Source: Arsenophonus endosymbiont of Ceratovacuna japonica
GTDB taxonomy: Bacteria > Pseudomonadota > Gammaproteobacteria > Enterobacterales > Enterobacteriaceae
NCBI GenBank assembly: GCA_024349725.1
Contig: AP026064.1
Coordinates: 1-64,000, forward strand
Direction of reading: 5' to 3'
DNA length: 64,000 nucleotides
Shown: piece by piece, positions 1 to 64,000 of the stretch
Numbering within the stretch: the stretch's first letter is position 1
Layout: each line of letters starts with the position of its first letter
Made by a program: the position numbers and the translations under genes
Notes under the pieces: generated by a model
Seen by the model: only the letters and a program-made list of their open reading frames with translations
Told to the model about the DNA's origin: nothing
Database searches by the model: none

Positions 1-1386
1 GTGTTAGCGTCACTTTGGCAGAAATGTTTTATCCAATTGCAGGATAAGTTACCTGTCACAGAATTTAATATGTGGATACGCCCTTTACAGGCAGCATTAA
101 ATGGTAATATATTAGAACTTTATGCTCCTAATATTTTTGTATTAAATTGGGTAAAGGATAAATATATGAATAATATTAATGCATTAATAAATGATTTTTG
201 TGGTTCTGAAAGTCCTATATTAAAATTTAAAATAGGTAATAAATCAAAAATAAAATCAAATGGAAATTCAATAACGAATCCTACAATAAATAAAATAATT
301 TTAGTACCAATAAATTCAATTTTACGAAGTAGTTTAGATAAAATACAGGTTCAAAATAAAATTTCTTATTATTCAAATATAAATCCTAAACATACTTTTA
401 GTAACTTTATTGAAGGAAAGTCAAATCAACTAGCTCGTGCTGCTGCTAGCCAAGTATCGGATAATAATGGAGAATCTTATAATCCTCTATTTCTTTATGG
501 AGGAACAGGATTAGGCAAAACACATCTACTTCATGCAGTAGGTAATAATATTATTATACGAAAAACAAATGCAAAAATAGTTTATATGCATTCTGAACGT
601 TTTGTTCAAAATATGGTAAAAGCATTGCAAAATAATGCAATTGAAGATTTTAAACGTTATTATCGATCAGTAGATGCATTATTAATTGATGATATTCAAT
701 TTTTTGCTAATAAAGAACGTTCTCAAGAAGAATTTTTTCATACTTTTAATGCATTATTAGAAGGTAACCAACAAATTATTTTAACTTCAGATAGATATCC
801 TAAAGAAATTAATGGCGTCGAAGATCGACTAAAATCTCGTTTTGGATGGGGATTAACAGTTGCAATTGAACCACCAGAATTAGAGACTAGAGTTGCTATT
901 TTAATGAAAAAAGCAGATGAAAACCAAATCCAATTACCTAATGAGATTGCTTTTTTTATTGCAAAACACTTAAGATCAAATGTTAGAGAATTAGAGGGTG
1001 CTTTAAATCGAGTTATTGCTAATTCTAATTTTACAGGTCGTTCAATTACAATTGATTTTGTTCGTGAAGCATTACGAGATCTTCTATCATTACAGGAAAA
1101 ATTAATCACTATTGATAACATTCAAAAAACCGTTGTTGAATATTATAAAATTAAAGTTTCTGATTTATTATCAAAGCGTCGTTCACGATCTGTAACACGT
1201 CCTAGACAAATAGCAATGGCATTAGTAAAAAAACTAACAAATCATAGTTTACCAGAAATTGGAGATGCTTTTGGTGGAAGAGATCATACAACAGTGCTTC
1301 ATGCATGTAGAAAAATAGAACAATTACGTGAAGAAAGTTATGATATTAAAGAAGATTTTTCTAACTTAATTAGAACATTATCATAA
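1..1386 (+). CDS. dnaA: Chromosomal replication initiator DnaA
   Basis: DnaA binds DnaA boxes at the origin, opens the duplex and loads the helicase. The 461-residue product (E. coli 467) begins at a GTG that is the first base of the window; E. coli dnaA also uses GTG. Domain I (about 1-85) is well conserved, and the linker domain II is rich in Asn, Lys and Ile. The AAA+ domain has Walker A GGTGLGKT at 167-174 and Walker B LLIDDIQ at 227-233. The C-terminal DNA-binding signature [14 protein letters not shown] is at 425-438. dnaN follows after 7 bases, so the two are probably co-transcribed. The promoter lies outside the window. Several reduced insect endosymbionts have lost dnaA, so an intact copy is informative. 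Confidence 0.98.
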
Positions 1387-1393
1387 TAATACT

Positions 1394-2494
1394 ATGAAAT
1401 TTATAATTAAACGTGAACAATTACTAAAACCACTTCAACAAGTAAGTAATTTACTTATTGGGCGTCCTATATTTCCAATTTTAGGTAATTTATTACTACA
1501 AGTTCACAAAAAAACACTTTCTTTAACAAGTACTAATTTAGAAGTAGAAATGATAGCATTAATAATATTAATATTACCATCTGAAGATGGATCTATTACA
1601 GTTCCTGCACATAAATTCTTAAATATATGTCGAGAATTATCTGATAATTCAGAAATTCAAGTAATTCTTAAAGAAAACTATTTACTAATATGCTCTGGAC
1701 GTAGTAATTTTTTACTTTCAACTCTTCCAGTTGACGATTTTCCAAATATACATAATTGGAAAAATAAAATTGAATTTAATCTTCCACAATCAACATTAAA
1801 ATACTTAATTGAGACTACTAAATTCTCAATGGCACATGAAGATGTACGATATTATCTTAATGGTATGTTATTTGAAATTAAAAATAAAAAATTACAAACT
1901 GTTGCTACTAATGGTCATCGTTTAGCCATATGTTCACTTAATATTAATTATAATTTACCAAATTACTCAGTAATTATTCCTCGTAAAGGTATAATAGAAT
2001 TTATTAAATTACTAGATAATAACAACGAGTCTATTAAATTACAAATTGGCAATAACAATATAAGAGCTTATGTTAATAATTTTATTTTTACTTCAAAATT
2101 AATTGATGGTAGTTTTCCAGATTATAGTCGCGTTTTAATTAAAAATTCAAATAAAATATTAACTGCTGATTGTAATAAACTAAAACAAGCATTTTCACGT
2201 GCAGCTATTTTATCAAATGATAAATTTCATAGTGTTTGCTTACATATAAGTAAAAATCAACTTAAAATTACTACTAATAATCTAAATAAAGATAAATCAG
2301 AAGAAATTATTGATGTTAATTATCAAAATCAAATAATAGAAATTAGTTTTAATGTTAATTATATTCTTGATGTATTATATGCATTAAAATGTGAACAAGT
2401 TAATTTATTACTAACTGATTCGAATTCAAGCATACAAATTACAGATATAAATAATAATTCAGTAATTTATGTTATTATGCCAATACGTTTATAA
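1394..2494 (+). CDS. dnaN: DNA polymerase III sliding clamp (beta subunit)
   Basis: The beta clamp is a ring-shaped homodimer that tethers DNA polymerase III to DNA. The product has 366 residues, the same length as E. coli DnaN, and should fold as three repeated clamp domains of about 120 residues each. The N-terminus MKFIIKREQLLKPLQQVSN and the C-terminus ending VIYVIMPIRL match the family; the C-terminal MP-R-L segment lines the protein-binding pocket. It starts 7 bases after dnaA with no obvious Shine-Dalgarno, which suggests translational coupling. In E. coli recF follows; here it is replaced by 333 bases without a gene. Confidence 0.97.
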   Translation: MKFIIKREQLLKPLQQVSNLLIGRPIFPILGNLLLQVHKKTLSLTSTNLEVEMIALIILILPSEDGSITVPAHKFLNICRELSDNSEIQVILKENYLLICSGRSNFLLSTLPVDDFPNIHNWKNKIEFNLPQSTLKYLIETTKFSMAHEDVRYYLNGMLFEIKNKKLQTVATNGHRLAICSLNINYNLPNYSVIIPRKGIIEFIKLLDNNNESIKLQIGNNNIRAYVNNFIFTSKLIDGSFPDYSRVLIKNSNKILTADCNKLKQAFSRAAILSNDKFHSVCLHISKNQLKITTNNLNKDKSEEIIDVNYQNQIIEISFNVNYILDVLYALKCEQVNLLLTDSNSSIQITDINNNSVIYVIMPIRL

Positions 2495-5242
<2,748 letters not shown>

Positions 5243-6020
5243 TTATATATAATTAATTTGTATATTTTAATTTTTTTATATTTTTTTTAAATATTTAAAA
5301 TTAATAATTAAAATCAATTTTAAAATTAAAATTTTAATTAATATATTAATAAATATTTTATAATATATTATATTATAAAATATTTATTTAAGTCTTAAAA
5401 AATTATGTTACAAACAATAATAAAATTATATATTAAAAAATAAAATAGTAAAATAATATAATTTAAATTATAATAATATATTTTATTTATTATTTTTATA
5501 TTTAATATATTTTATATAATTTCTAATAACGTACTTTATAAAAAATATTATCATTAATATTTTAAGATAAAATATACTAAATAAATTATACTTAATTTAT
5601 ATAAATTATTGATATTTATATTATCTTAATTATTATATATATATCTTTATATAAATTTTTATTATTATTTATATTATAATGAAATTATTTAACTTAAAAA
5701 ATTTTAATATTTTACTTAAAGTAATTTATTATAATATATTAAATATTAACTCAAATTTAAAAAAATTTATAAGACAATAAACAAGTTTTTTACTTTTTTT
5801 AATATTTAAATATTTTATTTATTAAAGTTCTTATTTTATTAATTTACATATAATTATATTGCTATAAATGTTTTATAATAAATTAATTTATTTTTTATTT
5901 TAACTAATAAATAAATTATATATTTAAATAATTAGTAAATTCATTGAATATAAAAATATTTAATTTTAAATTTATTTTATTTTTAATTAATTAATTAATA
6001 ATAATTAATATATATTAAAA

Positions 6021-6050
6021 TTATATCAAAATTTATCAAAATTTATCAAA
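6021..6050. repeat. 10-bp tandem repeat, three copies
   Basis: The unit ATTTATCAAA occurs twice exactly (6031-6040, 6041-6050), preceded by the variant TTATATCAAA (6021-6030). The period is close to one helical turn. TTATCAAAA shares 7 of 9 positions with the DnaA box TTATCCACA, but similarity this weak is expected by chance in such AT-rich DNA. Confidence 0.55.
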
Positions 6051-7522
6051 AAAAAATAAAATAATAACTATTTATAACATAAATAATTATTATAAAAATT
6101 AATACATAAACAAATTAATTAACTATAATATATTTTATACTATATAATTTATAATTAAAATAAAAATTTATATAAAATATTCATATATTATTTTATTCAA
6201 ACTATTAAATTTATTAATATCAATATAAAAAAATAAATATTAAATATAAATAATTAATTATTTATATTTAAGTAAAAATTTAATTATTATAAAAGTAGAA
6301 TTTTATAATTATAAATTATTTATTTTGTTAAAATATTTAATATTCTTACTTATTATTTATTAAAATTAATAAAGATTAAATATGAATTAATATAATATAT
6401 AAATATATTAAACATAAATATATTAATAATTATTTATTAAACTATTATTATATATTACTTTAATAATTAATTTATATAATTTAATATATTATAAATTATA
6501 AATAAATAATTATATATTTTACAATAATTATTTTAATAAATTTATCTATAAAATAGATACATTTATTAAGATTTTTAAATAAATTATAAAAATAATTATA
6601 GTTATTAGTAATTTTTTACAAAAATTAAATTCACAGTTAATAAAAAAATAATTATATCTATATTTAAATATTATTATTTTTTATAAATGCTTTAAATTAC
6701 CAATTAAAATAATAATAATTTTATATATGATATTATTTTCTTATTTTATTTTTAATTTATTTATTATTTATAAGATATTCAGTAATTATTAAACTGATAA
6801 TTTATATATTATATTAGTATCTATAAATTTTATTTACTAAATAAAATTATTTAAATATAATTAATTAATTTTTAAATAAAAACAAATATTAAATACAATA
6901 TAGTATAATATTTAATTTAATATTTTTTTTTACAAAATGAAAAAATTTATTATTTAATAATTTTAACGAATATCTTTGCTATATAAATAATAATAGTATT
7001 TAAAAAATAATAATTATAATTTTAATAATATTAACTATCATTAAACTTATAATTATTAGAAATATTATATAATAAAATATAAATATTATTAATTTAAAAC
7101 ATTATAAAAAAAATTTAAACTATACTTATTAAGTAAGATATTTATTATTAATTAATTATATATAATAATATAATATTCATATATATTAATTATTAATTAA
7201 TTTTACTACATAATATTTAATATAGAAAAAATTAAAATACAAATAAACTATATTAATAAATATATTTATATTAATAATCATATTTAATTTTATTTATTAC
7301 AATAAAAACTTAAATATAATATTATTAATTTATTTTAATTTTAAAAAAATAACATTATTAAAATATAATAATATAATAATTAATTATATTATATATTATA
7401 AAATTAATTTATATAACAATATTTAATATATTAATTAATATATTATTAATAATTAATTATGAAAATATATTATTTCATTGACTGATTAATTACATTATAA
7501 AAAAATTATAATTAATAATTAT

Positions 7523-7556
7523 ATAGTAATTATTGATTATAATTAATAATTACTAT
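7523..7556. repeat. Near-perfect 34-bp palindrome in the gyrB-metG gap
   Basis: The outer arms ATAGTAATTATT (7523-7534) and AATAATTACTAT (7545-7556) are exact reverse complements. They flank a centre of ATTATAAT bounded by one G/T pair, so 16 of 17 positions pair. It lies between convergent genes. Confidence 0.55.
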
Positions 7557-8072
7557 TAATATAAATATATAAAAATTAAGTAAAATATATACTTTATTAC
7601 TTTTAATTTATTAAAATATTAAGTATTAATTTATTATATATATAAGTAATAATAAACTATAATTAAAAAGAAATAATATTTAAAAATTAAATTTAATAAA
7701 TTACTAGTATAATAATCTAATAAATATTTATATTAAAATTAATAAAAAATATTTTTTATAATTTAAACAATTAATTTTATTTTTATTTATTTTACATATA
7801 TAATTACTTGTAATTAAAATTAAAATTTCATAATAATATTTAATTATAATCAAAAATATTATAATTTTATAAAAATTAAAATATATTATATTAATAATAT
7901 ATTCATAATAATAACATATTAAATATATTTAATGTTTTAAATATAAATAAATTAATAAAATATTTAAAATTTATTATTTTTTAATATTAAAATGCTAGTA
8001 AATTAAATTGCTTAATAGAAAAAATTTAATAATATGATTATATTTAAATTATAAAAATTATTATTTATAATA

Positions 8073-9722
8073 TTATTTTTTATTAGATGCAGATAACATA
8101 TTAATTATATCATTAATATTAATACGTTGAAATAAAGTTTTAAAAGGTACAATTTTATGATTTAATAAAGGATTATTAATATCATCCCAATTAAGTGAAA
8201 TATTTAAAAAATTTTCTATTCGTTGAGTAAGTCCAGGTAATATTGGTTTTAAATAAGTCATTATCACACGAAATAAATTAATACCCATAGAACATACATC
8301 ATGTAAATCTTGTTCTCGACCATATTGTTTAGCAATTAACCAAGGTGATTCATTATCAATATAACGATTAGCTAAATCAGCTAGCAATATAATTTCACGA
8401 ATTACTTTATTATATTCTTGTTTACAAAACTGTTTGCCAATTTTGTCTGATTTTGAAATAAAATGTTGGTAAAGTTTAGGATATGAAAGACGTGATGATA
8501 AATTACTGTTAAAATGTTTATTAATAAATCCTATATTACGTGCTGCTAAATTAATAATTTTATTAACAATATCTCCATTTACTCGTTGAACAAAATCTTT
8601 TAAATTAAGATTAATATCATTAATATTAGAAGAAAGTTTAGTAGCATAATAATAACGTAAACAATCAGCATCAAGATAATCTAAATAATTTCGTGCAGTA
8701 ATAAAAGTTCCTCTTGATTTTGACATTTTTGCATTATTTACTGTAATATAACCGTGAACAAAAATATTAGTAGGCTTACGATAACCAATACATTCTAATA
8801 TTGCTGGCCAAAATAAACTATGAAAATAAATAATATCTTTACCTATAAAATGATATAAATCAATAGTAGAATCTTTATTCCAATAACTATCAAAATCAAT
8901 ATTAGGTTTCTTTTTACAAAGATTTTTAAATGTTCCTATATAACCAATAGTGGCATCTAACCAAACATAAAAATATTTACTAGGTGCATTAGGTATTTCA
9001 AAACCAAAATAAGGAGCATCACGAGTAATATCCCATTGTTGTAAACCAGAATTAAACCATTCCTTTATTTTATTTACTACTTGTGGCTGTAATGTTCCAG
9101 ATTGCACCCAAATTTCTAACATATTACTAAATAATGGTAAATCAAAGAAAAAATGTTGTGTTTTGCGCATTTCAGGAATTACACCAGAAATTACAGAACA
9201 TGGATTAATTAATTCTGTTAAATTATAGGTTGCACCGCAAACTTCACAATTATCACCATATTGATTAGCTGACTGACATTTTGGACAATGACCTTTAACA
9301 AAACGATCAGGAAGAAATATTCCATTTTTATGATCATAAAATTGTAATATAGTTTTACTTTTAATATAACCATTTTTTTTCATTTTTAAATAAATTTGTT
9401 CAGATAATATTTTATTTTCAATGCTATGAGTTGAATAATAATTGTCATAACTAATAAAAAAATCAGCAAAATCATGTTGATGTTCCTTATGTATTTTATT
9501 AATCATTTCCTCTGGAGTTATACCTAATTTCTGAGCTTTTAACATAATAGGTGTACCATGGGCATCATCCGCGCAAATAAAATAAACTTGTTTACCACGC
9601 ATTCTTTGATAACGAACCCAAATATCTGCTTGGATATGTTCTAACATGTGACCTAAATGAATTGAACCATTAGCATATGGCAATGCGCAAGTTACTAAAA
9701 GTTTTTTAGAAATTTGAGTCAT
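8073..9722 (-). CDS. metG: Methionyl-tRNA synthetase (C-terminally short)
   Basis: MetRS charges tRNA-Met in the cytoplasm. The 549-residue product matches E. coli MetG from the first residue, with class I signatures HLGH at 22-25 and KMSKS near 333. A zinc knuckle is formed by the Cys pairs in CPKC and CEVC, near residues 146-162. The protein stops soon after the anticodon-binding helical domain, while E. coli MetG (677) goes on into an OB-fold dimerisation/tRNA-binding domain. I found no continuation in any frame beyond the stop, so the domain was lost rather than split off by a frameshift. Buchnera MetG is similarly short. It stands alone between two long gaps. Confidence 0.97.
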
Positions 9723-10044
9723 AATTAATATTTAACTCCTACAAATTAAACAATGATTTAATATTAACTAATTATATTTATTTAAATAAATATTAAAATA
9801 ATTAATTCATTATTATTTATTATAATTTTATTCAATAAATATAATGATTTATTTTATTAATATTACTAAAATTATTATTTAGTATAATATTAAGATTAAT
9901 TATTAATAATTAATACTAAATAAAAAGAATTATTAATAAATTTAAAATTATTTAAATAAATAAAAGTAAGAACTATTAATTTAATAAGTTATTAATATTT
10001 TATGAAAATTCAATAATTTAACATTATAAAAAATTAATATATTA

Positions 10045-10087
10045 AAAATATTATATGATTATATATGATATAATCATATAATATTTT
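10045..10087. repeat. Inverted repeat, 18-bp arms, 7-nt loop
   Basis: The left arm AAAATATTATATGATTAT (10045-10062) pairs perfectly with 10070-10087; the loop is ATATGAT. It sits between the divergent metG and dcd, about 320 bases upstream of metG. The function is unknown. Arms of this length are near the upper limit expected by chance in this base composition. Confidence 0.55.
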
Positions 10088-10411
10088 GAATTAATGATAA
10101 TATTTACTTATAAATACCTTTTAAATGTTTAATTAAAAAATATTAAAATTATAAAAACTAATAAGATCAAAAATAATAAAATAAAAATTATGTTATAATA
10201 TAAATATATCATTTATAATAAATAATTTATCTAATATAAATAGTATACATAATATTATTATTATTATTTTAAAAAAAATAAAAATATTAATAAATCATAT
10301 ATAATTTGGTAAAAATAGATGTTTGAGATTCTAATATTTATATACTATAAATACAAATTATATTAAAAAATTACAAATAAATATCCTATATAAATTAATA
10401 ATAATTATATA

Positions 10412-10495
10412 TTTTTTGTAATTGCAAATGAATTAAATATTAATTGGATTATTTATTTAGTAAATGGTAATAATGTAAATATTAGTCGAAATTAA
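10412..10495 (+). pseudogene. Possible decayed gene fragment, identity unknown
   Basis: A 27-codon open stretch ending in TAA reads FFVIANELNINWIIYLVNGN and continues VNISRN. It has no start codon or ribosome binding site. The flanking 10306-10345 is also slightly richer in G and C than the surrounding desert. I cannot assign it to a family. It is offered only as a candidate remnant of a former gene in the metG-dcd gap; it could be chance. Confidence 0.2.
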
Positions 10496-11507
10496 ATAGT
10501 CAGTAAATCTATAATACAAATATTATAAAAAACTAAATTAATAAATTTAAATTATTTAGTAATTTATTCACTACTTAAAATTGATAATATTCAATTAATA
10601 TTATTATAAATATATCAATTATTATAATAATTATTATAATTCTACAATAAAATATTTATTTAATTAAATAAAAGTTCTAATGTTATAGATTATTAAAGAT
10701 ATAAGTTTATATTTTTATAATAATTATAGTTATTTAAAACTTATTTTTAAATCTAATATAAATCAAAAATAATTAAAAAATTAATATAAATTATTAAGTA
10801 AAAATATATTATATACTTACTTTTGTATAATTTAAATAAAATTTAATAAATAATTATTAGATATCCAAACAAAAAATTCTAATATATATAAAAATCGCAT
10901 ATACTATTTTATTTTAATAAATTGATTATAATAAAAAATTATAATAAAATTTCTTTTATAAAAAATATAAATAAATTAATCTTATTTATTTAATAATTAA
11001 AATAAAACAAATAATAACAATTATTAAAATTTTATTATAAATATTATGTTAATGTATTTGATATATTAAAATATAATAAAATAATTATTTAGTATTATAA
11101 TTTTATATTATATAAAACTATAAATTATTTTTTAAATTAAAATTATTTAATAAAATTTTTATAAAGTATTTATTATTAATTATATACTAAATAATATTTA
11201 TATCTTCATTAAAAATTATTTCTTTAAATATTAAAACTAAATAAATAATAACTTATTTTAATTTTAAATTATTATATTTAAATAATTATTTAAACAATAT
11301 TTAACTATTATAAAGTATTATATTAAATAATAATATAAATTATATTATTTTATCTTTAAATAATATTAAACACTTAATCAATAAAAAATATTAATAATAT
11401 ATGAATTAATTTTAAATTTTATAATTAAATAATAAAATGAATAATTTTTTAATATTTATTTAATTTATTAAACTAATTACATAATATTATTATTATAAGG
11501 AAATAAA

Positions 11508-12110
11508 ATGAGACTATGTGATAGAGATATAATTAAATGGCTTAATAAAAAAAAAATAATTATTGAACCTCGACCATCAATAAAGCGAATTAATGGAGTA
11601 ACAGTTGATATTTGTTTAGGAAATAAATTTTGTATATTTCAAGGTTATACTGTACCTTATATTGATGTTAGTGATTTAAAAAATGAAATTAATACTGAAT
11701 TAGATAAAGTAATAAGTAATGAAATTATTTTAAAATATAATGATGTATTTTTTTTACATCCTAATGAATTAGTATTAGCTATTACTTTAGAATCAGTAAC
11801 ATTACCTAATAATATAGTTGGTTGGCTTGATGGTCGTTCTTCGCTTGCTAGGATAGGATTAATGGTACATATAACTGCTCATAGAATTGATCCAGGTTGG
11901 TGTGGTCATATTGTATTAGAGTTTTATAATTCAGGAAAACTACCATTAGCATTACGTCCTGGTATGATTATTGGTGCATTAAGTTTTGAAACATTATCTG
12001 GTTCAGCTGAACGTCCTTATAATATTCGTCAAAATGCAAAATATAAAAATCAGAAAAATGTAATAAAAAATAAAGTTAATAAAAATAATAAAAATAATTA
12101 TAAATTATAA
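11508..12110 (+). CDS. dcd: dCTP deaminase
   Basis: Dcd converts dCTP to dUTP, the main source of dUMP for thymidylate synthesis in enterobacteria. The 200-residue product (E. coli 193) starts [12 protein letters not shown]. It keeps the active-site segment [20 protein letters not shown] and the motif [20 protein letters not shown] with the catalytic Glu. The last 20 or so residues are a Lys/Asn-rich tail that diverges from E. coli. The start is decided by AAGGAAATAAA before ATG. yegH lies downstream in the opposite direction; in E. coli dcd and yegH are also close (dcd-asmA-yegH), so asmA has dropped out. Confidence 0.97.
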
Positions 12111-12401
12111 TATTTTATATTAATTAATTATATTATAAAATATTTAAAATCATAAAATATCATGTAAATTGATATTTAATAAATAATTATATTAATTAAA
12201 TATATTTATATTATAGTATATATTTAATATAAACATTTAATATATATTAAATTTAAGTTTTAATTATAAAAAATAAAATTTATATAATTTTTTAATTTAA
12301 TATATTTTGTATTCAATTAGTAAAATTTATATTTTATGAAATATTCGTTAAAAAATTTAATATACTATATTAAATATAAATAATATTATGTTAATTAATA
12401 A

Positions 12402-13955
12402 TTAATTATAGAGTGGAGTAATTAATACTTTTTTAATTCTATGGCTAGTTACTTCTAATAATTCAAAAATCCAATTTTCAATTTTAATACGTTCTCCAAC
12501 AATTGGCATTCTTTGTAAATGTTCCATTAATAATCCGGCAATTGTCTCATATTCACGTTTTTCATCAAGATTAATAGGCACATAAATAATTAAATCTTCT
12601 AAAGGCATAAAACCGTTAGCAACCCATCGGCTATCTTCTAATTGTTGAATATCATAACGAGAATCTACCTCTTCTTCACTAATTGGCATATTACCAGAAA
12701 TAGTTTCCATAATATCGGTTAACGTAACAATTCCTTCAACTGAACCAAATTCATCAACAACAAAAGCAAAATGTGTATGTGCTTTTCGAAATTGCTCTAA
12801 TGCTTGAAATAATGGTAAAACTTCTGGAAAGATTAATGGTTGAGTAACTAAAGACCGTAAATTAAGTTTTTGTTTTTTTAATTGCTGATTTAATATATCG
12901 ATAACATTTATAATTCCAATAGGTTCATAACTTATTGATTCATCAGTAACAACTAATCTTGTATGAGGAATTTTTTCTAAAAATATTAATAATTTATCCG
13001 TTAATTTATTTATATCAATATATTTAATATCATGACGTGAAGTCATAATACTACTTACGTTTCTTTGAGCAAATCCTAATAAACGAACTATCATTTGTCT
13101 CTCTTGTGTATGAAAAATGATATTATTATTAGCTATTAAATTAGAGTTATGATGATCTAATTCAGTATGTTCATGTTGTGCATCTAAAATACGTAATATT
13201 GCTTCAGCAGTTCTTTCTCTCAAAGATTTAGTAATTTTTAAAAAACGACGACGATTAAACGATGCAAATTGATTAAGAGATTCTATTATAATAGAGAAAC
13301 CAATAGCAGCATATAAATATCCTTTTGGTATTATATAATTAAAACCTTCAGCTACTAAACTAAATCCAATCATAAGTAAAAAACTTAAACAAAGAATGGC
13401 GATAGTTGGATGGCTATTAACAAATGTAGCTAATGTTTTGCTAGCTATTATCATTAATATAATAGCAATTGTAACTGATGCAATCATAATTCCAATATGT
13501 TCAACCATTCCAATAGAAGTAATTACTGAATCAAGTGAAAAAATAGCATCTAATATAATAATTTGTACTACAACAGCCCAAAATTTAACTGTTTTTCTTT
13601 GTTTATTAGATTTATTATCTTTACCTTCTAATCGTTCATTAAGTTCCATAGTGGCTTTAAAAAGTAAGAAAAATCCACCACTAATTATCAAAATATCTCT
13701 TGCGCTAAATTCGTGACTATAAATATTAATAATAGGACTAGTTAATGAAACAAGTAATGTTAAACTAAATAATAAAATAATACGCATAAATAATGCACAT
13801 GTTAAACCTGTTATCCTTGCTTTATTACGTAATTTAGTTGGCAATTTATCTACTAAAATAGTAATAAAAACTAAATTATCAATACCAAGTACAATTTCTA
13901 GTATGATAAGAGTAACTAGTCCAATCCACATTGTAGGATCAGCGATCCATTCCAT
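12402..13955 (-). CDS. yegH: TerC-family membrane protein with CBS and CorC domains (YegH)
   Basis: This inner-membrane protein has 517 residues (E. coli YegH 527). The N-terminal half (about 1-235) is a TerC-type domain with about seven membrane segments, including [20 protein letters not shown] and the second acidic membrane motif [15 protein letters not shown]-domain pair follows (about 300-430; [14 protein letters not shown] and [16 protein letters not shown]). A CorC/HlyC-type C-terminal domain occupies about 440-517. The CBS half matches YegH rather than the related YoaE, and the neighbour dcd supports this. The function is not established; TerC relatives are linked to metal export. It starts at MEWIADP and converges on dcd. 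Confidence 0.9.
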
Positions 13956-14185
13956 AAAATTTATTTTACCTTATAATATGTAAGATATACTAAATATAAT
14001 TAAAATCATTGATATTTTAACTAAAAATTTCAATATAATAATATTTTTAATATTTTTAATTTAAATATTATATTTTAAAAACATAAAATTGCTATCACAA
14101 ACTTATATAGTAAGTTATTATATAAATATATAAAATTATTATTCACTAATAAATACAAGTGATAAATGATAAAAAGGAGTTTTTA

Positions 14186-15592
14186 GTGTTAAAACAACAA
14201 ATTGGTATTATTGGTATGTCTATTATGGGGCATAATTTAGCGCTAAATATTGAAAGCCGTGGTTATGCAGTATCTATTTTTAATCGCTCTAAAGAAAAAA
14301 CTAATAAAATAATTTTAGAAAATCCAGGAAAAAAATTAACTCCTTGCTATACAATTAAAGAATTTGTTAATTCATTAGAAAAACCACGTTTTATTTTATT
14401 AATAATAAAAGCTGGTGAGGCAACGGATAAAATGATAGATTCATTAATATCTTATATAGATAAAGGTGATATTCTAATAGATTGTGGTAATTCTTACTTT
14501 CAGGATACCATACGACGAAATAAAGAGCTTTCAACGAAAGGATTTAATTTTATTGGAGCAGGAGTCTCTGGTGGTAAAGAAGGAGCATTAAAAGGACTTT
14601 CTATTATGCCTGGTGGACCAAAACAAGCATATTATTTAATAGAACCTTTTTTAAAAAAAATTACAGCTAAAGTCGATGGACAATCTTGTGTAAGCTATAT
14701 TGGCCCCAATGGATCTGGTCATTATGTAAAAATAGTACATAATGGAATTGAGTATAGTGATATGCAACTTATTTCTGAAGTTTATGCAATACTAAAAAAT
14801 GCATTAAAATTATCCAATGAAGAATTAGCAAATATTTTTACAAAATGGAATAAAGGTGAATTAAATAGTTATTTAATTAAAATTACAGCAGATATTTTTA
14901 GAAAAAAAGAAGATAAAACAGATAATTATTTAATTGATGTTATATTAGATGAAGCAGATAATAAAGAAACTGGTAAATGGAGTAGTCAAAGTGCATTAGA
15001 CTTAGGCGTTCCAGTTACTCTTATTACTGAATCTGTATTTGCACGTTATCTATCTTTTTTAAAAAAACAAAGAATAATAGCATCAAAGATACTAACTGGG
15101 CCAGTTATTAACTTATTTAAAGGCAATAAAGAAATATTTATTGAAAAAATACGTTGTGCACTTTATTTAGGAAAAATAATTTCATATGCACAAGGTTTTC
15201 AACAATTAAAAGCAGCATCAGATAAATACCAATGGCATTTAAATTATGGTGAAATTGCTAGAATTTTTCGTGCTGGTTGTATTATTCAAGCAAAATTTTT
15301 ACAAAAAATTACTGATGCTTATAATTATGATCCATTTTTATCAAACTTAATATTTTCTCCTTATTTTAAAAATATTGCTGATAAATATCAGCAATCGTTA
15401 AGAGATGTTGCTTCTTTTGGAATACAAAATGGTATTACATTACCAACATTTACAGCAGCAATTTCTTATTATGATAGTTATCGATCTGCTTTTTTACCAG
15501 CTAATTTAATTCAAGCACAACGTGATTATTTTGGAGCTCATACTTATAAGAGAATTGATAAAGATGGAATTTTTCATACTGAATGGTTATAA
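14186..15592 (+). CDS. gnd: 6-phosphogluconate dehydrogenase, decarboxylating
   Basis: Gnd oxidises 6-phosphogluconate to ribulose 5-phosphate and CO2 with NADP, the second oxidative step of the pentose phosphate pathway. With pgl elsewhere in the window, part of that branch is retained. A longer frame begins at GTG 14159, but AAGGAG at 14174-14179 sits 6 bases before a second GTG at 14186. Starting there gives 468 residues, exactly the E. coli length. The N-terminal dinucleotide fold has [12 protein letters not shown], with His where E. coli has Arg. Substrate motifs GVSGGKEGA and [12 protein letters not shown] carry the catalytic Lys, and the C-terminal [11 protein letters not shown] is intact. 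Confidence 0.97.
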
Positions 15593-18041
15593 ACATTATA
15601 ATAATATATAGAATAATTTAATATATAAATAATCTTTATAAAAATATTTTATTTTTGTAAATATTCTTATTATATATAATTTAAAATTATTATTTGTAAT
15701 AACTAATTATTTACTTAAGTAAATTTTTTAAAATATATTAATAATTAATTTTTTAATTTATATATAAATAATATATTTTATTTTAATTATTATTATGATA
15801 TTTTAAATTAATAATAAATATATAATATATAAGTATTTTTATTTATAAATATAATATAAAATATAATTTATTTATAATAATTTACATTATTAATAATATA
15901 AATTAATAATTATATTTAAATCAAATATAATATTAATAATATTATTTGATTATAAAAATAGTAATATTTAGAAAAAAAATTAATTAACTATTTTATAATT
16001 AAATAATTATTATAGGGTTATTTAACAAAATTTATAATTTATTATGCATTAATAATGTTATTAAAATTTATATAAATAATATATAAAATATAATAAATTT
16101 TATAATTAACTTAATAAATATTAAATTTATATAGTCAAATTATTATAATATAATAATAATTAATTAATAATTAATTTAATGATAATATTTAAATTAACAT
16201 AAAATCATATTAAGTATTTTTGCTATTATTAATATTTAAATTATTTAATTATATTTTAGATAATTTATATAAATATATTTATTACTATTTCATAATTTAA
16301 TTCTTTAATTATATAAATAAAAAAATAAATTATATTTAAATTCTATAATATTTATATAAAATTAAAATTTTATATATATTAATTTTATATTAAATAAAAT
16401 TTATTAATATAATAATATTACATGATTTTTAAAAATATTATATATAATAAAATTTATAATTTTATTATTAATAAAATTTAATATAATAACAATTATATAT
16501 AATATTTTCATTATTTTATATATTTTTTTAAATATTAATTCATTTTTATATATTATTTTACACTTATATATTAATTTAAGAATAATATTTTAAAAATTAA
16601 AAATATATATATAATTATTTTTATTTTTTTTACATTTATTAAATATAATTGAATAAAATTAAAATTAATTAATTATTGTACTTAAAATAAGTATTAGTAT
16701 TATTATTTATGTATAAATAAATTAAATTATTAATATATTATTATTTATTAAATTATATTTACATTAATATTATTTTTTATTATTAAATAATATTAAATAT
16801 ATTATTAAATTTTTACTTTAATTGTATATTTTTACTATAATTAATAATTTATTAACTTATAATATTATATATTCTATATAAATTATTTGTAGTATAAATT
16901 ACTTAATTTTAATTTAATAATATAAAAATATATTTATTATTCAATTTAATTATTTTTTTATTTATAATAACATTATATATATTGTTAATAATTAATAATT
17001 TACAAATTAAATTTATTATTATATGTTTAAATTATATAATAGATAATATTTAAAAAATTAATTTTTAATATAAAATAAAATTAAATATATAATTTAAGTT
17101 TAATTTACTTTATAATTTATTAATTATTTTATTAATAAAATAATTAATTATCAATTATTAATAAAAAATTTTATTATACTTGATATTTTATATAATAATT
17201 TATATATAATTTATCAAATAATAATAATTTATTAAAACTAATATTTATATTAAATCCATTTATTATTTAAATATTTTACGATAAGTATTAATTTATTTAT
17301 AATACAAAATAAAATTTTAAATAAAATTAAATTAAAAATAAACATTACATATAACTATATAATAACAATTTTTACAAACCATACTTATAAATAATGTTTA
17401 ATTAAATTATTAAATAAATAATAATTTATAAAAATTAAATTATCAAATATTTAAAACTTTTACACATTTTAATATAAAATATATTATTTATTAAAAATAT
17501 ATTATTTTAATAATTAAATTATATATTTAATTTTTTAATAAAAAAATTATTATTTAATATAATTAAATAAATTCATTATAATATATAAATAATATAAAAT
17601 TATATTTTTATTTAATAAATAAAAATTTTATTATTAATATATATTTATAATAAATTTAAGCATACTTTAATTAATAAAATTAACTATTAAAGTAAAAACT
17701 ATTCATATTTTATAATTAATTATAAAATATGAATATAATAAAAAAATACATATTAAATATTTTTTTTTAAAAATCTATCAATATATAAAATAAAATTTAT
17801 TTTATATAAAAATAAATGTTAAATTTAATAAATAATAACTAAATATAATATATTATATTATTTAAAAATAACAATTAATTAAATATTAATAACATATAAT
17901 TAGTAGTAAATATTTTTATTAAATATAAAATAATTTTATTTATAAAGTTTATTTTATCTTACTTAAATTATAATATATATTATAATATATTAATATTAAT
18001 TAATTTAATATACTTTTATTTGATTAAATAATAAATATTAA
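15593..18041. other. 2.4-kb AT desert between convergent gnd and folE
   Basis: These 2,449 bases are almost pure A/T and have no recognisable coding or RNA gene. The only marked structure is at 17663-17735: a small hairpin (arms TACTTTAAT/ATTAAAGTA) followed at once by a perfect 36-bp palindrome. Transcripts from gnd and folE run toward each other here. Confidence 0.7.
17700..17735. repeat. Perfect 36-bp palindrome in the gnd-folE gap
   Basis: The half-site TATTCATATTTTATAATT (17700-17717) is followed directly by its exact reverse complement (17718-17735). There is no spacer. The sequence could extrude as a cruciform or form an 18-bp RNA hairpin in either transcript direction. A neighbouring shorter inverted repeat starts at 17663. 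A bidirectional terminator is possible but unproven. Confidence 0.6.
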
Positions 18042-18710
18042 TTAACTAGTTATAAAACGAGAAATATTACATAAAAATTCCTGATTAGTATTTTTACTAG
18101 ATTTAAATAAACCACCTAATGAAGTTGTCATTGTACTACTACTCATATCATGAACTCCTCTAGCTTTTACACAATAGTGAACAGCATTTATTGAAACAGC
18201 AACATTATTAGTACCTAATAAAGTTTGTAAAGCAATTAAAATTTGTTGAGTTAAACGTTCCTGAACTTGTGGTCGTTGAGAAAAAAAATTCACAATACGA
18301 TTTATCTTAGATAAACCAATTACTTTATCTTTTGGAATATAGGAAACAGTAGCTTTACCATCAATAGTAATAAAATGATGTTCACAGATACTTGTTAAAG
18401 AAATGTCACTAACAGTAATTATTTCATCAAAAGACATTTTATTTTTAATTAAAGTAATTTTAGGAAAATTATTATAATCTAATCCTGAGAAAATTTCATC
18501 AATATACATTTTAGCAACTCGTTTAGGTGTTTTAGATAAACTATCATCATTTATATCTAAATTTAATAAACACATAATTTTACTTATATATACTTCAATT
18601 TGTTTTTTACGATCATTTAATGAAAGAGATTGACTGCAAAGTGGATTTTCAAGACCTCTATCTTCTAATTCTTTGCGAACAAAATACGCTTCTTGACTTA
18701 TCGACGACAT
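18042..18710 (-). CDS. folE: GTP cyclohydrolase I
   Basis: FolE opens GTP to 7,8-dihydroneopterin triphosphate, the first step of folate synthesis; the same reaction feeds queuosine synthesis. The frame extends to a TTG at 18722, but TTGGAGAAACTA places a Shine-Dalgarno 7 bases before the ATG at 18710. That start gives 222 residues, as in E. coli. The zinc site is complete: Cys and His in [14 protein letters not shown] and the later Cys in [28 protein letters not shown] is nearly invariant. It stands alone between two long gaps, so other folate genes must be elsewhere or missing. Confidence 0.97.
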
Positions 18711-19085
18711 TAGTTTCTCCAATAATAGATCAAATATTTATTTTATTGTATTTATTAATTAAAAATTATTAAATAAATAAATTATTTTAATTTTTTTTTA
18801 AAATAATATTTTATTTTAAATAATTATTTAAATATACTTAAATGATTAAATATATATTTATATTAAATAATTCTTATATAAATATTTTATCTATTTTGAA
18901 ATTTTATATTTTAAAATTAAAATTATATAAAATATCATTAACTTATTTTTATATATAAAAATGTTTATTATAATATTATTATTTTTGATAGTAATAATAT
19001 GCTTAAGAAAAAATAATAAAGTTTATATTATATTAAAACGTATTTTTAATTAAATACTTGTTAACATATAATTTAATTATTTATT

Positions 19086-19156
19086 TTATTATTTTTTATT
19101 ATTATAAATAAATATATTATTATTTTTTATTATTATAAATAAATATATTATTATTT
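19086..19156. repeat. 31-bp tandem repeat, 2.3 copies
   Basis: Positions 19086-19116 and 19117-19147 are identical over all 31 bases, and a third copy continues for 9 bases. The unit begins TTATTATTTTTTATTATTAT. Perfect identity suggests a recent slippage or duplication event. There is no spacer and it is not a CRISPR. Confidence 0.75.
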
Positions 19157-19844
19157 ATTTATAATTTATATTATTTATATTATTAGTATATACTATATTA
19201 ATATATCATAATTAAATATGAATTTAATATAGTTAAATATAAGATAAAATTAATTTTTATATAATCAAAATTAATATTTTTATTTTTATTTAAAAAATAT
19301 AAAATAATAATATTATTATTTATTTTACAGTTTATTGCAATTAAATATATAATATAATTTATAATTAATTCAATTTATTAAATTATTTTTAAAATATATT
19401 AATAAATATTTATTATTAATAAATATTTAAATAAAAATATTGATTTTAATATTAAGTATATATTTTTTTATTTTATAAAAATATTATATAAAATAATATA
19501 TTTAAAATAGTAAAATAAAAAGTTTAAATATATTTTTTATATTAATTTATTTTATTTTATAATATAATATATTAATATATATATATTTTTTTATTAAAAT
19601 TTTATATATTAAACAAAATATATTTAAAAATAATTAATATATTTATAAAATAAATATAATTGATATTTTATATATAATTAAAATATTATAATATTATTAA
19701 AGTAATTACATTATTAAATTATAAAATTTTTTAAAAAAAAATAAAGAATATGATCACTAATAATTAATTATTATTAATAATAAATACTATATATTTTCTA
19801 TTAAATTATTATTAAAGTAAAAATTAATAACAATAATATATTAA

Positions 19845-19882
19845 TTAACTTATAAAATATAAAATTATATTTTATAAGTTAA
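19845..19882. repeat. Inverted repeat, 18-bp arms, 2-nt centre
   Basis: The left arm TTAACTTATAAAATATAA (19845-19862) and the right arm (19865-19882) are exact reverse complements around AA. An A-run follows on the plus strand, which reads as a T-run ahead of the hairpin on the minus strand. It lies in the folE-gpmA gap. Confidence 0.6.
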
Positions 19883-20602
19883 AAAAAATAAAAATTATTA
19901 TATATATAAATTATTACATAATTATATTATTAATATAATATAAATATAAAATATAAATATTATTATTAATAATAAAAAAATAATTATATATTAAAGTATA
20001 ACATAATAAAATATTTTCATAATTACAAAATAATAATTTATTATAATATAAAATTTATTTATAAATAAATAATTCATGTTAAATATTATTTTATCAATAT
20101 TATTATTTTTATTTATTATAACACTAATTAATAATATTAATGTAATTATTAATTTTAAACTAATTATTATAATACTTATATATAATAATAAATAAATTAA
20201 ATAACTAATATTAATTTATTATTAAATTTATAATTATATTTTTTGCATAAAAAATTATAATTTTATTATAATAATTTATTAATAATATTATATTTTAATT
20301 TATTAAATAATATACTAATATAATTAAAATAATTATTATTTATACATCATAATATTTAATATTTTAATTATTAATTCATTCTTTAAAAATATTTTACTAT
20401 AATAATATTTAATATATTTATTAAAATAAATATTAAAATATATTATTTTAAATATTAAATAGTTAATATAATAATATTATTAATATAATAGTTTATTATT
20501 TTAATAATTTTATATTATAATTAATTATATTTAATTTTAAATTTTAAAACAATATAACTATATAAATGTACTTTAACGAATATTAATATAGGAATTTAAA
20601 TT

Positions 20603-21322
20603 ATGATAATAAATAAAGTAGTCTTAATAAGACATGGAGAAAGTGAATGGAATAAAGAAAATAAATTTACTGGCTGGACTGATGTTAAACTTTCAGATAA
20701 AGGCAAAGAAGAAGCAATAAATGCAGGTCAACTTTTAAAAAAAGAAGGTTTTATTTTTGATTATGCTTATACATCAGTTTTAAAACGAGCTATTCATACA
20801 TTGTGGATTATTTTAGATCAAATAGATCAACAATGGATTACTGTTGAAAAAAACTGGAAACTTAATGAACGTCATTACGGTGCATTACAAGGTTTAAATA
20901 AAATAGAAATAATAAAAAAATATGGTGATAATCAAGTAAAATTATGGAGACGTAGTTTTGAAATTGCACCGCCAAAATTAAATAAAAATGATTTTCGTTA
21001 TCCAGGTAATGATCCTAAATATATAAATTTACAACCTTCAGAAATTCCTTTAACTGAAAGTCTAGAAGATACAATTAAACGTGTTTCTAATTATTGGGAA
21101 AAAATAATTAAAACTAAAATTAATAAAAATAAAAAAATTATTATTGTTGCTCATGGTAACTCATTACGAGCATTGATTAAATATTTGTATAAAATGAACG
21201 AAAATGAAATAGTTGAATTTAATATTCCAACTGCTGTACCATTAATTTGTGAATTTAATAAAAATATACAATTTACAAAATACTATTATCTTTATAATAA
21301 ACCTAAAATATATAATAAATAA
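20603..21322 (+). CDS. gpmA: 2,3-bisphosphoglycerate-dependent phosphoglycerate mutase
   Basis: GpmA interconverts 3- and 2-phosphoglycerate in glycolysis. The product has 239 residues (E. coli 250, slightly shorter at the C-terminus). The signature [10 protein letters not shown] includes the phosphohistidine His11; Glu of [10 protein letters not shown] and the second active-site His of [10 protein letters not shown] are present. The start is supported by TAGGAATTTAAATT before ATG. In E. coli gpmA lies in the same 17-min neighbourhood as the lysT tRNA cluster and cpoB, which are its neighbours here. It converges on the tRNA gene. Confidence 0.97.
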
Positions 21323-21620
21323 TAATTTTAATTAATTGAAATTAAATTAAACATATTATTTAAAAAATATTAAATTATATTATATATATAAATAATATAG
21401 TTAAAATATTTTATAAAAAATATAATATTGTAATTATTTAAATTATTAATTTTATATATTTTATTAAATATTTTTAATAAAAAATAAAAAAAATTTTAAT
21501 AAATATTTAAAATAAGAATTAAAATTTAAATAAATAAAATATATATATTTACTTAAATTAAAATAATTATTTTAAATTAAAATCTTTTCTTTTTTTATAT
21601 ATTAATTTAATTAATATAAT

Positions 21621-21696
21621 TGGTAGGTCGTACAGGATTCGAACCTGTGACCAATTGATTAAAAGTCAACTGCTCTACCAGCTGAGCTAACGACCC
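21621..21696 (-). tRNA. tRNA-Lys (anticodon UUU)
   Basis: The minus strand folds as a 76-base tRNA with encoded CCA. The acceptor stem GGGTCGT pairs with ACGACCT (first pair G-U), the D arm is GCTCAGCTGGTAGAGC, and the anticodon arm TTGACTTTTAATCAA has TTT at its centre. The T arm is ACAGGTTCGAATCCTGT. It is nearly identical to E. coli tRNA-Lys. In E. coli the lysT-valT-lysW cluster sits just downstream of cpoB; here one tRNA-Lys remains at that position and the tRNA-Val copies are gone. I see no other tRNA in the window. Confidence 0.97.
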
Positions 21697-21809
21697 ATAT
21701 AAATTTACTATAATAAATTAATATATTACTCATTTTTATTAATGGTGCAATTGTTTTTTACTAAAAAATTAAATTATAATATATAATTAAATATAATTTT
21801 AAATTATTA

Positions 21810-22565
21810 TCATAATAATGATAATTTTTTTTCTGCTAATCTAGCACTATACTTATCAAAATATAATTTAATAACCTGTTTATAAAAAATACGTGCTTTA
21901 TCATTTTGTCCGCTTTCTTGCATTAATAAACCTATTTTATAAAGTGATTCTGCCATTTTTTGTGAATGAGGGTAATTTTTAACAACTTTAGCAAAATAAA
22001 ACATAGCATCAGATTTATTTCCATTATTATAATTTAATTGTCCAAGCCAATAATAAACATTAGATTTATAATTAGAATTAGGATAAATTTTAAGAAAACG
22101 ATAAAAAGTATTAATTGCCTGTATAAATTGTTGTTTAGATTTGCTTTTTATTGCAAGTAATACTGCTATATTATATTCAGTTTTTTCATTTACTTTTTTA
22201 TTTATAATAATATTTTTATTAATTTTATTATTGCTTAAATTAATTTTATTTATATTAGATCTTAATAAATAAAATTGCATATAAAGATTTTTTTGACTTT
22301 CAAATATTTTAATTAGTTGATGTTGATTTTCTTCAATCTTTCCACGTAAATTATTAATATCTTGTTGAGAATTTAATAACTTCTGTTGAATTTTATATAA
22401 TAATTGACCTTGAGCAGATATTACCATTTCTATTTGTGTAAAACGATCGCTTGTAGAATTTAAATTAACATTAACAATAGGAACTTTAGCAATAGCGACT
22501 ACTAATGTCGCTATGCCAATAAATAATAATAAACTTAGATAAAGATATCTAAAATTTTTGTTCAT
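21810..22565 (-). CDS. cpoB: Cell division coordinator CpoB (YbgF)
   Basis: CpoB is a periplasmic TPR protein that links Tol-Pal constriction of the outer membrane with peptidoglycan synthesis. I start at ATG 22565, 7 bases after the pal stop (251 residues; E. coli 263); a TTG at 22583 would overlap pal. A signal peptide is visible (LSLLLFIGIATLVVAIA, about residues 10-26). A coiled-coil follows (about 35-95), then a low-complexity Asn/Lys/Ile linker, then TPR repeats (about 130-250) with YYWLGQLNYNNGNKSDAMFY. It is the last gene of the tol-pal cluster. No clear Shine-Dalgarno precedes the ATG. Confidence 0.93.
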   Translation of the reverse strand: MNKNFRYLYLSLLLFIGIATLVVAIAKVPIVNVNLNSTSDRFTQIEMVISAQGQLLYKIQQKLLNSQQDINNLRGKIEENQHQLIKIFESQKNLYMQFYLLRSNINKINLSNNKINKNIIINKKVNEKTEYNIAVLLAIKSKSKQQFIQAINTFYRFLKIYPNSNYKSNVYYWLGQLNYNNGNKSDAMFYFAKVVKNYPHSQKMAESLYKIGLLMQESGQNDKARIFYKQVIKLYFDKYSARLAEKKLSLL

Positions 22566-22572
22566 ATAATAT

Positions 22573-23076
22573 TTAATATACAATTATCGCACGACGATTT
22601 TTAGCATAAGCTGATTCATCATTACCTTGTATATCAGGCTTTTCTTTACCATAAGAAATAATAGCAACTTGATCACTACTTACACCTTTACTCTGTAAAT
22701 ACATTTTTACAGAATTGGCTCTAAGTTCACCTAAAGCTATATTATATTCTGATGTACCTTTTTCATCAGTATGCCCTTCCACAGTAATTTTAATAGAAGG
22801 ATTATTACGTAAAAATACTGCATGTTGATCTATTATATGTTCATATTCTGAAGTAATATTTGATTTATCAAATCCAAAATAAATAATATTATTACTTTGT
22901 AATTCTTGCATCTTCTGACTAACTGTTTGATCAGATGTTAAAATTGTATTTGTATTATTATCTATTATATTATTTTCAGAATCTATCTGATTATTACCTT
23001 TTTTTGAGTTACATGCTACAAAAGTTAACATAAATAATATTAATGATAAACCTTTAAACATTTTATTTAATTGCAT
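22573..23076 (-). CDS. pal: Peptidoglycan-associated lipoprotein Pal
   Basis: Pal is an outer-membrane lipoprotein that binds peptidoglycan and TolB. The product has 167 residues (E. coli 173). A lipoprotein signal ends at FVAC (Cys at about residue 22), followed by an Asn-rich linker. The OmpA-like domain covers about 65-167, with YFGFDKSNI and the peptidoglycan-binding stretch [19 protein letters not shown]. In E. coli the latter continues ERRAN; here it is ELRAN, so one of the two Arg is replaced. tolB lies 43 bases upstream and cpoB 7 bases downstream. Confidence 0.96.
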
Positions 23077-23119
23077 CTTAATTTTATCCTTTAATAATTA
23101 TTACTATACTTAGTATATA

Positions 23120-24412
23120 TTATAAATGCGACGACCAAGAAGGAAATTTAACATTTCCATCAATCACTGGTAAACGCGATTTAAAACGCCCATCTATTGA
23201 TGTTAATTGTAATACAGTACCTAATCCTTGCAATGTACTATAAATTACCATAGTACCATTAGGTGCAATACTTGGTGTTTCGTCCAAAAATGTATTAGTT
23301 AAATATTCAACATTACCAGTAACTAAATCTTGTTTAGCTATATGCTGTTTATTATTACTTGATGTCACCATTACTATAAATTTACCATTAGAACTCACGA
23401 CAGCATTTTGATTTTGATTACCTTCCCAAGTAATACGTTCTGGAATGCCACCATTAATATTTAATTTATATATTTGTGGACGTCCAGATTGATCAGAAGT
23501 ATAAATAATAGTCTTATTATCTGGCATCCAACTAGGCTCAGTATTATTACTAGAACTATCTGTTACTTGATTAATTTTACTACTATACAAATCCATTATA
23601 TAAATATTTAAACTCCCTGTTTTTGATAATACAAAAGCTATTTTATTACCATCTGGTGAAAAAATTGGTGCTCCATTATGATTTGGAAAAGCAGTAATTT
23701 GATGAATCTCTCCTGTAGATATAGTTTGCACAACTAATGATGAGTTACCATTTTCAAAAGTTACATAAGCTATTTTTTTACCATCAGAAGACCAAGAAGG
23801 AGACATTAATGGCTCAGGAGATCTATGAATAGTACATTGATTATAACCATCATAATCAGAAACTCTTAATTCATAAGGTAATTTTTTATGATTAGTTTTT
23901 ACTACATATGAAATACGATTTCGAAATACACCACTAATATTAGTTAATTTTTCAAAAATTTCATCACTAATAGTATGTGCTGCATATCTTAACAATTTAT
24001 GTGATACTTTTATTTTTTTTTGTATTAATATTTTATTAGGAATACTTACCACGTCAACTAATTGATAATTAATGATATATTGATTATTAGAAGTTAATTG
24101 TATAGAACCAATAACAATAATATTAATGCCTAATGATATCCAAACATTAGGTATAATTTCTGATATAACAGTTGGTTGTTGAGGTAATTTTATTGGATTA
24201 ATAGGATTAAATTTACCACTATTACGTAAATCAGAGGCAATAATTCCTCCTATATCATCTAATAAAATATCTGTTCTATTTGATTTAAAAGGCACAATAG
24301 CAATAGGTTTTGCATTATTAATGCCTTGTGTAATCTCAATACGAATTTCAGCATCAACACATGCTATATAAAATATAAAAAAACCTAATAATGATTGAAA
24401 TATTTGTTTCAT
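23120..24412 (-). CDS. tolB: Tol-Pal system protein TolB
   Basis: TolB is a periplasmic protein that connects the TolQRA motor to Pal. The product has 430 residues, exactly the E. coli length. It has a short signal peptide ending near [11 protein letters not shown], an N-terminal alpha/beta domain (about 22-160), and a C-terminal six-bladed beta-propeller with repeated SP-G-KIAF motifs. [12 protein letters not shown] and [18 protein letters not shown] are almost identical to E. coli. A 79-base AT-rich stretch separates it from the tolA stop side plus the tolA end region (24413-24544); in E. coli a similar gap precedes tolB. Confidence 0.97.
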
Positions 24413-24544
24413 TTTTTCTCCATCATCACAGATTTATATATATAATAATTAATTTAATACTAATAAAAATTATTATATATTAAAAAATAAATAATTAAAA
24501 TTTTATTTATATTCTAACTTTATATTACAAATAAATCTTATTAA

Positions 24545-25465
24545 TTATAACTTAAATATTAAAGTATTTTCTTGTTTATTAAATGCATCATAAATACTAT
24601 TATCTGGTGGTTTTGGCATTATCGCTGTTTTAGCTGCACTTATAGCTGCATCACATAAAAATTGATTATTTACTTTATTATTTTTAGGCATAATACTAAT
24701 TAACATCCCATTAGAATCTAATTTTATACTTAATTCACATATTTTACCATGATAAATATTATCATCATAAAACTTATTAATAATTGCAATTTTAATTTTA
24801 TTAATATAATCATCTATACTATCATTAAATTCTTTATTTTTTATATTTTTTATATTATTAATTGTTGATGAAAATCCAATTTGTTTAATAGAATATTGTT
24901 GATTTAATATTTTATCAATTAAAGATTTAATTATATCAGATTGTTTTGGTATATTTATTTTTTTTTTCAATAATTTTAAATCTTTTTCTAAAATATGCTC
25001 ATTTACTGTATGATCTTGTATTATTTTATATTTATCTACCACTATTTTTGATATTTTATATTGTTTATTATCTGTATAATATGATTTTCCCATTTGTTTA
25101 TATTTTTCATTAGGTTTTTGTGCTATTTTTATTATTTTTTTTTGAATTATTTTAAAATTATTTTGTTCATTTTTATTTTTTTCTAATAATTTTTCTTGTT
25201 GTTGATTATATTTTTTGGGTATAATTATATTTTGTTTTATAATATTTTTATTATAATGTAATTTTTTATATCCCTCAGTTATTATATTTGGATTAACCAT
25301 AATTACATTAACTTTTTCATTAATTTGAGTATTGTTATTAAATTTAATAAATTTATTAAAAGAACCTAAAATAATAAAACTAAGTAATATAATATGAAAG
25401 ATAATAGATAATATTATAGAGCGATGTAATTTATTTTTTTGCTCTTTTATCATTCTCACATACAT
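24545..25465 (-). CDS. tolA: Tol-Pal system protein TolA (shortened)
   Basis: TolA spans the periplasm and carries force from TolQR to TolB/Pal. The product is about 302-308 residues against 421 in E. coli. An N-terminal membrane helix (about 14-36 from the first ATG, SIILSIIFHIILLSFIIL) is followed by a Lys/Asn/Gln/Ile-rich middle in place of the Ala-rich helix. A conserved C-terminal domain (about the last 90 residues) has the Cys pair of GKICELSI and FLCDAAISAAK and the motif IMPKPPD. The start is unclear: TTG 25471, ATG 25465, GTG 25459 and ATG 25453 are in frame and none has an ideal Shine-Dalgarno. Confidence 0.9.
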   Translation of the reverse strand: MYVRMIKEQKNKLHRSIILSIIFHIILLSFIILGSFNKFIKFNNNTQINEKVNVIMVNPNIITEGYKKLHYNKNIIKQNIIIPKKYNQQQEKLLEKNKNEQNNFKIIQKKIIKIAQKPNEKYKQMGKSYYTDNKQYKISKIVVDKYKIIQDHTVNEHILEKDLKLLKKKINIPKQSDIIKSLIDKILNQQYSIKQIGFSSTINNIKNIKNKEFNDSIDDYINKIKIAIINKFYDDNIYHGKICELSIKLDSNGMLISIMPKNNKVNNQFLCDAAISAAKTAIMPKPPDNSIYDAFNKQENTLIFKL

Positions 25466-25493
25466 TTCCAAATAAATAATTATATATTTATAA

Positions 25494-25919
25494 TTATATA
25501 GCCTTAGTCATAAAACCAACTGATTTAATACCAACTTTATGAAGTATGTTTAGTATTTTTATAATTTCTTCATAAGGAATATTCTTAGATCCACCAATAA
25601 AAAAAATAGTATTAGGTTTTTTTATATAAATATCTTTTGCAAATATTTCAATTTGTCTTGGTAATAAAAGTTCTTTACGATGACCATTTACAATTATATT
25701 ATATTTACCTATTCCAAAAATTTCAATGATAATGAATGAATTATCATTGAATGATATATTTTGTGATTTTATTGTATTTGGTAACTCCACTTTTATACTT
25801 TGAAAAATAATTGGTGAAGTTGATATAAATATTAATAATAAAACTAATAATACATCTAATAAAGGAACTATATTAATTTCACATCTTAATTTACGTTTAT
25901 TTTTATTTTTATATACCAT
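25494..25919 (-). CDS. tolR: Tol-Pal system protein TolR
   Basis: TolR is an inner-membrane protein related to ExbD that forms the proton-driven motor with TolQ. The product has 141 residues (E. coli 142). The single membrane helix (about 17-37) contains PLLDVLLVLLLIF, whose Asp is the proton-carrying residue. The periplasmic domain follows, with NTIFFIGGSKNIPYEEI matching the family. The gene lies 17 bases downstream of tolQ and 28 bases or so upstream of tolA. Confidence 0.96.
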   Translation of the reverse strand: MVYKNKNKRKLRCEINIVPLLDVLLVLLLIFISTSPIIFQSIKVELPNTIKSQNISFNDNSFIIIEIFGIGKYNIIVNGHRKELLLPRQIEIFAKDIYIKKPNTIFFIGGSKNIPYEEIIKILNILHKVGIKSVGFMTKAI

Positions 25920-25936
25920 TTTATTCTTAATAATTA

Positions 25937-26617
25937 TTATTTTTTATATATATAAGTTTGACGATATAAAATAGCTAAAAACTCTTCTATAAAATTATTA
26001 TAACCTTGTTCTAATTTATTAATTCGTTGATTTAATTGATTATAAGCTATAACAGCTGGAATAGCAGTAAATAAACTAATTGCTGTTGCAATTAATGATT
26101 CAGCAATACCTGGAGCGATCATTTGTAATGTTACTTGTTTAACTGAACCAATAGAAATAAAAGCGCGCATAATTCCCCAAATAGTACCACATAACCCAAT
26201 ATAAGGACTTATTGAACCAATTGTGCCTAAAAATGCAATATAATCATCTAACGTTTCTAATAATTCTAACTCTCTATTTATTGATATCATCATAGCTCTA
26301 GATGTACTATCCATAATAATTTCTGGTGTATACATATTATTTTGACATAAGCTATAAAACTCTTTAAAACCAATATAAAAAATCTGTTCTAACCCCATTA
26401 ATGAATTATTACGTACTTGAATTTTTTTATATAAACTAGATATTTCAATTCCAGACTCAAAAAGATTTCTAAATACTTCCATTTTATGAATTGCTATATT
26501 TAACATCTTAGTTTTTTGAAAAATAATAGCCCAAGAAATAATAGAAAATACTATTAAAATAAATATAATTAATTGAACTAAAAAACTGGTTTTTAAGAAT
26601 AAATTAATAATGTTCAT
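25937..26617 (-). CDS. tolQ: Tol-Pal system protein TolQ
   Basis: TolQ is the three-helix inner-membrane stator of the Tol motor, related to ExbB and MotA. The product has 226 residues (E. coli 230). The first membrane helix is at about 13-35. The two C-terminal helices (about 135-190) include the conserved [13 protein letters not shown] and [13 protein letters not shown]. It heads tolQ-tolR-tolA-tolB-pal-cpoB. In E. coli ybgC precedes tolQ and ybgE lies after cydX; neither is found in the 415-base gap upstream here. Confidence 0.96.
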
Positions 26618-27032
26618 ATAATTATCATTTAAACTCCATAAATAATAAACTTGTATATTTTAATTAATTTTATATTAATTATTAATAAAATAATAATTAT
26701 TTATAATATCTAAAATTTTATTAATTAATTAAATATTAAATATTAAAAAATCAATAATATAATTTAATAAAATAATTTTTAATAATTAATAAATTAACTA
26801 ATTTATATTAATATTGTTAATTAATTATTGTTTATATAATAAATAATAATCAAAATTATTATATTTATTTTTTATTATTAATAAATTATTTATCAATATA
26901 TATAATAATTTATTTAATAAAAAATTATAAAAATAAAATAATAATATATAAAATAATATTAAAATTTTATTTTAAATAATATATTTAATATTATTAATTA
27001 ATACTTTTACTAATTAATATATCTATTTATAA
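26618..27032. other. Gene-free gap between tolQ and cydX
   Basis: These 415 bases occupy the place of ybgE and ybgC in E. coli. They are A/T-rich, with no readable remnant of either gene. The tolQ promoter must lie here unless it is read through from cyd. I see no strong terminator after cydX. Confidence 0.65.
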
Positions 27033-27158
27033 TTATAATTTATTAATATTTTTAGTTTTATTAATAATATTATTCTCAAAAAACTCGATTGCAAGAGCTA
27101 CAATAATAGTAAAACAACAAGCAAATAATGTCCCTAAAATCCAAATAATATACCACAT
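27033..27158 (-). CDS. cydX: Cytochrome bd oxidase small subunit CydX
   Basis: CydX is a single-helix small subunit that stabilises the haem centres of cytochrome bd-I. The 41-residue product begins MWYIIWILGTLFACCF and continues TIIVALAIEFFE. This aligns with E. coli CydX (37 residues, MWYFAWILGTLLACSFG) across the membrane helix and the Glu after it. The C-terminal tail is Asn/Lys-rich and slightly longer. ATG follows AAGGAGTAAATA, a strong ribosome binding site. It lies 12 bases after cydB, as in E. coli. Confidence 0.95.
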   Translation of the reverse strand: MWYIIWILGTLFACCFTIIVALAIEFFENNIINKTKNINKL

Positions 27159-27170
27159 ATTATTTACTCC

Positions 27171-28310
27171 TTAATATAATGATTGCTCATTACTTTCGAT
27201 ATATATTTTATCAATTTTACCAAACATTTTATAATAACACCAAATAGTATAAGATAATATAATTGGTATAAAAATAATTGCAATAACTGTTATTACTTGC
27301 AAAGTAAATAAGCTAGAACTAGAATCCCAAATCGTTAAACTAACATTAGGTTGTATACTTGAAGGCATTATAAATGGAAACATACTAATACCAAAAGTTA
27401 AAATAATAGAAATAATTGTTAATGATGAAAATAAAAATGACAATTTTACTTTATTTAATTTAGTAAATAAAATATTGAAAATTGGAAAAATTAAACTACA
27501 AAATGGAAATATCCATAATATTGGATATTTATTAAAATTAATTAACCATGAACCAAATTCTCTTATTACTTCTTTATGCATAGGATTGGAATCTGCATTA
27601 GTATCAATTATGCTTTTAATAACATAACCATTAATTCTATATATTAACCATATACTAGCAATAGCAAAAATAATTAAATTTAAAAAGGCTGTAATATAAA
27701 TAATATTACGTGAACGTAAATATAATTTACCTACAGTTCTCATTTGTAAGTAATTCGCACCTTGAGTCATTAGCATAATAATTGCAAATATCCCAAATAA
27801 TAAACTATAAAAATTAAATAAACTAAAAAAAGAACCAGTATAATTTAAATATAATTGTTCATTAATTGTAAAAGGAACCCCTTGTAATAAATTACCAAAA
27901 ATAATACCAATAATTAATGGAGGAAAAAAACTACCAATAAATATACCACAATCCCATATCTTACGCCATTTAGGATTTTCAAGTTTAGAACGATAATCAA
28001 AACTAATTGGTCTAAACAATAATAAAGCTAAAACTAATATCATAGCAATATAAAAACCAGAAAATGCCGCTGCATAAACTATTGGCCAAGCTGCAAAAAT
28101 TGCACCAGCAGCTGTTACTAACCAAACTTGATTACCATCCCAATGAGGTGCAATTGTATTAATCATAATTCTACGTTCTATATCTGTTTTACCTATAAAT
28201 AATAATAAAATACCAACACCCATATCAAAACCATCAGTTACAACAAAACCAATAAACAATATACTAATTAACAACCATGATATAAACCTTAATATCTCAT
28301 AATCAAACAT
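27171..28310 (-). CDS. cydB: Cytochrome bd-I ubiquinol oxidase subunit II
   Basis: CydB is the second membrane subunit of the quinol oxidase that reduces oxygen at low concentration. The frame runs back to 28403 inside cydA, but the start is the ATG at 28310: GAGG lies 7 bases upstream, and the product is then 379 residues, exactly as in E. coli. Landmarks are FDYEILRFISWLL, VTDGFDMGVG, the well-conserved IAPHWDGNQVWLVTA, and about eight membrane helices. The C-terminus ending EQSLY matches E. coli. cydA ends 13 bases upstream. Confidence 0.97.
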   Translation of the reverse strand: MFDYEILRFISWLLISILFIGFVVTDGFDMGVGILLLFIGKTDIERRIMINTIAPHWDGNQVWLVTAAGAIFAAWPIVYAAAFSGFYIAMILVLALLLFRPISFDYRSKLENPKWRKIWDCGIFIGSFFPPLIIGIIFGNLLQGVPFTINEQLYLNYTGSFFSLFNFYSLLFGIFAIIMLMTQGANYLQMRTVGKLYLRSRNIIYITAFLNLIIFAIASIWLIYRINGYVIKSIIDTNADSNPMHKEVIREFGSWLINFNKYPILWIFPFCSLIFPIFNILFTKLNKVKLSFLFSSLTIISIILTFGISMFPFIMPSSIQPNVSLTIWDSSSSLFTLQVITVIAIIFIPIILSYTIWCYYKMFGKIDKIYIESNEQSLY

Positions 28311-28323
28311 AAACAAGCCTCTA

Positions 28324-29889
28324 TTAACTATCTTGGGATAAAATATTTTGTTGTTCATCATAGTAACGACCTGTTTTAAAAATACTTGGTCCTTGACGTA
28401 CAAATTTAAACATTAAAAATAACTCAATAATTAAAAATAAAGTATATAAACCACATATTAATATAATAGAAAAAATTAAATCAGTACTTGTTAATGATGA
28501 ATGTGCAACATCTGTAGGCAAAATCTCACTAATTGCCCATGGTTGTCTACCATACTCAGAAACAAACCAACCGGATTCAACCGCAATCCATGGTAATGGT
28601 ATGCTAAACATAACTAAATATAAAAAACATTTTTTTTCACTAATACAATTACGAATAACATTCCAAAATGATAAACTAAAAATAAATAACATAATAAAAC
28701 CACAAACTACCATAATACGAAATAACCAAAATATAGGCCATACTTTAGGAATGCTATATTTAACAGCTAATTTAATATATTTTTCACTAGCATCAATAAT
28801 ATTAGGAGTATAATGTTTTAATAATAATCCATAACCAAGATCTTTTTTATTTTTTTCAAATTCGTTTCTTATAAAAGTATCATTATTATTGATTTGTAAT
28901 TTTTTTAATAAAGCATAAGCTTTTATACCATTACGAATACGAACTTCATTTTGTATCATTAAATCTTTTAAACCTAAAACTGGAGTATTAATAGAACGAG
29001 TAGTAATAATTCCCATTAACCATGGAATTTTTACTGTAAATTCATTCTTCATTTTATCATTATTTGGTATAGCAATAAGATTAAATGAAGCTGGTGGTGT
29101 TTTAGTTTCCCATTCTGCTTCAATAGCAGCTAACTTAGTTTTTTGAATTTTATTTATTTCATAACCAGACTCATCACCTAATATAATAACTAATAATATT
29201 GAAATAACGCCAAAACTTGATGCTATTGCAAAGGATCGTTTAGCAAAAGATTTATTACGACCTCTAAGTAAATAATAAGCACTAATACCTAAAATAAACA
29301 TAGCCCCAGTACAATAACCAGCTGTAACTGTATGAACAAATTTAACTTGTGCCACTGGATTTAAAAATAATTCTAAAAAACTAATCATTTCCATTCTCAT
29401 AGTTTTAAAATTAAAATTAGAAGAAATAGGATTTTGCATCCAACTATTAGCAATTAATATCCATAAAGCAGAAAAATTAGATCCTATTGCAACTAACCAC
29501 GTGCTCATTAAATGTTGTATTTTATTTAAACGTTCCCAACCAAAAATAAATAAACCAACAAATGTTGACTCTAAGAAAAATGCCATTAATCCTTCAATTG
29601 CCAATGGAGCGCCAAAAATATCACCAACATAATGAGAATAATATGACCAATTAGTTCCAAATTGAAATTCCATAGTCAAACCTGTTGCAATACCTAAGGC
29701 AAAATTAATAGAAAATAATTTACCCCAAAACTTAGTCATATCTTTATATATATGCTTTCCTGAGATAACATATACTGTTTCCATAATAGCTAATAAAAAT
29801 GACATACCAAGTGTTAATGGTACAAACAAAAAATGATACATTGCAGTTAATGCAAATTGTAACCTAGACAGCTCAACAATATCAAACAT
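28324..29889 (-). CDS. cydA: Cytochrome bd-I ubiquinol oxidase subunit I
   Basis: CydA carries haems b558, b595 and d and the quinol site. The product has 521 residues (E. coli 522). Haem ligand His19 is in [12 protein letters not shown]; the His of [10 protein letters not shown] (near 186) and the Met of [11 protein letters not shown] (near 393) are the other b-type haem ligands. The periplasmic Q-loop (about 250-370) is long, as in the E. coli type. The GRQPW motif near 448 is present. It heads cydABX. It is the only terminal oxidase visible in the window. Confidence 0.97.
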
Positions 29890-30005
29890 CTTAAGCCCTT
29901 ATTCTTAACAGAAAATATCAATTTATAATCATTTTATTTTTATAATTTAAATATCTACTAAAATTTATTAAAATAAAATATAATATTATTATAATATATA
30001 TTAAA

Positions 30006-30881
30006 TCAAATTTTATTTAATAATTGTTTAACAATTTTACCAACTTTAACTAAATTACGAACTATTTTTACTCCAGCCGATTCTAAAATATCAAATTTTT
30101 TATTTGCAGTATCTCTGTCTTTAATAATAAAAGCACCTGCATGCCCCATACATTTTCCTTTTGGTGCCATTACACCAGCGATATAAGCAATAACTGGTTT
30201 TGTAATATATTGTTTAATGTAAAATGCTGCATCTTCTTCATATGTACCACCAACTTCACCAATCATAACAATAACTTCAGTTTGTGGATCTTCTTGAAAT
30301 AATTTTAATATATAAATAAAATTTATTCCAATAATAGGATCACCACCAATACCAACACAAGTAGATTGTCCTAATCCTATATCTGTTATCTGTTTAACAA
30401 CTTCATAAGTTAACGTACCAGAACGTGATACAATGCCAATTTTACCTTGTTTATAAATATGTTCTGGTTGAATACCTATTTTACATTCACCAGGAGTAAT
30501 GATGCCAGGAGAATTAGGACCAATCATTAATACCCCAACTTCATCTAATTTTGCTTTTACTATTAACATATCTAATATAGGAATTCCTTCTGTAATAGTA
30601 ACTATTAATTTAATTCCACTATTAATAGCTTCAAGAATTGAATCTTTACAAAATTCAGCTGGAACATAAATTACCGATACTATTGCACCTGTTGCTTTTA
30701 CTGCTTCAAGAACAGTATTAAAAACAGGTAATCCTAAATGAGTAATACCACCTTTACCTGGAGTTACCCCACCAACTATTTTTGTTCTATAAGCAATTGC
30801 TTTCCTAGAATGAAATGTTCCCTGTTTACCTGTAAATCCCTGGCAGATAACTTTAGTATTTTTATTAATTAAAATAGACAT
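30006..30881 (-). CDS. sucD: Succinyl-CoA synthetase alpha subunit
   Basis: SucD is the CoA-binding and phosphohistidine subunit of succinyl-CoA synthetase, the substrate-level phosphorylation step of the TCA cycle. The product has 291 residues (E. coli 289). An N-terminal CoA-binding fold includes [19 protein letters not shown], and the active-site histidine is in [10 protein letters not shown]. sucC lies 7 bases upstream, so the two are co-transcribed. The downstream order sucCD-cydAB is kept from E. coli apart from genes deleted between them. Confidence 0.97.
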
Positions 30882-30888
30882 TATTAAT

Positions 30889-32055
30889 CTACATATCCAC
30901 TGATACTAATATTGCTTTTTTTACTGCATCTATTAAACTATTTGCAATAGTGATATTTAATTTATTATAAGATAATCTTTTTATACCTAATTTAGCATTA
31001 TTTCCTTCAAAACGAACAATAACTGGAACTTTTATTATAACTTCTTTAACTGCTTCAATAATACCATCGGCAATTAAATTGCAGCAAACAATGCCACCAA
31101 AAATATTAATTAATATAGATTTAATATTTTTGTCAAATAAAATAATTTTAAATGCTTCTATTATTTGTTTTTTAGTCACACTTCCACCTACATCAAGAAA
31201 ATTAGCTGGAATTCCTCCATATAATTTTATAATATCAATAGTTCCCATAGCTAAACCAGCACCATTAGCCATACAGCCAATATTACCATTTAAAGAAACA
31301 TAATTTAATTTATACTTTGATGCATAAAATTCACTAGGATCTTCTTGAGAAACATCTCGCATTTTTTGTAATTCTATTTGTCTATAAAGTGCATTATTAT
31401 CAACATTAATCTTACTATCTAAAAAAATTAAATCTCCCTGTTTAGTTATAACTAATGGGTTAATTTCAATCAAAGTCAAATCAAATTTCATAAAAATTGT
31501 CACTAATCTAATAAATATTTTAATAAACTGTTTTACTTGTTTATTATTTAAGCCTAACTTATAAGCAAGTTCACGAGCTTGATAAGGTATGGGACCAATC
31601 AAAGTATCAATAATTACTTTACAAATTAATTCTGGTTTTTGTTTTAAAGTTTCTTCAATATTAATACCACCTTTCATAGATATTATAAAAATTATTCGAC
31701 AAATAGAATAATCTATCATTACACTTAAATAAAGTTCTTTATAAATATCTATTACTGTTTCTAATAAAATTTGATTAACAAGTTGTCCATTAGAATTACT
31801 TTGATTAGTCACCAAGTATTTTCCTAACCAATTATTAGCAAAAAACAAAACTTCATCATAATTATTAACAATTTTTATACCATAAGATTTACCTCGGCTA
31901 CCAGAATGTATTTGACATTTTATAATCCAAGGACTTTTACCTAATTTTGTTATAGCATCTTCCATTTCTTTTACTGTTTTACAAACATAACCTGTAGGTA
32001 CTGGTAAACCATAACGTTTAAATAATTGTTTTGCTTGATATTCATGTAAATTCAT
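30889..32055 (-). CDS. sucC: Succinyl-CoA synthetase beta subunit
   Basis: SucC is the ATP-grasp subunit that binds nucleotide and succinate. The product has 388 residues, the same as E. coli. Landmarks are [20 protein letters not shown], the ATP-grasp segment [34 protein letters not shown] and [14 protein letters not shown]. In E. coli sucA and sucB lie directly upstream; here 1.06 kb of gene-free sequence precedes the gene, so the 2-oxoglutarate dehydrogenase genes are not at this locus. Confidence 0.97.
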
Positions 32056-33116
32056 AATATTCTATCCATAATTTAATATAATAAGAAATAATATATTTCT
32101 ATACTATATATTTTATTTTAATATTAATTATAAAGTGTATTTATAGTTATAAATTAAATAAAATATTTTATTAGGAATTATTTGTTAATTAATGAATATA
32201 TATAAATATAAATATAATATTAATATAAAATAATTATAATAAAATATATTTAAATTTTTAATTAATATATTTATATTAAAATAATATTTAAAAATTTAAT
32301 AATAAATTTATTATTAAAAATATAATATTAATAATTATTTAAATTAAAATAATAAATAAAATATAAATTCAATTTTAAATATTTATAAATAAATAATTAT
32401 AATTATTTATTTGTAATATAATTTAAATAATTTATAATAAATTTATTAATAAAAATATTTAATTTAAATAATATGATAAACAAATTAATAAATAAATATT
32501 TAAATTTTAAAATAAAAAATTAATTTTATTATAATTTAATAATAATATTTTATATTTTAATTTATTAAAATTTATTTAAAATAAATTAAATAATAATAAA
32601 TAATAAATATATAATAATTGATATAAAAATATAAATTATTATATATTTATAATATTTAAGTAAATAAAAAAATTATTAAATTTTACTTTAATATGTAAAT
32701 TAAATTATATTTTATATTATTAATATTCATTATAAATAATTATAAAAAATAAATTTAAAATTTAATAAATTATTATGCATTAATATTTATTAATAATAAA
32801 AAATAAAATTTATTTAATGTTAAAATAATTTATATAATGTAATGACTAAATTTAATAAATAAATATATTTATAAATAAATTATTTATAGAAATAAAAAAT
32901 TAAAATAATATAAATAAATATATAATATTTATACATTATTAAATTATTTATTTTATAATTTATATATTTATAAATTATAAATAGTATATATTTAGTTATA
33001 AATAAAATATATAAAATATTTTTAATTAAAACATTTTATATAAAATTAAATATATTATAATAAATAATTTATATTTTATAAATTTTAATAAAAATTAAAT
33101 AATAAGATATAAAAAT
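32056..33116. other. 1.06-kb gene-free gap between divergent sucC and prfB
   Basis: Nearly pure A/T, with no recognisable sucA, sucB or other remnant. It contains a perfect 24-bp palindrome at 32295-32318 and a 34-bp near-palindrome at 32383-32416. The promoters of sucCD (leftward) and prfB-lysS (rightward) should be here, but none can be singled out by eye. Confidence 0.65.
32383..32416. repeat. Near-perfect 34-bp palindrome in the sucC-prfB gap
   Basis: A 26-bp perfect core (half-site AAATAAATAATTA, 32387-32399) is extended on each side by a T/G mismatch and three more pairing bases. It lies between divergent genes. Confidence 0.5.
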
Positions 33117-34217
33117 ATGTTTGAAATTAATATAATAAATAATAAAATTCAAAATTTATATAATAGAATAAAAATATTAAAAAATATTTTTAACTATAAT
33201 AATAAAAAAAAACGTTTGAAAGAAATAAACATAAAACTTAATAAATATAATATATGGAATGATTCTAAACAAGCACAATCATTAATTAAGGAATGCTCTG
33301 ATATTGAATTAATAGTAAAAAATATTGAAACTTTAATACAAAATTTAAATAATATATCAAATTTAGTTCATTTATTAATTAAAACTAATGATATAGAAAA
33401 TTTTAATAAAATAATAATGAAATTAACACAATTAGAAAAAAAAATAAAGCAATTAGAATTTAATCACATTTTTTCAGGACAATATGATTATGCTAATTGT
33501 TATCTTGATTTACAAGCAGGATCTGGAGGTATTGATGCTCAAGATTGGACAAATATGTTAATGCGTATGTATTTACGTTGGTCTTATTCCAAAGGTTTTA
33601 AAACAGATATCATTGAAATATCAGATGGTTGTGTAGCTGGATTAAAATCTGCTACTATACAAATTATTGGTGATTATGCTTATGGTTGGTTAAGAACTGA
33701 AACTGGTATACACCGATTAGTACGTAAAAGTCCTTTTAATTCAAATAGTCGTCGACATACATCATTTAGTTCAGCTTTCGTTTATCCAAAAGTAAATGAT
33801 AATGACATAAATATTAAAATTAATTTTACTGATTTACGAATTGATGTTTATCGAGCATCTGGAGCAGGTGGTCAACATGTAAATAAAACTGAATCAGCAG
33901 TACGTATAACTCACATACCAACTGGTATTGTTACGCAATGTCAAAATAATCGATCTCAACATAAAAATAAAGATCAAGCTTTAAATCAACTAAGATCAAA
34001 ATTATATAAGTTAGAAATACAAAAAAAAAATATTAATAAACAAGAATTAGAAAAAAATAAATCTGATATAGGATGGGGCAGTCAAATTCGTTCTTATGTA
34101 CTAGATGATTCTAGAATTAAAGATTTACGTACAGGTGTTGAAAGTCGAAATACTCAAGCTGTATTAGATGGTGATTTAGATAAATTCATTAAAAAAAGTT
34201 TAAAATCTGGTCTATAA
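33117..34217 (+). CDS. prfB: Peptide chain release factor 2, without programmed frameshift
   Basis: RF2 terminates translation at UAA and UGA. The product has 366 residues (E. coli 365). The SPF codon-recognition tripeptide is in RKSPFNSN, and the catalytic GGQ is in [17 protein letters not shown]. In E. coli the reading frame is broken after codon 25 (CTT TGA C) and needs a +1 shift. Here codons 24-27 read ATT TTT AAC TAT continuously, giving I-F-N-Y where E. coli has Y-L-D-Y; the extra base and UGA are gone. lysS follows after 8 bases, an operon also found in E. coli. Confidence 0.97.
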
Positions 34218-34225
34218 GGAAAAAT

Positions 34226-35740
34226 ATGTCTAAAAAACAACAGAGTATTAATAAATATATTATTTTAGACGATAAATTAAAACCATATCAAAAAAAAACA
34301 AATAAATTATATAGTAATAATATTACGTTTCCTAATGATTTTCGACGTAAATATTTATCTAGTGATTTACATAATAAATATAAAGATTTTAATGCACTAA
34401 AGCTTACTACATTAAATATTAATGTATCTGTTGCTGGGCGAATGATAACACGTCGTATTATGGGTAAAGCTTCTTTTGCTACTTTACAAGATATGGGTGG
34501 TCGAATTCAAATTTATATTTCTCGCAATAAATTACCTAAAGATGTTTACAATGAACAATTTAAAAAATGGGATATTGGTGATATAATTGGTATTAAAGGA
34601 AAATTATTTAAAACTAAAACGGGAGAATTAACTATTTATAGTAATGAAATTTATTTATTAACTAAATCATTGCATCCTTTACCGGATAAATTTCATGGTT
34701 TAGCAAATAAAGAAATTTGTTATCGTCAACGTTATCTTGATCTTATTGTTAACAAAAAAACACAAAAAACTTTTATTATGCGTTCACGCATAATATCTTC
34801 TATACGTAACTTTATGAAAAGTAGAAACTTTATAGAAGTTGAAACACCAATGATGCATATAATTCCTGGTGGCGCCACAGCTCGTCCATTTATTACTCAT
34901 CATAATACATTAAATATTGATATGTATTTACGTATTGCGCCAGAACTTTATTTAAAGCGTTTAGTTATTGGTGGATTTGAGAGAGTATTTGAAATTAATC
35001 GTAATTTTCGTAATGAAGGTATTTCATCAAAACATAATCCAGAATTTACTATGATGGAACTTTATATAGCTTATGCTGATTATAAAGATCTTATTATATT
35101 CACTGAAGAATTATTTAGAACAGTAACTCAAGAAGTATTAAATACAACTAAAATACAATATGGTGAATATTTATTTGATTTTGAACAACCTTTTATTAAA
35201 ATGACTATGAAAGAAGCAATAGTTAAATATCAAAATAAAATAAAATTAACTGATCTAGATGATATCATTAAAATAACAGAAATCGCAAAATCATTAAATA
35301 TTGAAATAAAAAAAAATTGGGGATTAGGTAGATTACAATATACAATTTTTGAAGAGGTAGTAGAAAATAATTTAATCCAACCAACATTTATTACTGAATA
35401 TCCTACAGAAGTTTCTCCTTTAGCTAGGCTAAATGACAATAATCCATTAATTACTGATCGATTTGAATTCTTTACAGCTGGATGTGAAATTGGTAATGGT
35501 TTTTCTGAAATTAATGATTCAGAAAATCAAGCTAATAGATTTTCTGAACAAGTTAACCAAAGAGATAAAAGTGATAATGAATCTATGTTTTATGATCAAG
35601 ATTATATAATAGCATTAGAATATGGATTACCACCAACAGCTGGATTAGGTATTGGTATTGATCGAATGATTATGTTATTAACAAATAGTCATACAATTCG
35701 TGATGTTATTTTATTTCCAACATTACGTCCTGATAAATAA
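34226..35740 (+). CDS. lysS: Lysyl-tRNA synthetase (class II)
   Basis: LysRS charges tRNA-Lys, one of which is encoded at 21621-21696. The product has 504 residues (E. coli LysS 505). An N-terminal OB-fold anticodon-binding domain (about 60-150) is followed by the class II core with motif 1 around [10 protein letters not shown], motif 2 [20 protein letters not shown], and motif 3 [15 protein letters not shown]. The ribosome binding site TAAGGAAAAAT precedes ATG and overlaps the prfB end region. It converges on lysP. Confidence 0.97.
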
Positions 35741-35831
35741 TATATTAATTATGTAAAATATATAATAATATTTATACTTTTAACAATTATAAATAACTAT
35801 ATATTAATAAATAATTAATAAAATTATCTGG

Positions 35832-37319
35832 TTAATTATTTAAATTTTTATTATACTCAGGAAAATCCATTTTATTATAATGTACGAAATGAGTTTTTTT
35901 AATTATTTTATAACCTAACCAAATACTTAAAAATAAAGGAATACTAATATAAGTAGCAATAACACTATACCAATCAATACTATTAGATAAAAATGCTTGA
36001 TAATTTTGTCCTAATGTAATAATTAAACAAAGAATAAAAGCAAAAATAGAACTAAATGGAAAAAAATTTGAACGATATGGTAATTTATTTAAATCATAAC
36101 CTTGCAATATATAACCTTTACGAAAACGATAATGACTAATGGCTATCCCTAACCAAGCAATAAATCCAGTCATACCTGAAGTATTTAGTAACCATAAATA
36201 AACAATCTTATTACTAAACATTGAACTTAAAAAGCATAACATTGCAACTAAAGTAGTTGCAACTAATGTATAACGAGGAACTCCTCCAGATGATAATCGA
36301 TTAAAAATTTTTGGTGCTTTCCTTTCTTTAGATAAAGTATATAACATACGAGTAGAAGCATACATACCTGAATTACCTGCTGATAGTACTGCTATTAAAA
36401 TAACCGCATTCATAATAGCAGCTGCATATAATAATCCAGCATTTTCAAAAACTAAAGTAAAAGGACTAACACTAATATTATTTACATTATTAAGAAGTAA
36501 ACGTGGATCAATATAAGGGATAATTAAACTAATAATTAATATAGTAAGAATATAAAATACTAAAATTCTCCAAAATACTTGACGTGTTACTTTAGGAATA
36601 TTTTTACTTGGGTCTTTAGATTCACCAGCGGCAATACCAATTAATTCAGTGCCTTGAAAAGAAAAACCTACAATCATAGAAACCCCAAGCATTGCTGAAA
36701 ATCCACCGGCAAAAGGCGCTTCACCAATCTTCCAATTATACCACCCAAAATTTTCTGCACCATGAAGAATACCAATAATCATTAATATACCAATTACAAT
36801 AAAAATAATCACAGTAATGATTTTAATTAAAGAAAACCAATATTCTGCCTCACCAAATCCTTTAACAGATATATAATTAAGCATAAAAATAATAAATAAA
36901 AAAAATGCACTCCAAATCCAACCGTAAATATTAGGAAACCAATACTCCATAATTAATTGAGCTGCAACTAAATCAACAGCTATAGTAATCGCCCAATTAT
37001 ACCAATAATTCCAACCAAGTGCAAAACCAAAACCTTCATCAACATATTTAGAACCATAAGTAGAAAATGAACCAGAAACTGGTAAATAAGAAGCTATTTC
37101 ACCTAAGCTAGTCATTAAAAAATAAACCATTAAGCCTATAATTATATAAGATATTAAAGCACCACCTGGTCCAGCTTGAGCTAATGTTGTACCAGAAGCA
37201 ATAAATAATCCAGTTCCAATAGATCCACCAATAGCTATCATTGTTAAATGACGTGATTTTAATTCTCGTCGTAATTTTATGGTATTATTATGTAATATAT
37301 CTGTTGATTGTTCTAACAT
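35832..37319 (-). CDS. lysP: Lysine-specific permease LysP
   Basis: LysP is an inner-membrane amino acid/polyamine/organocation family importer of lysine. The product has 495 residues (E. coli 489), with about 12 hydrophobic membrane segments. The family motif GGSIGTGLFIASGTTLAQAG is at about 31-50. FSFQGTELIGIAAGESKDP and SGNSGMYASTRMLYTLS are typical. In E. coli LysP also acts as a co-sensor for CadC; no cad genes are visible here. The preserved neighbour is nfo, divergent from lysP as near the E. coli 48-min region. Uptake of lysine suggests dependence on external supply, which is inference. Confidence 0.9.
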   Translation of the reverse strand: MLEQSTDILHNNTIKLRRELKSRHLTMIAIGGSIGTGLFIASGTTLAQAGPGGALISYIIIGLMVYFLMTSLGEIASYLPVSGSFSTYGSKYVDEGFGFALGWNYWYNWAITIAVDLVAAQLIMEYWFPNIYGWIWSAFFLFIIFMLNYISVKGFGEAEYWFSLIKIITVIIFIVIGILMIIGILHGAENFGWYNWKIGEAPFAGGFSAMLGVSMIVGFSFQGTELIGIAAGESKDPSKNIPKVTRQVFWRILVFYILTILIISLIIPYIDPRLLLNNVNNISVSPFTLVFENAGLLYAAAIMNAVILIAVLSAGNSGMYASTRMLYTLSKERKAPKIFNRLSSGGVPRYTLVATTLVAMLCFLSSMFSNKIVYLWLLNTSGMTGFIAWLGIAISHYRFRKGYILQGYDLNKLPYRSNFFPFSSIFAFILCLIITLGQNYQAFLSNSIDWYSVIATYISIPLFLSIWLGYKIIKKTHFVHYNKMDFPEYNKNLNN

Positions 37320-37868
37320 TACTTTCCTTTTATTTTTCTATTAATCTTAATATTAGATACTATAATAAATAGTATTATTAAATAAATAAGATATTATTAA
37401 TTATCAAATATTTTAATAATTAATAATAATTTTTTAATTTAATATTATATAATATTAAATTAAATATAATATTTATAATAAATATATTTTATAAATATTT
37501 AATACAATATAAATATTATTATAATAATATTTTTAATAATTTAATAATTACTAATTTTAATTAAATATTATATTTAATTAATATATTTTATTAATTATTA
37601 AATTAAAATATATAAATTAATTAACTAATTTTATATAAATTAAAGTATATATTTTAAATTATATCATTTTAATTATTTAAATAATAATATATTTATTTAT
37701 ATTATTATTTATATTAAATATTATTTAAAAATATAAAATAATTAATTATAATTATAAATTTTATAACAACTAATTATTATTAGTTATTATAAGAAAATAA
37801 AACCAATAATATTAAATATATATTTTATTTTACAATAAAAATCATTTTAAATAAAATTAGGAGAAAAA
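37320..37868. other. Gene-free gap between divergent lysP and nfo
   Basis: These 549 bases are AT-rich and hold the start regions of lysP and nfo. A hairpin with 14-base arms (TAAATAATAATATA) and a 6-base loop lies at 37678-37711. No coding remnant is recognised. The nfo ribosome binding site (AGGAGAAAAA) is at the right edge. Confidence 0.6.
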
Positions 37869-38708
37869 ATGAAATTTATTGGAGCTCATGTAAGTTCATC
37901 TGGTGGCATTGATAAATCAATATTTCGTGCTCATGAAATTAATGCTACATCATTCGCATTTTTTACAAAAAATCAAAGACAATGGCAAACTACACCACTA
38001 AAACTAGAAGTAATTAAAAAATTTAAAATAAATTGTAAAAAATATGATTTTAAACCTAATCAAATTTTATCACATAACAGTTATTTAATTAATTTAGGTC
38101 ACCCTGAAAATGAAGAACTTAAAAAATCAAGATCTGCTTTTCTAGATGAAATGCAACGTTGTGAGCAATTAGGGATTAGTTTACTTAATTTTCATCCTGG
38201 TAGTCATTTAAATAAAATAAGCATTGATGAATGTTTAGAGAGAATTACTGAATCAATTAATATTAATTTAGCATTAACTAAAAATGTAATTGCAGTAATT
38301 GAAAACACAGCAGGTCAAGGATCTAATTTAGGATTTAAATTTGAACACTTAGCAACTATAATTAAAGGAATTAAAAATAAAAAAAGAATTGGTGTTTGCT
38401 TAGATACATGTCATGCTTTTGCAGCAGGTTATGATTTAAGAACAAATGAAGCTTGTAATGATACATTTATTAAATTTAATAAAATTATTGGTTTTAAATA
38501 TATACGAGCAATGCATTTAAATGATGCAAAAAGCCAATTTGCTAGCCATATTGATCGTCATCAAAGTTTAGGCAATGGTAATATAGGATATACAGCTTTT
38601 ACATACATTATGAAAGATAATAGATTTAATAATATACCTTTAATATTAGAAACTATTAATCCTAAAATCTGGACACAAGAAATTTCTTGGTTAAAATCTC
38701 AGCAATAA
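37869..38708 (+). CDS. nfo: Endonuclease IV
   Basis: Nfo cleaves DNA 5-prime to abasic sites in base excision repair. The product has 279 residues (E. coli 285) and folds as a TIM barrel with a trinuclear zinc site. Visible ligands are the His of [14 protein letters not shown], the His of NFHPGSH, the Glu of VIENTAGQG, the Asp and His of [14 protein letters not shown], the His of MHLNDAKS, the Asp/His of [10 protein letters not shown], and the Glu of [18 protein letters not shown] sits just before ATG. It converges on rplY. Confidence 0.97.
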
Positions 38709-39343
38709 TTAAATTTATTTTAATATACTTAAATAATAAATAAAAAATTATTAAATATTTTAATATTAATTAAATTTTAATAAACATTAAATTAAATTAT
38801 TTATTAAAAATAAATTATCAATAAAATAATATTTCTTAATATTATAGTTAATTAAAACTAATTAAAAAATATTAATTTCTTTAAATAAATTACTAAATAT
38901 TTTATTAACTTAATACATACAATAATAATATTTCATTTATATAATTATTAATTAATAATTATATAAATATAAATAAAATAACTTATTTATTTAAAATAAA
39001 TATATATATTATTTAGTTAATAAAATAAATTAATTAAAATATTTTTTCTTTATAAGATTATTTGAAAAAATATACTTTTAATTAATATTATATAATTTAA
39101 TAATAACTTATAATTAACAAAATTATATATAATTAAATTATTAAAAATAAAAATATTTATAAAAATTGTTTTTAAATTATTATTTAATTATTTTTATTAA
39201 ATATAATGTTTATATTATATATTTATAAAATTATTAATTTAATATTAATAATAATTTTATTATAATAATAAATAATAATATCTAAAAAATAAAATTTTTA
39301 AACTATTATTAAATAATAAATATTTCATATAAATAAAATTTTA
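38709..39343. other. Gene-free gap between convergent nfo and rplY
   Basis: The 635 bases are AT-rich with no recognised gene. They contain a perfect 34-bp palindrome at 38935-38968. Confidence 0.65.
38935..38968. repeat. Perfect 34-bp palindrome in the nfo-rplY gap
   Basis: The half-site ATTTATATAATTATTAA (38935-38951) is followed directly by its exact reverse complement. There is no spacer and no G or C. It could form a cruciform or an RNA hairpin for transcripts arriving from either side. Confidence 0.55.
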
Positions 39344-39625
39344 CTAAATAAACAAAAAATCAATATGAGTTAATTTAGGCTTAAATGGATGATATTGAAT
39401 ATCTTGTATTTTTACTTTAGTTTTTTTTCCATTAATTAATAATGTTAATATTTTATAAAGATATATGTTAATTTCTTTATTAAGAATTTCATAATTATTA
39501 AGTTCAATAAGAATTGGTTTTTGATTATTTCCATAAATAATAGCTGGTAATTTATAATTTTTACGTAAACGACGGCTTACAGCTTTACCTTTTTTTTTAC
39601 GAATTTTTGCATTAATAATTAACAT
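39344..39625 (-). CDS. rplY: 50S ribosomal protein L25
   Basis: L25 binds 5S rRNA. The product has 93 residues (E. coli 94), the short form without the CTC extension. The N-terminus has the typical RKKKGKAVSRRLRKNYKLPA, then IIYGNNQKPI, and the C-terminus has QDIQYHPFKPKLTHIDFLF. GAGAAAATT precedes ATG. In E. coli rplY also lies near bcr (about 49 min). Confidence 0.95.
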   Translation of the reverse strand: MLIINAKIRKKKGKAVSRRLRKNYKLPAIIYGNNQKPILIELNNYEILNKEINIYLYKILTLLINGKKTKVKIQDIQYHPFKPKLTHIDFLFI

Positions 39626-40958
39626 AATTTTCTCATAAAATAAAATATATAAAATAAATCTAATAATAGATCAGTAAATACAAAACTTATTAATAATTAC
39701 TAATTAAAGAATATAATCTTAATAAAATAAAATGATTATAATAAATAAAAAATAATTAATTTTAAAATATTTATTTTATCATATTGCACTTTACAAAAAC
39801 AGCTAAATAATAAATAAAATATAAAAAATTATTTTAATATATATTATATGTTAATTTATCTTTTAATAATCAAAAATTAAATTATATAATAAATTTATTA
39901 TATTTATATAATATATAATTTAATTTTTAAATTAAATATAATTCAATATTATTAATAATTATAATTAATATATAGTTATAATAAATAATTATATATTTTA
40001 ATTTCACTATTATTGATAATATATAATATTATTAATTAATTAAAATTAATAATAAATATATTTAAAGTATTTTTTATTTAATATAATTAATGATAATTAT
40101 ATAAATATATAATAATATTTTATAAAAAAAAAATTAAATATAAAATGTAATATTAAAATTAAAGAAATATTTATAGTTTATTATATTTTAATAAAAATAA
40201 TTTTATTTTTATTAAATTTAAAATTAAATAAATTACTAATTAATTAGTATGTATATATTATTTGTTATAATAATATAATTTAATAAAATTAATATAAATA
40301 TTAATTAATATGTTAAATAATAAATAACTATTAATATAAATTTATATTAAATTAATATATATTAAAAATATAATTTATTATAATAATGTATATTTTTTTA
40401 TAATAAATAAATGATATAATTATTTATATTATTTATTATTTCATTTGCATTTAATGTCATTATTTTATAGATTATTATAATTAATATATATTTTAATTTT
40501 CTTTATTCAAAATAAAAATTTATCATACAACTTAATAAATTTTTTCAATAATTATCAATTAATTATAAAGTTAATTATAGTAAATTATAAATAATAAATA
40601 TTACTAAAATAAATAAAATATAAACTTTTATTCAATTAAATTTATAATATAAATCAATAATTTAAATGATTTATATAATAAATTATATTATAAAATTATT
40701 TTTATTAATGATAATTTTATTATATAAATCATAAATTATTATAATTGCATTAGAGGATAAATTTTTTATTTAAATAAATATTATTATCTCCAAATTAAAT
40801 ACAGAACACATTAATAACTATTATTTTTATACGCTTAATTATAAATACATAATGATATTTATTTTATTTTAATATTAAAACTAATAAATATTATTTTTTA
40901 ATAAAAAATCAAAATTATTTAAATTATATTTCACTTTATCAATTTGGAGTATATTTAT
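39626..40958. other. 1.3-kb gene-free gap between divergent rplY and bcr
   Basis: Mostly A/T. Two stretches stand out for more G and C: 39781-39810 and 40741-40850. A pair of 17-bp inverted arms lies at 40666-40682 and 40716-40732. In E. coli rsuA and yejH/radD lie between or beside these genes, so the islands may be traces of them, but I cannot align them. Confidence 0.55.
40666..40732. repeat. Inverted repeat, 17-bp arms, 33-nt spacer
   Basis: The left arm ATGATTTATATAATAAA (40666-40682) and the right arm (40716-40732) are exact reverse complements. A second pairing (TAAAATTAT with ATAATTTTA) competes inside the spacer. It lies about 230 bases upstream of bcr, next to a GC-richer island. 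Confidence 0.55.
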
Positions 40959-42146
40959 ATGCAACATGATAATTACTCTTATCTTAGACTAATTATAATT
41001 TTAGGTCTTATATCTATGTTAATGCCATTATCTATTGATATGTATTTACCTAGTTTGCCATCTATTGCAAAAAGCTTTAATGTTAATACTGGTCAAGCAC
41101 AAATGACTTTAAATAGTTATATTTTAGGTTTTTCAATTAGTCAATTATTTTATGGACCTATGTCAGATAGTATAGGCCGTAAACCAGTAATATTAGGTGG
41201 AGTAATTATTTTTTCAATTACTTCATGGATGTCTACATTAGCTAATAATATTGAACAATTTATTTTTATCCGTTTTTTACAAGGATTATCAGCAGCAGCA
41301 GCAAGTGTTGTTATTACGGCCTTAATGAGGGATATGTTTTGTAGTAATGAGTTTTCACGTAGTATGTCTTTTGTTTTATTAGTTATGACTATAGCACCAT
41401 TATTAGCACCTATATTAGGTGGTATGGTTATGATTTGGTTTTCTTGGCGCGCTATTTTTTGGATTATTTCTTTAGTAGCAATTATAGTATCTTTATTAAT
41501 TATTTTTTTTGTTCAAGAAACTTTACCAAAAGAAAAAAGACAAAAATTTAATTTACAAAATACTATAAAACAATTAATTACTTTATTTCGTGATAAAAAA
41601 GTTTTTTGCTATATACTTTCTAGTGGTTTCTCATTTGCTGGATTATTTTCATTTCTAAATACTGGACCTTTTGTATATATTGAATTATATAATGTTTTAC
41701 CACAAAATTTTGGTTATTATTTTGCTTTGAATATTATTTTTTTATTTTTATTAACAATACTTAATAGTTATTATGTACGTCGTTTTGGTGCATTAAAAAT
41801 GTTACATATAGGATTAACATTGCAATTTATTATGGGAATGTTATTAATTCTTAATACTATATTAAATTTAGGATTTATTACTATGATATTTGGAATTGCT
41901 ATTTATGTTGGAAGTATTGCTATGATATCTTCTAATGCAATGTCTGTTATTTTAGATAATTATCCACATATTGCTGGTACAGTATCATCTTTAGTTGGTA
42001 CAGTACGTTTTAGTATTGGTGCTTTTTTTGGTTATTTAATTTCTTGTTTTAAAGCAACTACTGCTTGGTCTATGGTAGGATTTATGGGATTAAGTGTTTG
42101 TCTTGCAATGGGGTTTATTTTATTATCTAATAATAAACTAATATAA
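40959..42146 (+). CDS. bcr: Bcr-type multidrug efflux MFS transporter
   Basis: This major facilitator superfamily drug:H+ antiporter is related to E. coli Bcr (bicyclomycin/sulfonamide resistance). The frame opens at TTG 40944, but GGAG at 40946-40949 lies 9 bases before the ATG at 40959, giving 395 residues (E. coli 396). About 12 membrane helices are visible. Signatures are PLSIDMYLPSLPSI, QLFYGPMSDSIGRKPVILGG (loop 2-3 motif), and SGFSFAGLFSFLNTGPFVYI. Retaining an efflux pump in so small a genome is notable; its real substrate here is unknown, and amino acid or metabolite export is possible. Confidence 0.92.
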   Translation: MQHDNYSYLRLIIILGLISMLMPLSIDMYLPSLPSIAKSFNVNTGQAQMTLNSYILGFSISQLFYGPMSDSIGRKPVILGGVIIFSITSWMSTLANNIEQFIFIRFLQGLSAAAASVVITALMRDMFCSNEFSRSMSFVLLVMTIAPLLAPILGGMVMIWFSWRAIFWIISLVAIIVSLLIIFFVQETLPKEKRQKFNLQNTIKQLITLFRDKKVFCYILSSGFSFAGLFSFLNTGPFVYIELYNVLPQNFGYYFALNIIFLFLLTILNSYYVRRFGALKMLHIGLTLQFIMGMLLILNTILNLGFITMIFGIAIYVGSIAMISSNAMSVILDNYPHIAGTVSSLVGTVRFSIGAFFGYLISCFKATTAWSMVGFMGLSVCLAMGFILLSNNKLI

Positions 42147-42536
42147 TTAATATTATTTATAATATTATTAATAATAATTATATTTTATAATAAATTATAT
42201 TTCATAAAGTTATTTTTATTATTACTATTTATTATTTAATAAATAACTTAGTAATAATTTATAAATATTTTATAAATATATTTTTATTTTTTAATATAAT
42301 TTTAATATCAAATATAATATTATAATAAATAATAAATAAATTTTATATTAATAATATATTATATAATAATTTTAAGATAATAAATAAATAAATTTAATTT
42401 TAATAATTATTAAACTATAAAATAATTATTATTTTTAATAATATACAATAAATTACTATATAATATTCATTATTATAATAAAAATAAAATATAATAATAA
42501 AATATATTTTTTATATTATATCTTATGAGGTAACTA
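42147..42536. other. Gene-free gap between bcr and pgl
   Basis: The 390 bases are almost pure A/T and separate two genes in the same direction. I see no gene or clear terminator. The right edge carries the pgl ribosome binding site (GAGGTAACTA before ATG). Confidence 0.65.
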
Positions 42537-43532
42537 ATGAAGCAAGTAGTATATGTTTCTAGTACAGAAAGTAAACAAATTCATGTTTGGCTAATGGATG
42601 AAAATGGTAAATTAACATTACTACAACAATTAACATTACCATATGAAGTACAGCCAATGAAAATACATTGTAATGGTCGTTATTTATATGTTGGGATTCG
42701 TCCATATTTTGCAATTATTACTTATCTAATATCAGATGAAGGAAAATTAACCCAACAAAAAATTACTAATTTACCATCTACTCCAACACATATAGAAATT
42801 GAAAAACAAGGTCGTTATTTATTTATTCCATCATACCATCAAGGAAATTTACTAGTATTATCTATTGATCAATATGGCAATGCACAATCACCAATTCAAA
42901 TTATTAAAAATTTAAAATGTCCACATGCTTCTGGAGTAAATTTTGATAATTCACGATTATTTGTTACATGCTTAGGTGAAGATCGCATTCGTGTTTATAT
43001 AATTAGTAATAATGGACATTTAATAGAACGTTCTGCAGATAAACTTATAACTAATAAAGGCTCAGGACCGCGTCATTTAGCATTTTCACCTAATAATAAT
43101 GTTTTATATTGTTTAAATGAATTAAATGCAACAATTAATGTTTATTCTATATTTAAACCTTATCATAATAAGCAAAATTATACTATTTTACCTTATAATA
43201 TAATTAAAAAACCTTGGGCTGCTGATATACACATAACACCAAATGGCAATCATTTATATGCAAGTGAACGTTCTACTAGTATTATTCGTCATTTTAAAGT
43301 GGAAAAAAATGGATTAACATTATTACCAATGGATATTTATTCCACTGAAAATCAACCTCGTGGCTTTAATGTTGATCAAAGTGGTCATTTTTTACTAGTA
43401 GCTGGTCAAAAATCTAATTATATTTCTGTCTATAAAATAAATATAATTACTGGTATACTACAAAAATTAAATAGTTATCTTGTTGGTAAAGGACCTACAT
43501 GTATTACAACAAAATATTTAATTAAATATTAA
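42537..43532 (+). CDS. pgl: 6-phosphogluconolactonase (beta-propeller type)
   Basis: Pgl hydrolyses 6-phosphogluconolactone in the oxidative pentose phosphate pathway, directly upstream of Gnd. The product has 331 residues, exactly the E. coli YbhE/Pgl length, and has the seven-bladed propeller pattern. Conserved blocks are GRYLYVGIRP, SGPRHLAFSPNNN, WAADIHITPNG and QPRGFNVDQSG. ATG follows GAGGTAACTA. It converges on bioA with only one base between the stop codons, and the pgl-bioA neighbourhood is also that of E. coli. Confidence 0.96.
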   Translation: MKQVVYVSSTESKQIHVWLMDENGKLTLLQQLTLPYEVQPMKIHCNGRYLYVGIRPYFAIITYLISDEGKLTQQKITNLPSTPTHIEIEKQGRYLFIPSYHQGNLLVLSIDQYGNAQSPIQIIKNLKCPHASGVNFDNSRLFVTCLGEDRIRVYIISNNGHLIERSADKLITNKGSGPRHLAFSPNNNVLYCLNELNATINVYSIFKPYHNKQNYTILPYNIIKKPWAADIHITPNGNHLYASERSTSIIRHFKVEKNGLTLLPMDIYSTENQPRGFNVDQSGHFLLVAGQKSNYISVYKINIITGILQKLNSYLVGKGPTCITTKYLIKY

Positions 43533-43533
43533 A

Positions 43534-44817
43534 TTATATAATTTGTTTATTTGTAACTATTTTTTTTATGGCTTGAGTTAATTTAGTTAATTGCTCTTTA
43601 TTAATAATATAAGGTGGCATAATATAAATTATTTTACCAAATGGTCTAATCCAAACTCCTTCAGAAACAAAATAATGTTGTAATTTAGCTACATTAACTA
43701 TTTTTTTCATTTCAACTACACCAATTGCTCCTAAAACACGTACATCAGATACTTGAGGATGATTTATTAATGGTAACAGTTCAGTCATTAATTGAACCTC
43801 AATATCTTTTACTAATTTTTCCCATGAACTATTTCTTAACAAAGTAATATTAGCATTAGCTATCGCACAAGCCAATGGATTTCCCATAAAAGTAGATCCA
43901 TGCATAAAATAATTTACTTTATCTTTACTAATAATATTTGCAATACTACGACTAGTTATAGTAGCTGATAGAGTAATATAACCACCTGTTAATGCTTTGC
44001 CTAAACATAAAATATCTGGAACAATAGAGCTATGTTGGTAAGCAAATAATTTACCAGTACGACCAAATCCAGTAGCTATTTCATCCACAATAAGTAAAAT
44101 ATTATATTGATTACATAATTCTCTTACTTCATTTAAATAATTTGGATGATAAATTCTCATACCACCAGCTCCTTGAACAATAGGTTCAAGAATAATAGCA
44201 GCAATTTTATTAGATTGCTCTTTTAATAATTTTTGCAATGGCATCAATTCTTCTGTTTTCCATGGTTCATAAAAGCCACATTTAGGGGCTGGAATAAAAA
44301 AAGATACAGGAAAATAACTATTATAAATTTTATGTATTGAATTTTTGGGATCACAAACTAACATAGCACCAAAAGTATCGCCATGATATCCATATTGTAA
44401 TGAAACAAATGTATGACGTTTTTCACCTTTAGCTTGCCAATATTGCAATGCCATTTTTAATGCTATTTCTATTGCAACTGAACCAGAATCAGCAAGAAAG
44501 ATGCATTCTAACTTATTATCAATTATTTCAATTAATTGTAGGCATAAAGAAATAGCTGCCGGATGAGTAATTCCACCAAACATAACATGAGACATATTTG
44601 ATAATTGTTGTATAGCTGCTTGATTTAATATTGGATGGTTATAACCATGAATAGCTGCCCACCAAGAAGACATACCATCAATTAATTTTCTTCCATCAGA
44701 TAATTCAAGTTCAACACCTGATGCTCGTATAATAGGATAAGTTGGCATTGGTTTCATAATTGAAGTATATGGATGCCAAATATGTTTAGCATCAAAAGTA
44801 ATATCATTAAATTGCAT
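43534..44817 (-). CDS. bioA: 7,8-diaminopelargonate synthase BioA
   Basis: BioA transfers an amino group from S-adenosylmethionine to KAPA, giving DAPA, in biotin synthesis. The product has 427 residues (E. coli 429), a fold-type I PLP enzyme. Landmarks are HIWHPYTSI, SSWWAAIHGYNHP, the PLP-phosphate region LADSGSVAIEIALKM, VDEIATGFGRTG with the ring Asp, and the Schiff-base Lys of CLGKALTGGY. HGSTFMGNPLACA is conserved. It is divergent from bioB across 101 bases, as in E. coli. No clear Shine-Dalgarno is seen before its ATG. Confidence 0.97.
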   Translation of the reverse strand: MQFNDITFDAKHIWHPYTSIMKPMPTYPIIRASGVELELSDGRKLIDGMSSWWAAIHGYNHPILNQAAIQQLSNMSHVMFGGITHPAAISLCLQLIEIIDNKLECIFLADSGSVAIEIALKMALQYWQAKGEKRHTFVSLQYGYHGDTFGAMLVCDPKNSIHKIYNSYFPVSFFIPAPKCGFYEPWKTEELMPLQKLLKEQSNKIAAIILEPIVQGAGGMRIYHPNYLNEVRELCNQYNILLIVDEIATGFGRTGKLFAYQHSSIVPDILCLGKALTGGYITLSATITSRSIANIISKDKVNYFMHGSTFMGNPLACAIANANITLLRNSSWEKLVKDIEVQLMTELLPLINHPQVSDVRVLGAIGVVEMKKIVNVAKLQHYFVSEGVWIRPFGKIIYIMPPYIINKEQLTKLTQAIKKIVTNKQII

Positions 44818-44918
44818 AATATATAATAAAACTCAATTTATTTATTTATTTTAGTTGACATGATAACGTACTTATTTAAACTGGCAAGACTTTTTATTTT
44901 ATAAAGGAGAATAGTATA
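44818..44918. promoter_or_regulatory. bioA-bioB divergent control region, possible eroded BirA operator
   Basis: This 101-base region separates the divergent bio genes. Toward bioB a promoter-like pair is visible: TTGACA (44855-44860), 16 bases, TAAACT (44877-44882), then AAAGGAGAATAGTATA before the bioB ATG. E. coli BirA binds a palindrome with arms TTGTAAACC and GGTTTACAA. Here AGTTG (44853-44857) and CAAG (44885-44888) sit at almost the same separation, but the inner bases do not match, so any operator is degenerate. The promoter match is moderate and the operator is speculative. Confidence 0.4.
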
Positions 44919-45950
44919 ATGAAAAAACCATGGACACTCAATAAAGCAGAAAATTTATTTGATTTACCTTTTTTTACATTACTTTTTAAAGCTCAAAAAA
45001 TTCATCGTAAACATTTTGATCCACAACAGATTCAAATTAGTACACTACTATCTGTTAAAACAGGAGCTTGTCCAGAAGATTGTAAATATTGTCCACAAAG
45101 TGCTCGATATAAAACTGGATTAAAAACAGAAAGATTACTAGAAGTACAAAAAGTAATAGAATCTGCGAAGCAAGCTAAAAAATCTGGTTCAACACGTTTT
45201 TGTATGGGTGCTGCATGGAGAAATCCACATGAACGAGATATGTTACATTTAGAAACTATGATAAAAGAAGTTAAATTATTAGGCATGGAAACTTGTATGA
45301 CATTAGGTACACTAAATAACCAACAAGCACAACGATTAGCAAATGCGGGACTTGATTATTATAATCATAATTTAGATACTTCACCAGAGTTTTATAGTTC
45401 TATTATTACTACCAGAACTTATCAGGATCGTCTTGATACAATTGATAAAGTTCGTAAAGCTGGCATGAAAGTTTGTTCTGGTGGTATTATTGGTTTAGGT
45501 GAAAAAGTTACTGATCGAGCTGCACTATTAGTTCAGTTAGCTAATTTACCTAAAGCTCCAGAAAGTGTTCCAATAAATATGTTAATCAAAATAAAAGGTA
45601 CTCCACTGGAAAATAATGAAGATATAGATCCATTTAATTTTATTCGAACTATTGCAGTTGCACGAATTATGATGCCAACTTCATTTGTACGACTCTCTGC
45701 TGGTCGTGAAAAAATGAATGAGCAAATGCAAGCACTTTGTTTTATAGCTGGAGCTAATTCTATTTTCTATGGTTGTAAATTATTAACTGCTTCTAACCCT
45801 GAAAAAGATAAAGATCAACAACTTTTTCGTAAGTTAAATATTAATCCACAAAATACTGAAATAACATTAAATAATTGGAAAAAAATAAAATATCAAGAAG
45901 ATGCTATAAACCAAATAGATACAGAACAATTTTATAATGCATCATCATAA
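44919..45950 (+). CDS. bioB: Biotin synthase BioB
   Basis: BioB inserts sulfur into dethiobiotin, the last step of biotin synthesis. The product has 343 residues (E. coli 346), a radical SAM TIM barrel. The [4Fe-4S] motif is in [13 protein letters not shown]. The [2Fe-2S] ligands are the Cys of [20 protein letters not shown] and [12 protein letters not shown], plus the Arg of [19 protein letters not shown] is conserved. A strong AAAGGAG lies upstream. In E. coli bioF follows immediately; here 967 gene-free bases lead to bioD. Confidence 0.98.
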
Positions 45951-46917
45951 TAAAATAATTTAATTTATTAATTTAATATGCATAAATAATATATATTTTA
46001 GAAATAAAAATAAATCTTAAAATAAAACTTATAACTTAATGCTAAATTAATAGTAATAATTTATATTATTAATAATAATTATATTTATAATTAAATAAAT
46101 AATTTATAAATTAACTAATTTTTTTATAAATGATTATATTAATTACTTATTATTATAATAATAAATTAATATATAATTATAATATTAATAAATTAATATC
46201 ACAGTATGGCTAAAAATTTTTAGCCATACATTAATTACTAATAATATAATATATCTTACTAATAAATATTATAATATTTTATTAATATTTAATTTAAAAT
46301 ATTATATTATTTTAATTGCTTAATATATTATTAAATTTTAATTATTATTGAAATTTCATTTAACATAGAAATAATTAATTTATAAAATCAAATAATAATA
46401 AAATAGTATAATTTTAATTATTAATAAAAATTAAAAAAATATAAATAATATTTAATATATAATAAATAATTATTTATATAATATATTTATTATTAAATAT
46501 ATATTATAATATTATTATAAACTTAAAATTGTGATTTAAATTTAAGATAATTAAATAAATTATTAATAATTATATTTAAATTAATATATATTATTAATTA
46601 TTAAGTTTGTAAAATACACATTTTATATAAATAAATTAATAATATAATATTATAAATATATATATATTATATTAATAAAAGTATATAGTTTATAAAATGA
46701 TTTTTTCTATTATAATTAAATATTAATTATTAAAAATTATCATTAACAATAAAAATAATAATATAGTAATTAATGTATTAATTACTATATTAATAATATA
46801 ATAAATATATAATATTAATATAATTTATATATTAAATAAAAAATTAATATTATATATGTCAATAATGAAATTTATTAACTAAATTATTTAATATATTAAT
46901 TTATGGAATTTTACATT
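45951..46917. other. Gene-free gap at the lost bioF-bioC position
   Basis: E. coli has bioF and bioC (about 1.9 kb together) between bioB and bioD. Here 967 AT-rich bases remain, with no readable fragment of either. The one striking element is a 26-bp perfect palindrome with a GC-containing core at 46204-46229. Loss by decay plus partial deletion is the simplest reading. Confidence 0.75.
46204..46229. repeat. Perfect 26-bp palindrome with GGC/GCC stem
   Basis: The half-site GTATGGCTAAAAA (46204-46216) is followed directly by its exact reverse complement TTTTTAGCCATAC (46217-46229). It is the only palindrome in the deserts with several G:C pairs, about 250 bases past bioB. The order stem-A5T5-stem puts the T-run inside the hairpin, not after it, so it is not a textbook intrinsic terminator. 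A protein-binding operator or bidirectional RNA hairpin is possible. Confidence 0.7.
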
Positions 46918-47595
46918 GTGAATAAATGTTTTTTTCTTACGGGTACAGACACAAATGTTGGCAAAACAGTAACTAGTTGTTTATTATTGCAAGCTGCTTC
47001 AAAATTAGGTTATAAAACAGCAGGTTATAAACCAATATCCTCAGGTAATGAACAATCAACTGTTAGTTTAAAAAACTTAGATGCTAAATTACTAAAAATA
47101 AATAGTAATATTAAACTAAATTATTATGATATAAATCCTATTAGTTTTATGCAAAAAACATCTCCACATATTGCAAGTCAACTATCTGAAAAAATTATAG
47201 ATTGGCAAATTATGTCATCTGGATTAAACAAATTAAAACAATTAGCAAATTGGATTATTGTTGAAGGAATTGGAGGATGGTATACACCTATTTGTAATAA
47301 ACAAACTTTAGCCGATTGGGTTATACAACAACAATTACCAGTAATATTAGTAGTTGGTATTAAGTTAGGATGTATTAATCATGCTATATTAACATTAGAA
47401 GCTATTGAAAAAAGTGGTTTATTACTTTCAGGTTGGATAGCTAATGAAATTATTTCTCCTGATCAATATAAAAAATATTATTTACAAATATTACAACAAA
47501 AGATTTCGGCACCACTTTTAGGGATTATACCATATTTACCTAATTGCAAATCTTATATAATTAACAATTTTATTGATTTAAATAAATTATTATAA
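46918..47595 (+). CDS. bioD: Dethiobiotin synthetase BioD
   Basis: BioD closes the ureido ring of DAPA with CO2 and ATP to give dethiobiotin. I choose GTG 46918: it has TGGAA upstream (GGA at 46905-46907) and gives 225 residues, the E. coli length, with an N-terminus matching (M)NKCFFLTGTD. An in-frame ATG at 46903 has no Shine-Dalgarno but would add five residues. The P-loop GTDTNVGKTVTS, GYKPISSG, VEGIGGWYTP and VVGIKLGCINHA are all intact. With bioA and bioB it covers the last three biotin steps. Confidence 0.95.
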   Translation: MNKCFFLTGTDTNVGKTVTSCLLLQAASKLGYKTAGYKPISSGNEQSTVSLKNLDAKLLKINSNIKLNYYDINPISFMQKTSPHIASQLSEKIIDWQIMSSGLNKLKQLANWIIVEGIGGWYTPICNKQTLADWVIQQQLPVILVVGIKLGCINHAILTLEAIEKSGLLLSGWIANEIISPDQYKKYYLQILQQKISAPLLGIIPYLPNCKSYIINNFIDLNKLL

Positions 47596-50419
47596 TAATT
47601 ATAATTTTATTATAACTTAATATTATATGAATTAAATTATTAAAATAAAAATATATACAATAAAATATAAATAAATTATAATTATTAATATATATATTAA
47701 TAATTAATTAATTGATAAAATTTTAATTTTTATTTAATATATAAATATTTATTTGTTAAAAAAATTAACTAAAATTTATTTAATAAAATTATATTTAAAT
47801 AATATAATTTTATTATAATTTAATAATATATTATGTATATTTATATTACTATTAAATAAGATATTATAATATTATAATTTTAATAATTAATTAAAAGTAA
47901 AAATAAATACTATTTTTAATAAAAAAATATAAAAATTTGTTTTAAATATTTAAAATAATTATTTTATATAATATATAATTAATATTTTTTAATGTAAAAT
48001 ATTAGTTATTTTATTCAAACTTATTTATATTAATAATATTAACTAATATGATTTATACTTATATATAAAATAATTATTATTATATTTTATATAATTACAA
48101 TAATTTTAACTATTTATTACAATAAAAATTATTATAGTAATATATTAAATTTAATAAAAATTATTATAATAAATATAATCATTATTAATTTATTATTTAT
48201 CTTTTATAAATATATTTTATTTAAAAATAATTTATTTATACTTTTTTAAAATAAATTATTAATTATATCAATTGAATATTATTAATAATTTATAATAATA
48301 ATTATATATATGATATTGATTTTTTTTTTAGATATTCAAATTAAATAATTTAATTTGAATATTAATTTTAATATATATAATAATAAACATATATAGTAAT
48401 TATATTTAACATAATAATTATATATAATTAAAAATTACTTTAAAATTATCATATTGCAATGAATAATAATTTATTAATTTATTTATAATGTTACTTTATT
48501 TACTAAATATGATAATTTATATATTATTAATATTTTATTATTCATAAATAAAATATTTTTTTGTTTTTAAAATTTTATATTTAATATATATTTATATTTA
48601 TTTAAAATTAAAAATTATTTTTATATATAAATTATTTTATTTATTAAATTTTAAAATTATTAATTATAATTACTTAATTGTCTTATTATTATAATAGTAA
48701 TTTTTATAATAAATATTCTAATATTTAAATATTAGAATTTATAAATAAAACTATAATATAATTTATTTTTATTTTAAGTGTTTATTAAATAGTTTTATTA
48801 TTTTATTAATTAATAATATCTTTATATAATATTTTATAATTTATTTATTATAAAAATAAATTATAAACTTTATTGATATATTAATTATATAATAATTTTA
48901 TTAAATATTTTATTTTAATGCAACTATTAATTATTTAATATAATTATTTGTATATTTATAATTAGAAAATAAATATTAAAATTAAATATATAATTAATAA
49001 AAGAATAAAATAATTACTATTTAAAAATAATTATATAAATTAATTAATATATATTAATTAATTTATATTATATTTATACATAACAATATTATATATAGAT
49101 AATTTATTTTTATATAAAAACTAAACTCAAATATTAAAAAAAATTAACAATTTTGATATTATACTTTAATAAATTAATTTTATTTAAAAATTTATTATAT
49201 ATATTTATAGTAACAATAATTACATTTATTTAATAAATAATATTTAAAAAAATTATAACTTAGTAATTAATATTTATTATTTAATTAAATTAACATTAAT
49301 AATAAATTTAATAATAAATATTTTCATTTAAAATATAATATTTAATTATCAATAATTAATAATAAAATAGTGTATTAAATATCATTTAAGTATTAAAATA
49401 TATTATAAAATAATAAAATTATTTATAATAAAATTTATTTTTATATTATATTTAAATATTATTAAATTTATAAAATTATTTTATTGTATTTAATTTTAAT
49501 AAATAATATTATTAAATAATTATAATATTAAATAATATTTACTATATTAAATAGTAATAATTAACTATTATTAAAATTTAAGTGATATTCTAAATTTAAT
49601 TTAATTTAATATAATAATAAAAGTGTAATTATTACAGGTGTATTTTAAATAATAAAAATATTTACTAATTTTTTGTTTATAAAAAACTATAATTACTTTT
49701 ATTTAAAAAATTAATTAATTCATTTTATATTTAAAATATTATAAATATATTTAATTATTATTGTAAAAAATCTTATTTAAATATATTATAAACAATAATT
49801 ATTATTTATTAATATTATTAATAATTTAATATTTATATAGAAAACATACTATATTTAATTATTTATATCATAAATTATTTATAAATATAATTATTAAAAT
49901 TATAATATATTTTAAGATATAAAATATAACAATTAGTTATTATTAAAATAATAACTAATTGTTAATTTATTACTTAAAATATAATTTAATTAAATATTTA
50001 TAATAATTAATATATAAAAATATTAAAATTATTTATATAAAAATTAAAAAAATATATAAATATTTTATTTTAAATTATTAAAATATATATATTTTAATAA
50101 TATTCATTATATATTATATTAATAAATACATTATTTTATCTTAAATTAATATTATTACTTTATTATTATATAATTATATTTAATATAACTTTATATTAGT
50201 TAAAATTTTTATTAAAAAAATTAATAAAACTATATATTTAATATAAATTTATAATTATAATAACAAATATTTTAATTATTTATTAAATTTAATTAATTAT
50301 TATTAATTAATAAAATATTATTTTTATAAAAATTAAAATAATAAAAATTAATTTTAAATAATAAAAAATTTATATTTATTTTATTTTATATAATTAAAAA
50401 ATTTATATTATAATTATTT
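47596..50419. other. 2.8-kb AT desert between convergent bioD and rplQ
   Basis: These 2,824 bases join the biotin locus to the alpha operon, a junction not found in E. coli. No gene, tRNA or coding remnant is recognised. An inverted repeat with 18-bp arms lies at 49927-49964. A few extra G/C bases occur at about 49620-49645, with a small palindrome TGTAATTATTACA. Confidence 0.7.
49927..49964. repeat. Inverted repeat, 18-bp arms, 2-nt centre
   Basis: The left arm TAACAATTAGTTATTATT (49927-49944) and the right arm (49947-49964) are exact reverse complements around AA. It lies about 450 bases beyond the end of the ribosomal superoperon, between convergent genes. An end-of-operon hairpin role is possible but the distance is large. 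Confidence 0.6.
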
Positions 50420-50791
50420 TTATTTAACTTTAGTAGTAAAATTAATAAACTCAATATAAGCCATTGGTGCATTATCACCTACACGAAAACCACATTTTAT
50501 AATACGAGTATAACCACCAGCACAATTAATGAAACGCGGTCCTAGTTCATTAAATAATTTTGCTATAATTTCATTATTACGAATACTAGTAAAAACTAGT
50601 CTACGATTAGCTACGCTGTCGGTCTTGGCAAGAGTAATTAATGGTTCAATGAAACAACGCAATTCTTTTGCCTTTGGTAAAGTTGTTTTAATTATCTCAT
50701 AACGAATTAAAGAGATAGTAATATTACGAAACATAGCTTTGCGATGACTACAATTGCGGTTTAATTGACGACCACTCTTACGATGGCGCAT
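50420..50791 (-). CDS. rplQ: 50S ribosomal protein L17
   Basis: L17 is a large-subunit protein near the exit tunnel. The product has 123 residues (E. coli 127). The N-terminus [20 protein letters not shown] is near-identical to E. coli, followed by [25 protein letters not shown]. The C-terminus is slightly short. It is the last gene of the alpha operon, 42 bases after rpoA. Confidence 0.97.
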
Positions 50792-50833
50792 GACCTTATC
50801 CTTTTTATGTAAAAAATTAACTTATATATAATA

Positions 50834-51823
50834 TTATTCATCAACAATACTTGCAGGAGGCCAATTTTCTAAACGAATTCCTAGTGACAAACCTCTTGAT
50901 GCTAAAACATCTTTAATTTCAGTAAGTGATTTTTTACCAAGATTTGGTGTTTTAAGCAATTCAACTTCAGTACGCTGAACCAAATCACCTATATAATGAA
51001 TAGCTTCTGCTTTTAAACAATTAGCAGAACGAACAGTTAACTCTAAATCATCAACTACACGTAATAAAATTGGATCAAACTCTGGTTTCTCATCTTTAAC
51101 TTCAACTTTAGAAATATCACGTAAATCAACAAAAGCTTCTAATTGTTCAACCAATATTGTTGCTGCACGACGTATTGCTTCTTCTGGATCAATTGTACCA
51201 TTAGTCTCCATTTCAATAATTAATTTATCTAAATCAGTTCTTTGCTCCACACGAGTAGCTTCAACATTATAAATTATACGCTCTATTGGACTATAGCATG
51301 CATCAATTAATAAACGCCCAATTGGACGCTCATATTCTTCCAAATGCATACGTGTTGAAGCCGGTACATATCCACGACCACGTTGTACTTTAATACGCAT
51401 ATTAATGATAGCATTATCATCAGTTAAATGACAAATTACATACTTAGGATTAACAATTTCAATATCATTATTAATGGTAATATCAGAAGCAAATACAGGA
51501 CCAATTCCAGATTTATTTAAAGTCAATATAACTTCATTTTTACCATGAACTTTTATTGCTAATCCTTTTATATTAAGTAAAATTTCTAGAATATCTTCTT
51601 GTATACCTTCTTTAGTACTATACTCATGTGGTACACCATCAATTTCAACTTCAGTAACAGCATATCCAGGCATAGAAGAAAGCAAAATACGACGTAGTGC
51701 ATTACCAAGAGTATGACCAAAACCACGTTCTAATGGTTCAAGAATTACTTTAGCATGCGTTGAACTAATTTGTTCTATATTAACTAAACGAGGTTTGAGA
51801 AAATCTACTACAAAATCATGCAT
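50834..51823 (-). CDS. rpoA: RNA polymerase alpha subunit
   Basis: RpoA nucleates RNA polymerase assembly and contacts UP elements and activators. The product has 329 residues, exactly as in E. coli. The N-terminal assembly domain (1-235) has [20 protein letters not shown] and [18 protein letters not shown]. The C-terminal domain (about 250-329) keeps the DNA-contacting helix region around RSANCLKAE and [16 protein letters not shown]. So upstream-element recognition is probably kept even in this regulator-poor genome. Confidence 0.98.
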
Positions 51824-51848
51824 TATATCCTCTCTTCAATATTAAGTA

Positions 51849-52469
51849 TTACTTAGAATAAAGCTCAACAATTAAATGTTCATTAATATTAGCAGATAAA
51901 TCAATACGTTCAGGTATACGTTTAAATATACCCTCCATTTTAATTATATCAACTTCCAACCAATTTGGTTTTTCTCTCTGTTCAATAAGTTCTAAAGAAG
52001 CTTTAATACGAGAGTGTTTTTTTGCTTTTTCACGAACACTGATAATATCATTCGGAGAAAGTTGATAAGAAGCAATATTAACTACTTTATTATTTACCAT
52101 AATAGTTTTATGACCAACCATTTGACGCGCTTCTGCACGTGTTGTACCAAAACACATACGATAAACAATATTATCTAATCGTCTTTCAAGTAAATTCAAC
52201 AAATTTGCACCTGTATTACCTTTTAATCGCGTTGCTTTTTTATAATAATTACGAAATTGACGTTCTAAAATACCATAAATACGACGCACTTTTTGTTTCT
52301 CACGTAATTGAATTCCATAATCAGATATACGTTGTCTACGCGCACCATGATGACCTGGTGCTTGTTCTAATTTACACTTAGTATCAATTGCACGAACACC
52401 AGAATTAAGAAAAAGATCTGTACCCTCACGGCGGCTTAGTTTAAGTTTAGGACCTAAATATCTAGCCAT
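51849..52469 (-). CDS. rpsD: 30S ribosomal protein S4
   Basis: S4 starts 30S assembly on 16S rRNA and in E. coli also represses the alpha operon by binding its leader. The product has 206 residues, as in E. coli. [20 protein letters not shown] is at the N-terminus, and the S4 RNA-binding domain (about 95-160) includes [12 protein letters not shown] and [12 protein letters not shown]. coli has two or more Cys near residue 31; here [14 protein letters not shown] keeps one. Confidence 0.97.
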
Positions 52470-52500
52470 TTATTTCTCCAACAATTATAAAACAATGTTT

Positions 52501-52890
52501 TTAAACACGACGTTTCTTTGGTGGGCGGCAACCATTATGAGGAATCGGAGTCATATCAGTAATATTAGTAATACGAAAACCAGCTGCATTTAATGCACGT
52601 ATAGTTGATTCACGACCAGGACCAGGTCCTTTAATCATAATTTCTAAATTTTTGATTCCATATTCTTTTACTAATTCAGCGCAACGTTCAGCTGCAACTT
52701 GAGCAGCAAAAGGAGTTGACTTACGAGATCCACGAAAACCAGAACCACCTGCAGTTGCCCAACCTAATGCATTACCCTGACGATCAGTAATAGTAACAAT
52801 TGTATTATTAAAAGAAGCATGTATATGAGCCACACCGTCTAAAATTTGTTTTTTTATATTCTTACGTGTACGAATAGATGTTTTTACCAT
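52501..52890 (-). CDS. rpsK: 30S ribosomal protein S11
   Basis: S11 is a platform protein of the small subunit. I start at ATG 52890, giving [15 protein letters not shown] and 129 residues, the E. coli length. GAGG lies about 9 bases upstream of it. A start at 52905 would add five residues not found in relatives and would lie at the edge of rpsM. The conserved [20 protein letters not shown] and [15 protein letters not shown] are present. The C-terminal PPKKRRV matches E. coli. Confidence 0.96.
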
Positions 52891-52905
52891 TATTATTGCC
52901 CTCAA

Positions 52906-53262
52906 TTATTTCTTAATCAATTTACGTGGTCCTTTTCTAGTACGTGCATTAGTTTTAGTACGCTGACCGCGTACAGGAAGACCACGACGATGACGTAAAC
53001 CACGATAACAACTAAGATCTATTAAGCGCTTGATACTTAGAGTAAATTCACGACGTAAATCACCTTCAACAACATATTTAGATACTTCATCACGTAATTT
53101 ATCAATTTTTTCTTCAGACAGTTCGCTGATTTTAACATATTCAGAAATACCACTTGCTGCACAGATTAATTGTGAGCGAGTTTTACCAATTCCGTAAATT
53201 GCTTTTAATGCAATTACGGTATGTTTATGATCAGGAATATTAATGCCTGCTATACGAGCCAC
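52906..53262 (-). CDS. rpsM: 30S ribosomal protein S13
   Basis: S13 sits in the head of the small subunit and contacts the P-site tRNA and 50S. The product has 118 residues, as in E. coli, and uses a GTG start as E. coli does; TAGGAGTGTATA precedes it. [20 protein letters not shown] and the C-terminal tail [17 protein letters not shown] are conserved. It is the first gene of the alpha operon (rpsM-rpsK-rpsD-rpoA-rplQ). Confidence 0.97.
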
Positions 53263-53398
53263 TATACACTCCTAAAATTAAATATTAAATAACTGTAATA
53301 AAAACCCGTTTTTTAAGGATACTTAAACAGTTATATATTTTAATAAAAATTTATTGATTAAATTAACCAATTAAACTCAATTTGAAAAAAATATATTA
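53263..53398 (-). promoter_or_regulatory. rpmJ-rpsM spacer, candidate alpha-operon leader (S4 target)
   Basis: This 136-base spacer sits where E. coli has the alpha-operon leader that S4 binds as a pseudoknot. On the minus strand an outer stem TAACTGT/ACAGTTA (53327-53333 with 53290-53296) encloses a small hairpin AAAAA-CGGG-TTTTT (53300-53313). The CC of GTATCC just upstream could pair with the loop GG, making a pseudoknot. This is a G/C island in AT-rich sequence, which suggests conservation. The S4-control role is inferred from position only; a spc-operon terminator is the alternative. Confidence 0.4.
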
Positions 53399-53515
53399 TT
53401 AACCTTGACGTTGTTTATGTCTTGGTTTAATTCTGCAAATCACACGAACACTACCATTACGTTTAATGATTTTACAGTTACGGCATAACTTCTTAACTGA
53501 AGTACAAACTTTCAC
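53399..53515 (-). CDS. rpmJ: 50S ribosomal protein L36
   Basis: L36 is a tiny zinc-ribbon protein of the large subunit. The 38-residue product, [18 protein letters not shown] then [20 protein letters not shown], has E. coli length. The zinc ligands Cys11, Cys14, Cys27 and His33 are all present, plus an extra Cys at 4. It begins with GTG, not the ATG of E. coli, 7 bases after GGAG. It closes the spc operon, 42 bases after secY. Confidence 0.96.
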
Positions 53516-53557
53516 TTTTATTCTCCGTAACTTTTAAAATAAATTAATTTTAAATAA

Positions 53558-54886
53558 CTATCTACCTTTTAGATTAGCTTTTTTTAATGCAAACTCATAT
53601 TGACTAGACATCATAATAGTTTGCACTTGAGATATAAATTCCATAATAACAACAACAACAATTAAAAGCGAAGTTCCACCAAAATAAAATGAAACTTTCA
53701 TTGCATCACGCATGAACTCTGGAATTAAACAAATAAAAGTAATATATAATGCACCTACTAATGTTAATCTTATAGTTACTTTATCAATATATTTTGCTGT
53801 TTGTTCTCCAGGTCTAATTCCTGGTACAAATGCACCAGATTTTTTTAAATTATCTGCTGTTTCTTTTGAATTAAAAACTAATGCTGTATAAAAAAAACAA
53901 AAAAATATAATCGCAGATGAATAAAATAATACATAAAGTGGTTGACCTGGTTGTAAATAAAATGAAATGGCACTTAACCAATTCCAACCTATTCCATTAC
54001 CAAACCAAGAAGCTATTGTGCTTGGAAATAATATAATACTAGAAGCAAAAATTGCAGGAATAACACCTGCCATATTTACTTTTAATGGTAAATGTGTACT
54101 TTGTGAAGCATAAATTCGATTTCCTTGTTGACGTTTTGCATAATTAACGACTATACGTCGTTGACCTCGCTCCATAAATACAACAAAATAAGTAACAGAA
54201 AATACTAAAATTGCAATTAATAATAACAAAAAGAAATGTAAATCTCCTTGCCTAGTTTGTTCAATAATATGACCAATAGCTGGAGGAAGTCCAGCAACAA
54301 TTCCTGCAAAAATAATAATAGAAATACCATTACCAATACCTCTTTCAGTAATTTGTTCTCCTAACCACATTAAAAACATTGTTCCTGTTACTAAACTAAC
54401 AACAGCAGTAAAATAAAATGGAAAACCAGGATTAATTACTAATCCCTTCATTCCACTCATATTAGGCAAACCAATTGAAATACCAATAGATTGAAATATT
54501 GCTAATACTAAAGTTCCATAATGAGTATATTTATTAATTTTACGTCGACCAATTTCACCTTCTTTTTTAATTTCTGCTAATCTTGGATTCATTACAGTTA
54601 ATAACTGAATAATAATTGATACTGAAATATATGGCATAATTCCTAACGCAAAAATAGATGCACGACTAAGGGCGCCACCAGAAAACATATTAAACATTTC
54701 AATTATAGTACCTCTTTGTTGTTCTAATAATTTATTAAGTATTGTAATATCAATGCCTGGAATAGGAATAAAAGAACCAATACGAAAAATAATAAGAGCA
54801 CCAATAACAAACAAAAGTTTGCGTTTAAGTTCTCTTATGCCACCTTTAGCACTTTGAAAATCTAACATTACTGATTTCTTAATCAT
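53558..54886 (-). CDS. secY: Protein translocase subunit SecY
   Basis: SecY is the channel of the SecYEG translocon in the inner membrane. The product has 442 residues (E. coli 443), with ten membrane helices. [34 protein letters not shown] (plug region follows), [20 protein letters not shown] and the cytoplasmic loop [19 protein letters not shown] are near-identical to E. coli. SecY keeps the Tol-Pal and Cyd proteins exportable. It lies 7 bases after rplO. Confidence 0.98.
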
Positions 54887-54893
54887 ATATCAT

Positions 54894-55328
54894 TTAATTC
54901 TCTATTTTACCGCCAGAATTTTCAATAGCATTCTGTGCGCCTTTTGTTACACGAAGACCTCGTACAATCACTGAACGATTAATTTTACCAGAAAGAATAA
55001 CTTTTACATATTTTATATGAATTCCAATTATATTAGATTTTTTTAAAGTATTAAGATCAATAATATCACCTTTAACTTTTACAAAATCTGATAAACGTAC
55101 TTCTGTAGTAATAATTGATTTACGTGAAGTAAAACCAAATTTTGGTAAACGACGATATAAAGGCATTTGTCCACCCTCAAAATTACAACGCACACTACTA
55201 CCAGTACGAGATTTTTGACCTTTATGTCCTCGACCACAAGTTTTACCTAAACCAGAACCTATGCCACGACCTACACGTTTAAATGAACGCTTAGAACCAT
55301 TAGCTGGAGATAAAGTATTTAAGCGCAT
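54894..55328 (-). CDS. rplO: 50S ribosomal protein L15
   Basis: L15 is a late-assembly large-subunit protein. The product has 144 residues, as in E. coli. [20 protein letters not shown] and [20 protein letters not shown] are typical, and [17 protein letters not shown] is intact. It starts 3 bases after the rpmD stop, and the secY ATG lies 7 bases after its stop. Confidence 0.97.
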
Positions 55329-55331
55329 ATG

Positions 55332-55511
55332 CTACTCCGTAACTTTAACCATATATAAAATCAAATTAATCATACCACGTATATCTGGTGTATCTCGACG
55401 TTCTACAGTATGACCAATATGACGCAATCCTAAACCAATTAATGTTGCTTTATGTTTTGGTAAACATCCAATAGAACTTCGAACTTGTGTAATTTTAATA
55501 TTTCTAGTCAT
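55332..55511 (-). CDS. rpmD: 50S ribosomal protein L30
   Basis: L30 is a small large-subunit protein. The 59-residue frame (E. coli 59) reads [20 protein letters not shown], then [20 protein letters not shown], then [19 protein letters not shown]. This matches the family signature of a basic N-terminus followed by [12 protein letters not shown]. It fills the space between rpsE (8 bases upstream) and rplO (3 bases downstream), as in the E. coli spc operon. The ATG at 55511 is preceded by AGGATAAATTGAACT. Confidence 0.97.
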
Positions 55512-55519
55512 AGTTCAAT

Positions 55520-56020
55520 TTATCCTAAAATTTCTTTAATAGATTTACCACGCTTAATTGCAATCATTTCTGGAGACCTAATACTACTTAAAGCATGTAA
55601 TGTTGCACGAACAACATTAATTGGATTTGTAGAACCATAAGTTTTAGCTAATACATTATGAATTCCAGCAACTTCTAATACAGCACGCATTGCACCACCT
55701 GCAATAATACCAGTACCTTCATGAGCAGGTTTCATGAATATACGAGAACCTGTGTGAACTCCTCTAATAGGATAATATAAAGTTCCATTATTAAGAATAA
55801 CATTTTTTATATTAAGACGAGCTTTTTCCATAGCTTTTTGAATTGCTGCAGGAACTTCTCGTGCCTTACCATAACCAAAACCAATGCGACCATTACAATT
55901 GCCAACAACAGTTAGCGCAGTAAAACTAAAAATCCGACCACCTTTAACAGTTTTAGTTACACGATTTACTGCAATTAATTTTTCCTGTAATTCTCCAGGT
56001 TGTTTTTCAATATGAACCAT
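55520..56020 (-). CDS. rpsE: 30S ribosomal protein S5
   Basis: S5 contributes to decoding fidelity and mRNA unwinding. The product has 166 residues (E. coli 167). The N-terminal dsRBD-like domain has [20 protein letters not shown] and the loop [20 protein letters not shown]; the C-terminal domain has [19 protein letters not shown]. The residues linked to spectinomycin sensitivity (KTVKGGR) are of the normal type. It lies 22 bases after rplR. Confidence 0.97.
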
Positions 56021-56042
56021 GAGCTATACTTACACCTCTGTT

Positions 56043-56396
56043 TTAGAACTGAAGACCAGCTTTACGGGCAGCATTTGCTAATTCTTGAACTCGACCATGA
56101 TATTTAAAACCAGATCGATCAAAAGAAACTTCTTTAATTCCTTTTTTTAATGCACGTTTAGCAATTAATTCGCCAACTATTGCTGCAGATTCCTTATTTC
56201 CTGTATATTTTACTTTCTTATTTATAACTTTTTCTGTAGTAGAAGCAGCTATTATAGTTTTAGAACCATTTAATATAATAACTTGTGCATAAATATGACG
56301 AGAAGTACGATGTACTACTAAACTAGTTGCTCCAAGTTCATGAAATTTTTTACGTGCACAAGTTGCGCGACGAATACGAGCTAATTTTTTATTCAT
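56043..56396 (-). CDS. rplR: 50S ribosomal protein L18
   Basis: L18 binds 5S rRNA in the central protuberance. The product has 117 residues, the E. coli length. [35 protein letters not shown] and the C-terminal [20 protein letters not shown] are conserved. It sits 9 bases after rplF and 22 before rpsE. Confidence 0.97.
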
Positions 56397-56405
56397 AATA
56401 TAACC

Positions 56406-56939
56406 TTATTTCTTTTTAGCTTCTTTAGTACGCACAATTTCACCAGCATAATGAATACCTTTACCTTTATAGGGTTCTGGTGGGCGATAAGCACGTAATT
56501 TTGCTGCTACTTGACCAATTAACTGTTTATCCGATCCTTCTAACACAATCTCAGTTTGTGATGGACATTTAGCAAAAATACTTTTTGGTAATATATACTC
56601 GATTGTGTGAGAAAAACCTAAAAATAAACTTATAATATTATCTTTAATAGATACACGATACCCAACACCAATCAAGTTAAGTTTTTTAGTAAAACCTTGA
56701 GTAACTCCAATAACCATTGCATTTAATAAAGAACGAGTTGTACCAGCTTGCATCCATGAATCAACAAAACCTAAACGAGGTATAAATATTAATTTATTAT
56801 CAATATATTTAACTTTAACAGATTTATGAATTTTGCGAAATAACTTACTATTCTTACTTTTTATAGTTATATCCTGACCATTTAATTTTATTTCTACATT
56901 AGTAGGAATAATAATAGGTAATTTTGCCACGCGAGACAT
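56406..56939 (-). CDS. rplF: 50S ribosomal protein L6
   Basis: L6 lies near the factor-binding site of the large subunit. I start at ATG 56939 ([12 protein letters not shown], 177 residues, the E. coli length). TTAGGAG lies 6 bases upstream of it; an in-frame TTG at 56945 is not needed. [20 protein letters not shown] and the C-terminal [17 protein letters not shown] are typical. It lies 14 bases after rpsH. Confidence 0.96.
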
Positions 56940-56953
56940 TTTCAACTCCTAAT

Positions 56954-57346
56954 TTAAGCTACGTAACAAAGAATTTCACCACCTAAACCTATTTGTCGGG
57001 CTACACGATCAGTTATAACACCTTGAGAAGTAGAAATAATAGCAATACCTAAACCAGACATAACTTGTGGTAATTTATCTTTTTTCTTATAAATACGCAA
57101 ACTTGGACGACTAATACGTTGAATATTTTCTATTACAGGTTTACCTTGAAAATACTTCAATGAAATTTTTAATATTGGCTTAATATTTCCTTCAATTTTA
57201 TAATCCTCAATATAACCCTCTTTCTTTAAAACTTTAGCAATATCTACTTTTAACTTGGAAGATGGCATATTAACGATAATTTTATTGGCTGCTTGACCAT
57301 TTCGGATACATGTTAACATATCTGCAACAGAATCTTGCATACTCAT
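56954..57346 (-). CDS. rpsH: 30S ribosomal protein S8
   Basis: S8 binds the central domain of 16S rRNA and in E. coli represses the spc operon by binding near the rplE start. The product has 130 residues, as in E. coli. [20 protein letters not shown] and the C-terminal [20 protein letters not shown] are conserved. ACTCCGGTGA on the plus strand, just upstream, provides the ribosome binding site (CCGGAGTAAAATAT before ATG). It lies 32 bases after rpsN. Confidence 0.97.
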
Positions 57347-57378
57347 ATATTTTACTCCGGTGATTTAATTAATTATAG

Positions 57379-57684
57379 TTACCAACTAGCCTTTTTTAAT
57401 CCAGGAATTTCACCATTCATAGCTAATTCACGAACTTTAATTCGGCTCAATCCAAATTTACGTAAAAAACCATGAGGTCGTCCAGTTTGACGACAGCGAT
57501 TATGCTGACGAGAAGGACTAGAATCACGTGGTAATGTTTGTAATTTTAAAACAGCATTCCAACGAATTTCATTAGATGTATTTATATCCGAAATAATGGT
57601 TTTTAATTTTGAACGCTTTATAAAAAATTTTTTAACTAATTTTGCACGCTTAACATCACGAGCTTTCATTGATTGTTTAGCCAT
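57379..57684 (-). CDS. rpsN: 30S ribosomal protein S14
   Basis: S14 is a head protein of the small subunit. The product has 101 residues, the long zinc-free form of E. coli. [20 protein letters not shown] and the C-terminal half [20 protein letters not shown] are nearly identical to E. coli. It lies 14 bases after rplE. Confidence 0.97.
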
Positions 57685-57698
57685 AAATATACTAAGCC

Positions 57699-58238
57699 TT
57701 ATTTGCGAAATGGAAAATTAAATGCCATTAATAAAGCAAGACCTTCATTATTTGTTTTAGCAGTAGTAGTAATACTAATATCTAAACCACGTATACGATC
57801 TACTTTATCATAATCTATTTCAGGAAAAATAATTTGCTCACGTATACCCATATTATAATTACCATGATTATCAAATGATTTAATAGATAAACCACGAAAA
57901 TCACGAATACGTGGTATAGCAATAAAAATTAAACGCTCTAAAAATTCCCACATACGTTCACCACGCAAAGTAACTTTACAACCAATTGAATTACCCTGAC
58001 GAATTTTAAAACCTGCAATAGATTTTCGTGCTTTAGTTATAAGTGGTTTTTGTCCTGTTATTGCCATTAAATTAGCAAATGCATTATCAAGTAATTTTTT
58101 ATCAGTAACAGATTCACCAACTCCCATATTTAAAGTTATCTTCACAATCCGAGGAACTTGCATAATAGAATTATAATTAAACTTAATCATTAACTTTTTA
58201 ACTACTTTGTTTTTATAATAATCATGCAACTTCGACAT
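57699..58238 (-). CDS. rplE: 50S ribosomal protein L5
   Basis: L5 binds 5S rRNA and contacts the P-site tRNA. I start at ATG 58238 ([17 protein letters not shown], 179 residues, the E. coli length); the preceding in-frame GTG is not needed, and GGAG lies 8 bases upstream. [20 protein letters not shown] and [20 protein letters not shown] are conserved. In E. coli the S8 repressor site overlaps this start; the equivalent hairpin is not obvious here. Confidence 0.97.
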
Positions 58239-58255
58239 CACAATTACTCCAAAAA

Positions 58256-58570
58256 TTACTTAATAATTTTATTATTAGATTTAAAAAAACGCACTTTTTT
58301 ACCATTTTCAATTTTAAAACCTACTCTATCCATTTTATTAGTCATTATATTAAAAATGGCAACATTAGAAATGTTAATTGCTGCTTCTTTTTTTATTATA
58401 CCACATGGTTTATTTAAAGATGAAACAGATTTTTGATGTTTTTTAATTAAATTAATACCATCAATAATAACTTTTCCAGAAGAAAAAATATGTTTTACTT
58501 TACCACGTTTACCTTTATCTTTACCAGTTAATATAATAACTTCATCATTATAACGTATTTTTGATGCCAT
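58256..58570 (-). CDS. rplX: 50S ribosomal protein L24
   Basis: L24 starts 50S assembly near the 23S rRNA 5-prime end and the tunnel exit. The product has 104 residues, the E. coli length. The KOW motif is [20 protein letters not shown] at about 9-28. It lies 14 bases after rplN and 17 before rplE. A ribosome binding site AAAGGAG precedes ATG. Confidence 0.97.
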
Positions 58571-58584
58571 TTTAAATAGCTCCT

Positions 58585-58956
58585 TTAAAGTACTTCTGGT
58601 GCCAAAGAAATAATTTTCATAAACTTCTCAGTACGAAGTTCACGAGTAACAGGTCCAAAAATACGTGTACCAATAACTTGTTCATTTATATTGTTTAATA
58701 ATACACAAGCATTATTATCAAATCTAATAATAGATCCATCAGATCGACGGATACCTTTTTTAGTACGTACTACTACTGCTTTTAATACATCACCTTTTTT
58801 TACTTTACCACGTGGAATTGCTTCTTTAATAGTAATTTTAATTATATCACTTATACCTGCATAACGACGACGTGAACCACCTAAAACCTTAATACACATT
58901 ACATAACGTGCGCCAGAATTATCAGCTACGCTCAACATAGTCTGTTCTTGGATCAT
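58585..58956 (-). CDS. rplN: 50S ribosomal protein L14
   Basis: L14 forms an intersubunit bridge and the RsfS site. The product has 123 residues, as in E. coli. [20 protein letters not shown] and the C-terminal [20 protein letters not shown] are conserved. It is the first gene of the spc operon in E. coli; here it is preceded by a 179-base gap, unlike the tight spacing elsewhere. TTGGAGCACTAAAT before ATG gives the ribosome binding site. Confidence 0.97.
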
Positions 58957-59135
58957 ATTTAGTGCTCCAATAAATATTTATTATAATTAAAATTATTTTT
59001 TATTATAAATTAAAAATAATAAAATTATTTATACATAATAAAATATTATAATACAATATTATTAATATGAACAGAAAAAAATAAACAATTACTTTATTAA
59101 AAAAGTATTATTTTATTAATAAATGTATAATTTTA
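58957..59135 (-). promoter_or_regulatory. S10/spc operon boundary, candidate spc promoter region
   Basis: The only spacer of this size in the rpsJ-secY run lies exactly where E. coli ends the S10 operon (rpsQ) and starts the spc operon (rplN). On the minus strand a TATAAT (within ATTATAATATT, about 59043-59052) could be a -10, but the -35 partner at 17 bases (TGTTCA) is poor. Other TATAAT-like words occur by base composition. The promoter is inferred from position; the exact site is uncertain. Confidence 0.45.
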
Positions 59136-59390
59136 TTATAAAATAGATTTTTCTATAATACGCATAAATGTCCATGATTTTGTTTTAGACAATGGACGAG
59201 TTTCACGTATTTCTACTAAATCACCAATGACGCATTCATTATTTTCATCATGTACATGTAATTTTACTGTACGTCGAATAAATTTTCCATATAAAGAATG
59301 TTTTACCATACGATCAATAGCAACAACAATAGATTTTTCCATTTTATCACTAGTTACGCGACCTTGCAAAGTACGAATTTTATAATTCAT
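59136..59390 (-). CDS. rpsQ: 30S ribosomal protein S17
   Basis: S17 is a primary 16S rRNA binder. The product has 84 residues, as in E. coli. [20 protein letters not shown] and [20 protein letters not shown] are conserved; the C-terminus has [20 protein letters not shown]. Its ATG lies inside the end of rpmC (11-base overlap), and its ribosome binding site AAGGAGG is within rpmC, indicating translational coupling. Confidence 0.97.
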
Positions 59391-59586
59391 CGCGTACCTC
59401 CTTAGACTTTTTAGTTAATAAAGTCTTAATACGAGCAATATTACGACGTACTCGTTTTAACAAATGAGACTGTTGTAATCGCCCATTTGACGATTGCATA
59501 TTTAAATTAAATTGCTCACGTAATAAAATAAATAATTTAGTATTTAATTCTTCTATATTTTTTTTGTGTAGCTCTTTAATTTTCAT
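59380..59586 (-). CDS. rpmC: 50S ribosomal protein L29
   Basis: L29 lies at the tunnel exit and helps dock SRP and trigger factor. The product has 68 residues (E. coli 63). The alpha-hairpin core [17 protein letters not shown] and [20 protein letters not shown] are conserved. The C-terminal extension of five residues overlaps rpsQ. Its ATG shares one base with the rplP stop (TAATG). Confidence 0.96.
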
Positions 59587-59996
59587 TACATTACCATCTT
59601 AGTTATAAAAGTAGTTTTAATAGGTAGTTTTGCTGTTGCTAATTTAAATGCTTCACGAGCTAATTCTTCTGTAACACCATCTATTTCATAAATAACTTTA
59701 CCAGGCTGAATTAAAGTAACCCAATACTCTACATTACCTTTACCTTTACCCATACGTACTTCAAGTGGTTTTTTAGTAATAGGTTTATCTGGAAATACTC
59801 TAATCCAAAGTTTACCTTGACGTTTAACTGCACGAGTTATAACACGACGTGCTGATTCAATTTGACGTGCTGTCAAACGCCCACGACTAACTGCTTTTAA
59901 ACCAAAATCACCAAAACTAATATTTGTACCTGACGCTAAACCACGGTTACGACCTTTATGTGTTTTACGAAATTTAGTTCGCTTTGGTTGCAACAT
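59586..59996 (-). CDS. rplP: 50S ribosomal protein L16
   Basis: L16 organises the A-site tRNA binding region. The product has 136 residues, as in E. coli. [20 protein letters not shown] and [20 protein letters not shown] are conserved. It is joined to rpsC and rpmC by one-base TAATG stop/start overlaps on both sides, so the three are translationally coupled. Confidence 0.97.
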
Positions 59997-60709
59997 TAAT
60001 TATTCTCCTTTCGTCCTTTATTTCGTTGCTGTTTTTTAGGTTGAATAATTGGTTTTTCTACTAGTTTCATGACCTTTATAGTGTCTAAAATTTCGCCTTT
60101 AAAAATCCATACTTTAACACCTAATACACCATAAGTAGTATATGCTTCTGCAGCATTATAATCAATATTAGCACGTAAAGTATGTAATGGAACTCGTCCT
60201 TCACGATACCATTCAGTACGTGCAATTTCAGCACCACCTAAACGACCACTTACTTTTACCTTTATACCTTTAGCACCCAAACGCATAGCATTTTGTACTG
60301 CACGTTTCATAGCACGACGAAACATAATACGACGTTTTAATTGTGAAGCAATACTATCAGCAACTAATTTAGCATCTAGCTCAGGTTTACGTATTTCAGT
60401 AATATTAATTTGTGTAGGCACACCAGTAATATTTGCCACTATTTTACGTAATTTTTCAACATCTTCACCTTTTTTACCAATAACAATACCAGGACGAGAA
60501 GTATGAAGAGTTACACGAATACTTTTTGCAGGACGTTCTATACTAATACATGAAATAGATGCTTTTATTAATTCTTTGTTTAAATATTGACGTACTTTAA
60601 AATCACTATCTAAATTATCAGCAAATTCTTTTGTATTTGCATACCAATTAGAATTCCAAGATTTTACAATACCTAAACGGATACCATTAGGATGTACTTT
60701 TTGACCCAT
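59996..60709 (-). CDS. rpsC: 30S ribosomal protein S3
   Basis: S3 lines the mRNA entry channel. The product has 237 residues (E. coli 233). [20 protein letters not shown] is at the N-terminus; the KH domain has [20 protein letters not shown] at about 60-80; [20 protein letters not shown] is typical of the C-terminal domain. The C-terminal tail is Lys/Asn/Arg-rich and slightly extended. It starts 17 bases after rplV. Confidence 0.97.
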
Positions 60710-60726
60710 TGCTAGTCTCCAGATTT

Positions 60727-61059
60727 TTAGCGTTCAGACACAACTATAGTAATATGACTGGTGCGCTTTAAAATACGATCTGCACGACCTTTAGCACGAG
60801 GTATAATGCGCTTCATAGTTGAACCTTCATCAACGAAAATTTTTTTTACTTTTAAATTATCAATATCAGCTCCATCATTATGTTCAGCATTAGCTATAGC
60901 AGACTTAAGTACTTTTTTTACTAAACCAGCAGATTTTTTATTAACATAATTTAAAACCTCTAGAGCTTGCGATACCTTTTTACCGCGAATTAAATCAGCT
61001 ACTAAACGAATCTTCTGAGCAGAAGAGTGAGCATAGCGATGTATAGCGATAGTTTCCAT
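60727..61059 (-). CDS. rplV: 50S ribosomal protein L22
   Basis: L22 reaches into the exit tunnel with a beta-hairpin. The product has 110 residues, as in E. coli. [20 protein letters not shown], the loop region [18 protein letters not shown] and the C-terminal [11 protein letters not shown] are conserved. It lies 9 bases after rpsS. Confidence 0.97.
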
Positions 61060-61068
61060 CTATTCCTC

Positions 61069-61353
61069 TTACTTTAATGTTTTTTTAATCTTTTTATCTG
61101 ATATATGACTGCGATAAGTACGAGTCGGAGAAAATTCACCTAATTTATGACCAACCATTTCTTCAGTAATATAAATTGGAGTATGATGACGACCATTATG
61201 GATAGCAATAGTCAAACCAATCATATTAGGAAATATTGTTGAACGACGAGACCAAGTCTTCAGAGGTTTTTTATCTCCGTTTTTTACCGCTTTTTCTACC
61301 TTATTCAGCAAGTGTAGGTCAATAAATGGACCCTTCTTGAGAGAACGTGGCAT
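61069..61353 (-). CDS. rpsS: 30S ribosomal protein S19
   Basis: S19 sits in the head next to S13. The product has 94 residues (E. coli 92). [20 protein letters not shown] and [20 protein letters not shown] are conserved, with [16 protein letters not shown] near the C-terminus. It lies 10 bases after rplB. Confidence 0.97.
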
Positions 61354-61363
61354 GATTTATCCT

Positions 61364-62191
61364 CTAATTATTTTTAGAACGGTGACGTACTATATATTTA
61401 TCAGTACGCTTATTACTACGAGTTTTTTTACCTTTAGTTTGAACTCCCCATGGTGTAACTGGATGTTTACCAAAATTACGACCTTCACCACCACCATGTG
61501 GATGATCTACTGGATTCATTGCAGTACCACGAACAGTAGGACGTATTCCACGCCATCTACTAGCACCAGCTTTACCAAGAATGCGTAACATATGTTCTGA
61601 ATTACCAACTTCACCTAATGTAGCGCGACAATCAGAGTGCACCTTACGTATTTCACCAGATCTTAAACGAATAGTTACATAACTATTATCACGTGCAATT
61701 ATTTGTACATAAGCTCCAGCTGAACGAGCTAATTGACCACCTTTACCTGGTTTAAGTTCAACATTATGCACTGTAGAACCAATAGGAATATTACTCATAG
61801 GTAAAGTATTACCTAACTTAATTTCTGCATTTACACCAGATTGGATTTGATCACCAATTTTTAAATTTTTTGTTGCTAAAATATAACGTCGTTCTCCATC
61901 TTTATAAAGAATTAATGCAATATTTGCAGAACGATTTGGGTCGTATTCTAAACGCTCAACAGTAGCAATAACTATATCTTTATTACGTTTAAAATCAATC
62001 AAACGATAATGTTGTTTATGACCACCACCAATATGACGAGTAGTGATGCAACCATTATTATTACGACCACCAGTTTTATTATTTTTTTCAATTAACCTTT
62101 CATAAGATTTACCCTTATGCAAATCATTATTAATTATTTTAATTACATGACGACGGCCTGGAGACGTAGGTTTACATTTAATAACTGCCAT
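61364..62191 (-). CDS. rplB: 50S ribosomal protein L2
   Basis: L2 supports the peptidyl transferase centre and subunit joining. The product has 275 residues (E. coli 273). The conserved C-terminal loop [20 protein letters not shown] contains the His essential for peptidyl transfer (E. coli His229). N-terminal [15 protein letters not shown] and the central [19 protein letters not shown] are typical. It lies 20 bases after rplW. Confidence 0.98.
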
Positions 62192-62211
62192 TATTATTTA
62201 TTCCTCTAATT

Positions 62212-62514
62212 TTACTCTACACCACCAATAATATCTAAACTTTGATTTTTTCTTAAAAATACATAAGCTTTTTTCCAATCATTGCGATAACCAATTCGCT
62301 GACCATATCGTTTAGTTTTACCTTTAACTAATAAAGTGTTAATATTTTTAACTTTAACTTTAAATAATTTCTGTATAGCATCTTTAATATCTATTTTAGT
62401 TGCATGTTTTGCAACTTTAAATACTATAACATTATTTTTCTCCATTACTAAAGAAGATTTTTCTGATACATGTGATGCACGTAATACTTTTATTAAATTT
62501 TCTTTAGTAATCAT
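62212..62514 (-). CDS. rplW: 50S ribosomal protein L23
   Basis: L23 is the tunnel-exit docking site for trigger factor and SRP. The product has 100 residues, as in E. coli. [20 protein letters not shown] and the loop [20 protein letters not shown] are conserved. Its ATG overlaps the rplD stop by four bases (ATGA), a translational coupling arrangement. Confidence 0.97.
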
Positions 62515-63116
62515 AGTAGTATTTCCTCAATTTTTTTAACAGCGTTAATAGTTATAACTACTTTATTAAATGAAATTAAATTAATAGGATTTATATTCAT
62601 TACGTTACAAATATTGACTTTATATAAATTACGAGCTGCTAAAGATAAATTTTTACTTACATCATTAGTAATAATTAAAACATCATTTAATATCATTTTT
62701 TTTAATTTTTGTATTAAAATTTTAGTTTTTGGTACTTCTAATACAAATTCTGTAACAATAATTAAACGATCTTGTCGTATTAATTCTGACAAAATACTTT
62801 TTAAAGCACCACGATACATCTTTTTATTTATTTTTTGATTATGATCTTGAGGTTTTGATGCAAAAGTAACACCACCAGATCTCCAAATTGGACTTTTCAA
62901 TGAACCAGATCGTGCACGACCAGTACCTTTTTGACGCCATGGTTTTTTACCAGAACCCGATACTTGAGCACGATTTTTCTGGGCACGAGTACCTTGACGA
63001 GCACCAGATGCATATGCAGTAATTACTTGATGTATTAAAGCTTCATTAAAATCTCGTTTGAATACATTTTCAGAAACAGTAAGAGTATTTTGAGTATCAT
63101 TTATTACTAATTCCAT
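62511..63116 (-). CDS. rplD: 50S ribosomal protein L4
   Basis: L4 lines the exit tunnel and in E. coli represses the S10 operon. Two in-frame ATGs lie six bases apart (63122 and 63116). AGGAG touches the first with no spacer and is 6 bases before the second, so I use 63116: [19 protein letters not shown], 201 residues, the E. coli length. The tunnel loop [19 protein letters not shown] and [11 protein letters not shown] are conserved. It ends in TGA, so UGA is a stop codon here. Confidence 0.96.
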
Positions 63117-63132
63117 TTCCATCTCCTAAATA

Positions 63133-63762
63133 TTATACTTTAATAGCTGGTTTTATAATTAAGTTATTTCCAGTTGCACCTGGTACAGAACCCTTAACTA
63201 ATAATAAATTACGTTCAATATCAATACGTATTATATCCAAACTTTGAATAGTTACACGTTCATTACCTAATTGACCTGCCATTTTTTTCCCTTTAAATAC
63301 TCTACCAGGAGTTTGATTTTGACCAATAGAACCAGGAACACGATGTGATAAAGAATTACCATGAGTAGCATCTTGAGTACTAAAATTCCAACGTTTTACT
63401 GTCCCAGAAAAACCTTTTCCTTTAGAAATACCAGTAACATCAACTTTTTTTATATCAATAAAAATTTTAAGATTAATATTTTGACCTATTATAAATTTTT
63501 CATCTTCATTAAAACGAAACTCACGCAAAATGCAACCAACTTTAACATTAGATTTAGTAAAATGACCTATTTCAGATTTTTTTATATATTTTGTTTTTTT
63601 ACTACCAGTAGTAACTTGAATTGCATTATAACCATCTGTTTTTAATAATTTAACTTGAATTATTCGATTGTCTTCAATTTCAATAATAGTTACAGGTATA
63701 GAAACACCATTTTCACTAAAAATACAAGTCATTCCTACTTTCTTCCCGATTAAACCTATCAC
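63133..63762 (-). CDS. rplC: 50S ribosomal protein L3
   Basis: L3 starts 50S assembly and reaches the peptidyl transferase centre. The product has 209 residues, as in E. coli. [20 protein letters not shown] is at the N-terminus. [20 protein letters not shown] and [20 protein letters not shown] include the Gln (near 150) methylated by PrmB in E. coli. It lies 33 bases after rpsJ and 16 before rplD. Confidence 0.97.
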
Positions 63763-63795
63763 TATTTTAACCTCTTAATCATATAACGTTCTAAT

Positions 63796-64000
<205 letters not shown>

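Follow-up and report, generated by a model that had tools for sequence, protein, structure and literature searches.

A biotin gene set confined to bioA, bioB, and bioD is already known from aphid symbionts. Buchnera of the pea aphid Acyrthosiphon pisum keeps bioA, bioD, and bioB, lacks bioH, bioF, and bioC, and is reported with fabI, fabB, and fabG; KAPA was named there as a possible imported precursor, and aphid metabolism seemingly does not produce it (PMC3246468). Sipha maydis and the Lachninae harbour co-obligate Serratia that are described as keeping bioA, bioB, and bioD and working from KAPA; Periphyllus lyropictus also has a co-obligate Serratia, whose bioA and bioD are reported to be pseudogenes (PMC9317480). 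In Candidatus Erwinia haradaeae, bioA, bioD, and bioB complement Buchnera; these genes are reported to have been acquired via horizontal transfer from relatives of Sodalis, with bioA and bioB borne on a plasmid (PMC6908640). The Arsenophonus of the whitefly Aleurodicus dispersus is reported to encompass bioA and bioD only, a partial set that the host is said to complete, genes similar to bioB, bioC, bioF, and bioH having been reported among the host reads (PMC6167482).

Published analyses disagree on the source of KAPA in aphids. In a metabolic model of the Cinara cedri consortium, Buchnera exports KAPA and Serratia receives it (PMC5702781), whereas for the Sipha maydis holobiont, the published account describes no KAPA synthase and concludes that biotin is not made and that phloem sap is its source (PMC12013274).

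The genome of the Arsenophonus endosymbiont of the eusocial aphid Ceratovacuna japonica can be compared with these systems. Like pea-aphid Buchnera, it has bioA, bioB, and bioD without bioF, bioC, or bioH, but unlike that Buchnera, it represents another lineage and is not the primary symbiont. It shares with co-obligate Serratia symbiotica a Buchnera partner and intact bioA, bioB, and bioD, and differs from it in genus; with the Arsenophonus of Aleurodicus dispersus, which keeps no bioB, it shares a partial biotin set. The word “biotin” is absent from the main text of the article that reported the C. japonica symbiont genome (PMC9672956), and a literature search at the level of titles and abstract openings yielded no mention of the biotin genes of this symbiont.

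The biotin genes and their surroundings

The C. japonica Arsenophonus genome was published as one closed chromosome of 853,149 bp without a plasmid (PMC9672956); its bearer is described as co-obligate, with a GC content of 18.5% (GCA_024349725.1; PMC10654098, Table 1). In our sample, this genome (G000) is a single contig of the published length with an estimated completeness of 99.5%, and its bases 1-64000 are the window, that is, the whole 64,000-nucleotide stretch of DNA that was analysed. The published coding density is 59.9%, and the authors regard erosion as ongoing (PMC9672956). In agreement with this density, up to base 51823, there are 14 stretches of at least 300 bp between the main genes, the longest of 2.8 kb, with a GC content of 3-11% (for example, 5243-8072, 15593-18041, and 47596-50419). 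With the bioB-bioD gap excluded, the other 13 stretches span 3.2-10.9% GC, the one with 10.9% containing a tRNA.

Table 1 Features of the biotin locus in the window.
Feature	Coordinates	Strand	Description
bioA, KAPA aminotransferase (DAPA synthase)	43534..44817	-	427 aa, intact, open frame
bioA-bioB divergent promoter region	44818..44918		TTAGTTGACA at 44851-44860, common to other Arsenophonus, compared by eye
bioB, biotin synthase	44919..45950	+	343 aa, intact, open frame
Decayed bioF and bioC site	45951..46902		952 bp, GC 5.7%, no detectable remnant
bioD, dethiobiotin synthetase	46903..47595	+	230 aa, intact, open frame
AT-rich decayed stretch 3' of bioD	47596..50419		GC 4.5%, no bioF/bioC trace

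The initial annotation of this DNA described bioA, bioB, and bioD as intact, and this description stands. All three are full-length and score above the cut-offs of their NCBIfam families, namely, 575 bits against 405 for bioA (TIGR00508), 418 against 225 for bioB (TIGR00433), and 176 against 83 for bioD (TIGR00347). Among 23 positions of the E. coli enzymes that we take to be catalytic or binding (8 in BioA, 7 in BioB, and 8 in BioD), 22 are unchanged: all 8 in BioA (Y17, W52, W53, Y144, D147, D245, K274, and R391), all 7 in BioB (C51, C55, C58, C95, C126, C186, and R258), and 7 of the 8 in BioD (T11, K15, T16, K37, D54, E115, and N175, in mature numbering). The remaining one, mature residue 12 of BioD, is N rather than E, and N is the commonest letter at this position, present in 30 of 43 aligned sequences. 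The ATG at 46903 gives bioD five extra residues, and the GTG at 46918 aligns with the E. coli start, so that the latter is probably the true start codon; the end point of the gap in the initial annotation, 46917, agrees with this start.

In the larger genomes with the Arsenophonus code, TTAGTTGACA is one arm of an inverted repeat between bioA and bioB (in G003, GTCAACTAA...TTAGTTGAC), which we take to be a putative BirA operator; the opposite arm is degraded both in the window and in G002. Judging from these sequences, biotin repression of the operon may have been lost, with the promoter-like arm staying, although BirA is full-length. This bifunctional protein of 328 aa reaches 330 bits with NF008847 (cut-off 293) and 194 bits with TIGR00121 (cut-off 83); among Pfam models, only the ligase domain is matched, with no helix-turn-helix model, and the full-length NCBIfam models match from residue 1. 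LipB is present in the genome as well (218 aa). A search for a biotin importer with E. coli BioP/YigM as the query produced no match and, having had no positive control, is uninformative.

The bioF-bioC site and the rest of the chromosome

Where a fetched operon has both bioF and bioC at full length (15 cases), the distance between bioB and bioD is 1868-1958 bp. As the initial annotation stated, bioF and bioC are gone from this position in the window: only 952 bp with 5.7% GC separate the two flanking genes, and the gap contains no bioF or bioC signal beyond that of shuffled DNA. The search employed profiles built from 16 BioF and 16 BioC sequences, with 50 single-base shuffles of the gap as the control, and 27 of the 50 shuffles scored equally high for bioF and 43 of the 50 for bioC. 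In the stretch after bioD, the same profiles find nothing above shuffled DNA. Elsewhere, this remnant search was positive, detecting what is left of bioF in G047 (28 bits), as well as bioC together with a broken bioF in G004, and it was empty in G037, G038, G044, G265, and G210, all of which lack bioF. The search can thus detect younger remnants, and given that it detected none in several bioF-lacking genomes, an old loss leaves no datable trace. In G037, a bioB-bioD gap of 1140 bp at 30.6% GC is retained. The locus was probably once a complete bioA-bioBFCD; bioF and bioC were lost at this site, in all likelihood long ago, and bioH is gone as well.

On the 3' side of bioD (47596-50791), the decayed stretch is followed by the rplQ-rpoA ribosomal cluster on the opposite strand, where E. 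coli has uvrB. The junction after bioD is a rearrangement breakpoint.

The initial annotation left room for bioF elsewhere in the genome and asked for a search of the full sequence. Profile searches of the whole genome for bioF, bioC, and bioH found none of the three. The best match to the bioF profile (TIGR00858), at 27 bits, is serine hydroxymethyltransferase, as identified by NCBIfam, and the next one, at 12.7 bits, is bioA itself; for bioC (TIGR02072), the best match scores 28 bits, with the cut-off at 185, and for bioH (TIGR01738), there is no match at E<=10. Across 14 named control genomes, the bioF, bioC, and bioH searches match in 14, 14, and 13 genomes, and above the cut-off in 5, 1, and 1, respectively. 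The absence pertains to the bioF, bioC, and bioH profiles. Since the chromosome contains no profile-detectable bioF or bioC elsewhere, the pathway can run only on KAPA that is supplied from outside. A bioF-bioC pair relocated within the chromosome, or a paralogue that makes KAPA, would provide an internal source, and bio genes can indeed scatter, as in G060, where bioA lies ~67 kb from bioB. We regard such a source as highly improbable, given that the whole-genome matches to bioF and bioC are serine hydroxymethyltransferase, bioA, and weak ones far under the cut-offs, and that the published assembly consists of a single closed chromosome and includes no plasmid (PMC9672956). For profile-detectable genes, relocation is refuted by the whole-genome searches.

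Origin of the genes and recurrence of the gene set

Of the 9 genomes in the genus, 5 have a bioF that passes the cut-off, G004 has a broken one, and G000, G005, and G007 have weak matches at most; bioC passes its cut-off in 5 of the 9. In four relatives (G001, G002, G003, and G008), bioA, bioB, bioF, bioC, and bioD are clustered. In the phylogenetic tree of BioA and BioB, the proteins of the window form a group with the other four rows that carry its genus code, with 99% SH-aLRT support, and by virtue of this grouping, bioA and bioB of the window look like the lineage's own genes. Candidatus Erwinia haradaeae has the same three genes but differs in this respect from the window, where BioA and BioB belong with Arsenophonus. 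A horizontal origin of the bio genes in the window finds no support in the tree, where BioA and BioB are positioned within their own lineage. The tree is a quick one of 42 rows without bootstrap and does not include BioD; it leaves out G016 (>1.5 Mb), G005 (bioB remnant), the same-genus genomes G004, G006, and G007, as well as G060 and G168 (bioA and bioB in separate stretches, or bioB not fetched), and keeps G332 despite its short bioD.

Intermediate stages of decay are seen in G047, with a bioF remnant next to broken bioA and bioD; in G005, where bioA and bioD are intact and bioB is only a remnant; and in G006, with bioF above the cut-off and bioC broken. The genes kept in G060 are dispersed, with bioD near bioB on the opposite strand. 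In a bioB search of named genomes, none of the 80 loci kept out of 587 is titled Arsenophonus, and close records may be missing from these 80.

For a broader survey, we used a sample of 392 genomes with the same family code, sorted by hand, in which genomes of <=1.5 Mb by rounded size were considered small. At thresholds of E<=1e-20 for bioF and E<=1e-60 for bioB, with bioF remnants not counted as bioF, bioF was matched in 289 genomes and bioB in 334. Among the 66 small genomes with bioB, 31 also have bioF and 35 lack it, and there are no small genomes in the sample with bioF but without bioB; the related genomes are not independent, so that 35 versus 0 is not a test statistic, and the sample may include symbionts of hosts other than aphids. 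BioA is above the cut-off in 28 of the 35 small genomes without bioF and in all 31 with both genes.

The complete set of bioA, bioB, and bioD, in long frames with no stops inside the matches, is kept in 26 of these 35 genomes (bioA of G060 was checked for frame and stops in a separate stretch), and at E<=1e-3, neither bioF nor bioC is matched in the stretches fetched for the 26. The other nine comprise G029, G142, G193, and G387, in which bioA is not matched at E<=1e-40; G127 and G229, with only a weaker relative; G340, in which bioA is broken; G332, with a short bioD (a frame of 140 residues); and G168, in which bioB and bioD are outside the fetched stretch. G139 and G347 are marked as 8-9% contaminated. 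When mapped on the tree, the presence or absence of bioF takes 9 changes, at least 5 of them required by well-supported branches, and the bioF label shows some clustering (10 of 500 shuffles give as low a number). The convergence with Buchnera that was raised as a possibility in the initial annotation is real (PMC3246468) and wider than stated there, extending to the 26 small genomes. The Arsenophonus case is a further, independently arisen one, with native genes.

Constraint on the three genes and the source of KAPA

The GC content in bioA, bioB, and bioD is 0.34-0.45 at the first codon position, 0.32-0.36 at the second, and 0.10-0.11 at the third, against 0.057 in the gap, and this coding composition indicates that selection held the genes while the gap decayed. 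Pairwise comparison with G002 (NG86) gives dN/dS values of 0.168/0.531 for bioA, 0.143/0.781 for bioB, and 0.230/0.962 for bioD, where dS is likely compressed by AT bias. At columns invariant across 16 references with the whole operon, the window shows 2 changes in 118 in bioA, 1 in 121 in bioB, and 0 in 36 in bioD, similarly few as in G002, which keeps the whole operon (4 in 122, 0 in 121, and 1 in 37, respectively). The three genes are under continuing constraint. Given that unselected DNA in this genome drifted to ~5% GC, their retention is strong evidence of use.

Conceivably, the three genes could be the leftovers of a dying pathway, such that no KAPA arrives, biotin from sap is used, and bioA, bioB, and bioD are the next to be lost. 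A coding density of just 59.9% with erosion called ongoing (PMC9672956) would fit this scenario, as would the similar conclusion for Sipha maydis (PMC12013274), the pseudogenised bioA and bioD of the Periphyllus lyropictus Serratia (PMC9317480), and partial sets such as that of G005. We nevertheless consider it unlikely: the gap has the composition of decayed DNA, yet the three genes keep both coding composition and invariant residues, and uninterrupted retention of all three in 26 of the 35 genomes seems more than independent decay would be expected to leave.

Instead, it appears likely that the genome keeps the KAPA-to-biotin segment of the pathway and that the cell imports KAPA and finishes biotin in three steps. 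BioA would convert imported KAPA to DAPA, BioD would then produce dethiobiotin, and BioB would produce biotin. BirA would attach this biotin to the protein of the symbiont itself, and the aphid may receive some too. On this account, which we infer, the cell would have access to KAPA and take it up, express these enzymes in active form, and release biotin. Several observations speak against this explanation, namely, the remark on KAPA in aphid metabolism (PMC3246468), the no-biotin conclusion (PMC12013274), and the Serratia pseudogenes in Periphyllus lyropictus (PMC9317480), along with the existence of incomplete sets, with 7 of the 35 genomes lacking bioA above the cut-off and bioD short in G332.

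A special case of KAPA import, which we assess separately, is a split pathway in which a bacterial partner in the same aphid, Buchnera or Hamiltonella, supplies KAPA. The Cinara cedri model involves precisely such an export from Buchnera (PMC5702781); Cinara-associated Hamiltonella is reported to have lost biotin synthesis relative to facultative strains, implying that those have it (PMC6908640), and C. japonica carried Hamiltonella (PMC9672956). However, pea-aphid Buchnera is reported without bioF, bioC, and bioH (PMC3246468), and the C. japonica Hamiltonella was compared with facultative strains (PMC9672956), so that we find supply by a partner doubtful. The diet, that is, plant sap, is an alternative source of KAPA to the host or a partner, the two outside sources that the initial annotation named.

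A more general and tentative proposition, which we view as a real possibility while leaning somewhat against it, is that KAPA is a standing resource of aphids, provided by an unrecognised aphid enzyme or by sap, such that bioF and bioC are lost again and again in symbionts that are not related, which nonetheless keep the last three steps. If this holds, the published conclusion of no biotin synthesis in such a consortium would be overturned. The Arsenophonus case sharpens the disagreement in print on whether these consortia make biotin and whence the KAPA comes, and the one-way pattern among small genomes, with bioB without bioF in 35 and the reverse in none, means that the question of KAPA supply can be put to the test.
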